DNA from: an uncultured Pseudomonadota bacterium
GTDB lineage: Bacteria; Pseudomonadota; Gammaproteobacteria; Steroidobacterales; Woeseiaceae
Assembly (NCBI GenBank): GCA_913055625.1
Contig: CAJXJW010000002.1
Span: forward strand, 248,001-312,000
Reading direction: 5' to 3'
DNA: 64,000 nucleotides
Shown here: positions 1-64,000 of the stretch, one piece after another
Position numbering within the stretch: the first letter of the stretch is position 1
Layout of the letters: each line of letters starts with the position of its first letter
Notes under the pieces: model-generated
Database searches by the model: none
What the model saw: the letters and a program-made list of their open reading frames with translations, nothing else
What the model was told of the DNA's origin: nothing
Translations under genes and position numbers: made by a program

Positions 1-665
1 AGCACCGGTTCCCGAACCACGTGGACGTTGCGATTTCCGCGTACCGCAAGCGCTTCCGCGAACTGCGCCCGCGCTTCGAGAACAGCTTCAACACGCTGAC
101 GTTGCTGCCGGAAATCCAGTTCGACCGGGTCGAGGTCGATGCGCCGTCTGCCGAGGCGATCGGCGTCGAAGCGTCGTTGACGCAGGGCTCGGGAACGGAC
201 GACCTGTTCTGGTGGCTGTCCTATGCCTGGGCGCGTGTCGAAGACCGCATGCCCGGCGGCGACGTGCTGCGAAGCTGGGACCAGGAGCACACGCTAAAGG
301 CCGGGTTGAGCTGGCGCTGGCGGGACTGGAATTTCAGCACGGCGGCCGAGGTGCACACGGGCTGGCCGCGCACGGAGCTCGTCGGGACGATGACGCCCGG
401 CCCGGATGGCGACGAACTCGCGCTCGCGGTGACGCCTAGAAACGCGGCGCACTACGGCCGTTTCCAGTCGCTGGACGTGCGTGTGAGCCGTGACTTCCCG
501 CTGAAACGTGGCCGTCTCACCACGTTTCTCGAAGTCAGCAATCTCGCGAACCGCGAAAACGCCTGCTGCACCGAGTACTCGCTGGCGGACGACGGCAGCC
601 TGCTGGGCGAGCAGGCGCACTGGCTGCCGCTGGTCCCGTCGCTGGGGGTCGTGTGGCGGTTCTGA
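1..665 (+). CDS. TonB-dependent outer-membrane receptor, C-terminal part
   Basis: The frame is open from the left edge (first full codon at 3), so only about the last 220 codons of a TonB-dependent receptor are visible. What is seen is beta-barrel: alternating polar/hydrophobic strands rich in Trp and Tyr, an Arg-Asp-Phe-Pro-Leu strand start, a late loop with two adjacent Cys (NACCTEY), and the final Trp-Arg-Phe expected of an outer-membrane barrel. The plug, TonB box and signal peptide lie outside the window, so the substrate cannot be judged. The next gene starts about 65 bases downstream on the same strand. Confidence 0.8.
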   Translation, partial: HRFPNHVDVAISAYRKRFRELRPRFENSFNTLTLLPEIQFDRVEVDAPSAEAIGVEASLTQGSGTDDLFWWLSYAWARVEDRMPGGDVLRSWDQEHTLKAGLSWRWRDWNFSTAAEVHTGWPRTELVGTMTPGPDGDELALAVTPRNAAHYGRFQSLDVRVSRDFPLKRGRLTTFLEVSNLANRENACCTEYSLADDGSLLGEQAHWLPLVPSLGVVWRF

Positions 666-729
666 GAGTGGACGCCCGGGCGGTATCCTTCGCCGTTCGT
701 CGAAAACGCGCTCTTGCTGGAGTCCGCGG

Positions 730-1338
730 TTGATCCGACTGTTTCTTGTTTCGCTGATGCCGGGGCTGTTGTTCGGGGGCATGTGGCTGCTGTTCGGTTA
801 CCTGCGCGACCCCGACAGGTTCGACGCCGACGCGCCGTGGCTGTTGATCGGCGCGTACACCGTCTTTGCGTCGGTGGTCACGGTTCGCAAGGCCTTCGAG
901 CCCGCGAACACACTGTGGGACGCGCTCGCCACGGACTTCCCGTTCGTGCCGACGCAGCCGGACACGTGGCCGATCAGCGCCGGCCGCATCGGGACGGTCG
1001 AGCACCAGGCGCTCGACAGCACGGTGAGTTCCGCGACGGAGCTCGGGCTGTACCTGCGCCGGCTCCGCCGTTTCCTGCCGAACCGGCCGTCGGTGACGAT
1101 ACCGTGGACGCAGGTCGAATCGATCGAAGTGCTGGAGCCTGATCGCGAGGCCGTCGCCGAGGCCAGCAGCCGCGAACAGCGCCGCCTGCTGTCGCGCCTG
1201 CTGCACGCGAAAGTGACGCTGGCGAGAAAGCACGACGCGATGGTGCTCCTGGTGCCGTGGAGCGAGGAGTTCGGCCGGTACGTGCCGGCGAGCATCGATC
1301 TCCGGAAGGACTGGGAGTGGCCTTATTCGGTGATGTGA
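730..1338 (+). CDS. Hypothetical membrane protein with two N-terminal helices
   Basis: About 202 residues. I chose the TTG at 730 because GGAG at 719-722 lies 7 bases before it and translation then opens with a hydrophobic helix (LIRLFLVSLMPGLLFGGMW). A second helix (PWLLIGAYTVFASVVTV) follows near residues 35-55. The remaining ~145 residues are charged and probably cytoplasmic, with a basic stretch (LRRLRRFLPNRP) and a possible PH-like beta segment (VTIPWTQVESIEVLEPDRE, later DAMVLLVPWSEEFG). I recognise no family. It could sense or bind something at the inner membrane, but nothing in the sequence shows what. An upstream extension to 508 is open but would run into the receptor gene. Confidence 0.6.
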   Translation: MIRLFLVSLMPGLLFGGMWLLFGYLRDPDRFDADAPWLLIGAYTVFASVVTVRKAFEPANTLWDALATDFPFVPTQPDTWPISAGRIGTVEHQALDSTVSSATELGLYLRRLRRFLPNRPSVTIPWTQVESIEVLEPDREAVAEASSREQRRLLSRLLHAKVTLARKHDAMVLLVPWSEEFGRYVPASIDLRKDWEWPYSVM

Positions 1339-1389
1339 GTTGGCAGCACGCGGTAGTATTCGGCAGGATCGCTGCGTAGGGGGTGCGCA

Positions 1390-2517
1390 ATGCTGTTTCG
1401 AAACTCTGCCCGGCTGGCCGCGGCAGCCGGCATCCTGGCCATCGCGGGCTGCGGACATCAGGCGATGGAATTGCCCGAGCCACTCGCCTGCAACAACGCC
1501 GAGTTCTCTGCCTACGATGGCCTGCTGATCGTTGCGCCGCACCCGGATGACGAAGTCCTCGGCTTCGCGGGGCTCGCGGCGGAGTTCATCCGGCAGGGCA
1601 AACCGGTGCGTACCGTCGTCACCACGGACGGCGACGCCTATTGCGAGGCCTGCGCGCTGTGGACCACGGGTTCCGTCGAGGGCACGCCCTGCGACGCGCC
1701 GACCTTGTCGAACCTGGCGACGCCCGCGACCGACAGTCTCGCCGAGGCGCGCCGGCTCGAGAGCACGATGGCGGCGAAAGCCCTGGGCCGGCCGCCGCCC
1801 CTGTTTCTCGACTACCCGGACACGGGTCTCGCGGCCGCGCGCCGGAACCGCGATGCCGGCAGTCCCGGTACGTTGCTCCGGCGATCCGACTTCTCGGCCT
1901 GCAACAGCTGCGGTGAGTGCGGCGCCGGCTACGGCGGCGGCCCCGAGACGTCGCTCAGCACGGATACGCTCGTTGCATCGCTCGACGAATTGTTCGCCGA
2001 CACCACGCCGAATACGCTGATCGCGACGACGCACTGGCTGGACGGGCACGGCGACCACGCCGCGCTCGGCGTGTTCGTCCGCGAGCGCGCTTCCGCGGTG
2101 CCGGGCGGGCGTACCGTCGCGTTCGCCGTCATCCACGCGAACACGGCAAACGGCTACAACTTCGCGGATTGCTGGTACCCGGGCCCGGCCGCCGAAACGT
2201 GCCCGTGCTTCGACGAAGCGCGCGTCGACAGCGACGACGGCTGGCTCGCCGCCTTGCGGTCCCATCGCGAGCAGCCCGATCGGGCGCAGGCCTTGCCGGA
2301 CGACGTCGACTACGGCGAGGCGACACAGCTTTGCCTCGACGACGCGACGCGGCTCGCGAAGCCGCAGGCGATCGAGGCATTTGGAACCCAGCTCGGCACC
2401 GTGGGCATAGCACCCGGCGTCCTGCCCGATTCGCGCGTGGGGCTGCTGGACTGCTCGGCCTACCTGCGCTCGTTCGGCCGGCGGACCGAGGTGTTCGTCG
2501 TGCGGAAGTTTCCCTAG
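1390..2517 (+). CDS. PIG-L/LmbE-family deacetylase, predicted lipoprotein
   Basis: 375 residues. The N-terminus is a lipoprotein signal ending in a lipobox (LAIAG-Cys21), so the protein should be anchored in the envelope. The PIG-L family signature follows: A-P-H51-P-D-D54-E, where His and the second Asp bind zinc and the first Asp is catalytic in known members, and a second metal motif H220-G-D-H223. The family removes N-acetyl groups from sugars (GlcNAc-PI, mycothiol precursors, chitooligosaccharides). A Cys-rich insert (CEACALW, CNSCGECGAGYGGG, CWYPG, CPCFDE) is unusual for the family and suggests disulfides in the periplasm or at the surface. The exact substrate is unknown. It stands alone, convergent with the lipoprotein pair to its right. 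Confidence 0.78.
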   Translation: MLFRNSARLAAAAGILAIAGCGHQAMELPEPLACNNAEFSAYDGLLIVAPHPDDEVLGFAGLAAEFIRQGKPVRTVVTTDGDAYCEACALWTTGSVEGTPCDAPTLSNLATPATDSLAEARRLESTMAAKALGRPPPLFLDYPDTGLAAARRNRDAGSPGTLLRRSDFSACNSCGECGAGYGGGPETSLSTDTLVASLDELFADTTPNTLIATTHWLDGHGDHAALGVFVRERASAVPGGRTVAFAVIHANTANGYNFADCWYPGPAAETCPCFDEARVDSDDGWLAALRSHREQPDRAQALPDDVDYGEATQLCLDDATRLAKPQAIEAFGTQLGTVGIAPGVLPDSRVGLLDCSAYLRSFGRRTEVFVVRKFP

Positions 2518-2547
2518 CCGGGTCTCACCGAAAGGAAGACGCCCCGG

Positions 2548-2575
2548 CCGACAGCGACGTCCGTATCGTTGTCGG
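2548..2575. terminator. Hairpin between convergent genes
   Basis: CCGACAGCGA (2548-2557) can pair with TCGTTGTCGG (2566-2575) with one G:U and an 8-base loop, midway between the stops of the convergent genes at 2517 and 2595. There is no T-run on either strand, so a factor-independent terminator is only a possibility. Confidence 0.3.
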
Positions 2576-2594
2576 AAAGGGCGCGGGGGCGGGG

Positions 2595-4310
2595 TCAGTT
2601 CAGCACGGTCTCGACGAGTTCCAGGCGTTCGCCGGTGGCGGGATCGGTTTCGACGATCAGGCCGATTCCCGGGGCGTAGAACTTGTGCTCGAGCGCATCG
2701 GGTTCGAGCGGCGTGTAGTCAGCCGTCTGCAGGCAGTCGCCGTTGCAGGCGCCGCCCGGTGCGCTCTCGGTCGCGGTCAGGCTCAGGATGTCCACGACGT
2801 CCTCGGCCTCGCCGAACAGCACCTCCTGGCGCATCGTCGCCCCGACCACCGGGGAGAACGGCAGCAACACGCCGGGCTCGGCGCCGTCGCGGCCGGCCTT
2901 CCAGGAGCCCTCGATATCGACGAGTTCCGGGTCGTCCGGGACATCGCCGTTGAACACTTCGTAGTTGCGCGCGATCTCGCCGCAGTACCAGACGTCCCCG
3001 GCCGTGTCCTGAGCGTACCAGTCGCGCGTGAGTTCGAGCAGGGCGCCGTCCTCGGTGACCGTATCCACGACCACGACGCAGGTGATGCCCTGGATCAGCT
3101 TCGTCTCGCCCGTGACGACGACCTCGATGACTTCGTCCCCGCCTTCGTAAAGCCAGGTATTGCCCGTGACGAGCGGAAACCAGGGGTTCGGCGGGACGGT
3201 GTCGCCGATGTCGAGCGGGTCGACGAAGTTCGCGGCGTAGGCCGGACCGAACGCCGGCTCGTGAGCGGCGTCCGCGGTGGCCTCGCAGACCGCGAGCCGA
3301 GCGTCGAAAACGTCGTCGCATTCCTCCTCCGACTCGATCCGGTCCAGGGCGGCGTCCGTTTCGCAGTCGGCGCGTTCCTCGTCGTCCGGCATGTCCAGGC
3401 AGATCGCCGTCGTCTCCAGGAGGTCGTCGACGACGTCCACGGCACAGGCGTGGCGGAGCGCGACCGCGGCCGACGAGCAGGCGCCGTTGGCGAACACGTC
3501 GATCTCCTCGTCGTGACCGGCCAGCGCAATATCGCCATCGAGCGTGCCGTCGCCCAGGTCTTCTGCCAGCGTGTCGATCGCGTCCTTGAGATCGATGCTC
3601 TCGCTGGTAGCGATGGCGCGCAGGATGAAGCCGGCCGCCGTCGACGCGGCGTGCACGGCATCCGTGTCGGTGCTCCGGAGCGGGTCGAAGCCGTCATCGT
3701 AGATCTCGCGGCCGATCGCATCCCGCCGGAATGCGGCCGCGACGTCCGTATTGGCCGTATCGATCGCGCCTCCGATCGCCGCGGTGTCGATGATCGTGCC
3801 GTTGTTGTCGGGGTCGAGCACCGCACGCACGATCGCGGCGACGATGCTCGACTGAACGGATATGTTCACGTTCTGCGTCGAACCGGCGTCGCCGAGCAGT
3901 GCCACGGACTCGAGGTTCGGCGGCTCGCCGCCGAACGTGTCGTCTTCCGCGTCCGTGCCGTCGAAGACGAGAAACACGGCTTGGCCGGCCAGGTCACCGC
4001 CGACGTCGATCGTGTACGTGTCACCGGCTGCCGGGTCCCGCGCCAGGGTTGCCAGCGGGCTCGCCGCGGCGAGCGAGGCCAGCCTGTCGTCGGCTGCGGA
4101 CGCATCATCGAGTACCGCCTGGATACGGGCGGCCTCGAACACGAACACGGACCCGCCGAGCACGGGGCTGTCGCTGACGACGCCGGCGAGCGTGATGTCC
4201 TGCACCGGCGGCGTCGGCGTGGTTCTCGTGCTGGTGCCGTCGTTGCCGCACGCGCTCGCGAACAGCAAGGCGATCGCGGGCAGGACGAGAGTAAGGTTGT
4301 GACGTTTCAT
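2595..4310 (-). CDS. Cys-rich lipoprotein, long paralogue
   Basis: 571 residues with a lipoprotein signal (LLFASA-Cys21). Residues ~40-110 look like a small beta domain (DITLAGVVSDSPVLGGSVFVF...). A central acidic, Cys-containing region follows. The last ~220 residues form a module also found in the next gene upstream: NPWFPLVTGNTWxY, EVVVTxETKLIxGITCVVVVDT, ELTRDWYAQD, VWYCGEIA, GSWKAGRDxAExGxLLPF, GGACxGDCLQT, and a closing YAPGxGLIVE. Conserved Cys residues imply disulfides and an exported location. I do not recognise a named family. The start overlaps the stop of the upstream gene as ATGA (4307-4310), so the two are translationally coupled. Highly acidic composition fits a secreted or surface protein. 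Confidence 0.72.
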   Translation of the reverse strand: MKRHNLTLVLPAIALLFASACGNDGTSTRTTPTPPVQDITLAGVVSDSPVLGGSVFVFEAARIQAVLDDASAADDRLASLAAASPLATLARDPAAGDTYTIDVGGDLAGQAVFLVFDGTDAEDDTFGGEPPNLESVALLGDAGSTQNVNISVQSSIVAAIVRAVLDPDNNGTIIDTAAIGGAIDTANTDVAAAFRRDAIGREIYDDGFDPLRSTDTDAVHAASTAAGFILRAIATSESIDLKDAIDTLAEDLGDGTLDGDIALAGHDEEIDVFANGACSSAAVALRHACAVDVVDDLLETTAICLDMPDDEERADCETDAALDRIESEEECDDVFDARLAVCEATADAAHEPAFGPAYAANFVDPLDIGDTVPPNPWFPLVTGNTWLYEGGDEVIEVVVTGETKLIQGITCVVVVDTVTEDGALLELTRDWYAQDTAGDVWYCGEIARNYEVFNGDVPDDPELVDIEGSWKAGRDGAEPGVLLPFSPVVGATMRQEVLFGEAEDVVDILSLTATESAPGGACNGDCLQTADYTPLEPDALEHKFYAPGIGLIVETDPATGERLELVETVLN

Positions 4311-5269
4311 GATCCGGCTCCCGTGAATTCGATGAGTTCGACCCGGTCTCCCGTCTCGATGTCGATCTCGACGATCAGCCCGAGGCCCGGCGCGTAGTAC
4401 TTGTTCTCTTGCGCGTCCGGCTCGAGAGGGGTGGAGTCGCGTGTTTGCAGGCAGTCGCCCGCGCAGGCGCCGCCAGGCGCCGTCTCGGTGGCATCCGTTG
4501 CCAGTATCTCGATGACGTCCTCCGCATCGGTCTGCGCGAACTCCTGCCGGAATATGTCACCGGCCACCGGCGTGAACGGCAGCAGGATGCCGACTTCGGC
4601 ATCGTCACGGCCGGCTTTCCAGGAGCCGTCGATGTCGACGAGTTCCGGGCCTTCGGTTTCGTCGCCGTCGAAGGATTCGAAGTTCTCGGCGATCTCGCCG
4701 CAGTACCAGACGTTGCCGTCCACGTCCTGCGCGTACCAGTCGCGCGTGATTTCGACGACCTCGCCGTCCTCCGCCGCGGTATCGACGACCACGACGCAGG
4801 TGATGCCGTCGATCAGCTTCGTCTCGTCGGTGACGACGACCTCGACGGTCTCGTCGTCGCCGGCGTAGCGCCAGGTGTTGCCGGTGACCAGCGGGAACCA
4901 CGGGTTCGGGGCGATGGAGACGCCGATCTGCAGCGGGTCGACGAAGCTGGCCGCGTGATCCTCGCCGAAGGCCGGGTCGTGGGTCGCGTCATCAAGCGCG
5001 TTGCACAGGTCGAGCCTCGCGTCGAGCACTTCGGCACATTCCTCGGCTCCCTCGTCGTAGCTCGCGTATGCATCGTCGATGCAAGCGGGGTCGACGTTGG
5101 AATTGTCGAGGCATTGCGCCGATGCCGTGAAGAAGTCGTCGCGCAGGTCGAACTCGCAGGCGACCCGCTGCGTCTGCGCGCTCGCGCTGCAGCCCGGCTC
5201 CGCCGCCAGCCCCTGGCCTGCCGCCAGTGTCATGCCCGATACGGACAGTAGCAACCATCGCATAGTCAT
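4307..5269 (-). CDS. Cys-rich secreted protein, short paralogue
   Basis: 320 residues, with a Sec signal peptide (MTMRWLLLSVSGMTLAAGQGLAAEPG) and GGGAGAAC-like Shine-Dalgarno (GGGAG) just upstream. After a short Cys-containing N-terminal part (VACEF, SAQCLDN, DPACIDD, EECAEVL, DLCNAL) it carries the same ~220-residue module as the downstream gene, with all the motif Cys residues in register. It lacks the lipobox and the N-terminal domain of its partner. This is an ancient tandem duplication, since the copies are clearly alike but diverged throughout. First gene of a two-gene operon. Function unknown; a stable extracellular beta domain is the most that can be said. Confidence 0.72.
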   Translation of the reverse strand: MTMRWLLLSVSGMTLAAGQGLAAEPGCSASAQTQRVACEFDLRDDFFTASAQCLDNSNVDPACIDDAYASYDEGAEECAEVLDARLDLCNALDDATHDPAFGEDHAASFVDPLQIGVSIAPNPWFPLVTGNTWRYAGDDETVEVVVTDETKLIDGITCVVVVDTAAEDGEVVEITRDWYAQDVDGNVWYCGEIAENFESFDGDETEGPELVDIDGSWKAGRDDAEVGILLPFTPVAGDIFRQEFAQTDAEDVIEILATDATETAPGGACAGDCLQTRDSTPLEPDAQENKYYAPGLGLIVEIDIETGDRVELIEFTGAGS

Positions 5270-5410
5270 CTGCGTTCTCCCTTCGGTGAATTCCCGGTCT
5301 GCCCCTGTAGACGGGTGCCGGGCCGAAAATCCGTCGCGCGATGGCGGGATCAGGCAGGCGCAGCAGGGAACTGCGTCAGGAAGAGCGGGGCGGGAGGGCG
5401 GTCGCCCGCG

Positions 5411-6271
5411 TTACAGGCGGTGCCAGAGGCGGTCCGGCGTCGCCGGCCGCTCGCTAACCACGCCCTGGGCCAGTAGCGCGTCGGATGCACGCTTGAGCGC
5501 CGCGGCTGGCGGCCGGGTTCCGCCCGCCCAGCGCACGTGCGCCAGCCAGTGCGTCACGTCCGGCAACCGGATGCCGAATGTCTCCGCGATCTGCGCCGGC
5601 GTCGACGCGCGTCGCTTGAAGTTGCGTGCTTCGCGCTGTGCGACGGCGAGCGCCGTGCTCAATGCTGCGGCGCGCCGCGACAGCACGTCGCGACGGGCCG
5701 ACATTACGAACGCCGGCCACGGCACCTCGCGCACGCCGAGGCGGCGAAATTCGCCGGCGTCCACGAGCGGCTGTGTCATGTGCCGTTCCCAGAAGAAGAC
5801 GTCGGCCCTGTTCCTCGCGAGCGCCCGACGCGCGCCGTCGAGGTCGTTGATGACGACGAAGTGCATGGCCTCCGTGTCCCAGCCGCGGGCCGCGGCGTCG
5901 ACGATCGGGATCAGGTGCGAACCGGAACCGTAGCGGCTGATGGCAATGCGCCTGCCGCGCATGTCGCCGATGCGACGCAGCTTGCTGCCGTGTGCGACGT
6001 GTATGCCCCATACCAGTGGCGACGCGACCCACACGCCGCACAGCCGGTTGCGGTCGTGGTTCAGGACGTCGGCGACCGCGCCCTCGGTGAGCACGAGTGC
6101 CGCGTCGAGTTCACCGTCGCGCAGCGCCGCGGTCATCTGGCCGGTACCGCCGGGGCATTCGACGAAGTCGACGTCGACACCCGCCGCGTTGAAGGCGCCC
6201 GACGCGACCGCGAGTCGCCACGGCAGATTGAAGTGCTCGGGCACCCCGCCGATGCGGAGCGGCTTGCCCAT
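5411..6271 (-). CDS. Ca3427-like type 2 periplasmic-binding-fold protein
   Basis: 286 residues. The opening (RIGGVPEHFNLPWRLAVASGAF, then GVDVDFVECPGGTGQMTAALRDGELDAALVLTEG) follows the pattern of the Ca3427/SsuA-NMT1-like type 2 binding fold: a V-P-E-H segment, a Gly-Thr-Gly phosphate/anion-type turn and an alternating second lobe (GRRIAISRYGSGSHLI). There is no signal peptide, so it is probably cytoplasmic or a small-molecule-binding enzyme rather than an ABC-transport receptor, and no permease gene is nearby. Its ATG (6271) directly abuts the stop of the cupin gene (6272-6274), so it is the last gene of the operon that starts at 9999. Ligand unknown. Confidence 0.65.
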   Translation of the reverse strand: MGKPLRIGGVPEHFNLPWRLAVASGAFNAAGVDVDFVECPGGTGQMTAALRDGELDAALVLTEGAVADVLNHDRNRLCGVWVASPLVWGIHVAHGSKLRRIGDMRGRRIAISRYGSGSHLIPIVDAAARGWDTEAMHFVVINDLDGARRALARNRADVFFWERHMTQPLVDAGEFRRLGVREVPWPAFVMSARRDVLSRRAAALSTALAVAQREARNFKRRASTPAQIAETFGIRLPDVTHWLAHVRWAGGTRPPAAALKRASDALLAQGVVSERPATPDRLWHRL

Positions 6272-6715
6272 CTACAGGCCCGAGCCGTCCTCGGAATAGA
6301 TGACCCAGATCTTCGTGTAGCCGTCGGTCTCCCACACGCCGGTCCATTCCTTCGGGATGGTTACGGCTTCACCGGCCTCGATCTCGGTCACCGAGCCGTC
6401 GGACGACGTCAGCGTGACGCCGCCCTCGAGGAAATACATGAACTCGTCAACGCCGTAGGGCTCCGTGATCTCCCAGCGGCTCTTGCCGGCGCGGTACATG
6501 CCCGAGGCGAACTTGCCGTCCGAGCTCTTGAGCGACGTGACGTCGAGCACCGTGAAACCGCCGCGCTCGGTCTTCGTCACGTCCGGGCGCTCGAAGATGG
6601 CACCGGCCTGGTCGGCCTTCGTGATCTCGGCGGGCGTCACGACGCCGTCACCCGCGACGACGAGCCCTGCGAGCAACAGGCCGGCGCCGAGGCCGGCGGC
6701 AAATCCGTGTTTCAT
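6272..6715 (-). CDS. Exported cupin-domain protein (Cupin_3-like)
   Basis: 147 residues. I chose the ATG at 6715 because GGGAG lies 7 bases upstream and it gives a clean signal peptide (MKHGFAAGLGAGLLLAGLVVAG). A single cupin barrel follows: the pattern G-x-F-x-S-G-M-Y-R-A-G-K-S-R-W, Y-G-V-D-E-F-M-Y-F-L-E-G and I-E-A-G-E-A-V-T-I-P-K-E-W-T-G-V-W resembles the ureidoglycine-aminohydrolase-type Cupin_3 family. Usual cupin metal-binding His residues are largely absent, so metal catalysis is doubtful and a binding role is possible. It lies 28 bases after the antiporter gene and abuts the next gene, in one operon. Confidence 0.68.
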   Translation of the reverse strand: MKHGFAAGLGAGLLLAGLVVAGDGVVTPAEITKADQAGAIFERPDVTKTERGGFTVLDVTSLKSSDGKFASGMYRAGKSRWEITEPYGVDEFMYFLEGGVTLTSSDGSVTEIEAGEAVTIPKEWTGVWETDGYTKIWVIYSEDGSGL

Positions 6716-6743
6716 GGCGTTCTCCCGGTGATTGGAATGGACA

Positions 6744-8108
6744 TCATACGTAAGCGATGAGCAGGTAGCCTGCGATCGTGATCGTGGCCGCGACCAGGGC
6801 ATACGGGATCTGCGTCAGCGCATGCTGCAGCGGCGTGCACCCGGTGGCCTGGGCGGTGAGTACCGTCGCGTCGGAATAGAAACAGGCATGGCTGCCGAAC
6901 GTGCTGGCCGACAGCGTCGCGCCGATGACCAGCGTCATGTCGGCGCCGAGGTTGTTCGCGAGCGTCGTCACGATCGGCAGGATGATGACGAACACGCCCC
7001 AGTTCGAGCCGGTCATGAAGGACACGAGACCCATCGTCGCGAAGATGATCACCGGCAACGATTCAGGCGTGAGGAACGGCTGCATCTGCTGCACGACGTA
7101 GGTCGGCAGCCCCAGGCCGTCGTTGACGTCCTTCAGGATGAATGCGGCCACCAGCACGCCCAGCGGCTCGATCATCGTCTTGAAACCGTCGATGATCGTG
7201 TTGAACGTCTCGTCCATGCTGAGCAGCCGCATCCCGAGCACGAGCACCACGAAGCCGAACAGCGTGACGTAGACGCCGCGCAGGAAATCCTTGTCCATCC
7301 ACAGCGTGATGAGCACGAGCGCGACCATCGGCAGGATGAACAGGCTCATGCGCGGCGTGATGCCTGCTTTCGGCTGGATCGTCTGGTTCGCCTGCTCGAT
7401 GTGCGCGGCGTCGGGCGGCACCATCTGCCCGAGGTCCTGCGCCCGGCGTTCGGCCTTTTTCATCGGGCCGAGGTCCGGCACGTAGCCCGCGGCGACGAAC
7501 GGGACCAGCAGCACGGCGACCCACGCGTACAGCATGTACGGAATCGCGCTGATGTAAGTAGCGAGCCCCTGGCCTTCCTCCGCCACGCCATTTGCGACGA
7601 GCAGGCCGCCGAAGAATGCGCCCCACGTGGAGAACGGGATGATGACGCTGACCGGCGCCGCGGTGGAGTCGACGACGTAGGCGAGTTTCTCCCGAGAAAT
7701 CCGGAACTTGTCGGTGAGGTCGCGCATCGCGGACCCGACGGCCAGCGAGTTCAGGTAATCGTCGACGAACATCAGCAGGCCGAGGCCCCAGGTGGCGAGC
7801 AACGCGCTTTTCTGCGAACGCACGTGCGCCGCCATGCGCGTCGTGAAAGCCTTCGTCGCGCCGGTGCGTATCAGCAGGGCGATCAGGCTGCCCATGAATC
7901 CGCAGACCAGGATGACCCAGGCGACGTCCTCGTCGGTCAGCACCCGCAGCGACGTGTCGGCGAAGCCGCCGATGAACTGCCATCCGTTGAGCATGACGAG
8001 ACCGAGCAATGCGCCGGCCACGAGCGACTCGATCGGGCGCCGCGTCCACACCGCGAGCACGAACACGAGCAGGGTCGGGACGAGGGAAGTAAACGTCGGG
8101 TCTTCCAT
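6744..8108 (-). CDS. NhaC-family Na+/H+ antiporter-like transporter
   Basis: 454 residues, starting at the ATG at 8108. About 10-12 hydrophobic segments are visible. Family signs include the conserved intramembrane stretches VDDYLNSLAVGSAMRDLTD, DSTAAPVSVIIPFSTWGAFFGG, and FMTGSNWGVFVIILPIV ... STFGSHACFYSDATVLTAQATGC. NhaC-type proteins exchange sodium for protons, and relatives carry amino acids or malate/lactate, so the substrate is open. It sits 25 bases downstream of the flavoprotein gene and 28 bases upstream of the cupin gene, so it may import a substrate for, or remove a product of, that enzyme. Confidence 0.8.
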   Translation of the reverse strand: MEDPTFTSLVPTLLVFVLAVWTRRPIESLVAGALLGLVMLNGWQFIGGFADTSLRVLTDEDVAWVILVCGFMGSLIALLIRTGATKAFTTRMAAHVRSQKSALLATWGLGLLMFVDDYLNSLAVGSAMRDLTDKFRISREKLAYVVDSTAAPVSVIIPFSTWGAFFGGLLVANGVAEEGQGLATYISAIPYMLYAWVAVLLVPFVAAGYVPDLGPMKKAERRAQDLGQMVPPDAAHIEQANQTIQPKAGITPRMSLFILPMVALVLITLWMDKDFLRGVYVTLFGFVVLVLGMRLLSMDETFNTIIDGFKTMIEPLGVLVAAFILKDVNDGLGLPTYVVQQMQPFLTPESLPVIIFATMGLVSFMTGSNWGVFVIILPIVTTLANNLGADMTLVIGATLSASTFGSHACFYSDATVLTAQATGCTPLQHALTQIPYALVAATITIAGYLLIAYV

Positions 8109-8133
8109 AAGTCGCGGGTTCCAGGTGACGAAA

Positions 8134-9999
8134 TCAGGTGTCGTCGATCTGCTCGCGCACCGCACGGTACGCCGCGTCGATCGCGCCGTTGACGTAGGCA
8201 AACGCGGAAGCATCGGAGTTCGCAATCGAGATGCGCCCGATGCGGGCGCGGCCGGCGATATGCGGGCCCTTGTCCGGGCCGTAGTCCGGCGGGTCCGAGT
8301 AGTCGTTGTACTCGTACGCATAGCCGTGCGGCCAGCGGTTGACGGTGATCGCGGCGATGTCGCGTTCTGCGTCGAAGCCGCCCGGTTCCAGCGCGCCCTG
8401 CAGGTCGGCGACGATGCCGGTTTCGAAATCGTCCCAGGTCATCTCGTACAGCGCGCGCCGGCCGCGTTCGTGCTGCTCGCGCGCGGTGAAGCCCTGGTCG
8501 GGCACGGTCGGCACGAACGTGCCGTGCAACACGGTCGGCTCGTCCGGGGACTGCGTGTACCGGTAGCCGCCCATGCTCACCGGGAAGTCCATGCCGAACG
8601 AGTGCATCAAGTCGGGCTGCGCCACCCGGACCTGGTGGAATCCGAGCGTTGCGAACGCCTGCCAGTTGCGTACGGCGATGCTGACGTAGACCAGCGGCAC
8701 TTTCTTCGCGTAGGCGAGCGCCTCGGCCTGGGGTGCCGGCATCTCCGGGCAGATGTGCGGCAGGATGTTGTTGTAGCAGGCCATGACGACATGGCGGGCG
8801 CGGATGCGGGCCGGTTTGCCGTCTTTGACGTAGGTCACGTCGACCTCGTTCCGGTCGTGGCTGTGCCGCACGTCGACGGCCGTCGAGTTCAGCCGGATCC
8901 GGCACGCGTTGCCCGGGTCGTCGAGCGCGTCGTAGTCGAGTCGCGACGTGACGAGATCTTCCATGGAGTTCCCCGGCAGCGCACCCGGAACGAGCTGCCG
9001 CACCAGCGCGCGGGCCACGCCGGCATTGCCGTCGGGAAAATGAAAGATGTACGGCTCTTCGCGCTCGTGGCTGCCGAGCGACGCGGCGTCGAACGCGAGA
9101 TGGTCGGTACCCGGCATGCCCAGGTTCCAGGCCTCGAGCGTCGACAGCGCGTCCCAGCCGATGCCCCAGAGGCCTTTCGGGCTGTCGCGGAGCAGCAGGT
9201 ACACGTTCTCCGGCACGCCGGCCGGTCCGAGCAGGAAGTCGCGGTAGCTCGTGGATCGCAGCCAGCCGATCTTCTCGTTCTCCGGCATCGGCGGCAGCAG
9301 GTCTTTCCCGTTCGTCAGGAGCCGCCGCAGCGCCTCGCGGTCGGCCGGCGCCAGCGGGTACCGGTCGATCACCGGCGCGTCGCCGGCATGCCAGCCCCAG
9401 CGCAGGACCGAGGGCAGCGTCGCGTCGCGGCCGTATTTCGCGGCGCTGAAATACATGCCCTCGGTCAGCCCGCGCTTCTCGAAGTACTGCCGGTCAAAGT
9501 ACTGGTAGAAGCGCTGTGTGTCGATGCCGAGGTCGACGAGCAGCTGGCGCGCTTCGCGGGAATACGTCGACGGCCCGTCGATCGACTGGCTGCCGCCATA
9601 GCCGATGAGCGCGTGGCCATCGACGACGAACTCGTTGCGTTTTGCGTGCCCGCCGAAGTCGTCGTGATTGTCGAGCACGAGCACTTTCGCGTCGGGCTCG
9701 GCCTGCCGGTAGTACCAGGCCGCCGCGAGCCCGGAGATACCGCCGCCCACGACGACACAGTCATAGAGGCCGTCGGTCAGCTCGTCAGGGCGTTCGAAGC
9801 GTGCACCGGCCCACGCGACCGCGTGCGCGACCTCGAAGGAGCCGGGGTGGCTGCCCCGCATGCCGGTCAGCAGGGGCGGGTAGCCGGTACGGCGATCGGC
9901 GGCGAGCAATTCGAGCGGCGAGAGGCTGCCCCCGGCGACGGTGCCGAGTGCAATGCCATTGAGGAAATCGCGGCGGGTGATGTTCAGCCTGTCAGCCAT
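8134..9999 (-). CDS. Tat-exported FAD oxidoreductase, spermidine-dehydrogenase-like
   Basis: 621 residues. The N-terminus has a twin-arginine signal (I-T-R-R-D-F-L-N-G) with a hydrophobic core, so a folded, cofactor-loaded enzyme is exported to the periplasm. A dinucleotide-binding fold starts near residue 80 (VVVGGGISGLAAAWYY) with an acidic ribose-binding end (KVLVLDNHDDFGGHAKRNEF). The GYGGSQS and C-terminal FAYVNGAIDAA segments match the amine-oxidase/SpdH layout. SpdH oxidises spermidine in Pseudomonas and Citrobacter, so a polyamine or related amine is the best guess. It is first in a four-gene operon with an antiporter, cupin and binding-fold protein. The polyamine assignment rests on overall resemblance only. 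Confidence 0.72.
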   Translation of the reverse strand: MADRLNITRRDFLNGIALGTVAGGSLSPLELLAADRRTGYPPLLTGMRGSHPGSFEVAHAVAWAGARFERPDELTDGLYDCVVVGGGISGLAAAWYYRQAEPDAKVLVLDNHDDFGGHAKRNEFVVDGHALIGYGGSQSIDGPSTYSREARQLLVDLGIDTQRFYQYFDRQYFEKRGLTEGMYFSAAKYGRDATLPSVLRWGWHAGDAPVIDRYPLAPADREALRRLLTNGKDLLPPMPENEKIGWLRSTSYRDFLLGPAGVPENVYLLLRDSPKGLWGIGWDALSTLEAWNLGMPGTDHLAFDAASLGSHEREEPYIFHFPDGNAGVARALVRQLVPGALPGNSMEDLVTSRLDYDALDDPGNACRIRLNSTAVDVRHSHDRNEVDVTYVKDGKPARIRARHVVMACYNNILPHICPEMPAPQAEALAYAKKVPLVYVSIAVRNWQAFATLGFHQVRVAQPDLMHSFGMDFPVSMGGYRYTQSPDEPTVLHGTFVPTVPDQGFTAREQHERGRRALYEMTWDDFETGIVADLQGALEPGGFDAERDIAAITVNRWPHGYAYEYNDYSDPPDYGPDKGPHIAGRARIGRISIANSDASAFAYVNGAIDAAYRAVREQIDDT

Positions 10000-10173
10000 G
10001 CGGTGCTGGCGGTGTCCTTCTCGTACTAACGGCGACGTCGTTCAGTGCCGCGAAGCCGCTCCCCCTCCCGCAAGCGTCCGGCTAGCCCCGGAGCATAGCA
10101 CCGAACGGGCGCGGGGCGGCAGCCGCGGCGGCGGAGTGCTAGGCTTGCGCGCTCGAGAACGGGGGGAGCCGCC

Positions 10174-11472
10174 ATGAGGTCATGGGTCTGCGTGTCGGTC
10201 GCGATCGCGTGCGTTGCGTGTTCAAAGGAGACGGCCCCGGCCGCGGACGCGGTCACCGATCGCCTCGTGGATCCCGGGCGCGTCGGTGCTGTGCTGGAGG
10301 GATTCATCGAGCGGGGCGAACTCGTCGGCGTGTCGGCGCTGATTTACGAGGACGGCGAGGAAGTGTTCTTCGGCGCGTACGGCATGGCCGACCGCGATGC
10401 CGGCCGGCGGATGGCACGCGACACGGTCGCGCGGCTCTTCTCGATGACGAAGCCGGTCACCGGCGTCACGCTGATGACGCTCTACGACGAGGGGTTGTTC
10501 GACCTGGACGACCCGCTGGCCGACTACCTGCCGGAGTACGCCAACGTCATGGTCTACGCCGGCGGAGACGGCGACGCCGTCGAACTCGAGCCGCCGGCGC
10601 GCCCGATCAGCATTCGCGATGTCACGCGGCACACCGCGGGTTTCGGCGGCGAGCCTCCCGTCGATCGGGCGATCGATGGCGGTGTCCTGAGTCCGGACAA
10701 CTCGTTGGCCGAGATGTCGGAGCAGCTCGCCCGTATTCCGCTCGGCTACCAGCCGGGCACGCGCTGGCGGTACGGGATCTCGGTGGACGTGCAGGCGCGC
10801 CTCGCCGAGGTGCTGGCCGGCAAGCCCTACGCGGACGTCCTGCGCGAACGCGTGCTCGAGCCGCTCGGCATGACGGAGACGAGCTACGTATTCACGCCCG
10901 ATCAGCGCGGCCGCAGGATGGTTCTGCACGAACGGCAACCGGACGGCCATTTCACCCCGTCCGCGAACACATGGCTGACCGATTTCAACGACGAGGCGAG
11001 GATGCTGACGCCGGGCGGCTGGGGGCTCGTGTCGACGCTGGACGACTACATGCGCTTCGCACGCATGCTGCAGAATGACGGTGAACTCGACGGCGTGCGT
11101 ATCCTGGAGCCTGCAACCGTGCGCCTGATGGCCACGGACGCGCTGCCCGACACGGTCGGCGACCGGCACTTCCTGCCGAACAAGGGCCAGGTCGGCTTCG
11201 GCATCGACTTCGCGGTGCGCATCGCGCCGCCCGCTGACCAGGCGGAGGGTTCCGGCGCGGTCGGCGAGTTTTTCTGGGACGGCCTCGCCGGGACGCTGTT
11301 CTGGGTGGATCCCGCCAATGACATCACGGTGGTGATGTTCAACCAGTGGGTGCCGTGGGGCGGCGTGACGGTGATGAAGGACTTTCGCGACGCAATCTAT
11401 GCCGACGATGCGGAAGCGAGCGCGCTGAACAAGGCGCCGGCCGGGCCGAATTCGCGGCGGCTCTCGGACTGA
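10174..11472 (+). CDS. Serine beta-lactamase-like hydrolase, predicted lipoprotein
   Basis: 432 residues, starting after a strong GGGGGGAG. It has a lipoprotein-type signal (IACVA-Cys16). The class C/esterase family VIII layout is present: S90-M-T-K93 as the nucleophile and general base motif, and a Tyr200-Gly-Ile where class C beta-lactamases have Tyr-x-Asn. Such substitutions are typical of esterases and peptidases of this fold, so antibiotic hydrolysis is not implied. Late motifs (GGWGLVSTLDDYMRFARML, FFWDGLAGTLFWVDP) fit the family. It is divergent from the oxidoreductase operon (174 bases between starts) and ends just before the cobalamin promoter. Confidence 0.8.
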   Translation: MRSWVCVSVAIACVACSKETAPAADAVTDRLVDPGRVGAVLEGFIERGELVGVSALIYEDGEEVFFGAYGMADRDAGRRMARDTVARLFSMTKPVTGVTLMTLYDEGLFDLDDPLADYLPEYANVMVYAGGDGDAVELEPPARPISIRDVTRHTAGFGGEPPVDRAIDGGVLSPDNSLAEMSEQLARIPLGYQPGTRWRYGISVDVQARLAEVLAGKPYADVLRERVLEPLGMTETSYVFTPDQRGRRMVLHERQPDGHFTPSANTWLTDFNDEARMLTPGGWGLVSTLDDYMRFARMLQNDGELDGVRILEPATVRLMATDALPDTVGDRHFLPNKGQVGFGIDFAVRIAPPADQAEGSGAVGEFFWDGLAGTLFWVDPANDITVVMFNQWVPWGGVTVMKDFRDAIYADDAEASALNKAPAGPNSRRLSD

Positions 11473-11483
11473 CGCCCGCCGCG

Positions 11484-11512
11484 TTGACACTCCCCGACCG
11501 GGTCGCTACCTT
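11484..11512 (+). promoter_or_regulatory. Sigma-70-type promoter for the cobalamin operon
   Basis: A perfect TTGACA (11484-11489), 17 bases, then TACCTT (11507-11512, three of six matches). Transcription would begin near 11519, just before the riboswitch, which is where the aptamer needs it. Confidence 0.55.
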
Positions 11513-11521
11513 GGCCCGCAG

Positions 11522-11678
11522 ATGGTGCTCTCGTTGTGAGGGCTAAGAGGGAATCCGGTGCGAATCCGGAGTTGTACCCGCAACTGTAAGCCGGGAGCGG
11601 CAGGCAAACTGAGCCACTAGGGACAAGGACCCCGGGAAGGCTGCCTGACGCGGTGATCGGCAAACCAGGAAACCTGCC
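11522..11678 (+). promoter_or_regulatory. Cobalamin (B12) riboswitch aptamer
   Basis: All conserved blocks of the cobalamin aptamer appear in order: GGCTAAGAGGGAAtccGGTGcgAatCC near 11541-11568, CCCGCAACTGTAAgcCGG near 11577-11594, the GAGCCACTagg segment near 11611-11621, and the B12 box CCAGGAAACCTGCC at 11665-11678. It lies 156 bases before a btuB gene, the usual arrangement. When coenzyme B12 binds, expression of the uptake genes would fall. Family assignment is firm; the exact 5' edge is approximate. Confidence 0.93.
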
Positions 11679-11728
11679 ATCGCGTCGTTCGTCCAGGGCC
11701 GGGTCAGCCCCCAGGACCGGAATTGCAA

Positions 11729-11828
11729 TTCCCGTGAAACGACAGGTCCGCGGCACGCCGTACTGATCCGTCAGTGACGCCGCAACGTCGTTTCAACAGC
11801 GTCCGGGTCGGCAGCCGGGCGACGGGAA
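11729..11828 (+). promoter_or_regulatory. Possible riboswitch expression platform masking the btuB start
   Basis: TTCCCGTGAAACGAC (11729-11743) can pair with two later segments in consistent order: GAAACGAC with GTCGTTTC at 11787-11794, and TTCCCGT with ACGGGAA at 11822-11828, which contains the btuB Shine-Dalgarno GGGA. The AACGAC part could instead pair with GTCGTT at 11684-11689 just after the B12 box. Mutually exclusive pairing of this kind would give control at translation start. No terminator with a T-run is present. This is inference from base pairing by eye. Confidence 0.45.
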
Positions 11829-11834
11829 AAGCCA

Positions 11835-13667
11835 ATGAATTCATTACGATACCTGGTCGGTCTTGCGGGGCTGATCGCCGTTAGCTGTGCGCACGCGGCG
11901 GACGATGCCGACGTGCGCGAGACGATCACCGTTTACGGTACGCGCCTCGGCCAACCGCTCACCGAGGCCGGGTCGAGCGTCGCCGTGATCACGGCCGAGG
12001 ACATCGAGGCGCTGGGCGTCGATTACGCCGTGGATGCGCTTGCGCGCGTCCCGGGCGTGACGGTCAACCAGAACGGTACGTTCGGCGGCATCGCCTCGGT
12101 GCGCATTCGCGGCGCAGCGAGCGAGCAGACGCTGGTGCTGGTCGACGGCGTCGTCACGAACGACCCGTCGTCGCCGGGCGGCGGCTTCAACTTCGCCACG
12201 CTCGACGTCGCGAATATCGAGCGTATCGAGGTCCTGAAAGGGCCGCAGTCGACGCTGTGGGGCTCCGACGCCATCGGCGGCGTCGTCAACATCGTGACGA
12301 AGCAGCCGCAGCCGGGTTTCGGCGGCAACGTGTACGCCGAGGCCGGGACCTACGGCACGCTGCGCGGTGGCGGCGAAGTCGCGTTCGGTGACGAACGCTA
12401 CGACCTGCGTCTCGCGGCGGTGCGCCACGAAACCGATGGCATCTCGAAAGCCGACGCCGCTAACGGCAACGACGAGAACGATGCCTACGCGGCGACCACC
12501 GTGGATCTCGGCGCCGGCGTACAATTCTCGGAAACGGTGCGTCTCGCGCTGAATGTCCTGCACACGGATGCCGATTCGGAGTTCGACAGCTTCGTGTTCG
12601 GCGCACAGGGCAACGTCGGCGACGGCGATGAACTCGCGAAATCCCAGGAGCTCGTCGCCGACCTGTCTCTCTCGTTCGCGCTGTTCGACGGGGCACTGGA
12701 CAACCTTCTGCTCGCCGGTTACTCGGACATCGAGCGCGACAACTACACGGGTGGCGCATTCGCGTACGGCAGCGAAGGCGACCGGCGCCAGTATCGCTAC
12801 CAGGGCACGCTGGCGTTCGACGGCGGTCATGCGCTGGCGTTCGGTGCCGAGCACGAAACGGTTTCGACGCCCGACGGGGAAGCCTCGATCGACGGGCTGT
12901 TCGCACTCGTGGAATGGCAGGCGCTCGACGCACTCACGCTCACCGCCGGGCTGCGCCGCGACGATCACGAGACGTTCGGCGGCGAGACGACAGGCCGGCT
13001 TGCCGCCGCATGGAACCCGGCGGACACGCTGACGTTTCGCGCGAGCTGGGGCCAGGGATTCAAGGCGCCGACGCTTTTCCAGACGACGTACTTCTGCTGC
13101 GGCGCGACCCAGCCTAATCCCGACCTGCGGCCGGAAACCGCGGACGGGTGGGACGCGGGCATCGACGTCCGCACGCCGGACGGCCGCGGCGAATTTGGAT
13201 TCACCGTGTTCGACCGCGACACCGAGAACCTGATTACGTTCGACTTCGCGGTCGGCGGCTACAGCAACATCGCGATCGCGACGTCGTCCGGCGTCGAGCT
13301 CTCGGCGAGCTACGCGTTGAACGACTGGTTCGGCGTCGGCCTCGACTACGCGTACATCGACGCGGAAGACGGCAACGGCGATCCGTTGATCCGCGTGCCG
13401 GAACACAGTGGTGACATCACGTTGCTGCTCGACCCGGCAGGCCCGTTCTCCGGTTCCGTAGCGATACGCTACAACGGCGAGGAGCAGGACTCGGCCGATG
13501 TCCTCGATGCCTGGACGCGCGTCGACGTGGCCGGCCGGTATCGGCTGAGCGAGGCCATCGAACTGTTCGCCCGTATCGAGAACCTGTTCGACGAGGAGTA
13601 CCAGCAGGTACTCGGCTACGGCACGCCCGGCCTGTCCGGCTACCTCGGCGCGCGTTTCCGGTTCTGA
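11835..13667 (+). CDS. btuB: TonB-dependent vitamin B12 receptor
   Basis: 610 residues. Signal peptide (MNSLRYLVGLAGLIAVSCAHA) followed by a TonB box (E-T-I-T-V-Y-G-T) near residue 30. The plug carries the usual family segments (VAVITAEDIEALG, VPGVTVNQNG, SVRIRGAASEQTLVLVDGV, VEVLKGPQSTLWGSDAIGGVVNIVT) and the barrel ends in Phe (GARFRF). Position directly below a cobalamin riboswitch and above btuF-C-D makes B12 uptake the clear role. A Cys-Cys pair (YFCCGATQPN) lies in an outer loop. Start set by GGGA at 11824-11827. First gene of a five-gene unit with the next gene only 5 bases away. Confidence 0.92.
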   Translation: MNSLRYLVGLAGLIAVSCAHAADDADVRETITVYGTRLGQPLTEAGSSVAVITAEDIEALGVDYAVDALARVPGVTVNQNGTFGGIASVRIRGAASEQTLVLVDGVVTNDPSSPGGGFNFATLDVANIERIEVLKGPQSTLWGSDAIGGVVNIVTKQPQPGFGGNVYAEAGTYGTLRGGGEVAFGDERYDLRLAAVRHETDGISKADAANGNDENDAYAATTVDLGAGVQFSETVRLALNVLHTDADSEFDSFVFGAQGNVGDGDELAKSQELVADLSLSFALFDGALDNLLLAGYSDIERDNYTGGAFAYGSEGDRRQYRYQGTLAFDGGHALAFGAEHETVSTPDGEASIDGLFALVEWQALDALTLTAGLRRDDHETFGGETTGRLAAAWNPADTLTFRASWGQGFKAPTLFQTTYFCCGATQPNPDLRPETADGWDAGIDVRTPDGRGEFGFTVFDRDTENLITFDFAVGGYSNIAIATSSGVELSASYALNDWFGVGLDYAYIDAEDGNGDPLIRVPEHSGDITLLLDPAGPFSGSVAIRYNGEEQDSADVLDAWTRVDVAGRYRLSEAIELFARIENLFDEEYQQVLGYGTPGLSGYLGARFRF

Positions 13668-13672
13668 GCCCG

Positions 13673-14470
13673 ATGCCACGGCTGCCGGTTCTGCTGCTGT
13701 CAGGTCTTGCGGCCATGGCAGCGCACGGCGAACCGGCGGCACGCGTCGTGAGCCTCGACTATTGCGCCGACCAGTACGTGCTGGAGCTGCTGCCGCGCGC
13801 GAGCATCCTGGCGGTGTCGCCCGATGCGGAGCAGGAATTCGCGTACCACCGGGAGCGTGCGGCCGGTCTGCCCGCGGTGCGGCCGGTCGCGGAGGATGTC
13901 CTCGCATTGCGGCCGACGCTTGTCGTTCGCTCCTACGGCGGCGGCCCGCTTGCGCTCGCGTTCTTCGAACGTGCCGGCATCCCGGTCGTCCAGGTGCCGT
14001 TCGCCGACGACATCGACGGCATCCGGCGCGCCGTCACGGCCGTCGCCGGGGAACTCGGCGTCCCGGAACGCGGCGCCGCCGTGGTGGCCGACATGGATGC
14101 GCGGCTCGCCGCGATCGATGCCGGTCCGGGCACGCGCACGGCGCTGTACCTGTCCGCCGGCGGCGCGACGTCCGGCCCCGGCACGCTCGTGCACGCGCTG
14201 CTCGTCGCCGCAGGCTACCGCAACTACGAATCGCGGCCGGGATGGCACTCCGTGCCACTCGAACGCCTCGTGGACGCCGAGCCGGACGTCGTCGTCGCGT
14301 CGTTCTTCGGTGGCGCGGCCGAACGCACTGCCTGGTGGAGCGCGATGCGGCACCCGGTCGCGCGCCGGCACCTCTCGGGCAGGGACACGGTGCTGCTGCC
14401 CGGCGCGCTGACCGCGTGCGGCGCGTGGTTCGCGGTGGATGCGGTCGAAGAGTTGGCCGAGGCACGGTGA
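13673..14470 (+). CDS. btuF: Cobalamin ABC transporter substrate-binding protein
   Basis: 265 residues with a signal peptide (MPRLPVLLLSGLAAMAAHG). It has the BtuF/FecB-type fold: R-V-V-S-L-D-Y-C-A-D-Q start, VLALRPTLVV, FFERAGIPVVQVPFADDIDGIR as the linking region, and a second lobe (RTALYLSAGGATSGPGTLVHALLVAAGYRN). It would take B12 from the receptor in the periplasm and hand it to BtuCD. It starts 5 bases after btuB and its stop overlaps the GTG of btuC. Other corrinoids or haem-like ligands are possible in this fold, but riboswitch and neighbours favour B12. Confidence 0.88.
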   Translation: MPRLPVLLLSGLAAMAAHGEPAARVVSLDYCADQYVLELLPRASILAVSPDAEQEFAYHRERAAGLPAVRPVAEDVLALRPTLVVRSYGGGPLALAFFERAGIPVVQVPFADDIDGIRRAVTAVAGELGVPERGAAVVADMDARLAAIDAGPGTRTALYLSAGGATSGPGTLVHALLVAAGYRNYESRPGWHSVPLERLVDAEPDVVVASFFGGAAERTAWWSAMRHPVARRHLSGRDTVLLPGALTACGAWFAVDAVEELAEAR

Positions 14471-15456
14471 CCGCGCGCACGCTGAACACGGTCCTGCTCA
14501 TCGCGTCGCTCGTCGCGATCGTGCTCGCGTGCCTGCTCGGTTCCACGGACATGGGCATCGTCCGGGTTCTCGGCGCGTTCCTCGGCGCCGCGGCACCCGG
14601 GGACTCCATCGTCGTCCTGGACATACGCCTGCCGCGGGCGCTGGCCGCGTACGCCGTCGGTGCGGCGCTGGGCGCGAGCGGCGCGGCGTTGCAGGGCCTG
14701 CTGCGAAACCCGCTCGCCGAGCCGGGGGTGCTGGGCGTATCCGCGACCGCGGCGCTGTTCGCCACGTTCGCGCTGTACTACGGGTTGTCGGTCGCCGGCG
14801 CGTTCGTCGTTCCTCTTGCGGCGATGGCGGGCGCGCTCGCCGCGACGGCGCTGCTCGCGGCCGCGGCGATGCGCATCCGCTCGATCGTGACGCTGATCCT
14901 GCTCGGTGTGGGCCTGTCGAGCTTCGCAGCCGCCGTGATGTCGCTCCTGCTCAACCTCGCGCCGAACCCGTTCACGCTGTCCGACATGATCAACTGGGCG
15001 CTCGGGTCCGTCGCGAACCGCAGCCTGGCGGATCTCGTACTGGCAGTGCCGTTCATCGTCGCCGGCCTGGCCGTGCTGTACGCGACGCGGCACGGGCTGA
15101 GCGTCCTGACGCTCGGCGAGGAGGCCGCGGCGGGCGCGGGGCTGGATCTCGGGCGCCAGCGCGTCGCCGTGGTGCTGGGTGCCGGGATTGCCACCGGCGC
15201 TGCCGTCGGCCTCGCCGGCGCAATCGGCTTCGTCGGCATCGTGGCACCCCACGTCGTTCGCCCGCTCGTAAGCCACGACCCGGCGCGCAGCCTGCTGCCG
15301 TCCGCGTTGCTCGCCGGCATCATCCTCGTGTTCGCGGACGTCGTGGTGCGCGTGCTGCCGACGACGAACGAACTGAAGCTCGGCGTCGTCGCCGCGCTGA
15401 TCGGCGCGCCGGCGTTCGCGTGGATCGCCGTGCGGCGGAGAGCCGTCCATGACTGA
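14467..15456 (+). CDS. btuC: Cobalamin ABC transporter permease (FecCD family)
   Basis: 329 residues from the GTG at 14467, whose last bases overlap the btuF stop (GTGA). About ten membrane helices in the BtuC/FecCD pattern are seen, with the family signatures RLPRALAAYAVGAALGASGAALQGLLRNPLAEPGVLGVSATAA split across helices 2-3, the cytoplasmic L-G-x-x-x-A (LTLGEEAAAGAGLDL) that docks the ATPase, and GAIGFVGIVAPHVVRPLVSHDPARSLLPSALLAG. It forms the channel for B12 across the inner membrane as a dimer with two BtuD subunits. Confidence 0.9.
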   Translation: MTARTLNTVLLIASLVAIVLACLLGSTDMGIVRVLGAFLGAAAPGDSIVVLDIRLPRALAAYAVGAALGASGAALQGLLRNPLAEPGVLGVSATAALFATFALYYGLSVAGAFVVPLAAMAGALAATALLAAAAMRIRSIVTLILLGVGLSSFAAAVMSLLLNLAPNPFTLSDMINWALGSVANRSLADLVLAVPFIVAGLAVLYATRHGLSVLTLGEEAAAGAGLDLGRQRVAVVLGAGIATGAAVGLAGAIGFVGIVAPHVVRPLVSHDPARSLLPSALLAGIILVFADVVVRVLPTTNELKLGVVAALIGAPAFAWIAVRRRAVHD

Positions 15457-16222
15457 ACTCGTGGCCAGGGACGTGCGCGTCGCGGCTGGCGGCAAGGTGC
15501 TCGTCGACGCCGCGAACGCGTCGCTGCGCGGCGGAGAGCTCGTCGCTGTCCTCGGCCCGAACGGGGCGGGCAAGACGACGCTGACGCGGGTGCTCGCCGG
15601 CATTCTCGAACCCGACAGCGGGTCTGTGATGCTGGACGGCGAGGCCGTGGCCGCGTTGCCGGCGGCGGCGCGCGCACGCCGTCTCGCGTACCTGCCGCAG
15701 AACCGGCCGCTGGCGTGGCCGAACCCGGTGCGCGACGTCGTGGCGCTCGGCCGGTATGCGCACGGCGGCACGCTGGGACGGCTCGGTGACGCGGACCGGC
15801 GTGCCGTGGACGCAGCGATCGCCGCGTGTGATCTCGCGGGCTTCGAAGACCGCTCCTGCGACACGTTGTCGGGCGGCGAACTCGCGCGCGTGCACCTCGC
15901 CCGCGCGCTGGCCGCCGAGGCGCCGCTGCTGCTCGCGGACGAGCCCATGGTCGCGCTCGACCCGCGGCAGCGCTTTCGCATGGCGGGACACCTGCGCAGT
16001 TTCGTCGATGACGGCGGCGGGGCGCTCGTCGTTCTGCACGACATCGCGCTCGCGGCGCGTATCGCGGACCGCCTGCTCGTAATGAACGATGGCCGAGTGG
16101 TGGCGGACGGCATGCCGCGCGCAATCCTCACCGAGCGACTGGTCGCCGACGTCTACGGCGTCCGCGCGCGGCTCGTCGAGCGCGCCGGCCACGTCGACGT
16201 GCACATAGAGTCGGCGCTGTGA
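15449..16222 (+). CDS. btuD: Cobalamin ABC transporter ATP-binding protein
   Basis: 257 residues, overlapping the btuC end by 8 bases. ABC ATPase motifs in order: Walker A G36-P-N-G-A-G-K-T43, Q-loop LPQNRPLAWP, signature L-S-G-G-E-L, Walker B LLLADEP, D-loop ALDPRQ, and H-loop VLHD. It powers the BtuC permease. The stop overlaps the GTG of cobQ (GTGA), so translation is coupled through the whole unit. Confidence 0.9.
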   Translation: MTELVARDVRVAAGGKVLVDAANASLRGGELVAVLGPNGAGKTTLTRVLAGILEPDSGSVMLDGEAVAALPAAARARRLAYLPQNRPLAWPNPVRDVVALGRYAHGGTLGRLGDADRRAVDAAIAACDLAGFEDRSCDTLSGGELARVHLARALAAEAPLLLADEPMVALDPRQRFRMAGHLRSFVDDGGGALVVLHDIALAARIADRLLVMNDGRVVADGMPRAILTERLVADVYGVRARLVERAGHVDVHIESAL

Positions 16223-17718
16223 CCGCGCGCTGCCTGATGATCCAGGGCACCGGCTCCGACGTCGGCAAGTCGCTCGTCGTCGCCGGGCTGTGCCGGCTCG
16301 CGCGGCGGCGGGGAATACGGGTTGCGCCGTTCAAACCGCAGAACATGTCGAACAACGCCGCGGCTTGCGACGGCGGCGAGATCGGGCGCGCGCAGGCGCT
16401 GCAGGCGCGAGCCGCGGGCGTCGAGCCGGACGTCGATCACAACCCGGTGCTGCTCAAGCCGCAGAGCGATCGTACGGCGCAGGTCGTCGTGCACGGCCAC
16501 GTGCGCTCGACGCTCGACGCCGCGAACTTTCTCGACGGACGCGCGACGCTGATGCCCGCGGTGATGGCGAGCTTCGAGCGCCTCGCCGCACGCCACGAGA
16601 TGGTCATCGTCGAGGGCGCGGGAAGCGCGGCCGAGACGAACCTGCGCCGCGCCGATATCGCGAACATGGGTTTCGCGCGCCGCGCGGACGTGCCGGTGTG
16701 CCTGCTCGCGGACATCGAGCGCGGCGGCGTCATCGCAAACCTCGTCGGCACGCACGCGGTTCTGGAGCCGGGCGACCGGGCGCTGGTCGTCGGGTTCCTC
16801 GTCAACCGCTTTCGCGGTGACCCGGGACTTTTCGACGCGGGCCTCGAAGACATCATTTCGCGTACCGGCTGGCCGTCGTTCGGCGTCATTCCCTGGCTGC
16901 CGGCCGCCGCGCTGCTGCCGGCCGAAGATGCCGTGCCGGCGTCCGCGCGATCGCCGCGCGCCGGCGAACAGGCACTGATCGTCGCTCCGATGCTGTCGCG
17001 CATGGCGAACTTCGACGACGCGGACCCGCTGCGGCAGGACCCGGCCGTCGACTTCCGGTTCATCCCGCCCGGGCAGCCGCTGCCGCGCGACGCGGACCTC
17101 GTCATCCTGTTCGGCACGAAGTCGACGCTCGGCGACCTCGCGTTTCTGCGCGCGCAGGGCTGGGATCACGACATCGTCGCGCACGCCCGCGCGGGCGGCC
17201 GCGTGCTCGGGCTCTGCGGCGGCTTCCAGCTGCTCGGCCGGCGAATCGACGACCCGCGGGGCGTCGACGGCGAGGCCGGCAGTATCGAAGGCCTCGGCCT
17301 GCTCGACGTCGAGACACGGATGCAGGGCGGCAAGACGGTGCGCCGCATCGCGGGCACGTGCGCGACGAGCGGCCTGTCAGTCAGCGGCTACGAGATCCAC
17401 TGCGGCGACACCCGGGGCCCGGACAGCGAGCGCCCGATGTTCGAGCTGGGCGGCCGGCCCGACGGCGCGCGCAGTGCGAACGGCCGTATCGAGGGCAGCT
17501 ATCTGCACGGACTGTTCGCGAGTGACCGGTTTCGCGCGTGGTACCTGCGCCGGCTGAACGAGACCGCGGCCGCGTTTGACTTCGACGCGGGTGTGGAACG
17601 GGCGATCGACGCCGTTGCGGACGGGCTCGAAGCCGCGGTCGCGGTCGACCGGCTGTTCGCCACGGCGCGCCCGACCACCGCGACGGCGCCGCGTCGCTTG
17701 CGCAAGTTTCGCGCGTAA
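16219..17718 (+). CDS. cobQ: Cobyric acid synthase
   Basis: 499 residues from GTG at 16219. The N-terminal dethiobiotin-synthetase-like ATP domain shows M-I-Q-G-T-G-S-D-V-G-K-S, FKPQNMSNNAAAC, and VEGAGSAAETNLR. The C-terminal class I glutamine-amidotransferase-type domain has the nucleophile in LGLC333GGFQLLG and the catalytic His in SYLH430GLF. It amidates side chains b, d, e and g of adenosylcobyrinic acid diamide. No other corrin-ring or nucleotide-loop gene lies in the window, so as the last gene of an uptake operon it suggests salvage and remodelling of imported corrinoids, or that the rest is elsewhere. Confidence 0.92.
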   Translation: MTARCLMIQGTGSDVGKSLVVAGLCRLARRRGIRVAPFKPQNMSNNAAACDGGEIGRAQALQARAAGVEPDVDHNPVLLKPQSDRTAQVVVHGHVRSTLDAANFLDGRATLMPAVMASFERLAARHEMVIVEGAGSAAETNLRRADIANMGFARRADVPVCLLADIERGGVIANLVGTHAVLEPGDRALVVGFLVNRFRGDPGLFDAGLEDIISRTGWPSFGVIPWLPAAALLPAEDAVPASARSPRAGEQALIVAPMLSRMANFDDADPLRQDPAVDFRFIPPGQPLPRDADLVILFGTKSTLGDLAFLRAQGWDHDIVAHARAGGRVLGLCGGFQLLGRRIDDPRGVDGEAGSIEGLGLLDVETRMQGGKTVRRIAGTCATSGLSVSGYEIHCGDTRGPDSERPMFELGGRPDGARSANGRIEGSYLHGLFASDRFRAWYLRRLNETAAAFDFDAGVERAIDAVADGLEAAVAVDRLFATARPTTATAPRRLRKFRA

Positions 17719-17723
17719 CGCTT

Positions 17724-17763
17724 CGGCGGCGCCCCGATTCGACCGATTCCAGGGCTGCCGCCG
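17724..17763 (+). terminator. Hairpin after cobQ
   Basis: CGGCGGCGCCC (17724-17734) pairs with GGGC-T-GCCGCCG (17752-17763) apart from one bulged T, 5 bases after the cobQ stop. It is GC-rich and well placed to end the cobalamin transcript, but no T-run follows. Confidence 0.4.
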
Positions 17764-17900
17764 CCGCGCGGTGTCCCGACGGGTTCCGCGGCGGGTCCGG
17801 GAGTGCCCCGCGCGGCTGAAAACCGCATGACTACTGGCTTGCAGCCCGCGCGGCCGTGTCTTGCGTTGTCGGTCGCGCGCCGCCGCCTGCCGCCCGCGGA

Positions 17901-17940
17901 ATGGGAACGCTACCATCCGGAAATGTGACCGCTAACATTT
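17901..17940 (+). promoter_or_regulatory. Two LacI-family-type operators
   Basis: ATGGGAACGCTACCAT (17901-17916) and AAATGTGACCGCTAACATTT (17921-17940) are both imperfect palindromes (12 of 16 and 16 of 20 bases match their reverse complements) with the CGCT/CCGC core typical of LacI-family sites. Centres are 22 bp apart, two helical turns. The first differs at two of 14 positions from TGGGAGCGCTCCCA, the site of the actinobacterial cellobiose regulator CelR. They sit directly upstream of the receptor promoter. No LacI-family gene is in the window, so the regulator must be encoded elsewhere. Confidence 0.65.
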
Positions 17941-17944
17941 TTCG

Positions 17945-17977
17945 TTGACTTCGCGGAATGAGGGGTCTAGTTATAAG
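17945..17977 (+). promoter_or_regulatory. Promoter of the TonB receptor / SapC-halogenase locus
   Basis: TTGACT (17945-17950) and TATAAG (17972-17977) form a candidate promoter, with a long 21-base spacer that would suit an activator or need help. The -35 lies 4 bases after the second operator, so a bound LacI-type protein would overlap or abut RNA polymerase. Confidence 0.45.
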
Positions 17978-18254
17978 CGTGATTTACGACCCGGGCCGGC
18001 AGGATGTCTGGCCCGCGAGTAAGTCCAGGCGCGGCGGGATCAGCCGTTCCTGGGGGGCAATCCGACGAAACGGGGGGGATCCGCAACGTCAGCCGGCCGG
18101 TTGCAGTATGCAAGGGTCGGCACAATCCGAAATCCGCATTCGCCGTATCGACCAGGCAGGTGTTCCACCGGAACGCCGTACGGCGCGCGGACTCGGCAGC
18201 GGTCCGCTCCCCTGCTTCGCGAGAGCAATGTTCAATCGAAGGGGGATCGGTTCA
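17978..18254 (+). other. Non-coding leader before the TonB receptor
   Basis: About 270 bases between the promoter and the ATG at 18255, part of a 536-base stretch without a gene. The frame upstream of 18255 is open but reads as low-quality Arg/Gly/Pro sequence and lacks a signal peptide at its own start, so I treat it as untranslated. It ends with a purine-rich GAAGGGGGA ribosome-binding site. No known riboswitch class was recognised. Confidence 0.5.
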
Positions 18255-21200
18255 ATGAGTGGAAAACAGAAGTTCAGGGTCACGCCGTTGGCGGCCGCGG
18301 TCAGTTCCGCGTTGCTGATCGGCGCTACCGATACGGCACTTGCGCAGGATGACGCGCTCGAGGAAATCGTCGTAACGGGTATTCGCGGCAGCCTGCGAAA
18401 CTCCATGACGATCAAGCGCGACACCAGCGGTATCGTCGACGCAATCAGCAGCGAGGACATCGGCAAGTTCCCGGACACGAACCTGGCCGAGTCGCTGCAG
18501 CGAATCACCGGCATTTCAATCGAACGGCGCGACGGTGAAGGCGCGCAGGTCACGGCGCGCGGTTTCGGCCCGCAGTACAACATGGTCACCCTCAACGGCC
18601 GACAGATTCCGGGTGCCGACGGCTTCAGTAACGGCGACTCGGTAACGGGTGGCACGGGTGCCGGAACGCGTGCTTTCAACTTTGCGCAGCTGTCGTCCGA
18701 CGCGATTTCGGGCCTCACCGTCTACAAGACGGGCCGCGCGAACGTGCCGAGCGGCGGCATCGGCGCCACCATCGATATCATCACCGACCGGCCGCTGGAC
18801 CACGACGGCATGATCCTGAGCGTGGGCGCCAAGGCGGTTTCGGACGCGTCGCAGGTGTATGGCAGCGACGTGACACCCGAAATGTCGGGAATCTTCAGCT
18901 ATGCGAACGATGCGGGGACCTTCGGCGTCGGCCTGAATGCCAGCTACCAGGAGCGCGACGGCGGCTCCGTGCAGACGACGGAGAATGCCTGGAACATCCA
19001 GAGCTGGACGGGCACCGAGGCAGCACTGCGCTCGGACGCCGTCGTGGAGAACGCACCGGCGATGGGTCAGCTCTACGCCATGCCGAACGACCTCCGCTAC
19101 GCTTTCTCCGAATTTCACCGTGAGCGCACGAACGGGCAGGCGGTGATCCAGTTTGCACCGACGGACGCCTGGAAAATCACGGCGGACTATACGTTCGGTA
19201 CCAACGAGATCACCGAGGATCGCGGCGAGCAGACCACGTGGCTGCAGCGCAGCAACTCCTTCACTCACCTCACGTTCGATACCAATGAGGCCGTTGCGAC
19301 GCCGGTTTACTTGCGCGACGTCGTTGGCGGCGGCAAGGACTTCGGCTACGAGCAGCAGCGCAACGCGCAGAAGTACGAGTTCGGTTCCGTTGGCCTCAAC
19401 GTGCAGTGGGATGCGAGTGACGACCTGAGCTTCACGTTCGATGCTCATAATTCGACCTCCGAAAGCAACCCAAACGATTCGCTGACGGGTGCGAGCGCCG
19501 TGTTCTTCAGCCTCGCGGGCACCAAGTGCTTCATGGGCAACTGCCCGGGCGCGTGGACCCAGGAGTTCTTCTTCAACGAAGGCATGCCGATCTCGACCCG
19601 GACGTATTTTCCCACGATGCAGGACGCGGTCGACGGCACGAACGGCGTGGTCAACCCGGACTTCGGCGAGAACGAGCTGAGCTCGCAGATCGCCCGTACG
19701 TGGTACACGCTGCAGGATACCGAGGCAACGGGCGCACGCCTGGACGGCAAGCTCGAGTTCGACGACGGGCGTTTCCGCTTCGGCATCGATTCGTCCAAGG
19801 TGACGATGACGCGCCAGACGAGCGACACCTACGCCACGATGGGTGACTGGGGCGCCAACTTCGCGGGCCAGGAGCCCGGGATGGTTGCGCTGATGCACCC
19901 GGTGAGCATCACCGGCGAGTTCGACGACTGGGACACCACCGGTGCGGCACCGGGCGCGTGGACGGGTAATGCGTCGGAACTCACGGAGTGGGGTGTCACC
20001 GAGTACAACGTTCCCGATGCCTACAATCCCAATTTCAGCAACAACAATGAAATCGAGGAAGAGGTCTTCGCGGCGTACATTCAGCTCGAGCTGGACGGGG
20101 AGCTCGGCGGCATGTCGACGAACACGGTGATCGGCGTGCGCTGGGAGGACACCGACGTCACGTCGACGTCCCAGATCGCCATCCCCAGCGACATCGTCTG
20201 GATCTCCAACAATGACTTTCGACTGGAGCGGTCCACCGACATTCAGCCGTTCAACGAGAAAGCCAGTTATGACCACATTCTGCCGAGCCTGGATTTCAGC
20301 ATCGACCTCACGGATCAGGTCAAGGGCAGGGCGTCGTTCAGCAATACCATTGCACGGGCCCCGTACGGCAACCTGTACTCCGGTCCCACGCCGGGTAATC
20401 CATCAGGTTCCATCCTGATCAATCCGTCCACCCGGGCGTCCGCGAACTCCCAGAACCCGAGCCTGATACCGCTGGAGTCGTCGAACCTGGACCTCGCCGT
20501 CGAATGGTATTTCTCCGACGACAGCTACGCGTCCATAACGTACTGGGACAAGCGCGTCGACAACTTCATCGGAAACAGCGTACAACGGGATACCCTGTAC
20601 GGCCTGACGGACCCGACGTCCGGACCGGATGCGCAGGCGGCACTGGCGTTCCTGACCAGCGGTCAATGCGCCACCCAGGTGGCCGCCGCGGGCAATGACG
20701 TCAATGCGGCCTGTTCAGCGAACGACACGGCGCTGTTTACGGCCGTGGCCATGCTGCGCAACGACGGAGCAACCGGGGGACTGGCGGCGTACGACGGCAG
20801 TAACGCGCAAGTGCTGCAGATGGAGGCAGATTACGATCTCGTCGGTGAAGCGGATGACCCGCTGTACCAGTACGACGTCAATCGCCCCCTCAACCAGAAC
20901 AATGCGCACATCGACGGTTGGGAAATCGGCGGCCAGTATTTCTTTGGTGATACCGGCTTCGGCATCTTTGCGAACTACACGATCGTGAACGGCGACGTCG
21001 GGTTCGACGATGCCGGCCAGCCCGGCGTGAACCAGTTTGCGCTGCTGGGCCTGAGTGATACGGCCAACGTCATGTTGATGTACGAGAAGTACGGTTTCTC
21101 GGCGCGCCTTGCCTACAACTGGCGTGACGAGTACCTGATCCTGGCCAACCAGAACGGCAGCAACACGAATCCGTTCTATGTTGAGCCCTACGACCAGGTC

Positions 21201-21371
21201 GACCTCAACCTCAGCTACTACATCACCGATGGGCTCTCGGTCGAGTTCGAAGCCATCAATCTCACCGGCGAAGACGTGCGCTGGCATGCCCGCTCCGAGA
21301 AGCAGGTGGTCAAGCTGATCGAGCAAAGCCCGCGCTACATGCTGGGAGCTCGTTACAACTTCGACCTCTGA
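18255..21371 (+). CDS. Large TonB-dependent receptor (Xanthomonas/Caulobacter carbohydrate type)
   Basis: 1038 residues. Start chosen at 18255 for the signal peptide (FRVTPLAAAVSSALLIGATDTALAQ is preceded by MSGKQK) and the purine-rich site before it. TonB box-like EEIVVTG, then the plug with the segments IGKFPDTNLAESLQRITG, SIERRDGEGAQVTARGFGP, and QYNMVTLNGRQIPG that mark the large TonB-Xanth-Caul receptors, which usually import oligosaccharides. The barrel ends ARYNFDL. A Cys pair sits in one outer loop (KCFMGNC). Paired LacI-type operators upstream and a GH9 enzyme at the end of the locus point to beta-glucan or cello-oligosaccharides as the ligand; that is inference. Confidence 0.85.
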   Translation: MSGKQKFRVTPLAAAVSSALLIGATDTALAQDDALEEIVVTGIRGSLRNSMTIKRDTSGIVDAISSEDIGKFPDTNLAESLQRITGISIERRDGEGAQVTARGFGPQYNMVTLNGRQIPGADGFSNGDSVTGGTGAGTRAFNFAQLSSDAISGLTVYKTGRANVPSGGIGATIDIITDRPLDHDGMILSVGAKAVSDASQVYGSDVTPEMSGIFSYANDAGTFGVGLNASYQERDGGSVQTTENAWNIQSWTGTEAALRSDAVVENAPAMGQLYAMPNDLRYAFSEFHRERTNGQAVIQFAPTDAWKITADYTFGTNEITEDRGEQTTWLQRSNSFTHLTFDTNEAVATPVYLRDVVGGGKDFGYEQQRNAQKYEFGSVGLNVQWDASDDLSFTFDAHNSTSESNPNDSLTGASAVFFSLAGTKCFMGNCPGAWTQEFFFNEGMPISTRTYFPTMQDAVDGTNGVVNPDFGENELSSQIARTWYTLQDTEATGARLDGKLEFDDGRFRFGIDSSKVTMTRQTSDTYATMGDWGANFAGQEPGMVALMHPVSITGEFDDWDTTGAAPGAWTGNASELTEWGVTEYNVPDAYNPNFSNNNEIEEEVFAAYIQLELDGELGGMSTNTVIGVRWEDTDVTSTSQIAIPSDIVWISNNDFRLERSTDIQPFNEKASYDHILPSLDFSIDLTDQVKGRASFSNTIARAPYGNLYSGPTPGNPSGSILINPSTRASANSQNPSLIPLESSNLDLAVEWYFSDDSYASITYWDKRVDNFIGNSVQRDTLYGLTDPTSGPDAQAALAFLTSGQCATQVAAAGNDVNAACSANDTALFTAVAMLRNDGATGGLAAYDGSNAQVLQMEADYDLVGEADDPLYQYDVNRPLNQNNAHIDGWEIGGQYFFGDTGFGIFANYTIVNGDVGFDDAGQPGVNQFALLGLSDTANVMLMYEKYGFSARLAYNWRDEYLILANQNGSNTNPFYVEPYDQVDLNLSYYITDGLSVEFEAINLTGEDVRWHARSEKQVVKLIEQSPRYMLGARYNFDL

Positions 21372-21407
21372 TCGCGGTCAGTCCAGCCGGTTGGACCGAC
21401 TCGGACC

Positions 21408-21440
21408 CCGGGCCGCTGCGGATGCAGCGGCCCGGTTTTT
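21408..21440 (+). terminator. Strong intrinsic terminator after the TonB receptor
   Basis: A perfect 12-bp GC-rich stem, CCGGGCCGCTGC (21408-21419) with GCAGCGGCCCGG (21424-21435), a GGAT loop, and TTTTT at 21436-21440. It would end most transcripts after the receptor and leave the SapC-halogenase genes at lower level or under their own promoter. Confidence 0.88.
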
Positions 21441-21569
21441 GCTTCTGACCCGGCGTCAGCACACACTTGAGATGCGCCTGCAATTCTGGAATGGTCATTG
21501 AACCGGCAGGATTCGATACGGGAGTCCGCATGCGGCGCGCGCTCGGACCGGGTCAGCAACGAGGCTGTC

Positions 21570-22325
21570 ATGGCACGCTATGAATTGTTGAACAACGTGA
21601 CGCACAAGGATCTGCGCGTCGCCACGCACTTCGGCCCTGAGTTCGGCGACGCGGTCGGCATGGTGCCTGCCTATGCGACCGAGTTTGCCGAGTTGCAACG
21701 GGAATACCCGATCCTGTTCCGGCGGGATACGGAGGGCGGCGCGTTCCAGGCCGTGGCACTGCTCGGTTTCGCAAAGGACGAAAACCTCTACCTGGACGGC
21801 GACCGGTGGAACGCGTCGTACGTGCCCGGACACGTCGTGCGCGGCCCATTCATGATCGGTTTCCAGGAACAGCAGGTCGGCGGCGAGTTGCGCCGGGAGC
21901 AGGTCATACACGTCGACGTCGAACACCCGCGCGCGACGGCCGGCAAGGGCGAGTCGGTTTTCCTGGCGCAGGGCGGCAACAGCCCGTACCTCGAGCACAT
22001 CATGGTGGTGCTGCGCGGCATTCGCGACGGTCTCGAGGCCGGCGAGAAGATGTTCGCCGCGCTGGACGAACTCGGGATCATCCAGCCTGTCAGTCTCGAC
22101 GTGCGCCTGGACGACGAAATCGGTGTAAAGCTGGCGGGACTCCACGGCATCGACCGGGAGAGGCTGCAGTCGCTGGATGCGGAAGCGTTGCATCGGCTGA
22201 ACGCGGCCGGCTGGCTCGAAGGGGCGTATCTCGTTCTCGCCTCGATGCAGAACATGCGGCGATTGATGGCCGAGAAGCAGCGCCGGCTGCGCGAGGAGCG
22301 CGGGACGGTTTCCGGGGTCGCCTGA
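21570..22325 (+). CDS. SapC family protein
   Basis: 251 residues from the ATG at 21570 with GAGG five bases upstream. The sequence follows the SapC pattern of proteobacterial sugar loci: YELLNNVTHKDLRV, VPAYATEFAELQREYPILFRR, FQAVALLGFAKDENLYLDGDRW, and YVPGHVVRGPFMIG. The name comes from an S-layer-related gene of Campylobacter, but in this context the biochemical role is unknown. No signal peptide, so it is cytoplasmic. It is regularly found beside TonB receptors, cupin-like proteins and halogenases, as here. Next gene starts 5 bases on. Confidence 0.85.
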   Translation: MARYELLNNVTHKDLRVATHFGPEFGDAVGMVPAYATEFAELQREYPILFRRDTEGGAFQAVALLGFAKDENLYLDGDRWNASYVPGHVVRGPFMIGFQEQQVGGELRREQVIHVDVEHPRATAGKGESVFLAQGGNSPYLEHIMVVLRGIRDGLEAGEKMFAALDELGIIQPVSLDVRLDDEIGVKLAGLHGIDRERLQSLDAEALHRLNAAGWLEGAYLVLASMQNMRRLMAEKQRRLREERGTVSGVA

Positions 22326-22330
22326 CCGGC

Positions 22331-23353
22331 ATGGAGCAGGAACGCGGCAGTGTCCGTGTCTTGGAGGGCTGCCGTCCCGGCGCCCTGCCCATCGACGAGT
22401 TGCTGGAGACGGGCACGCCGGCCGTACTGAAGGGCGTCGTGCGGGATTGGCCGCTGGTCCAGGCCGGGCTGCGGGACAGCGCGGCAGCCATGGAATACCT
22501 GCGGGCGTTGTACAACGGGCGGCCCGTACTCTACAGCTACGGTTCACCGGACGTGGCCGGTCGCCCGTTCTACACCGACGACTTCACGGAACTCAATTTC
22601 GAAGTGCGTCGCGGCGCCCTCGACCAGGTGCTGGACGACATCGCCGCACACGTGGACGATGACCGGCCGCCAACCTGGTACGTTGCGTCGCTATTGGTCG
22701 ATTCCAACCTGCCCGGCTTCGCCGGGGCGAACGACGTCGGCCTGGCGGAACTGGGCATCGAGGCGCCGGCGAGCATCTGGATCGGCAACCGGGTGACGGC
22801 GTCCTGTCATTACGACGCGCCCAACAACATCGCCTGTTGCGCCGTCGGTCGGCGACGGTTCACGTTCCTGCCGCCGGAGCAGATCCGGAACCTCTACCCG
22901 GGGCCGCTGGAGCCGACGCCCGGCGGCCAGGCCGTCAGCATCGTGGATTTCGACGCACCGGACCTCGAACGTTTCCCGCGCTTTCGCGAAGCGCAGGCGA
23001 GCGCCATGTCCGTCGTCCTGGAGCCGGGCGATGCCGTGTTCGTGCCGAGCATGTGGTGGCACCACGTGCAGGGACTGGATCCGTTCACCGCACTCGTCAA
23101 CTACTGGTGGAACAGCATGCCGGCGCACATACCGACGCCGATGCACGCGCTGTACCATGCCATCTGGACGATTCGCGACCGCCCCGAGCGGGAAAAACAA
23201 GCCTGGCGCGAGGTCTTCGACTACTACGTCTTCGGCCCGGGCGAACATGCGGGCGAGCATCTGCCCGAGGCGGCGCGCCGTCTCTTGGGGCCCATGGACG
23301 AGGTGCAGTCGCGCCAGTTGCGCGCGATGCTGCTCGGCAAGCTGAATCGATGA
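22331..23353 (+). CDS. JmjC/cupin-like Fe(II)/2-oxoglutarate-dependent protein
   Basis: 340 residues. The double-stranded beta-helix metal motif is visible: C-H160-Y-D162-A-P-N-N, and a distal His in M-W-W-H244-H245-V. The layout (DELLETGTPAVLKGVVRDWPLVQAG, then IWIGNRVTASCHYD, CAVGRRRFTFLPPEQIRNLYPGP) matches the cupin-like/JmjC hydroxylase family that acts on proteins or small molecules. It lies 5 bases after SapC and 37 before the halogenase, so it probably acts in the same process. Substrate unknown; a hydroxylase acting on a sugar-locus protein or metabolite is conceivable. Confidence 0.82.
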   Translation: MEQERGSVRVLEGCRPGALPIDELLETGTPAVLKGVVRDWPLVQAGLRDSAAAMEYLRALYNGRPVLYSYGSPDVAGRPFYTDDFTELNFEVRRGALDQVLDDIAAHVDDDRPPTWYVASLLVDSNLPGFAGANDVGLAELGIEAPASIWIGNRVTASCHYDAPNNIACCAVGRRRFTFLPPEQIRNLYPGPLEPTPGGQAVSIVDFDAPDLERFPRFREAQASAMSVVLEPGDAVFVPSMWWHHVQGLDPFTALVNYWWNSMPAHIPTPMHALYHAIWTIRDRPEREKQAWREVFDYYVFGPGEHAGEHLPEAARRLLGPMDEVQSRQLRAMLLGKLNR

Positions 23354-23390
23354 AACGGCGCCGCGCGGCGGCGGTACGAGGTAAGGACTG

Positions 23391-24980
23391 GTGAACGGGG
23401 AACAGCAAAGAATCAGGAAGGTCGTGATTGCCGGGGGCGGCACGGCCGGGTGGGTCGCCGCCACGGCACTGTCGTTCCAGTTTCGGGAACTGCTGGATAT
23501 CACGCTGGTGGAGTCGGAGCAGATCGGCACGGTGGGCGTCGGCGAATCGACGATCCCCACGATCCGGACGTTCCACCAGCTCCTGCAGATCGACGAGAGG
23601 GAGTTCCTGAAACAGGTCGCCGGCAGTTTCAAGCTATCGATCTCGTTCGAGAACTGGCTGCGGCCGGGCGATCGCTACATCCACCCGTTCGGCTACACGG
23701 GGCTGGGCATCTGGGCCTGCGAGTTTCACCACTTCTGGCTCGATAGCCTGCGGCGCGGTATGCAGTCGGAGCTGGGCGACTTCTGCCTCGAGACCGTCGC
23801 GTCACGAACCGACCAGTTTGCGCTGCTCTCGAAGGATGGCCAGTCGTCCAGCCAGTGGTCCGTGCGCTGGGCCAAGTCGCCGACGGCGCCCGGCAACCCG
23901 GAGGTCAACTACGCCTACCACTTCGACGCGGCACTCTATGCGGTTTTTCTCCGGCGCATGGCGGAGAAACGCGGCGTTACCCGGCTGGAAGGCAAGATCC
24001 GCGAGGTGCGCCAGAACGGAGAGAACGGCTTCATCGACGCGCTGGTGCTGGACAACGGCGACGTGATCGAGGGAGATCTTTTCATCGATTGCACCGGTTT
24101 CCGCGGCCTGCTGATCGAGCAGACGCTCAAGACCGGCTACGAAGACTGGAACAACTGGCTGCCCTGCGACAGGGCGGTGGCGCTGCAGACCGAGTCCGTC
24201 GGTCCGGCCGTTCCCTATACGCGGGCGATCGCGCACGAGGCCGGCTGGCGCTGGCACATCCCGTTGCAGCACCGGGTCGGTTGCGGGCTGGTGTTCTCGT
24301 CACAGCACATGTCCGACGACGAAGCGACGGCCAAGCTGGTCAGGGATGCGGCGGCGCCCGCAGTCCGCGAGCCGTGGCTGGTGCCGTTCCGGACCGGGCG
24401 CCGGCTGAAGGCATGGAACAAGAACGTCGTCGCGCTCGGCCTGGCCGCCGGGTTCATCGAGCCGCTCGAATCGACCAGCATTCACCTGGCCATCAGCGGC
24501 CTCGTGCGCCTGATCCACATGTTCCCGTCGCGCGGCATCACCGACTCGGTGGTCGAACGCTATAACCGGGTGAGCCGGGCGGAAATGGAGCACGTGCGGG
24601 ACTTCATCATCCTGCACTATCACGCCAATCAGCGTGACGAAGCGTTGTGGCGCGAATGCCGCGAGATGACGCTCCCGGACGGCCTCGCCGAGCGCATTCA
24701 GCTGTTTCGAGATCGCGCCCACGTCTGGCAGGGCGACGACGAGCTGTTCCGGCTGGACTCGTGGACCCACGTGATGATCGGCCAGGGCATCATGCCGGCG
24801 GACCATCACCCGGTGGCCCGCGCGCTGCCGGACGCCGACCTGGGCCGCCTGTTCGAGGCGATCCGCAAGCCCATCAATGCCGCCGTGCAGAACATGCCGT
24901 CGCACCAGGCCTTTCTCGAGCGCTATTGCCCGGCGGACAGCTCGGTGTGGCACAAGCTCGGGCCCGCGGTGGGCGCCTGA
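23391..24980 (+). CDS. Flavin-dependent tryptophan-halogenase-like protein
   Basis: 529 residues from the GTG at 23391, preceded by GAGGTAAGG. FAD-binding G15-G-G-T-A-G20-W, GVGESTIPTI, the halogenase lysine in G-S-F-K81-L (K79 in PrnA), the W286-x-W288-x-I-P signature that separates halogenases from monooxygenases, and the active-site Glu in E-P-L-E360-S (E346 in PrnA). It should make hypohalous acid from reduced flavin, oxygen and halide and direct it at a substrate. Relatives in such receptor/SapC loci (Brevundimonas BrvH, Xanthomonas Xcc enzymes) brominate indoles in vitro, but their natural substrate is unknown. No flavin reductase gene is adjacent. Confidence 0.9.
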   Translation: MNGEQQRIRKVVIAGGGTAGWVAATALSFQFRELLDITLVESEQIGTVGVGESTIPTIRTFHQLLQIDEREFLKQVAGSFKLSISFENWLRPGDRYIHPFGYTGLGIWACEFHHFWLDSLRRGMQSELGDFCLETVASRTDQFALLSKDGQSSSQWSVRWAKSPTAPGNPEVNYAYHFDAALYAVFLRRMAEKRGVTRLEGKIREVRQNGENGFIDALVLDNGDVIEGDLFIDCTGFRGLLIEQTLKTGYEDWNNWLPCDRAVALQTESVGPAVPYTRAIAHEAGWRWHIPLQHRVGCGLVFSSQHMSDDEATAKLVRDAAAPAVREPWLVPFRTGRRLKAWNKNVVALGLAAGFIEPLESTSIHLAISGLVRLIHMFPSRGITDSVVERYNRVSRAEMEHVRDFIILHYHANQRDEALWRECREMTLPDGLAERIQLFRDRAHVWQGDDELFRLDSWTHVMIGQGIMPADHHPVARALPDADLGRLFEAIRKPINAAVQNMPSHQAFLERYCPADSSVWHKLGPAVGA

Positions 24981-25003
24981 GGCCTGGCTGAGCGGCCCGG
25001 GCC

Positions 25004-25702
25004 ATGCTTCTCGAACTGCACCGGGACCTCGCGGTCCGACGGGTCGAACTCGGCAACGAGGGCGCCCCGTTGCTGATCGTCGACGCCTTCGTTGCGGACC
25101 CCGACCGGCTCCTGCGCAAGGCGTCGCGGTCGCGGTTCGTACCGATCGGCAGGATGTATCCGGGCATACGCGCGCGTGCACCCGTGAACTACGAGAAGCT
25201 GCTGGAAGAATTGATCGCGCCGAACCTGCAGGAATGGTTCGGTCTGCCGGCGGGACAGCTGACGTTCCCGCTCTGTCACTATTCGCTGCTGACGCGACCG
25301 CCCGACTCGCTCGGGTTCCTGCAGCGGATCCCGCACATCGACTCGGTCGGGGCGAGCGGCCTGGCCACCGTGCACTACCTGTTCCGGGGCGACTGGGGAG
25401 GCACGGCGTTCTATCGCCACCGGGAGACGGGTTACGAATACATCGACGAGGCCCGCCTCGACGGGTACTCGCGCTGCCTGCGCCGGCAGGAAGCCGGTCC
25501 GGATGCGCCGGCCGCGGGCTACATCGACGGTGATACGGCACTGTTCGAGCAGATTGCCAGGGTCGACGGCGTCTTCAATCGGTTGGTGATCTACCGGAGG
25601 AACTCGCTGCACTCGGGATCCGTCGACAGCCACAGGGTCCCGCCGCCGGATCCGGTGGCGGGGCGGCTGTCGATCAATTCCTTTATCGACGTCGGGAATT
25701 GA
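25004..25702 (+). CDS. DUF6445-like protein, possible 2OG-Fe(II) oxygenase fold
   Basis: 232 residues. Contains an H-x-D in IPH-ID, HYLFRGDWGGTAFYRH, and a late LVIYRRNSLHSG, spaced as in prolyl-4-hydroxylase-like double-stranded beta-helix enzymes (HxD...H, with a nearby Arg). These fit the DUF6445 family often linked to halogenase/SapC loci. No signal peptide. It begins 24 bases after the halogenase, so the operon pairs two probable Fe(II) enzymes with a halogenase. Its stop lies exactly at the edge of an antisense DinB remnant. Confidence 0.7.
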   Translation: MLLELHRDLAVRRVELGNEGAPLLIVDAFVADPDRLLRKASRSRFVPIGRMYPGIRARAPVNYEKLLEELIAPNLQEWFGLPAGQLTFPLCHYSLLTRPPDSLGFLQRIPHIDSVGASGLATVHYLFRGDWGGTAFYRHRETGYEYIDEARLDGYSRCLRRQEAGPDAPAAGYIDGDTALFEQIARVDGVFNRLVIYRRNSLHSGSVDSHRVPPPDPVAGRLSINSFIDVGN

Positions 25703-25796
25703 ACAGCGGCCCGCGGAGCCGCCCGGAATCGGCGTCCGGAAGATCAGCGGTGACGGCGTAGAGCCTGTCATTCATCCAGCGGTTGTAGGCGGTCAT
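25683..25796 (-). pseudogene. DinB-family N-terminal remnant
   Basis: Reading the minus strand from the ATG at 25796 gives MTAYNRWMNDRLYAVTADL followed by PDADSGRLRGPLF. This is the start of a DinB-type helical-bundle protein (typically YNRWMNxRLY...ELSDEERxxDRGAFF...). The match stops at about 25703, then the frame runs into the antisense of the preceding gene and ends at 25683. Only ~32 residues survive and the metal-binding His residues of the family are missing, so it cannot work. It marks a breakpoint right after the DUF6445-like gene. Confidence 0.6.
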
Positions 25797-25866
25797 CGTG
25801 CGCGCCTGTCGGGGGGGCATGGGCGAGGTACTTCGTGTCGCATTGATGCCGGATAGAGGAGGCAAG

Positions 25867-28341
25867 ATGAGAAATGTACTGCAGGCGTGCCTCTGCGCGC
25901 TTCTTTTTGGTCAGGCGGCGGCTGAAGAATCCGCGACCGGCGCGCTCGAACTCAACGAGCTCGACTACTACGAGGCGACGGGCGTCAACTGGCTGGTCTT
26001 CAGTAACTGGTACGACGGGCTGTTCAGCGACTCGAAGATCAGCGGGATCGAGCTGATTCACCACGGCGTGCGCACGGCGACGAACGGCGACGTGCGCCTC
26101 GACGCCACGCCGGAGCAATGGGACCGCATACCGGAGTTCGTCCATAGAACTGTCGACCGCGAGCTTGGCGTCATCGAGGCGCACCTCCGCTACGCGGACT
26201 TCGGGTTCGAGTACACGGTCCGCGCCGAGCGGGACGGCGACGGCCTCAGGATCACCGTCGTGCTGCCGGAGCCCGTTCCGGAAGTGCTGGCCGGCAAGGC
26301 CGGGCTCAACCTCGAGTTTCTGCCCGCCGCGTACTTCGGCAAGGCCTGGATCATGGACGACGGCAGCGGCCTGTTCCCGCGCTACCCGGCGGGGCCGAAG
26401 GAGCAGAAGGATGTCGTCGCGCCGGAGCCGCTCGCGCGCGGCCGGCACTTCGTGCTCGCGCCGGAGGACCCCGCGCACCGGGTCGCGATCACGGCCACGC
26501 GCGGCGACCTCGCCGTGTACGACGGGCGCGCGAAGGCGCAGAACGGCTGGTTCGTCGTGCGCGGCGTCCTGCCGGCCGGCAGGAAGGGAACCGTGCTCGA
26601 GTGGACGCTGGCGGCGAATGCGCAACCCGGCTGGTTGCGCGAGCCCGTCATCGGCCACTCGCAGGTCGGCTACCACCCCGCCCAGGACAAGGTCGCCGTC
26701 ATCGAACTGGACGCGAACGACGACCGCGCGCCGGCGGCGCGGCTCGTCCGCGTCGGTGCCGACGGCAGCCGCGAGCTTGCGAAGTCCGCGGAAGCGACGG
26801 AGTGGGGTCGCTACAAGCGCTACCGCTATCGCCACTTCGACTTCAGCGACGTGCGCGCCGAGGGCGTCTACGTCATCGAGTACGGTGACCAGGTCACCGG
26901 GCCGTTCCGCATCGCCACCGACGTCTACGCCGATGCCTGGAAACCGACGCTCGACGTGTTCTTCCCGGTGCAGATGGATCACATGCTGGTGAACGAGGCC
27001 TACCGTGTCTGGCACGGCGCATCGCACCTGGACGATGCGTTGCAGGCACCGGTAAACCACGAGCACTTCGATCTGTACGCGCAGGGACCGACGACCGACA
27101 CGACCTATGCGCCCGGTGAGCACATTCCCGGGCTCAACATCGGCGGCTGGTACGATGCCGGCGACTACGACATCCGCACCCAGACGCAGTACTACGTCGT
27201 CAACAACCTCGTGAACGCCTGGGAGACGTTCGGCATAGAGCGGGACGTGACGCTGGTCGACGACGCGCGGAAACTCGTCGACATCCACGTGCCGGACGGC
27301 AGGAACGACCTGCTGCAGCAGATCCGGCACGGCACGCTCGCGCTCGTGGCGCAGTTCCGGGCCGTCGGCCATGCGATCCCCGGCATCATCGTCCCGGACA
27401 TCAGCCAGTACACGCACCTGGGCGACGGGCTCACGATGACCGACAACCTCGTCTACGACCCGGCGATGAGCCCGCTGGAGTCCAACGGCGTGAGGAGCGG
27501 CCTGTTCGACGACCGCTGGGCCTTCACGAGCCGGAGCTCGGCCCTGAACTTCGGGTCGATTGCCGCGCTGGCGGCCGCGAGTCGCGCGCTTCGCGGATTC
27601 GACGATGAACTCGCGGATGAGGCGCTCGCGATCGCAGTGCGCGCGTGGGACGAGGAGCAGTCACTGGACGAGCCCTACACGTTCCGTCACGGCAATACGA
27701 CGGGCGGGCCGCTCGCCAGCGAGGAGATGAAGGCGGCCGTGGAACTGCTCGTGACGACCGGCGAGAAGCGCTACGCTGATCGCTTCCTCGAATACCTGCC
27801 GGAACTCGAAGCGCGTTTCAGCTTTCACGCGATACTCGCGGTGCGCGCCATGCCTTACCTCGACGACCGGTTCCACTCGACGTTGCGTCGCCTGGCAGGC
27901 GAGCACCGGGAGGTGCTCGACGGGCTCGCGGCGGCCAATCCCTACGGGGTGCTGATCACCGAGGGGGGCTGGGCCGGCAACGGCACCGTGATCAGCATCG
28001 CGATGACGAACTGGTACCTGTTGCAGGCGTTCCCGGACCTGTTCACGCCGGAGGACGTGTTTGCAGGCCTGAACTACCTTTTCGGCACGCATCCGCACTC
28101 GAACCTGTCCTTCGTCTCGGCGGTCGGCGCGCGGTCGAAGGAGGTCGCCTACGGCATGAACCGCGCGGACTTTTCGTTCATCGCGGGCGGCGTCGTGCCC
28201 GGCGTGCTGGTCCTGAAGCCGGACTACCCCGAGAACAAGGAGAACTGGCCGTTCCTGTGGGGCGAGAACGAGTACGTGATCTCGGTCGGCTCGAGCTACC
28301 TGTTCCTCGTGAACGCCGTCGACCGCTTGCTGCGGGACTAG
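25867..28341 (+). CDS. Glycoside hydrolase family 9 endoglucanase-like enzyme
   Basis: 824 residues, secreted (MRNVLQACLCALLFGQAAA). Start at 25867 has GAGGAGG just upstream; an open frame further up is ignored. An extra ~240-residue N-terminal region leads to the Ig-like CelD_N domain (VIGHSQVGYHPAQDKVAVIEL) and then the (alpha/alpha)6 catalytic domain: G-W-Y-D430-A-G-D433-Y-D (catalytic base motif), the late FGTHPHSNLSFVS with its His, and W-G-E-N-E802-Y holding the general acid. GH9 enzymes cut beta-1,4-glucans (cellulose, mixed-linkage or glucomannan), some acting from chain ends. No carbohydrate-binding module or linker is seen. It closes a locus headed by a sugar-type TonB receptor. Confidence 0.88.
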   Translation: MRNVLQACLCALLFGQAAAEESATGALELNELDYYEATGVNWLVFSNWYDGLFSDSKISGIELIHHGVRTATNGDVRLDATPEQWDRIPEFVHRTVDRELGVIEAHLRYADFGFEYTVRAERDGDGLRITVVLPEPVPEVLAGKAGLNLEFLPAAYFGKAWIMDDGSGLFPRYPAGPKEQKDVVAPEPLARGRHFVLAPEDPAHRVAITATRGDLAVYDGRAKAQNGWFVVRGVLPAGRKGTVLEWTLAANAQPGWLREPVIGHSQVGYHPAQDKVAVIELDANDDRAPAARLVRVGADGSRELAKSAEATEWGRYKRYRYRHFDFSDVRAEGVYVIEYGDQVTGPFRIATDVYADAWKPTLDVFFPVQMDHMLVNEAYRVWHGASHLDDALQAPVNHEHFDLYAQGPTTDTTYAPGEHIPGLNIGGWYDAGDYDIRTQTQYYVVNNLVNAWETFGIERDVTLVDDARKLVDIHVPDGRNDLLQQIRHGTLALVAQFRAVGHAIPGIIVPDISQYTHLGDGLTMTDNLVYDPAMSPLESNGVRSGLFDDRWAFTSRSSALNFGSIAALAAASRALRGFDDELADEALAIAVRAWDEEQSLDEPYTFRHGNTTGGPLASEEMKAAVELLVTTGEKRYADRFLEYLPELEARFSFHAILAVRAMPYLDDRFHSTLRRLAGEHREVLDGLAAANPYGVLITEGGWAGNGTVISIAMTNWYLLQAFPDLFTPEDVFAGLNYLFGTHPHSNLSFVSAVGARSKEVAYGMNRADFSFIAGGVVPGVLVLKPDYPENKENWPFLWGENEYVISVGSSYLFLVNAVDRLLRD

Positions 28342-28368
28342 CCCGGCGTCGCCGCCGGGCTAGTCCCG
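28333..28368. terminator. Perfect 16-bp hairpin between convergent genes
   Basis: CGGGACTAGCCCGGCG (28333-28348), loop TCGC, and its exact reverse complement at 28353-28368. The left arm includes the last GH9 codons and its TAG stop. No T-run on either strand. As it reads the same in both directions it may stop transcription of both the GH9 gene and the M1 peptidase gene ending at 28375. Confidence 0.6.
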
Positions 28369-28374
28369 GTTCGA

Positions 28375-31020
28375 TCAGGGCGCGGCGAGGTACTCCCGTA
28401 CGGAGCCGATCTCGCGCTTCTTCAACGCGACACAGGCCGCCACCTGCGCCTCGAGGATGGCGAGGCGCCGCTCGATGCCGGGCGCCGCGCGCCCGGGGTC
28501 GCCGTAGAACTCGACGACGGCCGGCAGAGGCTCCGCGTCGCATCGGACGAGGCTCGACGGGACCCGCGCCATGGTCGACGGCGGCAGGCGCTCACGCAGG
28601 GCGGCATCGTTCGCCATCGCCCAGCCGCGCAGGCGCGCCTGGTTCGTGTCGTCCCTGGCCAGCTCGGTCATCATGGAACCCAGTTCCACCGGTTTCAGCG
28701 GTGCGTCCAGCGCGAACTCGAGCGCCGCGGTGACCGCGGACGGGTCGCGGAACGAGCCGAGTGCGGACAGCACGGCCAGGCGTTCGGACGGAGACTCTAC
28801 CCGATCGAGCTGGGCACGGTAGCGGGCGAAACGGGCCGCGTCGCCGCGCTGTGCCTCGGCTTCCATGCCGGTGGAGACGATTGGCGACATCGGGATCTCA
28901 CCGTCGAGGTAGCGCTGCACTTCGTGCGCCAGGATCTCGCGCACGACCGGGTCGCGGCCGCGGTCCGCAAGCTTCAGCATCAACCTCGGCCGCAGCGCCT
29001 GGACATCGGGGGATTCGCCGTCAATCGGCGCCGTCCCGATGCGTGCCAGTGCAGGCGACAGCAGCGTACGGACGAACTCGGCGTACGCGTCGGCGAGTTC
29101 CTGCTCGAGCAGGTTCGACTCGATGTTGACGAGCTGGTCGAGCAGGGCGGAGATGACGTTCGCGTCCGGGTCGTCGGCCAGCTTGAGCAGCGTGTCGAAC
29201 AGGTCATCGCCGTCGATGGCGTCAGCGAGCAACAGGGCCCACGCGTTGCTCAGCATGCCCATTCGGCCGCCGGGGCTCAGGAACTCGCCGGCATCGGCCG
29301 CGAGCCGCGACTGCATCGCGGTCGGCACCTGCCAGCGGTAGTAGCCGCGCTGCCCGCGGTTCGGCTCGATCCATGCGACGTCCGGGCCGAGGTCGACCGT
29401 GGCGGACGGCGCGTCAAGCAGCAGTTTGCCCGTCTTGATCGCTCCGCCGGACCGGTACGTGTACTCGATGGGGATCATCCACGTCTGGGGGCGTGATTCC
29501 GTGTCGCCTGCGTTCACGAGGCGCTGCTGCGAGAAGCGGAAGCGGCCGGCACCGAGGTCCTCGACGGTTACGAGCGGCACGCCCGGCTGGTCGATGAACG
29601 TGGCGAGCCCGCGGGCGAGGTCGAAGTCCGCGCCGGCGTTGATCGAGTTCCACAGGTCGTCCGCGACGGCGTTGCCGCGGCTGTACTGCCGGAGGTAGCG
29701 GTTCACGCCCTCGCGGAACGTGTCGGGGCCGACGGCACGCTCGAACATGCCGAGCACCGACTTCCCCTTGTAGTAGGACAGAAACACGCCGTCGAAGAGA
29801 TTGTCGTTGGCCTTGAATTCGTGGCGAATCGGCTGCGCCGTCGGTCCTGCATCCAGTTCCATGATGCGGAGGATCGTGCGGAGCTGGGCCAGGTCGCCCT
29901 TGTACTCGGGAAAGACGTGCTCCGCGGTCTTGTCGGCCATCCAGTCGGCGAACGACTCGTTCAGCCAGAGGTCGTCCCACCATTGCATCGTGACCAAGTT
30001 GCCGAACCACTGGTGTGCGAGCTCGTGGGCGGTTACGCGAATCTGCCCGGCCTTCTGGGCGGCGCTGGCCGAGTCGTCCAGCAGCAGGATGTGATCGGAG
30101 TAGGTGATGGCACCCGGATGCTCCATCGCGCCCGAGAACGCCCCGAACGTGGCGATCAGGTCGAGTTTCGCGAACGGGTATGGCTGCCCGAAGTAGTCCT
30201 CGAGGTACGCGAGCAGTGGCGGCGTGGTCTCGACGGCGTGCGCCGCGAGGCCGGCTTTGCCGGCGGGCACGATGACGCGCGCCGGCACCGACAGGCCCGG
30301 AATGTCGACCGTGTCGAAATCGCCGACGGCGACCGCGATCAGGTAGGACGGTAGCGCGGGCGTGGCCGCAAACTCGCTGCGCGTCATGCCGTCCCCGGTC
30401 GACTCCGACACGACCGGCGTATTCGTGATCGCGAGCTGGTCCTCCGGCACGGTGATCGTGAGCTGCCACGGGAACTTGAAGCCGGGCTCATCGAAGCAGG
30501 GGAAGGCTTCCCGGGCATGGATCGCCTCGAACTGGCTGAAGACGTAGTACCCGTCCTCCGATTCGGAGCGGAAGATGCCCTCACCGTTGACGTTGTAGTC
30601 GTTCGTGAAGTCGATGGACAGCACGTACGGACCCGCCGGGAATGCCTCGGTGCCGCTGATGAGCAGCTGCCCCATGTCGTCCTGCGAGAATCCGACGTCG
30701 GTGTCGCCGGCGCCGTCGCTGACACGCACGGACTCGATCGTCATGTCGGTTGCGTGGAGGCGGATGACCTTGCGAGGTTCTTCGATTTCGAGCTCGATGC
30801 GCGCGGAACCCGAGTAGCCGGCATCGGCCGGGTCGATGACGAGTTCCAGCGACTGGGCCACGGGACGGACCGCCGGGTCCAGGCGGTACGGGTCGCTCGC
30901 CGTGACGGGTGCGACGTCGCGTGCGGCCTGCGGCGCACAAGCGGCGAGAATGATGACCAGGCCGACCAGGCAGCCTGTGATTCGCGTTTTGATGGCGGAT
31001 TCCTCCACGTTCTGCTTCAT
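28375..31020 (-). CDS. M1-family aminopeptidase lipoprotein
   Basis: 881 residues with a lipoprotein signal (LVIILAA-Cys). Full M1 architecture: N-terminal beta domain, exopeptidase motif near residue 300 as S-G-A-M-E-H-P where most members have G-A-M-E-N, zinc site H332-E-L-A-H336 with the distal Glu in N-E-S-F-A, catalytic Tyr region LSYYKGKSVLGM, and a C-terminal helical ERAP1-like domain. It trims N-terminal residues from peptides, here in the periplasm or at the outer membrane. The His for Asn change lies in the motif that binds the substrate amino end and may shift specificity. Only 14 bases separate its start from the divergent gene at 31035. Confidence 0.88.
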   Translation of the reverse strand: MKQNVEESAIKTRITGCLVGLVIILAACAPQAARDVAPVTASDPYRLDPAVRPVAQSLELVIDPADAGYSGSARIELEIEEPRKVIRLHATDMTIESVRVSDGAGDTDVGFSQDDMGQLLISGTEAFPAGPYVLSIDFTNDYNVNGEGIFRSESEDGYYVFSQFEAIHAREAFPCFDEPGFKFPWQLTITVPEDQLAITNTPVVSESTGDGMTRSEFAATPALPSYLIAVAVGDFDTVDIPGLSVPARVIVPAGKAGLAAHAVETTPPLLAYLEDYFGQPYPFAKLDLIATFGAFSGAMEHPGAITYSDHILLLDDSASAAQKAGQIRVTAHELAHQWFGNLVTMQWWDDLWLNESFADWMADKTAEHVFPEYKGDLAQLRTILRIMELDAGPTAQPIRHEFKANDNLFDGVFLSYYKGKSVLGMFERAVGPDTFREGVNRYLRQYSRGNAVADDLWNSINAGADFDLARGLATFIDQPGVPLVTVEDLGAGRFRFSQQRLVNAGDTESRPQTWMIPIEYTYRSGGAIKTGKLLLDAPSATVDLGPDVAWIEPNRGQRGYYRWQVPTAMQSRLAADAGEFLSPGGRMGMLSNAWALLLADAIDGDDLFDTLLKLADDPDANVISALLDQLVNIESNLLEQELADAYAEFVRTLLSPALARIGTAPIDGESPDVQALRPRLMLKLADRGRDPVVREILAHEVQRYLDGEIPMSPIVSTGMEAEAQRGDAARFARYRAQLDRVESPSERLAVLSALGSFRDPSAVTAALEFALDAPLKPVELGSMMTELARDDTNQARLRGWAMANDAALRERLPPSTMARVPSSLVRCDAEPLPAVVEFYGDPGRAAPGIERRLAILEAQVAACVALKKREIGSVREYLAAP

Positions 31021-31034
31021 ACTGTCGACCGACG

Positions 31035-32216
31035 ATGCAGCACTACGATGTCATTGTGCTCGGTGGCGGCGCCGCCGGGCTGTTCTGCGCCCTGACGGCC
31101 GGACGCCGCGGCCGGCGCGTCGTCGTGCTCGAAGGCGCGAACCGCGTCGGCAAGAAAATACTGATGTCGGGCGGCGGCCGCTGCAATTTTACGAACCTGT
31201 ACTGTGCGCCGGATCACTACCTGTCGGCAAACCCCAAATTCTGCATTTCCGCGCTGCACCGATTTACGCAATACGACTTCATCGCCCTGGTGGACCGGCA
31301 CGGCATCGCCTGGCACGAGAAAACGGCCGGGCAGCTTTTCTGTGATGTTTCATCGAAGCAAATCGTCGCAATGCTGGCGGCGGAATGTGCCGACGCCGGG
31401 GTCCGGATCGAGACCGGCAGCGACGTGACGGCCGTAGAGCACGGGCCTGGCTTCCGGGTGGCCTCGGCGCGCGGCGTCTTTGTCGCGGACGCCCTCGTGG
31501 TCGCGACGGGCGGCCTGTCGATCCCGAAGATGGGCGCGTCGGACATGGGCTACCGCCTCGCGAGGCAGTTCGGCCTGGCTGTCCGGGAGACGCGGGCCGG
31601 GCTCGTGCCGTTCACGTTCAGCGGCCCGCTACAGGAACTGACCGGCCGCCTGTCCGGCGTGAGCGTGACGGCCACGGTGACGGCGGGACGTGCCTTCACC
31701 GAGGACATCCTGTTCACGCACCGGGGCATGAGCGGGCCGGCGATGCTGCAGGCGTCGAGCTACTGGCGTCCCGGCGAGCCGCTCACGATCGACCTGTTGC
31801 CGGGCGACGCTGCCGCCGATCTGCTCCGTGCCGCGAAACGCGCGGAGCCGCGGTCGGTGCTGCGCAGCGTGTTGTCCGCCCGCCTGCCGAGGGCGCTCGT
31901 CCTCGAACTCCAGGCGCTCGCCTGGGCGGACCGCGCCGACACGCCCGTCGGCGAGTTGCCGGACCGGGATCTGGACCGCATCGGCGGGATCCTGAATGCC
32001 TGGCGCGTGCAGCCGTCCGGCACGGAGGGCTACCGGACGGCCGAGGTGACGCTCGGCGGCGTGGATACCGCCGAGCTGTCGTCAAAAACGATGGCGTCGC
32101 AACGCGTACCCGGCCTGTATTGCATCGGCGAGGTCGTCGACGTGACCGGCCACCTCGGCGGCTTCAACTTCCAGTGGGCCTGGTCGTCGGGGCACGCCGC
32201 CGGGGAGGCGGTCTGA
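31035..32216 (+). CDS. BaiN/RdsA-family flavoprotein (HI0933-like)
   Basis: 393 residues. N-terminal FAD-binding V-L-G-G-G-A-A-G-L-F, family hallmark K-K-I-L-M-S-G-G-G-R-C-N-F-T-N, central ATGGLSIPKMGASDMGYRLA, TEDILFTHRGMSGPAMLQ, and the C-terminal EVTLGGVDTAELSSKTMASQ and LYCIGEVVDVTGHLGGFNFQWAWSSGHAAG. These features place it in the HI0933/YhiN group. One member (BaiN) has been tied to bile-acid reduction and others to rRNA (RdsA), but the general role is unclear. Ends 6 bases from the convergent receptor gene. Confidence 0.85.
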   Translation: MQHYDVIVLGGGAAGLFCALTAGRRGRRVVVLEGANRVGKKILMSGGGRCNFTNLYCAPDHYLSANPKFCISALHRFTQYDFIALVDRHGIAWHEKTAGQLFCDVSSKQIVAMLAAECADAGVRIETGSDVTAVEHGPGFRVASARGVFVADALVVATGGLSIPKMGASDMGYRLARQFGLAVRETRAGLVPFTFSGPLQELTGRLSGVSVTATVTAGRAFTEDILFTHRGMSGPAMLQASSYWRPGEPLTIDLLPGDAAADLLRAAKRAEPRSVLRSVLSARLPRALVLELQALAWADRADTPVGELPDRDLDRIGGILNAWRVQPSGTEGYRTAEVTLGGVDTAELSSKTMASQRVPGLYCIGEVVDVTGHLGGFNFQWAWSSGHAAGEAV

Positions 32217-32222
32217 GTCGTT

Positions 32223-34352
32223 CTAGAAGTTCCAGCGCAGGCCGAGCGCGACCGAGCGGCCGGGCAACGGCACGGTGTCCTTCAACGGCGACGAATGCCG
32301 GCGCGCGTCCTCGTCGCCGAGGTTCGTGCCCTTGACGAACAGGAACAGCTCCTCGTTCATCGCGTAGCTGCCTTCGACGCCGATCAGTGTGTAGGCGTCG
32401 GTGGGCAGCTCGTTCGCGGCCGTGTGGTTTTGCTCGACGTGGTGCACCGCATCGATCGAGGCCTCGAACGGCCCGCGCGTGTAGTGCAGCCCCGCACCGT
32501 AGCGCAGCGGCGGGATACGGGGCAGGTAGGCGCCGGAATCGTCTTCCTCGCCGTAGACGAAGTCCGAGGTCAGGCTCAGGTGAAGGTGCGAGGTCGGCGT
32601 TTCCAGCAGCTCGACCAGCGCCGACGCCTCGAAGCCGTACAGCGTGGCGTCGGTCTGCGCGTACAGGTAGACCGGCTGCTCGTCGATCATGTCCGCCGTC
32701 GGCCGCAGCAGGATGTAGTCGTCGACGGCGTTGATAAAGCCCGTAACCGTGTACTGGATACGCCCGGCTTCGCCGCGCAGCGTCACGTCGAGGTTCGTCG
32801 ACTTCTCCTTGTCGAGGACGCCGAGTCCCTGTGCGACGGACCCAATCTCGTAGCGCTGGACCGCGACGTGCGGGCCGTCGGCGTAGAGCTCGGTCGCGTT
32901 CGGGTGGCGCTCGGTCAGCGCGAGGTTCGCCGAGAGATCGACGTCGCCTGACAACGACCAGATCATACCCAGCGAGGCGCCGACCGCGGTTTCCGAGTAC
33001 TCGGAATAGCCCTCCGCGTCGATCGTCTGCGCTTCGACGCGCGCACTGCCCTGCAGTACCAGGTTGCCGCTGACGGAGTACTCCTCGAAGGCGAAGAGGC
33101 TGGACTGCTCGGTCTTCGAGCCCGGGACAAAGGCTTCCTCACCCTGCGCCAGGAAGTCGATGTGCTTGTACTGCAGCCCCACCGCGCCTTCGAGCGCGCC
33201 CGGGCGGTGCCGGAATTCGAAGCGCGCATCGGTGCCGGTGGTATCGAACACCGTGCCGATCTCTTCGCCCTCGAGCTCCGTGTGCCGGTACTCGTTGCGC
33301 GCGATGCGGAAGCGGACGCCGTCCAGGAAGCCGACCGGACCCGTGTCGCCGGCCAGGTCGTAGCGCGTCTGGTCGAGATCCACCCGAACCGCTTCTTCCT
33401 CGCCGTGCTCGTGTTCGTGCTCCTCTTCCTCTTCGTCGTGGTCTTCGTCTTCCTCGTGTTCGTCGTGGTGTTCGTGGCCGCCCGGGATGCCGTAGTTGCT
33501 GGTGTAGCGGCTGACCGACAGGCCGACGTAGCTGTCCTCGCCGGTGATGCTGATGGCGGCGGCGCCGCCTTCCGTGCGGCTGTCCGAATTCTCGACGATG
33601 CCGTAGGCCTCCTCTTCTTCCTCGTGCTCGTCGTGGTCTTCGTCTTCGTGCTCGTCCTCATGCTCTTCGTGTTCCTCGAGTGCACGAAGGCGTTCCGACT
33701 CGGCATAACCCGGGATCTCCACGTCGTCCGTGTCGCGGCGGAACCAGTCGGCGTGAAACGCAAACGCGGACGTGCCGGCATCGATGCGCACGGCGCCGTC
33801 GGTCTTGCCCGTTGCCGAGTCGGAGCCGAGCGACACGCCACCGCTCAGGCCCTTCTCGAGCGGCGCGGTGGCGATGCGGGAGTCGACGATGTTGACAATG
33901 CCGCCCGCGGCGCCGCTGCCGTAGAGCAGCGTGGCAGGGCCGCGCACGACCTCGACCCGGTCCGCCAGGATCGAGCTCAGGCTGACGGCATGGTCTTCGC
34001 TGAGCGCGGACGCGTCGAGCGCATCGAGGCCGTTCGCAAGCACGCGGACGCGCTCTCCGTACTGGCCGCGGATAATGGGGCGTGAGGAGACCGGTCCGAA
34101 GTAGCTGGCCGTGACGCCGGGCTCGTCGGCCAGCGTCTCGCCGATGCTGGTGGACTGGGACCGGGCGAGATTGTCGCCGCTGATGACGGCGGTGGGCTGT
34201 GCGAGCTGCTCGACCGTCCGCGCGATCGGCGTCGCGGTCACGACGATCTCGTCGATCACGTGATGTTCGTCCTCGGCATCCTGGGCGATGGCCGGGATGG
34301 TGCTGAGCAGGCCGGCGCACAGGGCGCTGGCCGCGAAAATGGGGGTTCTCAT
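32223..34352 (-). CDS. TonB-dependent receptor with His/Asp/Glu-rich loops, metal type (ZnuD-like)
   Basis: 709 residues from the ATG at 34352 (AGGA upstream). Signal peptide ending IPAIA-QDAEDEHH, TonB box DEIVVTATP, and a plug with SRPIIRGQYGERVRVLANGLD and VEVVRGPATLLYGSGAAGGIVNIVD. Two long loops (encoded near 33390-33483 and 33606-33700) are almost pure His, Glu and Asp. Such loops capture zinc or similar cations in ZnuD-type receptors. The barrel ends LGLRWNF. Downstream of a small DUF2946-like gene on the same strand, a pairing known from zinc/copper loci. No clear Zur box was found. Confidence 0.85.
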   Translation of the reverse strand: MRTPIFAASALCAGLLSTIPAIAQDAEDEHHVIDEIVVTATPIARTVEQLAQPTAVISGDNLARSQSTSIGETLADEPGVTASYFGPVSSRPIIRGQYGERVRVLANGLDALDASALSEDHAVSLSSILADRVEVVRGPATLLYGSGAAGGIVNIVDSRIATAPLEKGLSGGVSLGSDSATGKTDGAVRIDAGTSAFAFHADWFRRDTDDVEIPGYAESERLRALEEHEEHEDEHEDEDHDEHEEEEEAYGIVENSDSRTEGGAAAISITGEDSYVGLSVSRYTSNYGIPGGHEHHDEHEEDEDHDEEEEEHEHEHGEEEAVRVDLDQTRYDLAGDTGPVGFLDGVRFRIARNEYRHTELEGEEIGTVFDTTGTDARFEFRHRPGALEGAVGLQYKHIDFLAQGEEAFVPGSKTEQSSLFAFEEYSVSGNLVLQGSARVEAQTIDAEGYSEYSETAVGASLGMIWSLSGDVDLSANLALTERHPNATELYADGPHVAVQRYEIGSVAQGLGVLDKEKSTNLDVTLRGEAGRIQYTVTGFINAVDDYILLRPTADMIDEQPVYLYAQTDATLYGFEASALVELLETPTSHLHLSLTSDFVYGEEDDSGAYLPRIPPLRYGAGLHYTRGPFEASIDAVHHVEQNHTAANELPTDAYTLIGVEGSYAMNEELFLFVKGTNLGDEDARRHSSPLKDTVPLPGRSVALGLRWNF

Positions 34353-34472
34353 GTTCAATTTCCTGCCTTTGGGCGTTACCGGCCGTCGGGGGCGCGGGCG
34401 TGGCGTCCGGAGACGGCAACGCACGACGAACCGCATCGACGACGATTCGGGCGAGCCGCGGCTCGCCGGGAA

Positions 34473-34781
34473 CTAGCGCGGGTTGGGCAGGATTGCGGGC
34501 GGGCCACGCTGGCGCGCGGTAGTGCGCTCGGCAAGAACGGGCGAGGAGGGCTCGACGTGTTGCGCAACAGCGTGCGAGTGGTCGAGGACCAGGTCCTGGG
34601 GAGCATTGACGGCCGCCGCGCCGAGCTGCGCGACGGTCACGCACGCGGCGCAAACATTGAGCTGCGCCGTGCCGGGGTCGTGCTCAAACGCGTGCGCCAG
34701 CGCGCCGACCTGGGCGCCGATGAGCAGCCCGGCCAGCAACAGGCCCGGCAGTCGTCGGGCAATGAGGCGCAGTACGTTCAT
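34473..34781 (-). CDS. Small DUF2946-like membrane-anchored protein
   Basis: 102 residues. A single N-terminal hydrophobic segment (LPGLLLAGLLIGAQVGALAHA) is followed by the short His/Cys motif region EHDPGTAQLNVCAACVTVAQLGAAAVN, with C-x-x-C, as in small proteins that accompany metal-type TonB receptors. The two Cys and several His (EHD, DHSHAV, QHVE) could bind a metal ion in the periplasm. It lies 120 bases upstream of the receptor gene on the same strand and is probably co-transcribed with it. Confidence 0.62.
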   Translation of the reverse strand: MNVLRLIARRLPGLLLAGLLIGAQVGALAHAFEHDPGTAQLNVCAACVTVAQLGAAAVNAPQDLVLDHSHAVAQHVEPSSPVLAERTTARQRGPPAILPNPR

Positions 34782-34855
34782 CCTTCTACTGTAGCGCCAA
34801 ATTGCACCGGCGTTAAGGGGATGCCCGTGCCGGTCGCGTCCCGCGGACGGTCGCC

Positions 34856-35668
34856 CTAGCCTTCGTCTCGGATGCCGCGGACGACGTAACCGCCGGATTT
34901 CTCATCGAGTTCCAGCACCAGCTGCTTGCGGTTCTCCGCCTCTTCGAGCAGGTCGCTGAACGAGCTGAAGCCGTAGTAGGACTCGTTGAAACCGGGCCGG
35001 CGCCGCTTCAACGTCTGCTTGATCATCGAGCCCCAGAGCTTCGCGCGGTCGCCGCGCTCCGAGTACAGCGCCTCCATGGTCTCGATGACGAGGTCGATGG
35101 CTTCCTGCGCCTTGTCAGTCTGCTTGCGGGCGCGCTTCTTCTTCGACTTCTTGCGTTCGCGATTCTTCGGTTCGCCGCCGGACTTGCCGTCGCCGCCATC
35201 GCCGCGCACGAGGTCGTCGTAGAAGATGAACTCGTCGCAGTTGCTGATCAACAAATCCGACGTCGACTGTTTCACGCCGACACCGATGACTGTGCGGGCG
35301 TTCTCGCGAAGCTTGCTGACCAGCGGCGAGAAATCCGAGTCGCCGGAAATGATGACGAACGTGTCGATGTGCTCTTTCGTATAGCAGAGGTCGAGTGCGT
35401 CCACGACCATGCGGATGTCCGCGGAGTTCTTGCCGGACAGCTTGATGTGCGGAATCTCGATCAGTTCGAACGCCGCCTCGTGCATCGCGGGCTTGTAGGA
35501 CTTGTAGCGGTCCCAGTCGCAATAGGCCTTCTTCGTGACGATGCTGCCCTTCAACAGCAGCCGCTCCAGCACGAGGCTGATGTCGAAGGTCGGCATCTTG
35601 ACGTCGCGGACGCCGAGCGCAACGTTTTCGAAATCGCAGAAGAGGGCGAGGTTGTTGTCTCCGTTCAT
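34856..35668 (-). CDS. NYN-domain RNase-like protein with C-terminal LOTUS-like domain
   Basis: 270 residues from the ATG at 35668 (AGG seven bases before); a GTG at 35686 would add six residues. The N-terminal NYN/LabA PIN-like nuclease domain shows acidic residues in FC-D12-F-E-N, ADIRMVVDALD, and ISGDSDFSPLVSKLRE. A Lys/Arg-rich linker (ERKKSKKKRARKQ) joins a C-terminal winged-helix of the OST-HTH/LOTUS type (AKLWGSMIKQTLKRRRPGFNESYYGFSSFSDLLEEA...). It probably binds and cuts RNA. Divergent from sodB across 134 bases. Confidence 0.82.
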   Translation of the reverse strand: MNGDNNLALFCDFENVALGVRDVKMPTFDISLVLERLLLKGSIVTKKAYCDWDRYKSYKPAMHEAAFELIEIPHIKLSGKNSADIRMVVDALDLCYTKEHIDTFVIISGDSDFSPLVSKLRENARTVIGVGVKQSTSDLLISNCDEFIFYDDLVRGDGGDGKSGGEPKNRERKKSKKKRARKQTDKAQEAIDLVIETMEALYSERGDRAKLWGSMIKQTLKRRRPGFNESYYGFSSFSDLLEEAENRKQLVLELDEKSGGYVVRGIRDEG

Positions 35669-35753
35669 GGTTGCCTGTTCAGACACGGGAATTCGGCGTC
35701 ACGCTATCACAATGGCGGTGTTCCCGGGGAAATGATTACCGGCCGGTTACATC

Positions 35754-35783
35754 GTTGCGATAACGCAACTGTCGTGTTAGGGT
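35754..35783 (+). promoter_or_regulatory. sodB promoter with TTGCG-N4-CGCAA palindrome
   Basis: GTTGCG-ATAA-CGCAAC at 35754-35769 overlaps the candidate -35 TTGCGA (35755-35760). A weak -10 TAGGGT lies at 35778-35783 with 17-base spacing. The same palindrome, in the same phase to its -35, occurs before the winged-helix gene at 38393. Ribosome-binding site AAGGAGG follows. Confidence 0.5.
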
Positions 35784-35802
35784 AACAAAAAGGAGGCTGA
35801 CA

Positions 35803-36411
35803 ATGACCATCGAATTACCGAACCTGCCGTACGATCAGGATGCCCTCGAGCCGCACATCTCGTCCGAGACGATGTCCTATCACTACGGGCGGCACCATCA
35901 GGGTTACGTGGACAAGCTGAACAGGCAGATCGACGGCACGCCGATGGCCGACCTGCCGCTCGTCGAGATCATCCGCCGGGCGCGGGAGCAGGCCGAGATC
36001 GGCATCCTGAACAACGCCGCCCAGGCATGGAATCACACGTTCCTCTGGGAAAGCATGAGCCCGAACGCCCCGGCCAGTCCGGACGGCCGGCTGGGTACGC
36101 TCGTCGACAGCGAGTTCGGCGGGGTCGACGAATTCAAGTCGGCATTCCGGGACTCGGCGCTGGCGCAGTTCGGCAGCGGCTGGACCTGGCTCGTGCTCGA
36201 CGGGTCGCGCCTCCGGATCATGAGCACGTCGAACGCCGATTCGCCGGTCGCGACGCACATGTTGCCGTTGTTGACGCTGGATGTGTGGGAGCACGCATAC
36301 TATCTCGACTACCAGAACGCCCGCGCAAAGTATGTCGACGCCTTTCTCGAACACCTGATCAACTGGGACTTCGCCGCGCGGAACCTGGAGGCATTCGACA
36401 AGGCGGCCTGA
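35803..36411 (+). CDS. sodB: Superoxide dismutase, Fe type
   Basis: 202 residues with AAGGAGG upstream. Metal ligands are in place: H27 (YHYGRHH), H78 (AWNHTF), D160 and H164 (DVWEHAYY). NNAAQxWNHTFxW and FGSGWTWLV are iron-type SodB features; the Gln in AAQAWNH sits where Fe enzymes place it. Cytoplasmic, converts superoxide to oxygen and peroxide. 202 residues is normal size (about 193 in E. coli). Confidence 0.93.
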   Translation: MTIELPNLPYDQDALEPHISSETMSYHYGRHHQGYVDKLNRQIDGTPMADLPLVEIIRRAREQAEIGILNNAAQAWNHTFLWESMSPNAPASPDGRLGTLVDSEFGGVDEFKSAFRDSALAQFGSGWTWLVLDGSRLRIMSTSNADSPVATHMLPLLTLDVWEHAYYLDYQNARAKYVDAFLEHLINWDFAARNLEAFDKAA

Positions 36412-36492
36412 ACGGCCGGCGGGCGCAACCGGTCGCGGCGGGATGCTCGATCAGACTAGAATGACGGCCTTCGCCGTTCCGGATGCGCCGAC

Positions 36493-38328
36493 TTGCACAG
36501 CCACATCCTCCCGATACTGAGCGGCCTGCTGGTCGCCGGATTCGTTTGCCAATGGATCGCCTGGCGCCTGAAGGTGCCGTCGATCCTGTTCCTGCTGCTG
36601 ACCGGCCTCCTCGTGGGGCCGGTTCTGGGCTGGTTCGACCCGGACGCCGTCCTCGGCGACCTGCTGGAACCCATCGTCTCGATGGCCGTCGCGGTCATCC
36701 TGTACGAAGGCAGCATCACGCTGAAGCTCTCCGAGATTCGCGGCCACGGCGGCGTCGTCCGCAACCTGATCACGCTGGGTGTCGTCATCACCTGGGCGGC
36801 CGCGACCGCCGGCGCACATTACATCCTCGACTGGAACCTGTACCTCGCGGCACTGTTCGGTGCGATCGTGACGGTGAGCGGCCCGACCGTGATCCTGCCG
36901 ATGCTGCGCACGATCCGGCCGGCGGACAGCATCGCGAACATCCTGCGCTGGGAAGGCGTGCTGGTCGACCCGGTCGGCGCGATCCTGGCGGTCCTCGTGT
37001 TCAACTACATCATCGTCGCGCAGGACACCGAAGGCGCGATGCACATCGCAACGACGTTCGGCAAGATCGTCGTCGTCGGCGCGGGCCTCGGCGTCGCCAT
37101 CGGCCATGCGATGGGTGTCGCGTTGCGCAAGCACTGGCTGCCGGACTACCTGCGCGACTACGCGGCGCTGGCCTCAGTCATCCTGGCGTTCAGCCTTGCG
37201 GAGACCGTGGAATCGGAATCCGGGCTGCTGGCCGTGACGATCATGGGCGTCTGGCAGGCGAACATGCGCGACCTCGATTTCGACGACATCCTCGACTTCA
37301 AGGAAAGCCTGACGCTCGTGCTGGTTGCCGGCCTGTTCATCATTCTCGCCGCGCGCATCGACTTCGCGAGTTTCACGACGCTGGGCATGGGTGCGGTTCT
37401 CGTCTTCCTGTTCCTGCAGTTCGTTGCCGGCCCGGCACGCGCACTCATCTGCGCGCTTGGCAGCGGCCTCAATTTCCGCGAACGCCTGTACATCGGCTGG
37501 ATATTCCCGCGCGGCATCGTAGCCGCGGCGGTGTCCGCCCTTTTTGCGCTGCGCCTCGAAGGCATCGGTTTCGAAGGTTCGGGAAAGCTCGTGCCGATGG
37601 TCTTCACGATCATCGTGGGAACGGTCGTGGTGCAGTCGCTGAGCGGGCGGGTCGTCGCGCGCTGGCTCGGCATCGCGAACCCGGAGCCGACCGGGACGCT
37701 GATCGTCGGCGCGAACCAGCTGGCGCTGACCTTTGCCGAGGCACTGCACAAGGCCGGGATCCGGGTTGTCGTAGCCTCGATGGACTGGCGCGGCATCAGC
37801 CGGGCGCGCATGAAGGGCCTGTCGGTGTTCTACGGCAGCCCGGTGTCGAGCTACGCGGAGCGGCACCTCGAACTGATCGGCCTCGGCAAGCTCCTGGCCC
37901 TGTCGACGCGCGCCGATCTGAACGAGCTGGCTTGCCTGAGCTATCGCTACGAGTTCGGTCGGGATGGCGTGTACACGGTGACGCAGAAGTCCGAATCGAC
38001 ACACGAGAAGTACCGGATCAGCGGTGAAGCCGGCGGGCGCGTCCTGTTCGGCGGACAATATTCGATGACCGACCTGAACGACCTCATCGACCGGGGCGCA
38101 GAGACGAAGACGACCGAAATGACGGAGACCTTCGACCTGTCGGCTTACCGCGAGCGGTACCCGAACCGGCTCATCCTGTTCGTCACGTCCGCGGACGGAA
38201 ACGTGTTCTTCCCCGTTGAACGGGGCAGCGTGGTTGCCGAGCCCGGCGCCACGGTGACGGCGCTCGCATTGCCGGTGCCCCGGAACAGCACGGCAGTCGA
38301 AGCGACGGAAGACGACCCCGACGACTGA
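36493..38328 (+). CDS. CPA1-type cation:proton antiporter with cytoplasmic domains
   Basis: 611 residues from a TTG at 36493. About twelve helices occupy the first ~400 residues, including SMAVAVILYEGSITLKLSEIR, TVSGPTVILPMLRTIRP and NILRWEGVLVDPVGAILAV typical of bacterial NhaP/KefC-like CPA proteins. The C-terminal ~200 residues hold a Rossmann-like TrkA-N type segment (GTLIVGANQLALTFAEALHKAGIRVVVASMDW, PVSSYAERHLELIGLGKLLALSTR) followed by a beta-rich tail. It should exchange K+ or Na+ for H+ and be gated by the cytoplasmic part. A -10-like TAGAAT at 36457-36462 precedes it. Confidence 0.85.
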   Translation: MHSHILPILSGLLVAGFVCQWIAWRLKVPSILFLLLTGLLVGPVLGWFDPDAVLGDLLEPIVSMAVAVILYEGSITLKLSEIRGHGGVVRNLITLGVVITWAAATAGAHYILDWNLYLAALFGAIVTVSGPTVILPMLRTIRPADSIANILRWEGVLVDPVGAILAVLVFNYIIVAQDTEGAMHIATTFGKIVVVGAGLGVAIGHAMGVALRKHWLPDYLRDYAALASVILAFSLAETVESESGLLAVTIMGVWQANMRDLDFDDILDFKESLTLVLVAGLFIILAARIDFASFTTLGMGAVLVFLFLQFVAGPARALICALGSGLNFRERLYIGWIFPRGIVAAAVSALFALRLEGIGFEGSGKLVPMVFTIIVGTVVVQSLSGRVVARWLGIANPEPTGTLIVGANQLALTFAEALHKAGIRVVVASMDWRGISRARMKGLSVFYGSPVSSYAERHLELIGLGKLLALSTRADLNELACLSYRYEFGRDGVYTVTQKSESTHEKYRISGEAGGRVLFGGQYSMTDLNDLIDRGAETKTTEMTETFDLSAYRERYPNRLILFVTSADGNVFFPVERGSVVAEPGATVTALALPVPRNSTAVEATEDDPDD

Positions 38329-38332
38329 GGGC

Positions 38333-38370
38333 TGCAATTAATTGCGTTTCCGCAATTATTGCAGTACCAT
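38333..38370 (+). promoter_or_regulatory. Long inverted repeat over the promoter of the winged-helix gene
   Basis: A 14-base arm at 38333-38346 and a 13-base arm at 38351-38363 are inverted repeats apart from one extra base, centred on TTTC. The core is TTGCG-N4-CGCAA (38342-38355). It covers a -35 TTGCGT (38342-38347), with -10 TACCAT at 38365-38370 after 17 bases. This suits autoregulation, and it makes the ATG at 38369 (inside the -10) an unlikely start. Confidence 0.6.
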
Positions 38371-38392
38371 GCGCGTTTTATCCGGGGCGGTC

Positions 38393-38746
38393 ATGACCGA
38401 GATCGTGGGGGGAGAGAGCGCCATCGCGCTCGACAACGCGTTGCGTTACGCGCGGGCGAAGCTGAGCGCCGACATCACGGCGCAGCGTCTGCTGATCCTG
38501 ATCGGCGTCTACCGGCACGAGGGCCTGAGTCAGCGCGAGCTGCTCAATCACCTCGATTCGACGTCGATCACGGCCCTGTCGCGAAATATCGCGGACCTGT
38601 CGGGGCTGACTACCCGGAAGACACCCGGCCCCGGACTGCTTGAGCTGCGTTCCGACCCGATGAACCTCCGCGTCAAGCGCGTGTTCCTCACGCGCAAGGG
38701 CCGAAGCTTCGTCAAGCAGTGGCTCGCCAGCATGGACCGCACCTGA
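38393..38746 (+). CDS. MarR-like winged-helix transcription regulator
   Basis: 117 residues. Start at 38393 is favoured by the upstream promoter and by GGGGCGG. An N-terminal helix (AIALDNALRYARAKLSADIT) leads to a winged-helix region (QRLLILIGVYRHEGLSQRELLNHLDSTSITALSRNIADL then a basic wing, RVKRVFLTRKGRSFVKQWL). It resembles small MarR/phage-type DNA-binding proteins. The adjacent inverted repeat and its copy before sodB suggest it controls itself and sodB. Convergent with the ZntB/CorA gene, 6 bases away. Confidence 0.65.
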   Translation: MTEIVGGESAIALDNALRYARAKLSADITAQRLLILIGVYRHEGLSQRELLNHLDSTSITALSRNIADLSGLTTRKTPGPGLLELRSDPMNLRVKRVFLTRKGRSFVKQWLASMDRT

Positions 38747-38752
38747 CGCTGA

Positions 38753-39742
38753 TTACATCCACCGCTTGAGGCGCAGGATCAGCGCTGCCGCGACGGCGCA
38801 AAGCAGCATGATCACGACCGACCACGTGAAGCCCATGTGGCTGTCCACGCCCGGCAGGCCGCCGACGTTCATGCCGAGCAGCCCGGTGACGAACGTCAGC
38901 GGCAGGAAGATCGCGGCAACGATGGACAACACGTACATGCGGCTGTTCTGCTGCTGCGCGACCAGACCCTGGTATTCCTCGTGCAACAGGATGGAGCGCT
39001 CGCGCGCGAGATCGAGGTCCTCGACATAGCGGGCAATACGGTCCGCCTCCTCGCGCAGCGCCTGCACTTCGTCCTTGCTCATCCACGTCGTTGGGTACCG
39101 GTGCAGCTTCTCCAGCGCGTCGCGCTGCGGCGCCACGAAGCGCCGAACGTTCGCAATCTGGCGGCGGATCTTCGACAACGACCGGCGTTGCCCGGCTTCC
39201 TGGTCGTTCGCAATCGTGCCTTCTTCCTCGAGCAGCGCATCCTCGATCTTGTCGACGTACGCGCCAATCCGGTCGGCGAGCGTGGTGACGAGCTGCGCCA
39301 GGAAATCCCCAGGCGACGTCGGACCGTCGCCTTTGTCCAGCAGGGCTCGAATGTCCTGGACCGCGAGCAGCCGCCGGCGCCGCGACGTGATGATGGCGTG
39401 TGGCGATACCCAGGCCCGGATGGAAACCATGTCGGCGGGGTTTTCTCCCGGGTTCATGTTGACGCCGCGCAGCGCGACCATCAACCCGTCGTCGACCGGC
39501 AGCGCGCGCGGCCGGGTCTCGGGGTCGGTCAGCAGGTCGAATGCGACGTCCGGCAGTGTCACGGGCAGCTCCGACTCCAGAAGGGCGGCCGCGTCCGGCT
39601 TCGAGAAATCCACGTGCAACCAGAGCACGCCGTCGTCGGGACGCCACTTGCCGATTGCGCTTCGCTCGATGTCGCGCGCGCGGCCCGCGCCGTCGAGGAC
39701 GCAGGCATGCAGCAGCGCGTTCGGCGCGGATTCAGTGCTCAT
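38753..39742 (-). CDS. zntB: CorA/ZntB-family divalent-cation transporter
   Basis: 329 residues from the ATG at 39742 with GGGGAGG six bases before. A long soluble N-terminal funnel domain with a coiled-coil stalk ends in two helices (MYVLSIVAAIFLPLTFVTGLLGMNVGGLPG and SVVIMLLCAVAAALILRLKRWM). The G-M-N-V-G-G between them is the CorA-superfamily filter, and the Gly-Gly form is common in ZntB. It probably carries Zn2+ (or Mg2+). Overlaps the end of the MscS-like gene by 11 bases, last gene of a four-gene transporter operon. Confidence 0.82.
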   Translation of the reverse strand: MSTESAPNALLHACVLDGAGRARDIERSAIGKWRPDDGVLWLHVDFSKPDAAALLESELPVTLPDVAFDLLTDPETRPRALPVDDGLMVALRGVNMNPGENPADMVSIRAWVSPHAIITSRRRRLLAVQDIRALLDKGDGPTSPGDFLAQLVTTLADRIGAYVDKIEDALLEEEGTIANDQEAGQRRSLSKIRRQIANVRRFVAPQRDALEKLHRYPTTWMSKDEVQALREEADRIARYVEDLDLARERSILLHEEYQGLVAQQQNSRMYVLSIVAAIFLPLTFVTGLLGMNVGGLPGVDSHMGFTWSVVIMLLCAVAAALILRLKRWM

Positions 39743-40622
39743 CGCGGTCCTCCCCGCTGTCAATCAATCGAACGGGCAGTGCCGAAGTCGCATCGAGGTG
39801 CACGTCGCGCTGCGGGAATGCGACGGTGATGCCGTGCTCGGCGAACAGTTCGCACAGGCGAAAGCGGATATTGCTGCGGATCTTGCGCAGGTCTTTCTCG
39901 CCGGACACGTCACACCAGAAATACGTATCGAATACGAGCGCATTGTCGCCGAAGTCCTCGAAGATGACGCGGGGTTCCGGGTCGGGGTTGATGTCCGACT
40001 GCTCGCGGACCGCCTGGCCGATCAGTTCCTCGACTCTCCGGACCGGCGACCCGTAGGCGACGCCGACCCGAACTGACGTCCTGATGGCGCGGTCGACGAG
40101 CGTCCAGTTGATGACGTTCCGCTCGAGCAGGCTGCTGTTCGGGACGAGCAGGTGCACGCCGTCGACGCGCCGGATTCGGGTCGAACGGTTGCCGATGCCC
40201 TCGACGACGCCGTGCATTCCGTCTATTTCGACGAAGTCGTCGATCCGGATCGGCTTCTCGGTCATCAGGATCCAGCCGCTGATGAAGTTGTTGAGGATGT
40301 TCTGCGCGCCGAAACCGACGCCGATGGCGACCGCGCCGGTGACGAAGGCGAATGCCGTCAGTGGAATCTGCAGGAGGCTCAGCGCGGTCAGGAAGACAAG
40401 CACGATGATGAGCCAGAACGCCACGCGGCTGATGGCCTGTACGGCGTCGGCTCCGAGCTTGCTGTGTCCGAGGCGCCGCCGCAGGACGTACATGCAGAGC
40501 CGCCCGGCGGCGTAGCCTGCCAGTACCAGCAACAGCACCAGCGCCAGGTTCGCGACCGTGATCGCCTCCTCGCTCCCGCCGAAGGGCTTGTAGTTCAGAA
40601 CCTTCTGCAACTCGGGAGGCAT
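39732..40622 (-). CDS. MscS-family mechanosensitive channel
   Basis: 296 residues. Start at 40622 keeps it just outside the preceding gene. Three N-terminal helices end in the pore helix (VTGAVAIGVGFGAQNILNNFISGWILM), then the cytoplasmic beta domain (IRIDDFVEIDGMHGVVEGIGNRSTRIRRVDGVHLLVPNSSLLERNVINWT) and the C-terminal vestibule. It would release solutes on osmotic downshock. It sits between a CaCA exchanger and a ZntB-like gene. Confidence 0.9.
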   Translation of the reverse strand: MPPELQKVLNYKPFGGSEEAITVANLALVLLLVLAGYAAGRLCMYVLRRRLGHSKLGADAVQAISRVAFWLIIVLVFLTALSLLQIPLTAFAFVTGAVAIGVGFGAQNILNNFISGWILMTEKPIRIDDFVEIDGMHGVVEGIGNRSTRIRRVDGVHLLVPNSSLLERNVINWTLVDRAIRTSVRVGVAYGSPVRRVEELIGQAVREQSDINPDPEPRVIFEDFGDNALVFDTYFWCDVSGEKDLRKIRSNIRFRLCELFAEHGITVAFPQRDVHLDATSALPVRLIDSGEDRDEH

Positions 40623-40641
40623 GGGCGAATTCGCTCGCGGT

Positions 40642-41616
40642 TCAGCCGATCCGGTACACAGCATAGGCGACGTAGGCTGCCAGGAGGAAGACCGCCGCCG
40701 GCCGCTCGATCCGGGCGTTTCGCAGGAAGAATATCGGAATCAGTACCGCGGCGAACAGCCAGGACACCACCAGGTCGAAGATGCCGTTGTCCGGAATCCC
40801 CACCGGTGCGGCGACCGCGCTGACGGGGAGCACCATCAGCGAGTTGAAGATGTTCGAGCCGATGATGTTGCCGAGCGCCAGGTCGGACTCGCGCCTCAGC
40901 GCGGCGATGATGGAGGTCACGAGCTCCGGCATGCTCGTGCCGATGGCGACGACGAACAGGCCGATGATCGACGTCGGCACGCCGACGATCCCGGCGAACT
41001 CGACGCTGAAGTCCACCGTCATCCGGCCGCCGAGGAACAGCAGAATGAGGCCGACCGGCACCAGGAGCCAGTCGATCACGAATCGGTTCGCGGACGCCGC
41101 GGCGAGCGGCACCATGGCCGCTTCGGTGATCAGGGCGTCGTCTTCCTCGGCCGTCAACACGTCGCGTACGGTCATGTAGAGGAAGATCAGGAACAGCAGC
41201 AGAAGCACGACGCCGTCGGAACGGGAGAAAAAGGGGGCTTCGCCGTCGAGCAGCCCGTCGAGTGCCATCACGGTCATGATCGTCGTGATGAGCAGCAGGA
41301 GCGGAACTTCGCGGTAGACCACGGCGCCCTGGATGTCGATGGCGCGAATGAAGGCGGCGCAGCCCAGCACGAGCCCGAGGTTCGAGATGTTCGAGCCGAT
41401 GACGTTGCCGAAGGCCAGCTCGGACTGGCCGGTGATGGCACCCATGATGTTGACGACCAGCTCCGGTGCGCTGGTGCCGAAGCCGACGATCGTCAGTCCG
41501 ATGATCATCGGTGAAATGCTGAAGCGGCTGGCGACTTTGGATGCGCCGGCGACGAGCGCCGTGCCGCCGGCAATCAGCAGCGTGATGCCGAGCAGGATTC
41601 CCAGGAACGCTGTCAT
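40642..41616 (-). CDS. CaCA-family sodium/calcium exchanger
   Basis: 324 residues, about ten helices in two homologous halves. Both alpha repeats are plain: GFGTSAPELVVNIMGAITGQSELAFGNVIGSNISNLGLVLG and AIGTSMPELVTSIIAALRRESDLALGNIIGSNIFNSLMVL, each holding the acidic residue and the GNxxGSNxxN motif. An acidic loop (AEEDDALITE) joins the halves. Moves Ca2+ out in exchange for Na+ or H+, like YrbG. Confidence 0.92.
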   Translation of the reverse strand: MTAFLGILLGITLLIAGGTALVAGASKVASRFSISPMIIGLTIVGFGTSAPELVVNIMGAITGQSELAFGNVIGSNISNLGLVLGCAAFIRAIDIQGAVVYREVPLLLLITTIMTVMALDGLLDGEAPFFSRSDGVVLLLLFLIFLYMTVRDVLTAEEDDALITEAAMVPLAAASANRFVIDWLLVPVGLILLFLGGRMTVDFSVEFAGIVGVPTSIIGLFVVAIGTSMPELVTSIIAALRRESDLALGNIIGSNIFNSLMVLPVSAVAAPVGIPDNGIFDLVVSWLFAAVLIPIFFLRNARIERPAAVFLLAAYVAYAVYRIG

Positions 41617-41677
41617 GCTACTCCCTGCAGACTTGTCCCCGGATTATCGGCAATGCCGGCCGGCGCGGCAACGCGGG

Positions 41678-42928
41678 TCACTGGTTCTCGTCGTCCTGCT
41701 GCAACACTTCTTCTTCGTAAACGCGGGATACCGTCGCGGCTGCCGCGAGCGCATCCGCGAACGGGACGTGCTGCTCTTCGCGTGGCTGTCTGCCTCGCAG
41801 CGTGCGATACAGCAACGTCAATACGAGTATTCCGTAGATCCACGCCATGAACAGGAACATGCCGCCGGCATCGAACAGGTCGATGCACAGCGCGGCCATC
41901 AAGGGCCCGATGACCGCGCCCACGCCGTACAGCAACAGCAGGCCCGCCGAGACCATGACGTACTCGGTGGGTTCGGCGAAGTCGTTGGTGTGGGCGACGG
42001 CGACCGAGTACAGCGGGAAGCCGACGGCGCCCCAGGCGGCACCCGAGATCGCGATCGCGGTGAACGTCCACTGGCCCGCGCCGAACACGACGATGGCGCT
42101 GATGACGGTGCCGGCGAGGCACATGAGGCCGAGCACGATACGGCGTCCTGCCCGGTCCGACAGCACGCCGAGCGGCCACTGCGTCAGCGCACCGCCGATG
42201 ACGGCAGCAGACATGAACCACGCGGCCAGCGCGACGTCGTCAGTCACGGCGGCCGTGAAGACCGGGGCGAGCGCCCAGAACGACCCGGTCGTCAGCCCCG
42301 AACCGAAACAGGCAATCGACCCGAAAGGGCTGATCCGGAACAGGCGGCGCAAGTCGGTCGATGCCGATTCCGGCAGGGCGGGCACCGGCGAACGCGACAG
42401 CGCGATGGGAACGGCCGCGATGGAGACGAGCACGGAGGCGATGAGGAACAGCTCCAGTCCGCGCGGGTCGTACAGCAGGTTCATCATCTGGCCGACCGCC
42501 ATGACGGTCAGCGTGATCATGACGTAGGTTGCAAAGACGGTGCCGCGGTTCTCGTTCGTCGACTGCTCGTTGAGCCAGGACTCGATAACGACGTACAGCG
42601 CGGCGAAGCAGAACCCGGACAACATCCGCAACATGGCCCAGAGAATCGGATGTACTATCAGGCCGTGCAGCAACGGCGCCGCCGATGCCAGGGCTGCCAT
42701 CGCGAGGAATACGCGGATGTGTCCGACGCGTTTGATCAGCTCGCCGCCCTTCAGGCAGCCGATCGTGAAGCCGACGAAATAGAAGGCACCCATCGTGCCG
42801 ATGGCGAGCGTCGGGAAGTGTTCGAGTGACGCCCGCATCGGCAGCAACGTCGTCTGCAGGCCGTGTCCGGTCAGCAGGATGGCGACGCTGGTCAGCAGCG
42901 CGATGACGGGTCCGAGCGTCTTTCTCAT
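41678..42928 (-). CDS. MFS transporter, YcaD-like
   Basis: 416 residues with twelve predicted helices. Typical YcaD/MFS segments include HGLQTTLLPMRASLEHFPTLAIGTMGAFYFVGFTIGCLKGGELIKRVGHIRVF, RMLSGFCFAALYVVIESWLNEQST and WPLGVLSDRAGRRIVLGLMCL, the last holding the D-R-x-G-R-R signature between helices. Substrate unknown. It heads the minus-strand transporter operon and is divergent from mgtE. Confidence 0.85.
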   Translation of the reverse strand: MRKTLGPVIALLTSVAILLTGHGLQTTLLPMRASLEHFPTLAIGTMGAFYFVGFTIGCLKGGELIKRVGHIRVFLAMAALASAAPLLHGLIVHPILWAMLRMLSGFCFAALYVVIESWLNEQSTNENRGTVFATYVMITLTVMAVGQMMNLLYDPRGLELFLIASVLVSIAAVPIALSRSPVPALPESASTDLRRLFRISPFGSIACFGSGLTTGSFWALAPVFTAAVTDDVALAAWFMSAAVIGGALTQWPLGVLSDRAGRRIVLGLMCLAGTVISAIVVFGAGQWTFTAIAISGAAWGAVGFPLYSVAVAHTNDFAEPTEYVMVSAGLLLLYGVGAVIGPLMAALCIDLFDAGGMFLFMAWIYGILVLTLLYRTLRGRQPREEQHVPFADALAAAATVSRVYEEEVLQQDDENQ

Positions 42929-43005
42929 GGCAAGCAGAGTTCCGGCGTCGTCGGGTGGCGGTGTTGGCGGGGAGCGCGACGAGCGGGCTCCCGGAGGTGA
43001 CTGAT

Positions 43006-44367
43006 ATGGCGAATCGACAAGAACAACCCTGGGTCGAGATTTCCGATCTCCTCGAGGACGAGGCAGGCCCGGAACAATTCGAGACTTTACTCGATCGCCT
43101 CGATCCGGGCGACCTGTTGCACGCCGTCTTCACGCTCAAGCCCGACGAGCAGCGCGCACTGTTGACGCGCCTGCCGCCGGAGCGCGCGGCGGAGCTGATG
43201 GAGGAACTGCCGGATACGCACGCGGCGGACCTCATCGAGGACATGCCGGTCGACGAGGCGGCACCGATCGTCGTCGAGCTGGCGTCCGATCACCGCGTCG
43301 ACGTGCTGGCCGAACTGGATACCCGGGATGCGGAGGCGATCATCGCGCGCCTCGACGCGGAGGATGCGCTGGAGGTCCGTGAACTGATCTCATACCCGCC
43401 GGATCTCGCCGGCGGTCTCATGATGACCGAGTTCGCGTCGTACCCGATGTCGCAGACCGTACGGGAGGTCGTGGACGACCTCACCGGGGGTGAGCAGGAC
43501 TATTCGCTGCTCACGGTGCACTACATCTATGTCGTCGTGCGGCGCCGGCGGCTGAAGGGCGTCATCCGGCTGCGCGACCTCGTCTTCGCCGATCCGGACC
43601 TGAAGATCGGCGACCTCGCGACGGACCCGCTGACCGTGCGGCCGGACGCCGACCTCGACGACCTCGAGTTCTTCTTCGACGAGCACGACATCGCGGCCGT
43701 GCCGGTGGTCGACGAACGCAAGAACCTGCTCGGTATCGTCCGCCGGCGCGCGGTCCTCGAGGCCCTGACCGAGCGAGCCGAGAGCGACAGCCTGAAGGCA
43801 GCCGGCATCATCGGCGGCGACGAGCTGCGCAGCATGCCCGTGATGCTGCGGTCGCGGCGCCGCCTGGCCTGGCTCAGCATCAACATCCTGCTGAACATGG
43901 CCGCGGCGAGCATCATCGCCATGTACGAGGACACGCTGGCGGCCGTGATCGCGCTCGCGGTGTTCCTGCCGATCGTCTCCGACATGAGCGGCTGCTCCGG
44001 CAACCAGGCCGTCGCCGTCAGCATGCGCGAACTGACGCTCGGTGCCGCCTTGCCCGGTGACGTGTTCCGCGTCTGGCGCAAGGAAGTCAGCGTGGGGCTG
44101 CTGAACGGCCTCGCCCTGGGCACCCTGCTGGGCATCGTCGCGTGGTTGTGGAAGGGGAACCCCGTGCTCGGCCTCGTCGTCGGGGCCGCGCTGGCCTTCA
44201 ACACGATCGTCGCCGTTTCGATCGGCGGCACGGTGCCGCTGCTCCTCAAGCGCTTCCGGCTCGACCCGGCCGTGGCCTCGGGCCCGTTGCTGACCACCGC
44301 GACGGACATGTGCGGGTTCTTCCTGCTGCTGAGCATGGCGAGCCTCGTGCTGCCGTCACTGACGTGA
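43006..44367 (+). CDS. mgtE: MgtE-type magnesium transporter
   Basis: 453 residues from the ATG at 43006, preceded by GGAGGTGA. N-terminal MgtE superhelical domain with repeats (LLHAVFTLKPDEQRALLTRLPPERAAELMEELPDTHAADLIEDMPVDEAAPIVVELASD...), a CBS pair (residues ~150-270), and a C-terminal five-helix channel domain with P-I-V-S-D-M-S-G-C-S-G-N-Q-A and PLLLKRFRLDPAVASGPLLTTATDMCGFF. The CBS/N domains sense Mg2+ and close the pore. Confidence 0.93.
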   Translation: MANRQEQPWVEISDLLEDEAGPEQFETLLDRLDPGDLLHAVFTLKPDEQRALLTRLPPERAAELMEELPDTHAADLIEDMPVDEAAPIVVELASDHRVDVLAELDTRDAEAIIARLDAEDALEVRELISYPPDLAGGLMMTEFASYPMSQTVREVVDDLTGGEQDYSLLTVHYIYVVVRRRRLKGVIRLRDLVFADPDLKIGDLATDPLTVRPDADLDDLEFFFDEHDIAAVPVVDERKNLLGIVRRRAVLEALTERAESDSLKAAGIIGGDELRSMPVMLRSRRRLAWLSINILLNMAAASIIAMYEDTLAAVIALAVFLPIVSDMSGCSGNQAVAVSMRELTLGAALPGDVFRVWRKEVSVGLLNGLALGTLLGIVAWLWKGNPVLGLVVGAALAFNTIVAVSIGGTVPLLLKRFRLDPAVASGPLLTTATDMCGFFLLLSMASLVLPSLT

Positions 44368-44419
44368 TTCCTTGGCATAATCGGGGCAACGCACGTTTCC
44401 CGAGGCCACCGATTCCCGC

Positions 44420-44878
44420 ATGACCACCGACGATCGACGCGTCCTCGGCTGGCGCGAATGGCTGAGCCTTCCGGAGCTCGGGCTCACGCGCATCAAGGCG
44501 AAGGTCGATACTGGCGCGCGGACGTCCGCGCTGCACGCCTTCGAGGTGCGGCCCTTTGACGAGGACGGCCGCCGGAGAGTGGAGTTCCGCATGCACCCGA
44601 ACCAGCGCGACGCCGACACGGTCGTGACTTGCACGGCCGACGTCATCGACGAACGCACGGTCGCCGATTCCGGCGGGCATCGCGAGAGGCGTTTTGTGAT
44701 CGAAACGGAAATGGAGATCGGCGACGTGCGGCGCCGGATAGAAGTCACGCTGACATCGCGCGACACGATGCTGTTCCGGATGCTGCTCGGGCGCACGGCG
44801 CTGGAGGGCTGGGCCCGGGTCGATCCGGGGCGATCCTACCTGCTCGGCGCGCGGCCGGCCGCGAGAGTGCCGCGATGA
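44420..44878 (+). CDS. rimB: RimB-like retropepsin-type protease
   Basis: 152 residues. Single aspartic-protease-like domain with [11 protein letters not shown] at residues ~27-37 and [10 protein letters not shown] near the end, the PF05618 family. In Pseudomonas the neighbour-linked RimB works with RimK, which adds glutamate tails to ribosomal protein S6, and RimB removes them. Its stop overlaps the ATG of the next gene (ATGA), and rimK is two genes on. A CATAAT at 44376-44381 is a possible -10. Confidence 0.82.
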
Positions 44879-45885
44879 ACCAGGGCGGCGACATGGTCGT
44901 GGGTGGCGTCACTGTCCGCCCGGGCGAGCGACGCTCGGTCAGTCTGCCGATGGCGGACCTGTACACGGGCTCGTCCCTGCCGATGCAGGTGCACGTCGTT
45001 CGCGGTCGCCGGCCCGGTCCGGTGCTGTTCGTTTCGGCGGCGATTCACGGCGACGAGTTGAACGGCGTCGAGGTGATCCGGCGACTGTTGAAACGGCGCA
45101 AGCTGGCCTCGCTGCGCGGTACGCTGCTCGCGGTGCCGGTCGTCAACGTGCACGGCTTCCTGGCGCTGTCCCGTTACCTGCCGGACCGTCGGGACCTCAA
45201 TCGCTCGTTCCCGGGCAGCGCGAAAGGGTCGATCGCGTCGCGCATGGCGCATACGTTCCTCACCGAGGTTGTCGACAAGGCAGACTATGGCATCGACCTG
45301 CACACGGGCGCCATCAATCGCTCCAACCTCGCGCAGGTGCGCGCCAACGTCGGCGACCCGGCCACGATGGCGCTGGCGCGCGCGTTCGGTGCCCCGGTGA
45401 TACTCAACTCGGCGCTGCGCGAAGGCTCGCTGCGTTCCTATGCCGCGGAAAAAGGCTTCCCGCTGCTGATCTACGAGGCAGGGGAGGCACTGCGATTCGA
45501 CGAGCTGAGCATCCGGGCCGGCCTTCAGGGGGTGCTGAAGGTCATGCGCCACATCGGCATGCTGCCGGAGGTGGCGGTGCGGGAATCCGTCAGCCCGGTC
45601 ATCGCGGTGTCGACGAGCTGGGTGCGGGCGCCGCTGAGCGGTATCGTCAGCAAGAAAGTCGCCCTCGGGACCCGTGTCGTCCGGAACCAGCGGCTGGCCG
45701 TCGTCGGCGACCCGCTCGGCAACGAGGAAAAAACCATCTTGACGCCGTTCGACGGTATCGTCGTCGGTCGCAGCAACCTGCCGCTCGCCCACGAGGGCGA
45801 TGCGCTCTTCAACATTGCCGGATTCAAGAGCGTCGAGAAGGCCGAGACGCGCGTCGAGGACTTCACGGCCACGCTGGCCGACTGA
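44875..45885 (+). CDS. Succinylglutamate desuccinylase/aspartoacylase-family protein
   Basis: 336 residues. AstE/AspA zinc-peptidase fold: the H-G-D-E zinc motif in [37 protein letters not shown], the third ligand in IDLHTGA, and a C-terminal lipoyl-like beta barrel ([39 protein letters not shown]). Between rimB and rimK it may hydrolyse amide bonds of N-acyl or gamma-glutamyl products; the exact job is not known. Overlaps the rimB stop and precedes rimK by 45 bases. Confidence 0.82.
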
Positions 45886-45930
45886 CTCCGGCAGGCGCGC
45901 CGGGCGCCATACCCGACGGGAGGTACCCGC

Positions 45931-46836
45931 ATGAAGATTTTCGTATTGTCCACGAACGGCAACCTGTACTCGACGCGTCGCCTGGCCGAAGCCGGCAAGG
46001 AGCGCGGCCACGAGATGCGGGTCGTCAATCACAAGCGCTGCTACATGAACATCGTCAGCAACAACCCGGAGGTGCACTACCGCGGCGAGGTGCTGGAAAG
46101 GCCCGATGCCATCATCCCGCGCATCGGGGCATCGGTGTCGTTCTACGGCACGGCGGTCGTCCGCCAGTTCGAGATGATGGGCGTGTACTCGGTCAACGAG
46201 TCCGTCGCGATAACCCGCTCGCGCGACAAGCTTCGCGCCAGCCAGCTGCTCGCGCGCAAGGGCATTGGCCTGCCGGTCACGGGCTTCGCGAATTCGCCGG
46301 ACGATACCGAGGACTTGCTGGCGACGGTCGGCGGCGCGCCGGTCGTCGTGAAGCTGCTCGAAGGCACGCAGGGCGTCGGCGTCGTTCTCGCCGAAACGCG
46401 CAAGGCCGCGGAAAGCGTGATCGAGGCGTTTCGCGGCCTGGGCGCCAACTTCATCGTGCAGGAGTTCGTGAAGGAGGCCGACGGCGCCGACATCCGCTGC
46501 TTCGTCGTCGGCGACAAGGTCGTCGCCTCGATGATGCGCAAGGGCAAGGAGGGCGAGTTTCGTTCCAACCTGCACCGCGGCGGCACTGCGTCGCTCGTCA
46601 AGATCACGCCGGAGGAGCGGGCAACGGCCGTGCGCTCGGCGCGCGTAATGGGCCTGAACGTCGCCGGCGTCGACCTGCTGCGCTCGAAACGCGGGCCGGT
46701 GGTCATGGAGGTGAACTCGAGCCCGGGGCTCGAAGGGATCGAGAGCGCCACCGGCAAGGACGTCGCCGGCATGATCATCGCGTTCATCGAGAAAAATGCC
46801 CGCGAGGGCCGCACGCGGACGCGGGGCAAGGGCTGA
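45931..46836 (+). CDS. rimK: RimK-like ATP-grasp ligase
   Basis: 301 residues, GGGAGG upstream. ATP-grasp domain with [63 protein letters not shown] and [15 protein letters not shown] (metal-binding E-V-N). N-terminal [21 protein letters not shown] is typical of RimK, which adds glutamates to ribosomal protein S6 (bS6). Third gene of the rimB-desuccinylase-rimK unit. Confidence 0.92.
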
Positions 46837-46864
46837 AACAAAACGGGGCGCCAGAGGCGCCCCG
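46837..46864 (-). terminator. Terminator for the small acidic gene (also after rimK)
   Basis: CGGGGCGCC (46844-46852) and GGCGCCCCG (46856-46864) form a perfect 9-bp stem with an AGA loop. On the minus strand it is followed by TTTTGTTT, so it ends transcripts of the gene at 46888-47112. It can also form in the rimK transcript. Confidence 0.75.
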
Positions 46865-46887
46865 CGGTATGCCGACCCGGCGGGTCG

Positions 46888-47112
46888 TCAATTGTCCGAG
46901 TACTCGTCGAACTCGTCGTCGTCGTAGTCGTCGTAATCCTCGTAGTCGTCGTAGCCGTCCGTGTCGTCGAAGTGATCCTCGTCTTCCGGACTGTGCGGCT
47001 TGCGACTGGCAAAATGCTGACGCTCTTCCTTGCGCTGCTGTCGGAGTATGCGGCCGACAGCGGCGCTGTCATCGAAGGCAAACTCGTCGAGGTCGTCAAA
47101 AAGCGGGCGCAT
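46888..47112 (-). CDS. Small, highly acidic hypothetical protein
   Basis: 74 residues. After a short N-terminal helix region and a basic segment (VGRILRQQRKEERQHF), the last ~35 residues are almost all Asp, Glu and Tyr (DDYEDYDDYDDDEFDEYSDN). The overall plan (short, basic then acidic) resembles small envelope-linked proteins of gammaproteobacteria, but I cannot name the family. The tail could be disordered or bind metal ions. A real gene is supported by the good terminator just downstream. Possibly co-transcribed with the gene at 47128-47619, 15 bases upstream. Confidence 0.6.
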   Translation of the reverse strand: MRPLFDDLDEFAFDDSAAVGRILRQQRKEERQHFASRKPHSPEDEDHFDDTDGYDDYEDYDDYDDDEFDEYSDN

Positions 47113-47127
47113 GATAATGGCTCCTGG

Positions 47128-47619
47128 TTACTGAAGGGTCGTGCGTGAGAATCTCGGCAGGTCCCTGTGCGTCACCTGACGCGCGGCAGGCAACCGGGCC
47201 GAAATGTCCATGAGAGAACGGTGGGCGCGGGCCAGTATTGCCCAGCACACGTCGACCTCGTCATCGTCGCGCGGCAGGAACACCTGCACGTGGTCACCAC
47301 TCTCCGTGCCCCAGCCGGATGCCAGCACGCTGCGCCGCGCCGGCAGGTCGAGACCGTGCACGCGAATGCCGTCCCGGCTGATATCGCACAACACCATCCG
47401 CGGCGCGCGCAGGCGTCGCGGGGCGTGGTCGTTCCGGAGGTAGACGGACACGCTGACCGGCAGAGGGTCGATGCCGTTGTCGACGGCAAGGATGCCCGGC
47501 AGGTCGGCGATGCGGTCCGCCAGTGCCATCCGAGCCGCTGCCGTGTCGGCCGGTCCACGGGACGCATCGGGCCGGCGGGGCAGGAGGAAATCCGGTGGGT
47601 CTTTCAGTACCGCGACCAT
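47128..47619 (-). CDS. Hypothetical protein, luciferase-like/DUF5519-type pattern
   Basis: 163 residues. Start at 47619 chosen because an upstream ATG (47691) lies inside the promoter below. Helix-rich first third (AARMALADRIADLPGI), then beta segments (VSVSVYLRNDHAPR, MVLCDISRDGIRVHGLDLPARRSVLASGWG, DHVQVFLPRDDDEVDVCWAILARAHRSLMD). The S-G-W ... V-x-V-x-L-P ... D-E pattern recalls DUF5519 luciferase-family proteins, which are small and of unknown function. I hold this weakly. Confidence 0.5.
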   Translation of the reverse strand: MVAVLKDPPDFLLPRRPDASRGPADTAAARMALADRIADLPGILAVDNGIDPLPVSVSVYLRNDHAPRRLRAPRMVLCDISRDGIRVHGLDLPARRSVLASGWGTESGDHVQVFLPRDDDEVDVCWAILARAHRSLMDISARLPAARQVTHRDLPRFSRTTLQ

Positions 47620-47662
47620 CTGGCGAGAACCGGGGCAGAAAAAAACAAGTGGCCTTTTGGCG

Positions 47663-47706
47663 AAGTATCTGCCATTTTTATTTGATGTCAAGTATTTTTA
47701 TATAAA
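47663..47706. promoter_or_regulatory. Divergent promoters with MarR-type palindrome
   Basis: AT-rich island between two divergent genes. On the minus strand TTGACA (47691-47686), 16 bases, and GATACT (47669-47664) drive the gene ending at 47128. On the plus strand TATAAA (47701-47706) lies before the marR-like gene. TTGATGTCAA (47682-47691) is a 10-base near-perfect palindrome of the MarR type overlapping both -35 regions, so the regulator may repress both genes. Confidence 0.6.
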
Positions 47707-47727
47707 ACTATCGACCGGCTGACCCGT

Positions 47728-48258
47728 ATGACAAAAGACGTATTCGACGACATCCTGGACCAGTGGTCCGCCGAGCGCCCGGAACTCGACACCGCCCCGC
47801 TCGGCGTGGTCATCCGCGTGATGGGCCTGTACCGCACGTTCCTGCGGGACGCGACGCATGCGCTGGAGCCGCTCGACCTCGAACTCTGGGAATACGACGT
47901 CCTGTCCGCGCTGCGCCGCCAGGGCCGGCCCTTCACGTTGTCGGCGACGCGGCTCGCGCGCCAGACGGACCTGTCCACCGGCGCGATGACGAACCGGATC
48001 GACCGGCTGGAAGAGCGCGGCTTCGTCCGCCGCAGCCAGGACGCGAGCGACCGTCGCGGCGTGAACGTCTCACTGACGGCGGCCGGCGTGCAGGAGATCG
48101 ATCGCGCGATCAGCCACCGGCTCGCGGCGGCGAAGGAGCGGCTCGCCGTGCTCGGCGATGCCGAACAGGGGGTGCTGGCGGACCTGCTGAGGAAACTCGT
48201 GCTGGGCGCCAGGTCGCCGGCGCCCGCGCCGACGGCCCGCGCCGTCGGCGCCGACTAG
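47728..48258 (+). CDS. MarR-family transcription regulator
   Basis: 176 residues. Winged-helix domain with LDLELWEYDVLSALRRQGRPFTLSATRLARQTDLSTGAMTNRIDRLEERGFVRRSQDASDRRGVNVSLTAAG, where the D-x-R-x-x-x-V wing motif is the MarR signature. A flanking N-terminal helix and C-terminal helix give the dimer interface. No ligand can be inferred. Its stop shares CTAG with the convergent GNAT gene. Confidence 0.88.
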   Translation: MTKDVFDDILDQWSAERPELDTAPLGVVIRVMGLYRTFLRDATHALEPLDLELWEYDVLSALRRQGRPFTLSATRLARQTDLSTGAMTNRIDRLEERGFVRRSQDASDRRGVNVSLTAAGVQEIDRAISHRLAAAKERLAVLGDAEQGVLADLLRKLVLGARSPAPAPTARAVGAD

Positions 48259-48686
48259 CGCAGGCGCCAGGTGTAGACGACGGCGCGCTCGTCGTCCTCG
48301 ATGCCCCCGGTCGCGGTATAGAGCGCGCGGGCGGCATCGTTCGACGTTTCGGTCGCGATCCAGGCCTCTTCGCAGCCGCGGGTGCGCGCTTCATCCAGCA
48401 TGCGCGTGACCAGCGCCTTGCCAATGCCGCGCCGCCGCCAGGGCCCTGCGACCCCGACCTCGTTGATGAACATCTGCAGGGGCTTGTCCGGGTGCACGTA
48501 CAGAAGCGCACTGGTCATTCCGACGACCGTGTTGCCGTCCCGTGCCACGGCCAGCAGGCTGTTCGGGTCGGCCAGGAACGCTGAAAGGCTGTCCGCACGA
48601 ACGTCGAAGTCGAAGACATCGTCGGCGACATTGTCGAGTACCGCCGCGTCACCTGGGCCGAGCATCGAGACGTCGATGGTGCTCAC
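48255..48686 (-). CDS. GNAT-family acetyltransferase
   Basis: 143 residues from GTG at 48686. GNAT acetyl-CoA-binding motif V-G-V-A-G-P-W-R-R-R-G-I-G-K-A-L-V, a conserved TSALLYVHPD strand before it, and IATETSNDAARALYTATGGIEDDERAVVYTWRL at the end. Substrate unknown. The start overlaps the stop of a truncated amidohydrolase reading frame (GTGA), so it may be translated by re-initiation from that frame, and shares its promoter at 48961-48990. Confidence 0.82.
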   Translation of the reverse strand: MSTIDVSMLGPGDAAVLDNVADDVFDFDVRADSLSAFLADPNSLLAVARDGNTVVGMTSALLYVHPDKPLQMFINEVGVAGPWRRRGIGKALVTRMLDEARTRGCEEAWIATETSNDAARALYTATGGIEDDERAVVYTWRLR

Positions 48687-48925
48687 CGCACCGTGTCGCT
48701 GACCTGGATGCCGTTGATGATCGTCGCCGTCGCGTCGCCGGGGATCCGGATGCCGCCGCGTGGCCCGATTCCGCTGATGCGGTCGTCGTCGATGAGCAGG
48801 ACGCCGTCCTCGATAACCCTGGCGTCGACCGGGTGGAGTCGCGCGCCGACGAAGGCCGTCGTTTCGGCGCGAACGGCCACATTCGCCAGGCAGAGCATGC
48901 CGGCCACGATGATCAGGTGCTTCAA
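48683..48925 (-). pseudogene. Truncated amidohydrolase N-terminus with signal peptide
   Basis: 80 residues from a TTG at 48925, with GGGGA six bases before. A signal peptide (LKHLIIVAGMLCLANVAVRA) leads to TTAFVGARLHPVDARVIEDGVLLIDDDRISGIGPRGGIRIPGDATATI, the beta-sandwich start of an imidazolonepropionase-like amidohydrolase. It then ends NGIQVSDTVR-stop instead of reaching the H-x-H metal site, so the TIM barrel is absent. The promoter, ribosome-binding site and overlap with the GNAT start are kept. It could be a pseudogene or a new small exported protein. Confidence 0.55.
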
Positions 48926-48960
48926 TGGAATCCCCGGACTGCTTGTTCTTCGGCGCAGGC

Positions 48961-48990
48961 ACGATAAGTCACGGCCGAAAGCAGGGTCAA
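48961..48990 (-). promoter_or_regulatory. Promoter for the truncated amidohydrolase/GNAT unit
   Basis: On the minus strand TTGACC (48990-48985), 18 bases, TATCGT (48966-48961). Transcription would begin near 48954, about 30 bases before the TTG start. Confidence 0.5.
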
Positions 48991-49055
48991 GGCGATGCCC
49001 GCGGCGACGCACCGATCCCGCTACAATGCCGGTCTTCACAGGGACGGAACCGGGA

Positions 49056-50882
49056 ATGTCGGAACCGCTGATTTACCTCGATCGCGATAGCGACCTGAAT
49101 CTGCAGACGCAGATCCGGCAACGGCTCGTCGACGGCATCATCAAGGGCACGTTCCCGGCGGAATCCCGCCTGCCGTCGTCCCGGCGGCTCGCGCAGCAGC
49201 TCGACGTATCGCGCAACACCGTCGTCGCCGTGTACCAGGAGCTGATCGCGGACGGCTACATCGTGAGCCGGCAGCGCAGCGGCATCTTCGTCAGCAAGAC
49301 GCTGCCGGAGTCGCGCGCCGGCGCGCGGCCGGAGCAACGCGTCGACCCGGCCGCCGAGCTGCTCGTCTGGCGCAATCGCATCAAGCACGAGCGGGTCGCC
49401 GAGTCGGAGGCCTACGACGTGCCGAACTGGCACAACTACCCGTACCCGTTCATCGACGGCAAGTTCGACCCCAGCCTGTTCCCGCTCCCCGAGTGGCGCG
49501 AGGCGAGCAAGCTCGCGCTGAGCGCCGGCGCCGTCGAGGAGTGGTCGACGGGCACGGGCGACGCCGACGACCCGATGCTGGTGCACGAGATCCGCACGAA
49601 GTTCCTGACCCGTCGCGGCATCCAGGCGGGGCAGGATGAGGTACTCGTCACGCTGGGCACGCAGAACAGCCTGTACCTGATCAGCCAGTTGCTCGCGGAC
49701 GGCGCGTCGACGGTCGGCATCGAGGAGCCGGGCAACTTCCGCGTGCGCGGGCTGCTGGAGGATCGCGGTGCGCGCATCCGGCCGCTGCCGGTCGACGACG
49801 GCGGTCTCGTCGTGTCGCGCGCGCTCAAGGGCTGTAACTGGCTGTACACGACCCCGAGCCACCAGATCCCGACCGCGGTGGCGATGCCGCTGGAGCGCCG
49901 GCGCGAACTCGTCGCGGCCGCCGACGAGGAGGACTTCCTGATCGTCGAGGACGACTACGAGTGCGAGCTGAACTATGAGGCGCGGCCGCTGCCGGCTCTG
50001 CGCAGCATGGACACGTCCGGCCGCGTCATCTACGTCGGCGAACTCGCGAAGGTGCTGGCGCCCGGTATCCGCCTGGGCTTCATCGTCGCGAACCGCGCGT
50101 TCATCCGGCAGGCGCGAAACCTGCGTCGCACGCTGTTCAGTCATCCGCCGCTGAACAACCAGCGCGTAGCGGCGTATTTCCTGTCGCTCGGCTACTACGA
50201 CGCGATGATGATGCGCCTGGCGAAGACACTGCGCGCGCGCCGCATCGAGTTGCGCGACGCGCTGTCGAACATGCGCGGCGTGCCGCTGCGCATCTCGCCC
50301 GAGGTCGGCGGGACCACGTACTGGGTCAAGGCGCCGCCGCAGTTCAATGTCGGCTATTTCGTCGGGGAGGCCGCGCAGCACGGCGTGCTGCTGGAACCGG
50401 TCGAACGCTACTACATGGACCCGCGGAGGGCCGAGAACTGCTTCCGGATGGGCGTCACGAGCCTGCCGCAGCAGCGCATCGTTCCCGGCGTGAAGCGGCT
50501 GGTCGACCTGATCCGGCACCTCGTGCGCGGCCAGGTCGAGCACCTCGACAACGCGGTCGGCACCTGGGCGCGGGGCGAGGCGCTGGCCCGTGCGATGGCT
50601 GGCGCGACGATCTACTACGAAGAAGTGTACGGCACGCTTTGCACGATACGGCTGCACCCGGACGGCCGGATGAGCGGGTCGATGGACACGGATGCCGAGG
50701 ACCATGACGAGGGCACGTGGCGCGTCGAGGGCGACCGGTTCTTCCGCCGCTGGAAACGCTGGAATTACGCCGCCGAGTCCGCCTACTACATCGTCTTCGA
50801 TGACGAGCGCATCAAGTACTTCAACCAGGATCGGCAGATCGTCGACTCCGCGCGCATCGAGTTCGCCGCGATTTCCGACTGA
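49056..50882 (+). CDS. MocR/GntR-family PLP-dependent regulator with extra C-terminal domain
   Basis: 608 residues. Start at 49056 is preferred since a -10-like TACAAT (49022-49027) overlaps the alternative at 49026. GntR winged helix (LNLQTQIRQRLVDGIIKGTFPAESRLPSSRRLAQQLDVSRNTVVAVYQEL) is followed by an aminotransferase-like domain with IEEPGNFRVRGLL, VEDDYECEL and the PLP lysine in G-E-L-A-K-V-L-A-P-G. Typical MocR proteins are ~460-500 residues; here ~110 more form a beta-rich tail (GTLCTIRLHPDGRMSGSMD, GTWRVEGDRFFRRWKRWNY, YYIVFDDERIKYF). It should control the downstream operon. Confidence 0.85.
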   Translation: MSEPLIYLDRDSDLNLQTQIRQRLVDGIIKGTFPAESRLPSSRRLAQQLDVSRNTVVAVYQELIADGYIVSRQRSGIFVSKTLPESRAGARPEQRVDPAAELLVWRNRIKHERVAESEAYDVPNWHNYPYPFIDGKFDPSLFPLPEWREASKLALSAGAVEEWSTGTGDADDPMLVHEIRTKFLTRRGIQAGQDEVLVTLGTQNSLYLISQLLADGASTVGIEEPGNFRVRGLLEDRGARIRPLPVDDGGLVVSRALKGCNWLYTTPSHQIPTAVAMPLERRRELVAAADEEDFLIVEDDYECELNYEARPLPALRSMDTSGRVIYVGELAKVLAPGIRLGFIVANRAFIRQARNLRRTLFSHPPLNNQRVAAYFLSLGYYDAMMMRLAKTLRARRIELRDALSNMRGVPLRISPEVGGTTYWVKAPPQFNVGYFVGEAAQHGVLLEPVERYYMDPRRAENCFRMGVTSLPQQRIVPGVKRLVDLIRHLVRGQVEHLDNAVGTWARGEALARAMAGATIYYEEVYGTLCTIRLHPDGRMSGSMDTDAEDHDEGTWRVEGDRFFRRWKRWNYAAESAYYIVFDDERIKYFNQDRQIVDSARIEFAAISD

Positions 50883-50885
50883 GCG

Positions 50886-50915
50886 CTGGACCGCTCGGTA
50901 GTCCCGAACTGGACC
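50886..50915 (+). promoter_or_regulatory. CTGGACC direct repeats, likely MocR operator
   Basis: CTGGACC at 50886-50892 and again at 50909-50915, 23 bases from start to start (two helical turns), with TATGCC as a possible -10 right after the second copy. Direct repeats of this kind with similar spacing are how MocR regulators such as GabR bind. They lie between the mocR-like gene and the nitrilase gene at 50965. Confidence 0.6.
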
Positions 50916-50964
50916 TATGCCCCGCACGGGGGCTTCAGTAGTTTTCCCCGGACAAGGGGAGAAC

Positions 50965-51822
50965 ATGAGCAAGATTGCGATCGCCGGCCTGCAACTCGAC
51001 GGGCCGAACGGTGACAACCTGTACCGCGTAACCGCGGAGATCGAAGCGGTCGTGAATCGATTTCCGTGGATCGACATGCTGGTGCTCAGCGAGCTGAACG
51101 TCTGCGGAACGAACCCGAAGGCCGCGGAACCGATGCCGGGGCCGCGCGAAGCGGCGTTGTGCGCCATCGCGAAGGAGCACGGCATCTGGCTGGTGCCGGG
51201 ATCGCTGTTCGAAGCTGCCGACGGCAAGGTCTACAACACGGTGCCGGTCATCGACCCCGACGGTGCTGTCGTGACGCGCTACCGCAAGATGTTTCCGTGG
51301 CGCCCCTACGAGTCCGACACCACGCCCGGTCGGGAACGGGTCGTTTTCGACGTGCCGGGTGTCGGCCGCTTCGGCATCTCCAATTGCTACGACATCTGGT
51401 TCCCGGAGACGCTGCGCGGCCTGGTCAGCCTGGGCGCGGAGATCATTCTGCACCCGAGTCTCACGAGCACGATCGATCGCGAGGTGGAGCACTGCATGAT
51501 TCGCGCGAGTGCCGCGATGTTCCAGTGCATCGTCTTCGACGTGAACCTCGGCCCGCCGGTGGGTGTCGGCCGTTCGCTCGTTGCGGGACCGGGTGGCGAA
51601 GTGCTGTACGCCGCCGGAGAAGGCCGCGACATCTTTCCCCTGCGCCTTGATCTGTCCACCGTTCGCTCCGCGCGCGCGGACGGCTGGAACGGTCTCGGCC
51701 AGGTCCTGAAATCCTACCGGGACAGCGATATCGACCTGTCCCACTACGCCAGCGGCACGACCAGCGAGTACTTGGACTCGCTGGGCCCACTGGCGATGCC
51801 GAAGCGCACGCTGCGGCGGTAA
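50965..51822 (+). CDS. Carbon-nitrogen hydrolase (nitrilase superfamily)
   Basis: 285 residues, AAGGGGAG upstream. Catalytic triad residues stand in family context: Glu in LSELNVCG, Lys in YRKMFPW, Cys in ISNCYDIWFPE. It cleaves amides or ureas (amidase, carbamoylase or similar); substrate not evident. It is first in an operon with a TonB receptor and others, and a MocR regulator precedes it, so a nitrogen-containing compound taken up by the receptor may be its substrate. Confidence 0.85.
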   Translation: MSKIAIAGLQLDGPNGDNLYRVTAEIEAVVNRFPWIDMLVLSELNVCGTNPKAAEPMPGPREAALCAIAKEHGIWLVPGSLFEAADGKVYNTVPVIDPDGAVVTRYRKMFPWRPYESDTTPGRERVVFDVPGVGRFGISNCYDIWFPETLRGLVSLGAEIILHPSLTSTIDREVEHCMIRASAAMFQCIVFDVNLGPPVGVGRSLVAGPGGEVLYAAGEGRDIFPLRLDLSTVRSARADGWNGLGQVLKSYRDSDIDLSHYASGTTSEYLDSLGPLAMPKRTLRR

Positions 51823-51847
51823 CCGACTCCCGACTGGAGATGACAAC

Positions 51848-54208
51848 ATGAGCATTGACACCAACTTCCGCAAGACGCCGCTCGCCGTGGCGATGGGCGC
51901 CATCATCGCCGGCACGAGTCCGGGCGTCCTCGCACAGGATGCCGACGGGTTCGAAGAGATCACGGTGACGGCCACGCGTCGCGCGACGTCCATCCAGGAC
52001 GTGCCGTACAACATCTCCGCGATCAGCGGCGAGGACCTCGAGGCCGCGCTCATCTCCGACCAGGCCGACCTGATGCGGGCTGTGCCGGGCGTCGCCGTCG
52101 TCGACCGCGGCTACCGGAACTCGGGCGTCATCAACGGCATCATGATCCGCGGCGTGAACGTCGACGGCGCGGCCTTCGGCGACTACCAGCTGTCGACGAC
52201 GCCGCCCGTGTCGACTTACGTCAACGACACGCCGCTGTACGCGAACTTCGTGATCCGCGACGTCGAGCGCGTCGAGGTCCTGCGCGGACCGCAGGGCACG
52301 CTGTACGGCTCGGGCTCCCTCGGCGGCACGGTGAAATACATCCTGCGTGACCCCGAGCCGGGCGTATTCGGCGGCCAGGTGAACGTCGTCGGCAGCCAGG
52401 TCGAGGGCTCCGAGAGCGTCGGCTGGAGCGCGGACGTGACCGCGAACTTCGGGGTCAGCGACGTCGCCGCGTTCCGGCTGAACGCCGGCCGCCTCGACTA
52501 CCCGGGCATCACGGACTACGTGAACGTCTACGAGCTCGACGCGAACGGGATCCCGGTCGCGCCGAACGGCGTGCTGGACCCGGAGGCGAGCTACCGCGTC
52601 GTCGAGGACGCCGACACGGTCGAGATCAACTACGGTCGCCTGAGCTTCCTGTACGAGCCGAGCGACCGCGTGCGCATCCTGGCGGCCGTCCAGGCGCAGA
52701 GCGATGACATCGGCGGCCGCCGCCAGGAGACGGTGGGACAGGACGGCTTCGGCAACACCTACGGCGACTACGAGAACGGCTCGATCCAGCTGGAGCCGTC
52801 GTCGCGGGACGTCGAGCTCGCGTCGCTCGAGATGGAGTTCGACCTCGGCTTCGCCACGCTGACGTCCAGCACGTCGACGTACGACCACGAGGGCGACAGC
52901 GTCAGCGAGAACACGGGCTTCTACGCGCAGGCCGGCTTCCTCGCGTTCTACTACAACTACCCGCGCCCGATGGCCTCGGCGGTGCGTACCTATTCGGACT
53001 CGGCCGTCGTGCAGGAGCTGCGCCTCGTTTCGAACTCGGACACGAACGTCGACTGGGTCGTCGGCGGCTTCTACATGGACCAGGACCTCGGTTCAACGCA
53101 GCAAAGCTACCTGCGCGGCTTCAAGCAGTGGTGGGACGCCTTCCTTCCGCCGTTCGCAGATGCTGTCAGCGGCGATCTCGATTTCGACTACGATCGCGAT
53201 GAGAGCTATACGGACATGTCGGTCTTTGGCGAGGTCAGCTATCACTTCACCGATACATTCCAGACCACGGTAGGACTGCGCTGGTTCGACAGCGACTTCG
53301 AGAACACGACCTACGTGGCGCTGCCACTCTACACCGGCCTGTTCCCGCCCGAGACGAGCCAGTTCGAGGTCAGCGACGACGATGTGCTGTTCAAGCTGAA
53401 CGCATCGCTGGATATCAGCGACTCGTCGACGATATATGGCACGGTGTCGGAAGGTTACCGCCGCGGCGGGACGAACGCGGTCCCGACCACGGGCTCGTTT
53501 GCGGAAGACCCGGGCTGGCTTCGCTACGGCTCTGACTCCGTCATCAACTACGAAGTCGGTATCAAGAGCACGTTCGAGAAAGTGCGGCTTTCCGCGGCGG
53601 CGTTCTACGTGGATTGGAAGGACCCGCAGGTCAACACCGCGACGACGAACTGGGGCTTCTACTCGGCGATCAACGGTGAGTCAGCGTCAACGCAGGGACT
53701 GGAGTTCGAGATCGACGGTTACGTCAATGAGAGCTTCGAGTACCGGGTCGGATACGCCTACGTCGACGCGAAGCTCGACGAGCCGGTGTACGCCCCGGAC
53801 AATGCCGTGACGCCGCGGGCCCTTGCCGGCGCGCAGCTGCCGGGCACGCCGGAACATTCACTCACGGCGACGGGCATCTTTACGAAGGACCTGTCCGGTG
53901 GCAAGCAATGGATCACGCGCGTGAACGGCTACTACCAGTCCGAGACGCGCAACGCGATCAACGACTCGCCGACCTTCAACGTCGAACTCGACGCGTTCAC
54001 GCTGCTCGACCTGTCGACCACGCTGGCTTTCGATGCGTGGGATGCGACGCTGTTCGTGCGCAACCTCACGAACGAGGAGGGCGTGACGGGCCTGTTCACG
54101 GAGGCGTACATGGGTACGGACCCGGCGAGCGGGTATTATGGCAACGGCAACAAGCAGTTCCTGTCGCTGCCGAGAACCTTCGGCCTGTCCCTGAACTATC
54201 GATTCTGA
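51848..54208 (+). CDS. TonB-dependent receptor
   Basis: 786 residues. Signal (TPLAVAMGAIIAGTSPGVLAQ), TonB box EEITVTATRR, plug with VPYNISAISGEDLEAALIS, VNDTPLYANFVIRDVERVEVLRGPQGTLYGSGSLGGTVKYILRDP. Barrel ends LSLNYRF. It belongs to the iron/complex-type or general receptors that match FecA/Fiu-like plugs, but gene context (nitrilase, sulfotransferase, MFS, MocR) favours an organic nitrogen compound. It begins 25 bases after the nitrilase gene. Confidence 0.88.
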   Translation: MSIDTNFRKTPLAVAMGAIIAGTSPGVLAQDADGFEEITVTATRRATSIQDVPYNISAISGEDLEAALISDQADLMRAVPGVAVVDRGYRNSGVINGIMIRGVNVDGAAFGDYQLSTTPPVSTYVNDTPLYANFVIRDVERVEVLRGPQGTLYGSGSLGGTVKYILRDPEPGVFGGQVNVVGSQVEGSESVGWSADVTANFGVSDVAAFRLNAGRLDYPGITDYVNVYELDANGIPVAPNGVLDPEASYRVVEDADTVEINYGRLSFLYEPSDRVRILAAVQAQSDDIGGRRQETVGQDGFGNTYGDYENGSIQLEPSSRDVELASLEMEFDLGFATLTSSTSTYDHEGDSVSENTGFYAQAGFLAFYYNYPRPMASAVRTYSDSAVVQELRLVSNSDTNVDWVVGGFYMDQDLGSTQQSYLRGFKQWWDAFLPPFADAVSGDLDFDYDRDESYTDMSVFGEVSYHFTDTFQTTVGLRWFDSDFENTTYVALPLYTGLFPPETSQFEVSDDDVLFKLNASLDISDSSTIYGTVSEGYRRGGTNAVPTTGSFAEDPGWLRYGSDSVINYEVGIKSTFEKVRLSAAAFYVDWKDPQVNTATTNWGFYSAINGESASTQGLEFEIDGYVNESFEYRVGYAYVDAKLDEPVYAPDNAVTPRALAGAQLPGTPEHSLTATGIFTKDLSGGKQWITRVNGYYQSETRNAINDSPTFNVELDAFTLLDLSTTLAFDAWDATLFVRNLTNEEGVTGLFTEAYMGTDPASGYYGNGNKQFLSLPRTFGLSLNYRF

Positions 54209-54209
54209 C

Positions 54210-55781
54210 GTGACGCAAACACACGCTGACATTCCCTACGACGTCGGCGTTCGCAATGTCCGGATGCTTCTCCGGCAGCGGCGCGCCGAGGAAGCGGCTG
54301 CCGCCTGCGAAGCGCTCATGCGGCAGCGTCCGGGGGCGGCGGAGCCGATGCTCCTGCTCGGCCGGGCCCGGCAGCAGCAGGGCCGGTTCGCCGAGATGCT
54401 GGACCTGACTGCCGCCGCGCTGGACGTGGACGCCGCGCACCGCGGCGCGCAGTTGCAGTTCGCGGAAGCGAGCATCTTCTGCGGGCGGCACGACTGCGCG
54501 CTGGAGCAGCTCGTGGACCTCGAGGCGGATGCCGCGAACGATCCCGTGCTGCTGCAGCACGTGGCCGAGCTGTTCGGGCAGGTCGGCCGGCACGAGCGCG
54601 CCCACCGCTGCTACCAGCGCGCAGCGGAGCTCGACCCCGACAGCCCGCAGGTGCGCTACAACCTGGCCGCGTCCCTCGTTGCAATCGGCGAGATCGACGT
54701 CGCCGAGCAGGCGTTCAGCCGGGTCATCGAGGCGAACCCCGATGATTACGATGCGTGGCAGAACCGGTCGAACCTTCGACGGCAGACGCCGGAGCGCAAT
54801 CACATCGCCGATCTCGATGCGCGCCTGGCACACCTGCGGCCGGGTGATACGGGCGAAGTGCCACTGTGCTACGCCCTGGCGAAGGAGCACGAGGACCTCG
54901 GCGACTACGACGCCGCGTTCGCCTACCTCGAGCGCGGCGCGACCGCGCGCCGCCGGCGTATGGCGTACGACGTGAACAACGATGTCGCGATGCTGGAACG
55001 CATCCGGACGGTGTTCGATACGGCGTACGCAGCAGGTCCTCCGGGCAGGGCCGGCGCCGGGCCGATCTTCGTGATGGGTTTGCCGCGCAGCGGCACGACA
55101 CTGGTCGATCGCATCATCAGCAGCCATAGCGCGGTCGAGAGTATGGGCGAGATCAACGACTTCGCGCTCGTGCTCACGCGCCTCGCGGACACTGCCGGCA
55201 AGTCGCAGCTGCTCGATGCGTCGCTGGACATCGATCCCACCGAGCTGGGCACCGCGTACCTGGACAGCGTCGCGGCCTACGGGCGCGAGAGCGCGTACTT
55301 CGTCGACAAGACGCCGTCGAACTTCCTGTACACGGGCCTCATCCGGCGAGCGCTACCCGACGCCCGCATCGTGCATCTCCGGCGGCATCCGCTGGACAGC
55401 TGCCTCGCCATGTACCGCACGCTGTTCCGCATGGGCTACCCGTTCTCCTACGATCTCTGCGACCTCGCCGAGTACTACATCGCCTACCACCGGTTGATGG
55501 AGCACTGGCGCGCGCTGTACCCGGATGCGATCGTCGACGTCGACTACGAGGTCCTCGTCGACCACCAGGAGCGCGAGTCGCGGCGCATCATCGCCGCCTG
55601 CGGCCTGGCCTGGGAGGATGCCTGCCTCGCGTTCGAGCGCAACCGTGCGCCGGTCGCGACCGCGAGTGCGGCGCAGGTCCGGCAGCCAATTTTCCGCGAC
55701 GCGCTCGCGCGCTGGAAGCGCTATGAAAAACACCTCGAGCCCCTGAAGCGGCGCCTGGAAGACGCGGGCATTGCGCTCTGA
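54210..55781 (+). CDS. TPR-repeat sulfotransferase
   Basis: 523 residues, GTG at 54210, one base after the receptor stop. The first ~230 residues are TPR repeats (for example RAHRCYQRAAELDPDSPQVRYNLAASLVAIGEIDVAEQAFSRVIEANPDDYDAWQNRSNL). The rest is a sulfotransferase: PAPS-binding 5' motif G-L-P-R-S-G-T-T-L-V near residue 290 and 3' motif L-R-R-H-P-L-D-S-C-L-A-M-Y. Acceptor unknown; similar proteins act on proteins or carbohydrates. The TPR part may dock partners. Confidence 0.85.
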   Translation: MTQTHADIPYDVGVRNVRMLLRQRRAEEAAAACEALMRQRPGAAEPMLLLGRARQQQGRFAEMLDLTAAALDVDAAHRGAQLQFAEASIFCGRHDCALEQLVDLEADAANDPVLLQHVAELFGQVGRHERAHRCYQRAAELDPDSPQVRYNLAASLVAIGEIDVAEQAFSRVIEANPDDYDAWQNRSNLRRQTPERNHIADLDARLAHLRPGDTGEVPLCYALAKEHEDLGDYDAAFAYLERGATARRRRMAYDVNNDVAMLERIRTVFDTAYAAGPPGRAGAGPIFVMGLPRSGTTLVDRIISSHSAVESMGEINDFALVLTRLADTAGKSQLLDASLDIDPTELGTAYLDSVAAYGRESAYFVDKTPSNFLYTGLIRRALPDARIVHLRRHPLDSCLAMYRTLFRMGYPFSYDLCDLAEYYIAYHRLMEHWRALYPDAIVDVDYEVLVDHQERESRRIIAACGLAWEDACLAFERNRAPVATASAAQVRQPIFRDALARWKRYEKHLEPLKRRLEDAGIAL

Positions 55782-57366
55782 CGCGCTCGCGTGGCTGGTC
55801 CTGCTGGCCGCCACGCCGGCAAGCGTGGCGGTGGCGGGCAACGGCGCGGGCGGCGCATTGCAATGGCGCGCGGACCGTGCCGATGAATTCGACGTGCATC
55901 TCGATCCGTACGACTACGCGTCGAGTCCGGCGCTGCGTATCCGCGAATTCCCGGCGGCGGCCGTCGAATGGACGATCGTGGATGACCGGGTCGTGCCGCT
56001 CGACCAGGGCGCCATCGCGACCTCGCACCCGGGCTGGGACATTGCGTTCCAGCCGGGCTCGGCCAGGGCCGGCGACGGCGAACCGGGTGTCGCGACGATC
56101 GAGCTGCCGTTCGCGCTGATCGAGAAAGGCGCGAACTGCACGCACAACGGCGTGCTGCGCTGGGACGAGCAGGACGGCCGGCGGACCCGCGTGTCCTATT
56201 CGATCACGGCCGAGACCTGCGCGTACTTCCGCTTCGACATGCGCGGGTCGCTGGACGCCACACGGGCCGGGGGCGCGACGGCAAGCGCGGACGATGCCGC
56301 CGCGCGCTTCCGTGAGAACCGAGACCGTCGACTACCGGTGCGTGACGTGAGCGCGCTGCCGCGCGACTACCCGGCCGTCGCCGACGCGGTACTGACGGCC
56401 GTCGCGCCGGACGACCTCACGGTCTTCGGCTACGTCGTTGGCGGCACCCACTACCGCAGCAACTGCCCTGCTCGCGAGGGGAACTACGCGTTCTGCGACG
56501 ACATGCTGCTGCCGTCCTACTCGCTCGCGAAGTCGCTCTTCGGTGGCCTCGCGCTGATGCGCCTGGCGGCGATCGTCCCGGGTGCGTCGACAGAGAGCAT
56601 TGCCGGCCTCGTCGACGCCTGCCGGCGCGGCTGGGAGGGCGTGACGATCGGGCACGCGCTCGACATGGCGACCGGGCACTTCGATTCCGCGGACGAGAAC
56701 GTCGACGAGGCCTCGGCGGCGCATGTCCGCTTCCTGTACGCGAAGGGCCACCGCGAGCGCGTGCGTTTCGCGTGCAGCCATTTCCCGCGGCGCGAGGCAC
56801 CGGGGCAGCGCTTCGTCTACCACTCGTCGGACACGTACCTGGCGGGTACGGCCATGCAGGCGCTGCTGGACCGGGCGGCGCCCGGCAACCGCGGGATCTA
56901 TCACGAACTGGTCGCGGCGCCATTCTGGCGGCCGCTGGCCGTGTCCGGCGCGCTGTCGCGGCCGCTCGCCACGCGCGACCCGGTCGCGCAGCCATTCACG
57001 GGCTGGGGACTGTTTCTCTCCGCGGACGATATCGTCCGCATCGGCGCCTGGCTCGGCGACGCGGCGAACCCGCCCGTCGGTCTCGATCGCAGACTGCTCG
57101 ATGCCGCGCTGCAACGCGATGCGGACGATCGCGGCTTGCCGGCGGGCGCCGCGCTCCACTACAACAATGGCTTCTGGGCCTGGGACGCCGGGCCGACGGT
57201 CGGCTGCGACGCGCCGGTCCACGTGCCGTTCATGTCGGGCTACGGTGGCATTGCCGTCGTCCTGTTTCCAAACGGCGTGATCTACTACCACGTTTCCGAC
57301 GGGCACGAGCATCGCTGGCGCGATGCCGCGCTCGTCGCGCACCGCATCCGGAGCCTGTGCGAATGA
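55771..57366 (+). CDS. Exported serine beta-lactamase-like hydrolase
   Basis: 531 residues from a TTG at 55771 overlapping the sulfotransferase end. Signal peptide (LAWLVLLAATPASVAVA). A ~170-residue N-terminal beta domain precedes the penicillin-binding-protein-like domain with S251-L-A-K254 and Y350-H-S-S. The third motif is not typical, so esterase or amidase action is as likely as beta-lactam hydrolysis. Several Cys (NCTH, TCAYF, NCPAREGNYAFCDD) may form disulfides. Its stop overlaps the ATG of the MFS gene (ATGA). Confidence 0.78.
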   Translation: MRSDALAWLVLLAATPASVAVAGNGAGGALQWRADRADEFDVHLDPYDYASSPALRIREFPAAAVEWTIVDDRVVPLDQGAIATSHPGWDIAFQPGSARAGDGEPGVATIELPFALIEKGANCTHNGVLRWDEQDGRRTRVSYSITAETCAYFRFDMRGSLDATRAGGATASADDAAARFRENRDRRLPVRDVSALPRDYPAVADAVLTAVAPDDLTVFGYVVGGTHYRSNCPAREGNYAFCDDMLLPSYSLAKSLFGGLALMRLAAIVPGASTESIAGLVDACRRGWEGVTIGHALDMATGHFDSADENVDEASAAHVRFLYAKGHRERVRFACSHFPRREAPGQRFVYHSSDTYLAGTAMQALLDRAAPGNRGIYHELVAAPFWRPLAVSGALSRPLATRDPVAQPFTGWGLFLSADDIVRIGAWLGDAANPPVGLDRRLLDAALQRDADDRGLPAGAALHYNNGFWAWDAGPTVGCDAPVHVPFMSGYGGIAVVLFPNGVIYYHVSDGHEHRWRDAALVAHRIRSLCE

Positions 57367-58580
57367 CCACCAACGACGAATCGACGGCCCCGCGGCGCAC
57401 CCTGCCCGCCGTCCGCAGCGACGGGACGACCGCGCGCGTGTTCCTCGCGTTTCTCGCGACGGCCGGCCTGTTCTACGTCAACATCATGCCGGCGATCGTG
57501 GACGGGCTGATCGGGGGGCTGGGCTTCACGGCCCGGCAGGCGGGCTACGTGGGTAGCGCAAACGTTTACGGCGCGGCGGTCGGCGCGCTTGCGATCGTTT
57601 TCCTCGTCGCGCGGCTGCCGTGGCGGCCCGTCGCCTACGCGCTGCTGCTGACGCTGATCGGCATGGACCTGCTGTCGATGCTCGTGGCCAGCGCGCCCGT
57701 GCTGATCGCCGCACGTTTCGTGCACGGCCTCGTCGGCGGCGCGCTGGTCGGCATCGCGTTTGCCGTGATCGCGCGCGCCGGCAACGCGGACCGGACGTTC
57801 GGGGTGTTGCTCGTGGTGCAGTTCGGCCTGGGCGGCCTCGGCAACCTGTACCTGCCACGGCTCGTGCCGGTGTTCGGCGTCGACGCGCTGTTCCTCGCGT
57901 TGATCGCATTCAGCACCGCGACGCTGGCGATGGTGCCGTGGCTTGCGGACTACCCGGTACCGACGAAACAGCGCGTCGCGAAAGATGCCGGGTCTCGCGT
58001 GGCGCGTGTGCCGCTCGCGCTGACGCTGGCCGCGATCTTCCTGTTCCAGGCGGCGAACATGGGCCTGTTCGCGTTCATCATCGGTCTCGCGCGAGCCGCG
58101 GGCCTCGAACTCGACTTCATCACGTGGACGCTGGCCCTGTCCGGTTGGATCGGCATCGTCGGTGCAATGCTGGTCGTGCTGCTCGGACTGCGCTTCGGCC
58201 GCACCCTGCCGGTGGCCGTCGCTCTGGTCGTGACGATCGCCGGGTTCTACGCGCTGCACTTCAGCGCGAGTGCGACGCTGTTCCTCGTCGCGAACTGCGC
58301 AATGGGGATCACGTGGGCGTTCGTGATCCCCTACCTGTTGGGACTCGGCGCGGCCTTTGACGAGACCGGCCAGACTGCGGCGCTCGCCGGCTTCGCGTCG
58401 AAGATGGGCCTGGCGAGCGGCCCGATGGTCGCGGGTCGGCTGCTGGGGGACGGCAACGACTACGGGCTGATGATCAATGCCGGGATCGCGGTGCTCATCG
58501 CCAGCATGCTGGCCGGCGCGCTGCCTGCGCTGCGCCAGGACCGGTCGCGGGCCGGGAGCGCTCCCGAAACGAATCCCTAG
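57363..58580 (+). CDS. MFS transporter
   Basis: 405 residues, twelve helices, coupled to the previous gene by ATGA. First helices FLAFLATAGLFYVNIMPAIVDGLIGGLGF and MFS-type linkers are seen; no motif names a substrate. It may carry a product of the upstream operon across the inner membrane. The stop shares CTAG with the convergent aldehyde dehydrogenase gene. Confidence 0.8.
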   Translation: MTTNDESTAPRRTLPAVRSDGTTARVFLAFLATAGLFYVNIMPAIVDGLIGGLGFTARQAGYVGSANVYGAAVGALAIVFLVARLPWRPVAYALLLTLIGMDLLSMLVASAPVLIAARFVHGLVGGALVGIAFAVIARAGNADRTFGVLLVVQFGLGGLGNLYLPRLVPVFGVDALFLALIAFSTATLAMVPWLADYPVPTKQRVAKDAGSRVARVPLALTLAAIFLFQAANMGLFAFIIGLARAAGLELDFITWTLALSGWIGIVGAMLVVLLGLRFGRTLPVAVALVVTIAGFYALHFSASATLFLVANCAMGITWAFVIPYLLGLGAAFDETGQTAALAGFASKMGLASGPMVAGRLLGDGNDYGLMINAGIAVLIASMLAGALPALRQDRSRAGSAPETNP

Positions 58581-59992
58581 CGGAGCCGGCGGAGCCAGCG
58601 CCACTTGCCATCGCTGTACGGCGCGTAGCGCAGCATGATGTCCGGCCACCACGCGCGCTTCAAAACGGCCTTGTCATGGCTGAACGTGCGAAAGCCTCGC
58701 TCGCCGGAATACGCACCCATGCCGCTGGCGCCAACGCCCCCGAACGGCAGTTCGGGCACGGCCATGAACATCATCGTGTCGTTGATGCACACGCTGCCCG
58801 CGCTGACGTCGTCGAGGAAGTGCTGCTGAGCCCCCGCGCTGTCCGTGAACAGGTAGGCGGCGAGCGGCTTGTCGCGCCCGCGGATGAAGTCGATCGCCTT
58901 CCGTTCGTCGTCGACGCGCAGGATCGGGAGTATCGGGCCGAAGATTTCCTCCTGCATCACCGCGCTGTCCGGTGCGACGTTCGTGAGCACGGTTGGCGCC
59001 ATGTAGAGCTCGGCCGCGTTCGACTGTCCGCCGACGGCCAGCGTGCCCGACCCGAGCAGTTTCGACAGGCGTTCGAAGTGGCGCCCGTTGACGATGCGGC
59101 CGTAGGAGTCAGACGTGGACGGGTCGCTGCCGTACATGGCCGCGATCGTCTCGGTGAGCTTCGGGAGCAGGCGCGCCTCGGTCTCGGCGTCGGTGAGGAT
59201 GTAGTCCGGCGCGATGCAGGTCTGCCCGGCATTCGTGAACTTGCCCCACGCGATGCGCCGCGCGGCGATGTCGAGATTCGCGTCCGGCAGCACCACGCAC
59301 GGGCTCTTGCCGCCGAGCTCCAGGGTGACCGGCGTGAGGTGGCGCGCAGCCGCCTCCATCACGATGCGGCCGACGTGGCCGTTGCCGGTGTACAGGATGT
59401 GATCGAAGGCCTGCTCCAGCAGCCCGGTCGTTTCGGGCACGCCGCCTTCGACCACGAGGAAGCAATCGTCGTCGAGGTACTCCGGCAGCAGTTTCGCGAT
59501 CAGCGCCGAGGTGCGTGGCGCGAGTTCCGACGGCTTGATGACCACGCAATTGCCGGCGGCAATGGCGGCGGCCAGGCCCGCGAGCGTGAGCTGAAGGGGG
59601 TAATTCCAGGCGCCGATGATGAGCACGACGCCGAGCGGCTCCGGCTGTATCCAGCTCCGGGCCGGCTGCACGACCAGCGGCGTGCGCACACGCCGGGTGC
59701 GGCTCCAGCGCCGCAGCCGCCGGCGGCAGTAGGCAGCATCGCCCGCCACCGTCGATATCTCGGTCATCCACGATTCCTGCCCGGGCTTGCCGAGGTCCGC
59801 GCGCAGCGCGGCGATGATCTCTCTTTCGCGATCCGTCACCATGGTCTCGAGCGCGCGAAGCTGCGCGGCGCGCCAGGCGAGGCTCTGGGTCCGGCCGCCG
59901 TCGAAGGCGCGGCGCAGTCGCTGCACGTCGGCATGACGGACCGCCGCATCGCTCACGGGCGTCCCGACGGTCATAACGGCGGATTCTGGCAT
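58577..59992 (-). CDS. Aldehyde dehydrogenase, class 3 type
   Basis: 471 residues. ALDH class 3/coniferyl-aldehyde type: PLGVVLIIGAWNYPLQLTLAGLAAAIAAGNCVVIKPSE (NAD+ binding), V-T-L-E-L-G-G-K-S-P (catalytic Glu), N-A-G-Q-T-C-I-A-P-D (catalytic Cys) and EEIFGPILP. The C-terminal IMLRYAPYSDGKWRWLRRL is hydrophobic/basic, as in membrane-associated class 3 forms. It oxidises aldehydes to acids. Alone on the minus strand. Confidence 0.9.
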   Translation of the reverse strand: MPESAVMTVGTPVSDAAVRHADVQRLRRAFDGGRTQSLAWRAAQLRALETMVTDREREIIAALRADLGKPGQESWMTEISTVAGDAAYCRRRLRRWSRTRRVRTPLVVQPARSWIQPEPLGVVLIIGAWNYPLQLTLAGLAAAIAAGNCVVIKPSELAPRTSALIAKLLPEYLDDDCFLVVEGGVPETTGLLEQAFDHILYTGNGHVGRIVMEAAARHLTPVTLELGGKSPCVVLPDANLDIAARRIAWGKFTNAGQTCIAPDYILTDAETEARLLPKLTETIAAMYGSDPSTSDSYGRIVNGRHFERLSKLLGSGTLAVGGQSNAAELYMAPTVLTNVAPDSAVMQEEIFGPILPILRVDDERKAIDFIRGRDKPLAAYLFTDSAGAQQHFLDDVSAGSVCINDTMMFMAVPELPFGGVGASGMGAYSGERGFRTFSHDKAVLKRAWWPDIMLRYAPYSDGKWRWLRRLR

Positions 59993-60100
59993 GCACGGTC
60001 ACCGTTTGGTTTCGTGAACCACCGCGGGCTACGATGGTCTGCATGAAGATTGCGCGGCATCGCATTGTCGCACATTTCCCGACGCCACAGCGGAGACCCC

Positions 60101-62827
60101 ATGAACCGATTGCGCCGAATTCCTGCCTCGTTGCTGCTCATACTGGCCATGCCCGTGTTTGCGGCCGACGACGTGCCGACCCGCGTCGACATCGACTACG
60201 ACGTCTTCCGACTCGACAACGGCCTGACGACGATCGTGCATACCGACCGTTCGGTGCCGACCGTGTTCGTCGGCATGTGGTATGCCGTGGGCTCGAAAGA
60301 CGAGCCCGAGGGCAAGACCGGATTCGCGCACTTGTTCGAGCACCTGATGTTCCAGGGCACCGAGAACCGCGAGGGCGAGTACTTCTCGCCGTTCACCGAT
60401 GCCGGCGCGACGGGCATGAACGGCACGACGGCCGAGGACCGTACGAACTATTACTCGACCGTCCCGACCGGCGCTCTCGACATGGCGCTGTGGATGGAAA
60501 GCGATCGCATGAGCTACCTGCTCGGCGCGATCACGCAGGACGTGCTCGACGAGCAGCGCGGCGTGGTACAGAACGAGAAGCGGCAGGGCGAGACCCAGCC
60601 CTACGCGAAGATGTGGGACATGATCCGCGAGGGCATCTACCCGGTGGACCATCCATACCGGCATTCCGTGATCGGCTCCATGGACGATCTCAATGCCGCA
60701 TCGCTGGATGACGTCAAGGAATGGTTCCGGACCTACTACGGGGCGTCAAACGTCGTCCTCGTGCTGGCCGGCGACGTCGGGCTCGACGAAGCGAAGGAGA
60801 AGGTCGCCCGCTACTTCGGGTCGGCGCCGGTCGGCGAGGCGCTGTCGCACCCGAAGCAATGGATTCCGGAGCTGCCCGACAACCGCATCGAGGAAACCTG
60901 GGACAAGGTGGGGCAGACGCGCATCGCCCGCGTCTGGGCGACGCCCGGCACGAACGACCGCGATGCCACGCTGATGTTCCTCGTGAACCAGACACTGGTC
61001 GCGAACAAGAATGCGCCGTTGCGCAAGCTGCTCGTCGACGACCTGCAGCTCGCGACCGCGGTCGGCGCGTCGCCGACGGCCAAGGTGCTGAGCGGCGAGT
61101 ACCGCCTGTACATCGACCTGAAACCGGGCGTCGAGCCGGAAGAAGTGCTGCCGCACGTCGATCGCGTGCTTGCACAGTATGCAAGTGAAGGGCCCGACGA
61201 ACAGCTGCTCGAGAACGCGAAGCTGGCGGTGAACATGGCGATCCTCGGCGGCCTCGAGCAGTCGTCGTCGATCGGTGCATTGCTGGCCGAGGGCTACCTG
61301 TACTCCGACGACCCGCTCGTCATCAATCGCGACCTTGGGTGGCTGAACGACGCAACGCCGGGTGACGTGCGCGATGCCGCCGCGCGCTGGCTCGGCCGGC
61401 ACTACTACCAGCTGACAGTGTTTCCGTTCCCCGAGTACAGTGCCGCAGCGCAGGACGTCGATCGCTCCCGGATACCGGAAGTGACGATCGGTGCGGAAGA
61501 TATCCGCTTCCCGGACACGCAGTCGACTACGCTCGGCAACGGGTTGCGACTCGTCGTGGCCGAGCGTGGCAGCATCCCGATTGTCGACGTCGTGATCCGG
61601 GTGGGCTCCGGGGAGACTGCCGCGCCCCCCGACGCGCATGCACTGGCGGACTTCGTCTTCATGCTCGCCGACAAGGGCACCCGGCGCTACGACGCGAACG
61701 AACTCGCCGCGGCCCGCGACCGGATCGCGATGAGCGGCCGGCTCGGCGCCGCGCTCGAGGACAGCAGCTACGGTTTCCGAATCCTGCGCTCGAACCTGGA
61801 CGAGTCACTGGAAATCGCACTCGAAACGCTGCGCTACCCCACGTTTCCGGACGACGAGCTCGCGAAACTGCAACAGCAGATCGGCGGGTGGCTGGCGACC
61901 CTGCAGCGGGCGCCGTCAAACGTGGCGAGCAGCCTGTTCACGCGCGTCGTGTACGGCGAGGATTCGCCGATGGACTCCGTCTGGACGCCGGCGAGCCTCG
62001 ACCAGATCGAGCGGCAACGGCTGATCGAGTTTCATGCCGGGCAGGTGACGCCCGACAACCTGACGATCTACATGATCGGCGACATCACGCTGGACGAGGC
62101 GCGCAAGTCGGTCGAGCGCACGTTTGGCAAGTGGCGCGCGTCCGGGTCGCCGTCGGCGCGCCCGATCGGCGCCGCACCCGAGGCCCAGCCGAGAGTCATC
62201 CTCGTCGACCAGCCCGGCGCCGCGTCGAGCACGATCATCGCCGGTCATGCGATCGCGCCGTGGAATGCGGACGATGCTGCGGCGCTCGCCATCGTCAACT
62301 GGATCTTCGGCGGCAGCTTCGAGTCGCGCCTCAACATGAATCTCCGCGAGGACAAGGCCTGGTCCTACGGCTACGGCTCCGGTGTTGCGTCGAACCGCAG
62401 CGGCGACCAGCTGCTGAGCCTGCAGGGACAGGTCCAGTCCGACCGGACTGCCGATGCGATGCTCGAGATCCGCCGCGAGTTCGTGGAATTCGCGTCGACG
62501 CGGCCGCCGACGGACGACGAGGTGTCGCGGGCGAAGACGAACCGGATCCGCTCGCTGCCCGGCCAGTTCACGACGAACCGGGGCTTTCTCGGCAGCATAG
62601 TCGCGTCGGACAGTTACGGGCTGCCGTTCGACTATGCGGGCGGCCGCGCCGAACGCTACGCCGCCGTCACGCGCGAGGCGGCCGAGGAACTCACCCGGAG
62701 CACGTTCCGCCCGGATGACCTGTCGTGGGTCGTGGTCGGCGACCTCGCGTCCATCGAGGACGCGGTGCGGGAGCTCGGCTTCGGCGACGTCGAGGTCTGG
62801 GACGCGTTCGGCAACCGCGTGCGCTAG
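60101..62827 (+). CDS. M16-family zinc protease, fused two-half form
   Basis: 908 residues from the ATG at 60101 (GGAG upstream), signal peptide (LLLILAMPVFA). First half has the inverted zinc motif H77-L-F-E80-H81 with the third ligand E159 (VVQNEK). The second half is catalytically inactive, without HxxEH (ALADFVFMLADKG), as expected for the pitrilysin-like pair. R and Y of the substrate-binding site are in second half (SYGYGSGVASNRSGDQ). It degrades peptides in the periplasm. The stop shares CTAG with the gene on its right. Confidence 0.88.
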   Translation: MNRLRRIPASLLLILAMPVFAADDVPTRVDIDYDVFRLDNGLTTIVHTDRSVPTVFVGMWYAVGSKDEPEGKTGFAHLFEHLMFQGTENREGEYFSPFTDAGATGMNGTTAEDRTNYYSTVPTGALDMALWMESDRMSYLLGAITQDVLDEQRGVVQNEKRQGETQPYAKMWDMIREGIYPVDHPYRHSVIGSMDDLNAASLDDVKEWFRTYYGASNVVLVLAGDVGLDEAKEKVARYFGSAPVGEALSHPKQWIPELPDNRIEETWDKVGQTRIARVWATPGTNDRDATLMFLVNQTLVANKNAPLRKLLVDDLQLATAVGASPTAKVLSGEYRLYIDLKPGVEPEEVLPHVDRVLAQYASEGPDEQLLENAKLAVNMAILGGLEQSSSIGALLAEGYLYSDDPLVINRDLGWLNDATPGDVRDAAARWLGRHYYQLTVFPFPEYSAAAQDVDRSRIPEVTIGAEDIRFPDTQSTTLGNGLRLVVAERGSIPIVDVVIRVGSGETAAPPDAHALADFVFMLADKGTRRYDANELAAARDRIAMSGRLGAALEDSSYGFRILRSNLDESLEIALETLRYPTFPDDELAKLQQQIGGWLATLQRAPSNVASSLFTRVVYGEDSPMDSVWTPASLDQIERQRLIEFHAGQVTPDNLTIYMIGDITLDEARKSVERTFGKWRASGSPSARPIGAAPEAQPRVILVDQPGAASSTIIAGHAIAPWNADDAAALAIVNWIFGGSFESRLNMNLREDKAWSYGYGSGVASNRSGDQLLSLQGQVQSDRTADAMLEIRREFVEFASTRPPTDDEVSRAKTNRIRSLPGQFTTNRGFLGSIVASDSYGLPFDYAGGRAERYAAVTREAAEELTRSTFRPDDLSWVVVGDLASIEDAVRELGFGDVEVWDAFGNRVR

Positions 62828-64000
62828 AGCGCCTCGACCAGCCGTCCGTTCGCGAGCCTGAGGATCCTGTCGCAGCTCGCGACTGCCGCCGGGCGGTGCG
62901 CCACGATGATCTGCGTGCAACGTACCGAGCGCAGGGCATCGAGCAGTTGGCGCTCGGTGGCGACGTCCAGGTTCGCGGTGCCCTCGTCGAGAAACAGGAC
63001 GTCCGGGTTCGTGTAGAGCGCTCGGGCCAGCAACAGCCGCTGGCGCTGCCCGCCGGACAGCGTCGAGCCCATGTCGCCGACCAGGGTGTCATAGCCCATC
63101 GGCATGTCGATGATGTCATCGTGCAGGCAGGCGAGGCGAGCGGCACGCGCGATGCGCCCGGGGTCGGGTTCTTCGTCGAAGAATGCGATGTTGTCGGCGA
63201 GCGAGCCCGACAGCAGGCGGTCGTCCTGCATGACGGTACCGACCCGTCGGCGAAACCAGGACAGGTCCAGCGTCGGCAGCGGCGCATCATCGTAGCGAAC
63301 GACGCCGGCGTACGGCGCGTAAAGGCCCAGCAGCAGCTTGAGCAGCGTTGACTTGCCGCCGCCTGACGGGCCGACCACGCCGACGCGCTCGCCGGCGCGG
63401 ATCGCGGCGCACGCGTCGCGCAAGATCCAGGGCTCGCCATCGCCGAAACGAAACGACAGCCCCTCGATGTGCACATCACCGCGCAGCCGGCCCGTGGCGG
63501 GCACGGTGCTGCCGCTCGTCTCCGGCCAGGCATGCACGACGTCTTCGAGCCGTTCGCGGTGGATGCCGACGGTGCGGTACGCGAAGCATTGCTCCACGAG
63601 GCCGCGGGCGGCGCGCCCGAACTGTCCGCGCCAGGCCTGGAACGCGAAGAACATGCCGAGCGTCAGCCGCCCGTCCACCACGGCGTGTGCGCCGGCGTAG
63701 TAAACGGCGGCGTCCAGCGCGCCGTCCAGCAGGCGCCGTCCCGCGGCGGCGGCGATCGCGGTGCGCTGCAGCCGGATGCCGGCGTTCGCGGCATCCACGA
63801 ATGCGTTCTGCCAGCGCGCATGGCGTTCGGCCTCGCGGCCGAACAGTTTCAGTGGCCGTATCGCCCGCAGGGTTTCGAGGAAGACGGTCTGCAGGTCGGC
63901 GTCACGGGAAATTCGTTCCTGCGTCTGCCGCCGGACCCAGGGGAAGGCCGCGACGCGGGCGGCGAAACCGGCGCCGGTCGCGCCAAGGACGAGCGTGGCC
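62824..64000 (-). CDS. Bacteriocin/peptide-type ABC exporter, C-terminal part
   Basis: Runs out of the right edge; ~390 codons visible. The membrane part (GMFFAFQAWRGQFGRAARGLVEQCFAYRTVGIHRERLEDVV) matches the RaxB/CvaB peptidase-containing exporters, which remove a leader and export small peptides. ATPase motifs: Walker A G-P-S-G-G-G-K-S-T, Q-loop VMQDDRLLSG, L-S-G-G-Q, Walker B VLFLDEGTANLD, H-loop VAHRP. The N-terminal C39 peptidase domain, if present, lies outside. A precursor peptide gene was not seen in the window. Confidence 0.8.
   Translation of the reverse strand, partial: ATLVLGATGAGFAARVAAFPWVRRQTQERISRDADLQTVFLETLRAIRPLKLFGREAERHARWQNAFVDAANAGIRLQRTAIAAAAGRRLLDGALDAAVYYAGAHAVVDGRLTLGMFFAFQAWRGQFGRAARGLVEQCFAYRTVGIHRERLEDVVHAWPETSGSTVPATGRLRGDVHIEGLSFRFGDGEPWILRDACAAIRAGERVGVVGPSGGGKSTLLKLLLGLYAPYAGVVRYDDAPLPTLDLSWFRRRVGTVMQDDRLLSGSLADNIAFFDEEPDPGRIARAARLACLHDDIIDMPMGYDTLVGDMGSTLSGGQRQRLLLARALYTNPDVLFLDEGTANLDVATERQLLDALRSVRCTQIIVAHRPAAVASCDRILRLANGRLVEAL

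Follow-up and report, generated by a model that had tools for sequence, protein, structure and literature searches.

What is a flavin-dependent halogenase doing next to a TonB-dependent nutrient receptor, and which sugar does this receptor serve? The question is raised by a locus in the window, the whole 64,000-nucleotide stretch of DNA from an uncultured Woeseiaceae bacterium that was analysed. As outlined in Table 1, LacI-type sites, TonB receptor, terminator hairpin, SapC, JmjC/cupin protein, halogenase, DUF6445 protein and GH9 enzyme are all present, as the first-pass annotation had described. We read the locus as a xylose-controlled receptor operon with a cassette that would modify a receptor-tied protein, and assign this explanation as a whole a probability of roughly 0.4.

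Table 1. Features of the locus (positions in the window). SapC, Cupin_8, halogenase, DUF6445 and GH9 were called by Pfam, with start codons picked by the analyst; for the receptor ORF the ATG at its first position was chosen as start.
Feature	Position	Strand	Basis and remarks
Two XylR/LacI-type operator sites	17902..17937	+	Pattern search; TGGGAACGCTACCA = 17902-17915, TGTGACCGCTAACA = 17924-17937
TonB-dependent receptor TIGR01782 (TonB-Xanth-Caul), 1038 aa	18255..21371	+	NCBIfam; Plug + barrel; probable xylan/xylose-oligosaccharide receptor
Intrinsic-terminator-like hairpin	21408..21435	+	Between receptor and enzyme genes
SapC-family protein, 251 aa	21570..22325	+	PF07277
JmjC/cupin_8 (Cupin_8) probable Fe(II)/2OG oxygenase, 340 aa	22331..23353	+	PF13621
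Flavin-dependent halogenase (Trp_halogenase), Xcc4156/BrvH type, 529 aa	23391..24980	+	PF04820, 631 bits
DUF6445, predicted 2OG-Fe(II) oxygenase, 232 aa	25004..25702	+	PF20043
GH9 with CelD_N domain	25867..28341	+	PF00759, PF02927; N-terminus resembles a signal peptide by eye

The order SapC, JmjC/Cupin_8, halogenase was kept without a break at all 80 orthologous Xanthomonadaceae loci, and the receptor stands alongside the cassette at 79 of them, the contig of the 80th ending before the receptor. Since the same order recurs in 80 genome records, the arrangement is more than a product of chance. At these loci the halogenases share 66-76% identity with the window enzyme; DUF6445 is missing from 49 of the 80. 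Furthermore, the arrangement receptor-SapC-Cupin8-Hal was found in another class of the phylum (L205), together with two xyl-box-type sites and a GH67 gene. The window's receptor is a clear member of TIGR01782 (745.5 bits against a cut-off of 310). The hairpin behind it consists of 12 pairs directly followed by TTTTT and reaches about -33 kcal/mol including its flank; terminator-like sites as a class show no excess (5 observed versus 6.6 in shuffles), and this one is the sole strong hairpin. A comparable hairpin occupies the receptor/enzyme junction at 36 of 79 loci versus 1 of 79 in a coding control.

With respect to the sugar, xyl-box-type sites were found in the 450 bp preceding the orthologous receptor at 75 of 79 Xanthomonadaceae loci and at none in the reversed control, the published xyl-box being TGGTAGCGCTAACA (PMC7748154, PMC10380989; excerpts). 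Both operator sites of the window are degenerate relative to it, and the loose operator pattern is not enriched genome-wide (22 matches versus 36 for the reversed pattern); consequently, the case for the two sites lies in their pairing and their orthologous position. Elsewhere in this genome, GH67 and GH3 genes lie behind similar sites, a LacI gene at C3:147.3-148.5 kb has two sites upstream, and at L054 the module has XylB and XylA equivalogs as neighbours, along with a GH3. On these grounds xylan or xylose is preferred over the beta-glucan of the first-pass annotation; a receptor operon for xylan/xylose is very probable, with xylan as the presumptive ligand. Its promoter carries sites of the kind that mark the XylR (xyl-box) regulon; judged from the sequence, xylose would induce the operon through XylR, and the xyl-box-type control in the Xanthomonadaceae branch makes xylose the likely inducer. 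No riboswitch was found 5' of the receptor in an Rfam scan of the window, whose single match at gathering score, a cobalamin riboswitch, lies away from the receptor.

A xylose-induced TonB receptor locus has been described in Xanthomonas campestris (XCC2828) and Caulobacter crescentus (CC0999), where it was called a partial CUT locus; it is conserved across both genera, and a 20-bp palindrome is shared by the promoters of the Xanthomonas gene and the Caulobacter xylose regulon (PMC1790865, excerpt). The genes next to the receptor are not named in the excerpt, and the term halogenase is absent from that paper's text; the window's locus is a putative orthologue of this one. Among the flanking genes scanned, the locus is not a complete CUT locus of receptor, CAZyme, inner-membrane transporter and regulator. 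LacI, GH67, GH3 and a sugar transporter behind similar sites lie on other contigs and, among these types, a GH9 alone is a direct neighbour, so that the system is multipartite at most.

Whether this GH9 gene is an integral part, making the locus one for beta-glucan utilisation as initially supposed, was decided by its distribution. The gene follows DUF6445 on the same strand after a 164-bp gap without a terminator-like site and may therefore be co-transcribed with it, which speaks for the supposition; it was, however, found at none of the 80 orthologous loci, 69 of which were covered for at least 9 kb 3' of the halogenase, and in none of the genomes of 39 other relatives (1 of 40 including the window's own). 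GH9 was thus rejected as a part of the system and is a local neighbour outside the conserved cassette. With the xyl-box sites and the xylan genes added, beta-glucan was rejected as ligand in favour of xylan, and a beta-glucan utilisation locus is a most improbable explanation. The comparison of neighbourhoods, proposed earlier as a check, separated the GH9 gene from the halogenase genes, in agreement with one half of the refuting condition stated at the time; contrary to the other half, it kept the cassette with the receptor at these 80 loci, as far as the contigs reach.

K81, W286/W288 (WRWHIP), E357 and E360 are all present in the window's halogenase, and the Lys, both Trp and both Glu residues are invariant in 81 of 81 aligned sequences, the final P of WRWHIP being A in 33. 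The enzyme bears the flavin-dependent halogenase signature (PF04820 with catalytic Lys, W-x-W-x-I and Glu), its activity being predicted. The alignments corroborated the earlier reading of K81, W-x-W-x-I-P and E360, as well as that of H-x-D in DUF6445. The nearest named solved structures are Xcc4156 (6y1w, 539.5 bits) and BrvH (6frl, 437 bits), with 9luq (520.6) between them; Xcc4156 and BrvH share PF04820 and the catalytic residues with the window enzyme. As Xcc4156 is visibly less alike in the alignment than the orthologues, it looks like a paralogue. The site of Xcc4156 is open and accepts indoles but no free Trp; peptides were suggested by the authors of that work (PMC7336383, excerpt). 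The solved relatives prefer bromide.

In the Cupin_8 protein, H160-x-D162 and H244, probable Fe ligands by analogy to the family, are invariant in 81 of 81 aligned sequences. FIH and JMJD5, both protein hydroxylases, are its nearest solved structures and have the cupin_8/JmjC domain and H-x-D...H in common with it; the similarity is one of domain level only (73 bits), and unlike them the window protein is bacterial and operonic with a receptor. For DUF6445, H111-x-D113 is conserved in all 32 aligned sequences and H203 in 31 of them. A Foldseek search with its AF2 model (pLDDT 93.6) gave 25 hits in the PDB at E<=0.001, almost all of them annotated as 2OG or Fe(II) oxygenases. HygX, P3H1 and Tpa1 (E 4.6e-5 to 5.1e-4) share with the model the double-stranded beta-helix fold of 2OG-Fe(II) oxygenases and H-x-D...H, at 9-15% identity and a TM-score by query of 0.46-0.53. 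By motifs and model, the earlier proposal of two Fe(II) enzymes very probably holds, DUF6445 and the cupin both being of the Fe(II)/2OG type. The SapC model (pLDDT 88.5) found no match at E<=0.001 in the PDB or among viral models, and no viral copy of SapC or the halogenase was among the pattern matches.

A link between halogenase and receptor is also evident beyond the orthologous loci. In 80 Pseudomonadota genomes, each of the 21 halogenases has a TIGR01782 receptor no more than 3.6 kb away by coordinate distance; conversely, 14 of 42 such receptors have a halogenase within 4 kb. The linkage is looser in the window's own family, where a listed TIGR01782 receptor occurs within 6 kb for 48 of 114 halogenases. 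When 20 of the 42 contigs carrying the remaining halogenases of this family were fetched, 12 showed a TonB receptor or a contig-cut piece of one within about 4 kb, 4 were too short to judge and 4 had no receptor near the halogenase. The earlier view that the module is tied to glycan-uptake receptors is supported. Distances among the receptors are concordant with those among the halogenases (Mantel p 0.0016; within-genome shuffle p 0.0098), a co-divergence which joint inheritance of linked genes can yield by itself.

Other halogenase-linked receptors adjoin genes for alpha-amylases (L202), a fucosidase (L204), GH36 (L207) or pullulanase, amylase and GH31 (L208). Since these are loci for different glycans, the receptor is the common factor; and because the enzymes accompany the receptor and not any one sugar-degrading enzyme, modification of a receptor-tied protein is suggested. 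An arabinofuranosidase at L201 adjoins an unlinked receptor and was left out of these contexts.

The same contexts bear on the idea that the halogenase targets aromatic esters (ferulate, coumarate) arriving with xylan. Xylan bears hydroxycinnamates and the window locus has xyl-box-type sites, which would suit such a role; the same halogenase family, however, adjoins amylase, pullulanase, GH36 and fucosidase genes, and the glycans of those loci are not known to carry hydroxycinnamate esters. As the solved relatives moreover use indoles (PMC7336383, excerpt), we consider aromatic esters a very unlikely target.

Alternatively, the cassette may make a small aromatic compound, an indole or a short peptide, in halogenated and hydroxylated form; once exported, this compound would be re-imported or sensed via the neighbouring receptor. 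Tight linkage of halogenase and receptor would agree with this, the two 2OG oxygenases and the halogenase could work on a single scaffold, and in vitro indole and its derivatives are substrates for halogenases of this type (PMC7336383, excerpt). However, the 80 loci contain no scaffold-making or antibiotic-assembly gene within their contiguous conserved stretch, in line with the earlier view that no classic antibiotic is made; the linked receptors serve loci of different glycans, and xyl-box control suits nutrient uptake. A small molecule as the product is rather unlikely in our view.

For the receptor operon with a protein-modifying cassette, the following course is proposed. Xylose or xylan fragments would induce the operon via a XylR-type LacI repressor, and its outer-membrane receptor would import xylo-oligosaccharides. 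The cassette enzymes, namely SapC, the JmjC hydroxylase and the halogenase, joined in some lineages by DUF6445 as a second 2OG oxygenase, would be made at a lower level behind the terminator hairpin; no export signal is visible by eye in them, and they would act in the cytoplasm. The target would most likely be a receptor-tied protein or peptide, the first candidate being the receptor itself prior to export, and the modification would be side-chain hydroxylation plus halogenation of an aromatic residue. The kinship of the JmjC protein with protein hydroxylases and the open site of Xcc4156 speak for this course. Points against it are that the receptor is exported whereas the enzymes look cytoplasmic, that the linkage is looser in the window's own family, that DUF6445 is missing at some loci, and that SapC also occurs apart from a halogenase: among 40 SapC loci fetched from other genomes, 36 gave no halogenase within the stretch.

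We propose only tentatively, and think it rather unlikely, that the co-encoded cassette acts in the cytoplasm to halogenate (brominate) and hydroxylate outer-membrane nutrient receptors of the TIGR01782 type post-translationally, SapC guiding it to the substrate. No shared target Trp was found in the receptors, which also counts against the course proposed above: no Trp column is common to all 14 halogenase-linked receptors; the best columns, W385 (10/14 linked versus 8/28 unlinked) and W532 (10/14 versus 5/28), show an enrichment that is not significant on independent pairs. If true, receptor halogenation and hydroxylation would be a new kind of bacterial protein modification, overlooked in Caulobacter and Xanthomonas.

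The enzymes may also act elsewhere in the uptake machinery (on TonB, ExbB or a periplasmic partner) or on some different surface protein, in which case SapC would bind the substrate. SapC neighbours in other lineages include an outer-membrane efflux protein, HlyD/M50, a SecA-like protein, parvulins (two loci) and a TonB receptor, mostly surface-protein biogenesis, and sulfotransferase-TPR and Asp/Asn-hydroxylase-TPR genes adjoin related loci. These are observations of neighbourhood only, 10 genes at 8 loci, and the remaining neighbours are a cytidylyltransferase, an FAD-linked oxidase, a transposase and a DUF4214 protein; we regard such a target as improbable.

Searches of open-access literature found nothing joining SapC with halogenase and TonB, or tryptophan halogenase with TonB-dependent and polysaccharide utilization; for halogenase with TonB-dependent receptor (including xylan), they gave only a species description and, by title, other subjects. 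The native substrate of the Xcc4156/BrvH type was unknown in 2020 (PMC7336383, excerpt), and the linkage described here limits the choice to a protein or ligand linked to the receptor. Caulobacter crescentus, a harmless laboratory host, carries matches to PF04820, SapC and TIGR01782 in its genome, which is listed under Caulobacter vibrioides.

Every feature named in the first-pass annotation was recovered by reading the sequence between 17.9 and 28.3 kb of the window (C2:248001-312000 of a 3.63-Mb genome), and the positions and spacing of the genes are collected in the table.

Positions and intergenic distances in and around the receptor-halogenase operon (window numbering)
Feature	Position (nt)	Gap (bp)	Remark
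Cobalamin riboswitch	11506-11695		RF00174, 111.7 bits; upstream of ORF 11835-13667
CobB/CobQ-like gene	16219-17718		directly precedes the receptor operon
Receptor	start taken as 18255		
Receptor to SapC		198	contains strong hairpin and T-run
SapC	21570-22325		
SapC to Cupin_8		5	
Cupin_8 to halogenase		37	
Halogenase to DUF6445		23	
DUF6445 to GH9		164	

A halogenase search of genome contigs gave 119 relatives, of which the best 80 were kept. These are labelled as Xanthomonas, Stenotrophomonas, Luteimonas, Pseudoxanthomonas, Lysobacter, Coralloluteibacterium or Lysobacteraceae, one being a "Proteobacteria bacterium"; all 80 loci are grouped here as Xanthomonadaceae, and they are not mutually independent because the search targeted close halogenase relatives. 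SapC, Cupin_8 and the halogenase occur in unchanged order in 80 of these best 80 loci (60-70%, 61-75% and 66-76% identity to the window, respectively). The receptor (57-68% identity) is present in 79, the contig of the remaining locus, L022, starting just ahead of SapC. DUF6445 was found in 31/80 loci (54-66% identity) and a second halogenase in 3/80. GH9 was encountered in 0/80 orthologous loci, with at least 9 kb downstream of the halogenase covered in 69 of them, and its earlier assignment to the module is consequently not upheld. Between receptor and SapC a terminator-like hairpin was detected in 36 of 79 loci (41 of 79 by a second rule), compared to 1 of 79 for same-length stretches inside SapC, a weak control; the hairpin suggests high expression of the receptor and lower expression of the enzymes. 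In 39 relatives sharing the genus or order of the window, no Cupin_8 match exceeds 52% identity, versus the 61-75% in the 80 Xanthomonadaceae loci, and judging from this contrast the operon was possibly acquired by lateral transfer.

The useful part of the analysis is the systematic linkage of halogenase and receptor. Among 80 Pseudomonadota genomes (cut-offs E<=1e-50 for the halogenase, E<=1e-90 for the TonB-Xanth-Caul receptor family TIGR01782) a halogenase occurs in five, all within the eight genomes with a TIGR01782 receptor. Each of the 21 halogenases has such a receptor at a distance of 96-3567 bp; of the 42 receptors, 14 are within 4 kb of a halogenase. The linkage is looser across the 48 genomes of the window's own family, where many contigs are short: counting the receptors among the matches listed (the best 15 candidates or fewer per genome), at least 48 of 114 halogenases lie within 6 kb of a receptor and at least 45 within 4 kb, 31 of 148 receptors have a halogenase nearby, and two genomes contain halogenases and no listed receptor. 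Unlinked halogenases are spread over 42 contigs; inspection of 20 of these unveiled a TonB receptor, or its contig-end piece, within ~4 kb of the halogenase in 12: confirmed by Pfam in L218, L221, L223, L225 and L228, seen as weak matches to a custom profile (44-67 bits) in L219, L220, L224 and L227, where it probably represents another receptor subfamily, and present as pieces at contig ends in L214, L215 and L226. Four contigs (L211, L212, L213, L216) are too short for judging receptor proximity, and four (L210, L217, L222 and L229, the last with a receptor piece 8.7 kb away) have no receptor near the halogenase. As a rule, then, these halogenases have a TonB receptor next to them, although genuine exceptions exist.

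At L210 (relative's genome, G151:C224) two halogenases lie near a TPR protein that carries an aspartyl/asparaginyl beta-hydroxylase domain, another protein-hydroxylase type next to the same halogenase family. The window's own genome holds a second, different halogenase-receptor cluster (L010, G000:C7:51.5-66 kb) where three halogenases stand in tandem, together with a cupin_8, a TPR protein and two TIGR01782 receptors.

Both operator sites of the window fit the pattern TGNNANCGNTANCA. In 75 of 79 loci the 450 bp ahead of the receptor contain a match to it (reversed pattern: 0); L028, L045 and L047 have no upstream match and L069 has no upstream DNA. As the loose pattern is not enriched across the own genome (22 matches versus 36 for the reversed pattern), the operator reading rests on position and orthology. 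Passages in PMC7748154 and PMC10380989 describe TGGTAGCGCTAACA as the xyl-box bound by XylR. The own genome has 16 distinct sites. The surroundings of eight outside the window were taken and genes were scanned at five: behind these sites lie two GH3 genes, a LacI gene, and a GH67 alpha-glucuronidase with a sugar transporter after it. Furthermore, in one relative (L054) the module has on its flanks a LacI gene, XylB (TIGR01312, 512 bits, cut-off 380), XylA (TIGR02630, 681 bits, cut-off 533) and GH3, and L205, whose genome belongs to a different class of the phylum (probably Alphaproteobacteria), combines GH67 and two such operator sites with receptor-SapC-Cupin_8-halogenase at 38-52% identity. 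According to passages of Blanvillain et al. 2007 (PMC1790865), the receptors XCC2828 and CC0999 are induced by xylose, their locus is conserved between the two species, and the Caulobacter xylose-regulon palindrome also occurs in the XCC2828 promoter. The window receptor is presumably of this XCC2828/CC0999 type. Very probably the window adds one more case to the receptor loci of xylose type, and the "beta-glucan" label initially given to the locus is not supported.

Scanning of 20 genes at nine loci with halogenase-linked receptors revealed alpha-amylases between two halogenase-receptor clusters (L202/L203), a fucosidase adjoining the halogenase (L204), GH67 (L205), GH36 with an SSF transporter (L207), and pullulanase, amylase and GH31 (L208). 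L201 carries an arabinofuranosidase, but adjoining an unlinked receptor, and no CAZyme was found among the genes scanned at L206 and L209. On a tree of the 42 receptors linkage can be explained by 6 changes, of which starred branches force 5; none of 500 shuffles needed so few. The distances among the 14 linked receptors agree with those among one nearest halogenase each (Spearman 0.348, Mantel p 0.0016, within-genome shuffle p 0.0098; nearest neighbour identical in 9/14), which could be explained by joint inheritance alone.

Since receptor, SapC, JmjC and halogenase are constant in this branch while the catabolic neighbours vary, the simplest reading is that the cassette enzymes would have a target connected with the receptor; modification linked to the receptor is supported as a type of explanation. 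The window halogenase is nearest to Xcc4156 (6y1w), 9luq and BrvH (6frl), and the cupin to the protein hydroxylases FIH and JMJD5. Passages of PMC7336383 report that Xcc4156 has an open substrate site and brominates model indoles, not free Trp, and that its authors proposed a peptide as substrate. The predicted fold of DUF6445 is that of a 2OG oxygenase. The JmjC type and the open-site halogenase type would favour a protein as substrate, the first guess being the receptor itself. No Trp column is common to all 14 linked receptors. W385 (10/14 linked versus 8/28 unlinked) and W532 (10/14 versus 5/28) gain no support from independent pairs; both are invariant in the window receptor and its 79 orthologues (80/80), and as candidate modified residues they are leads, no more.

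The SapC structure model is fair (best pLDDT 88.5, five models 58.6-88.5) and gave no match among solved structures. Residue 114 is His in 81/81 halogenase-linked SapC and Cys in 33/42 of a wider set drawn mostly from retrieved stretches lacking a halogenase, possibly marking a functional split of the family; Asp116 is near-invariant in the wider set (40/42). No halogenase was detected in 36 of the 40 SapC loci L094-L133, and no common explanation for SapC without halogenase was found at the eight scanned for neighbours: efflux, SecA-like, parvulin and TonB-receptor genes recur, and others do not fit. The own genome's second SapC (L012, G000:C2:332-339.6 kb) has two TPR-sulfotransferase genes nearby, along with a CarboxypepD_reg-type TonB receptor; it is as though a sulfotransferase stood in for the halogenase.
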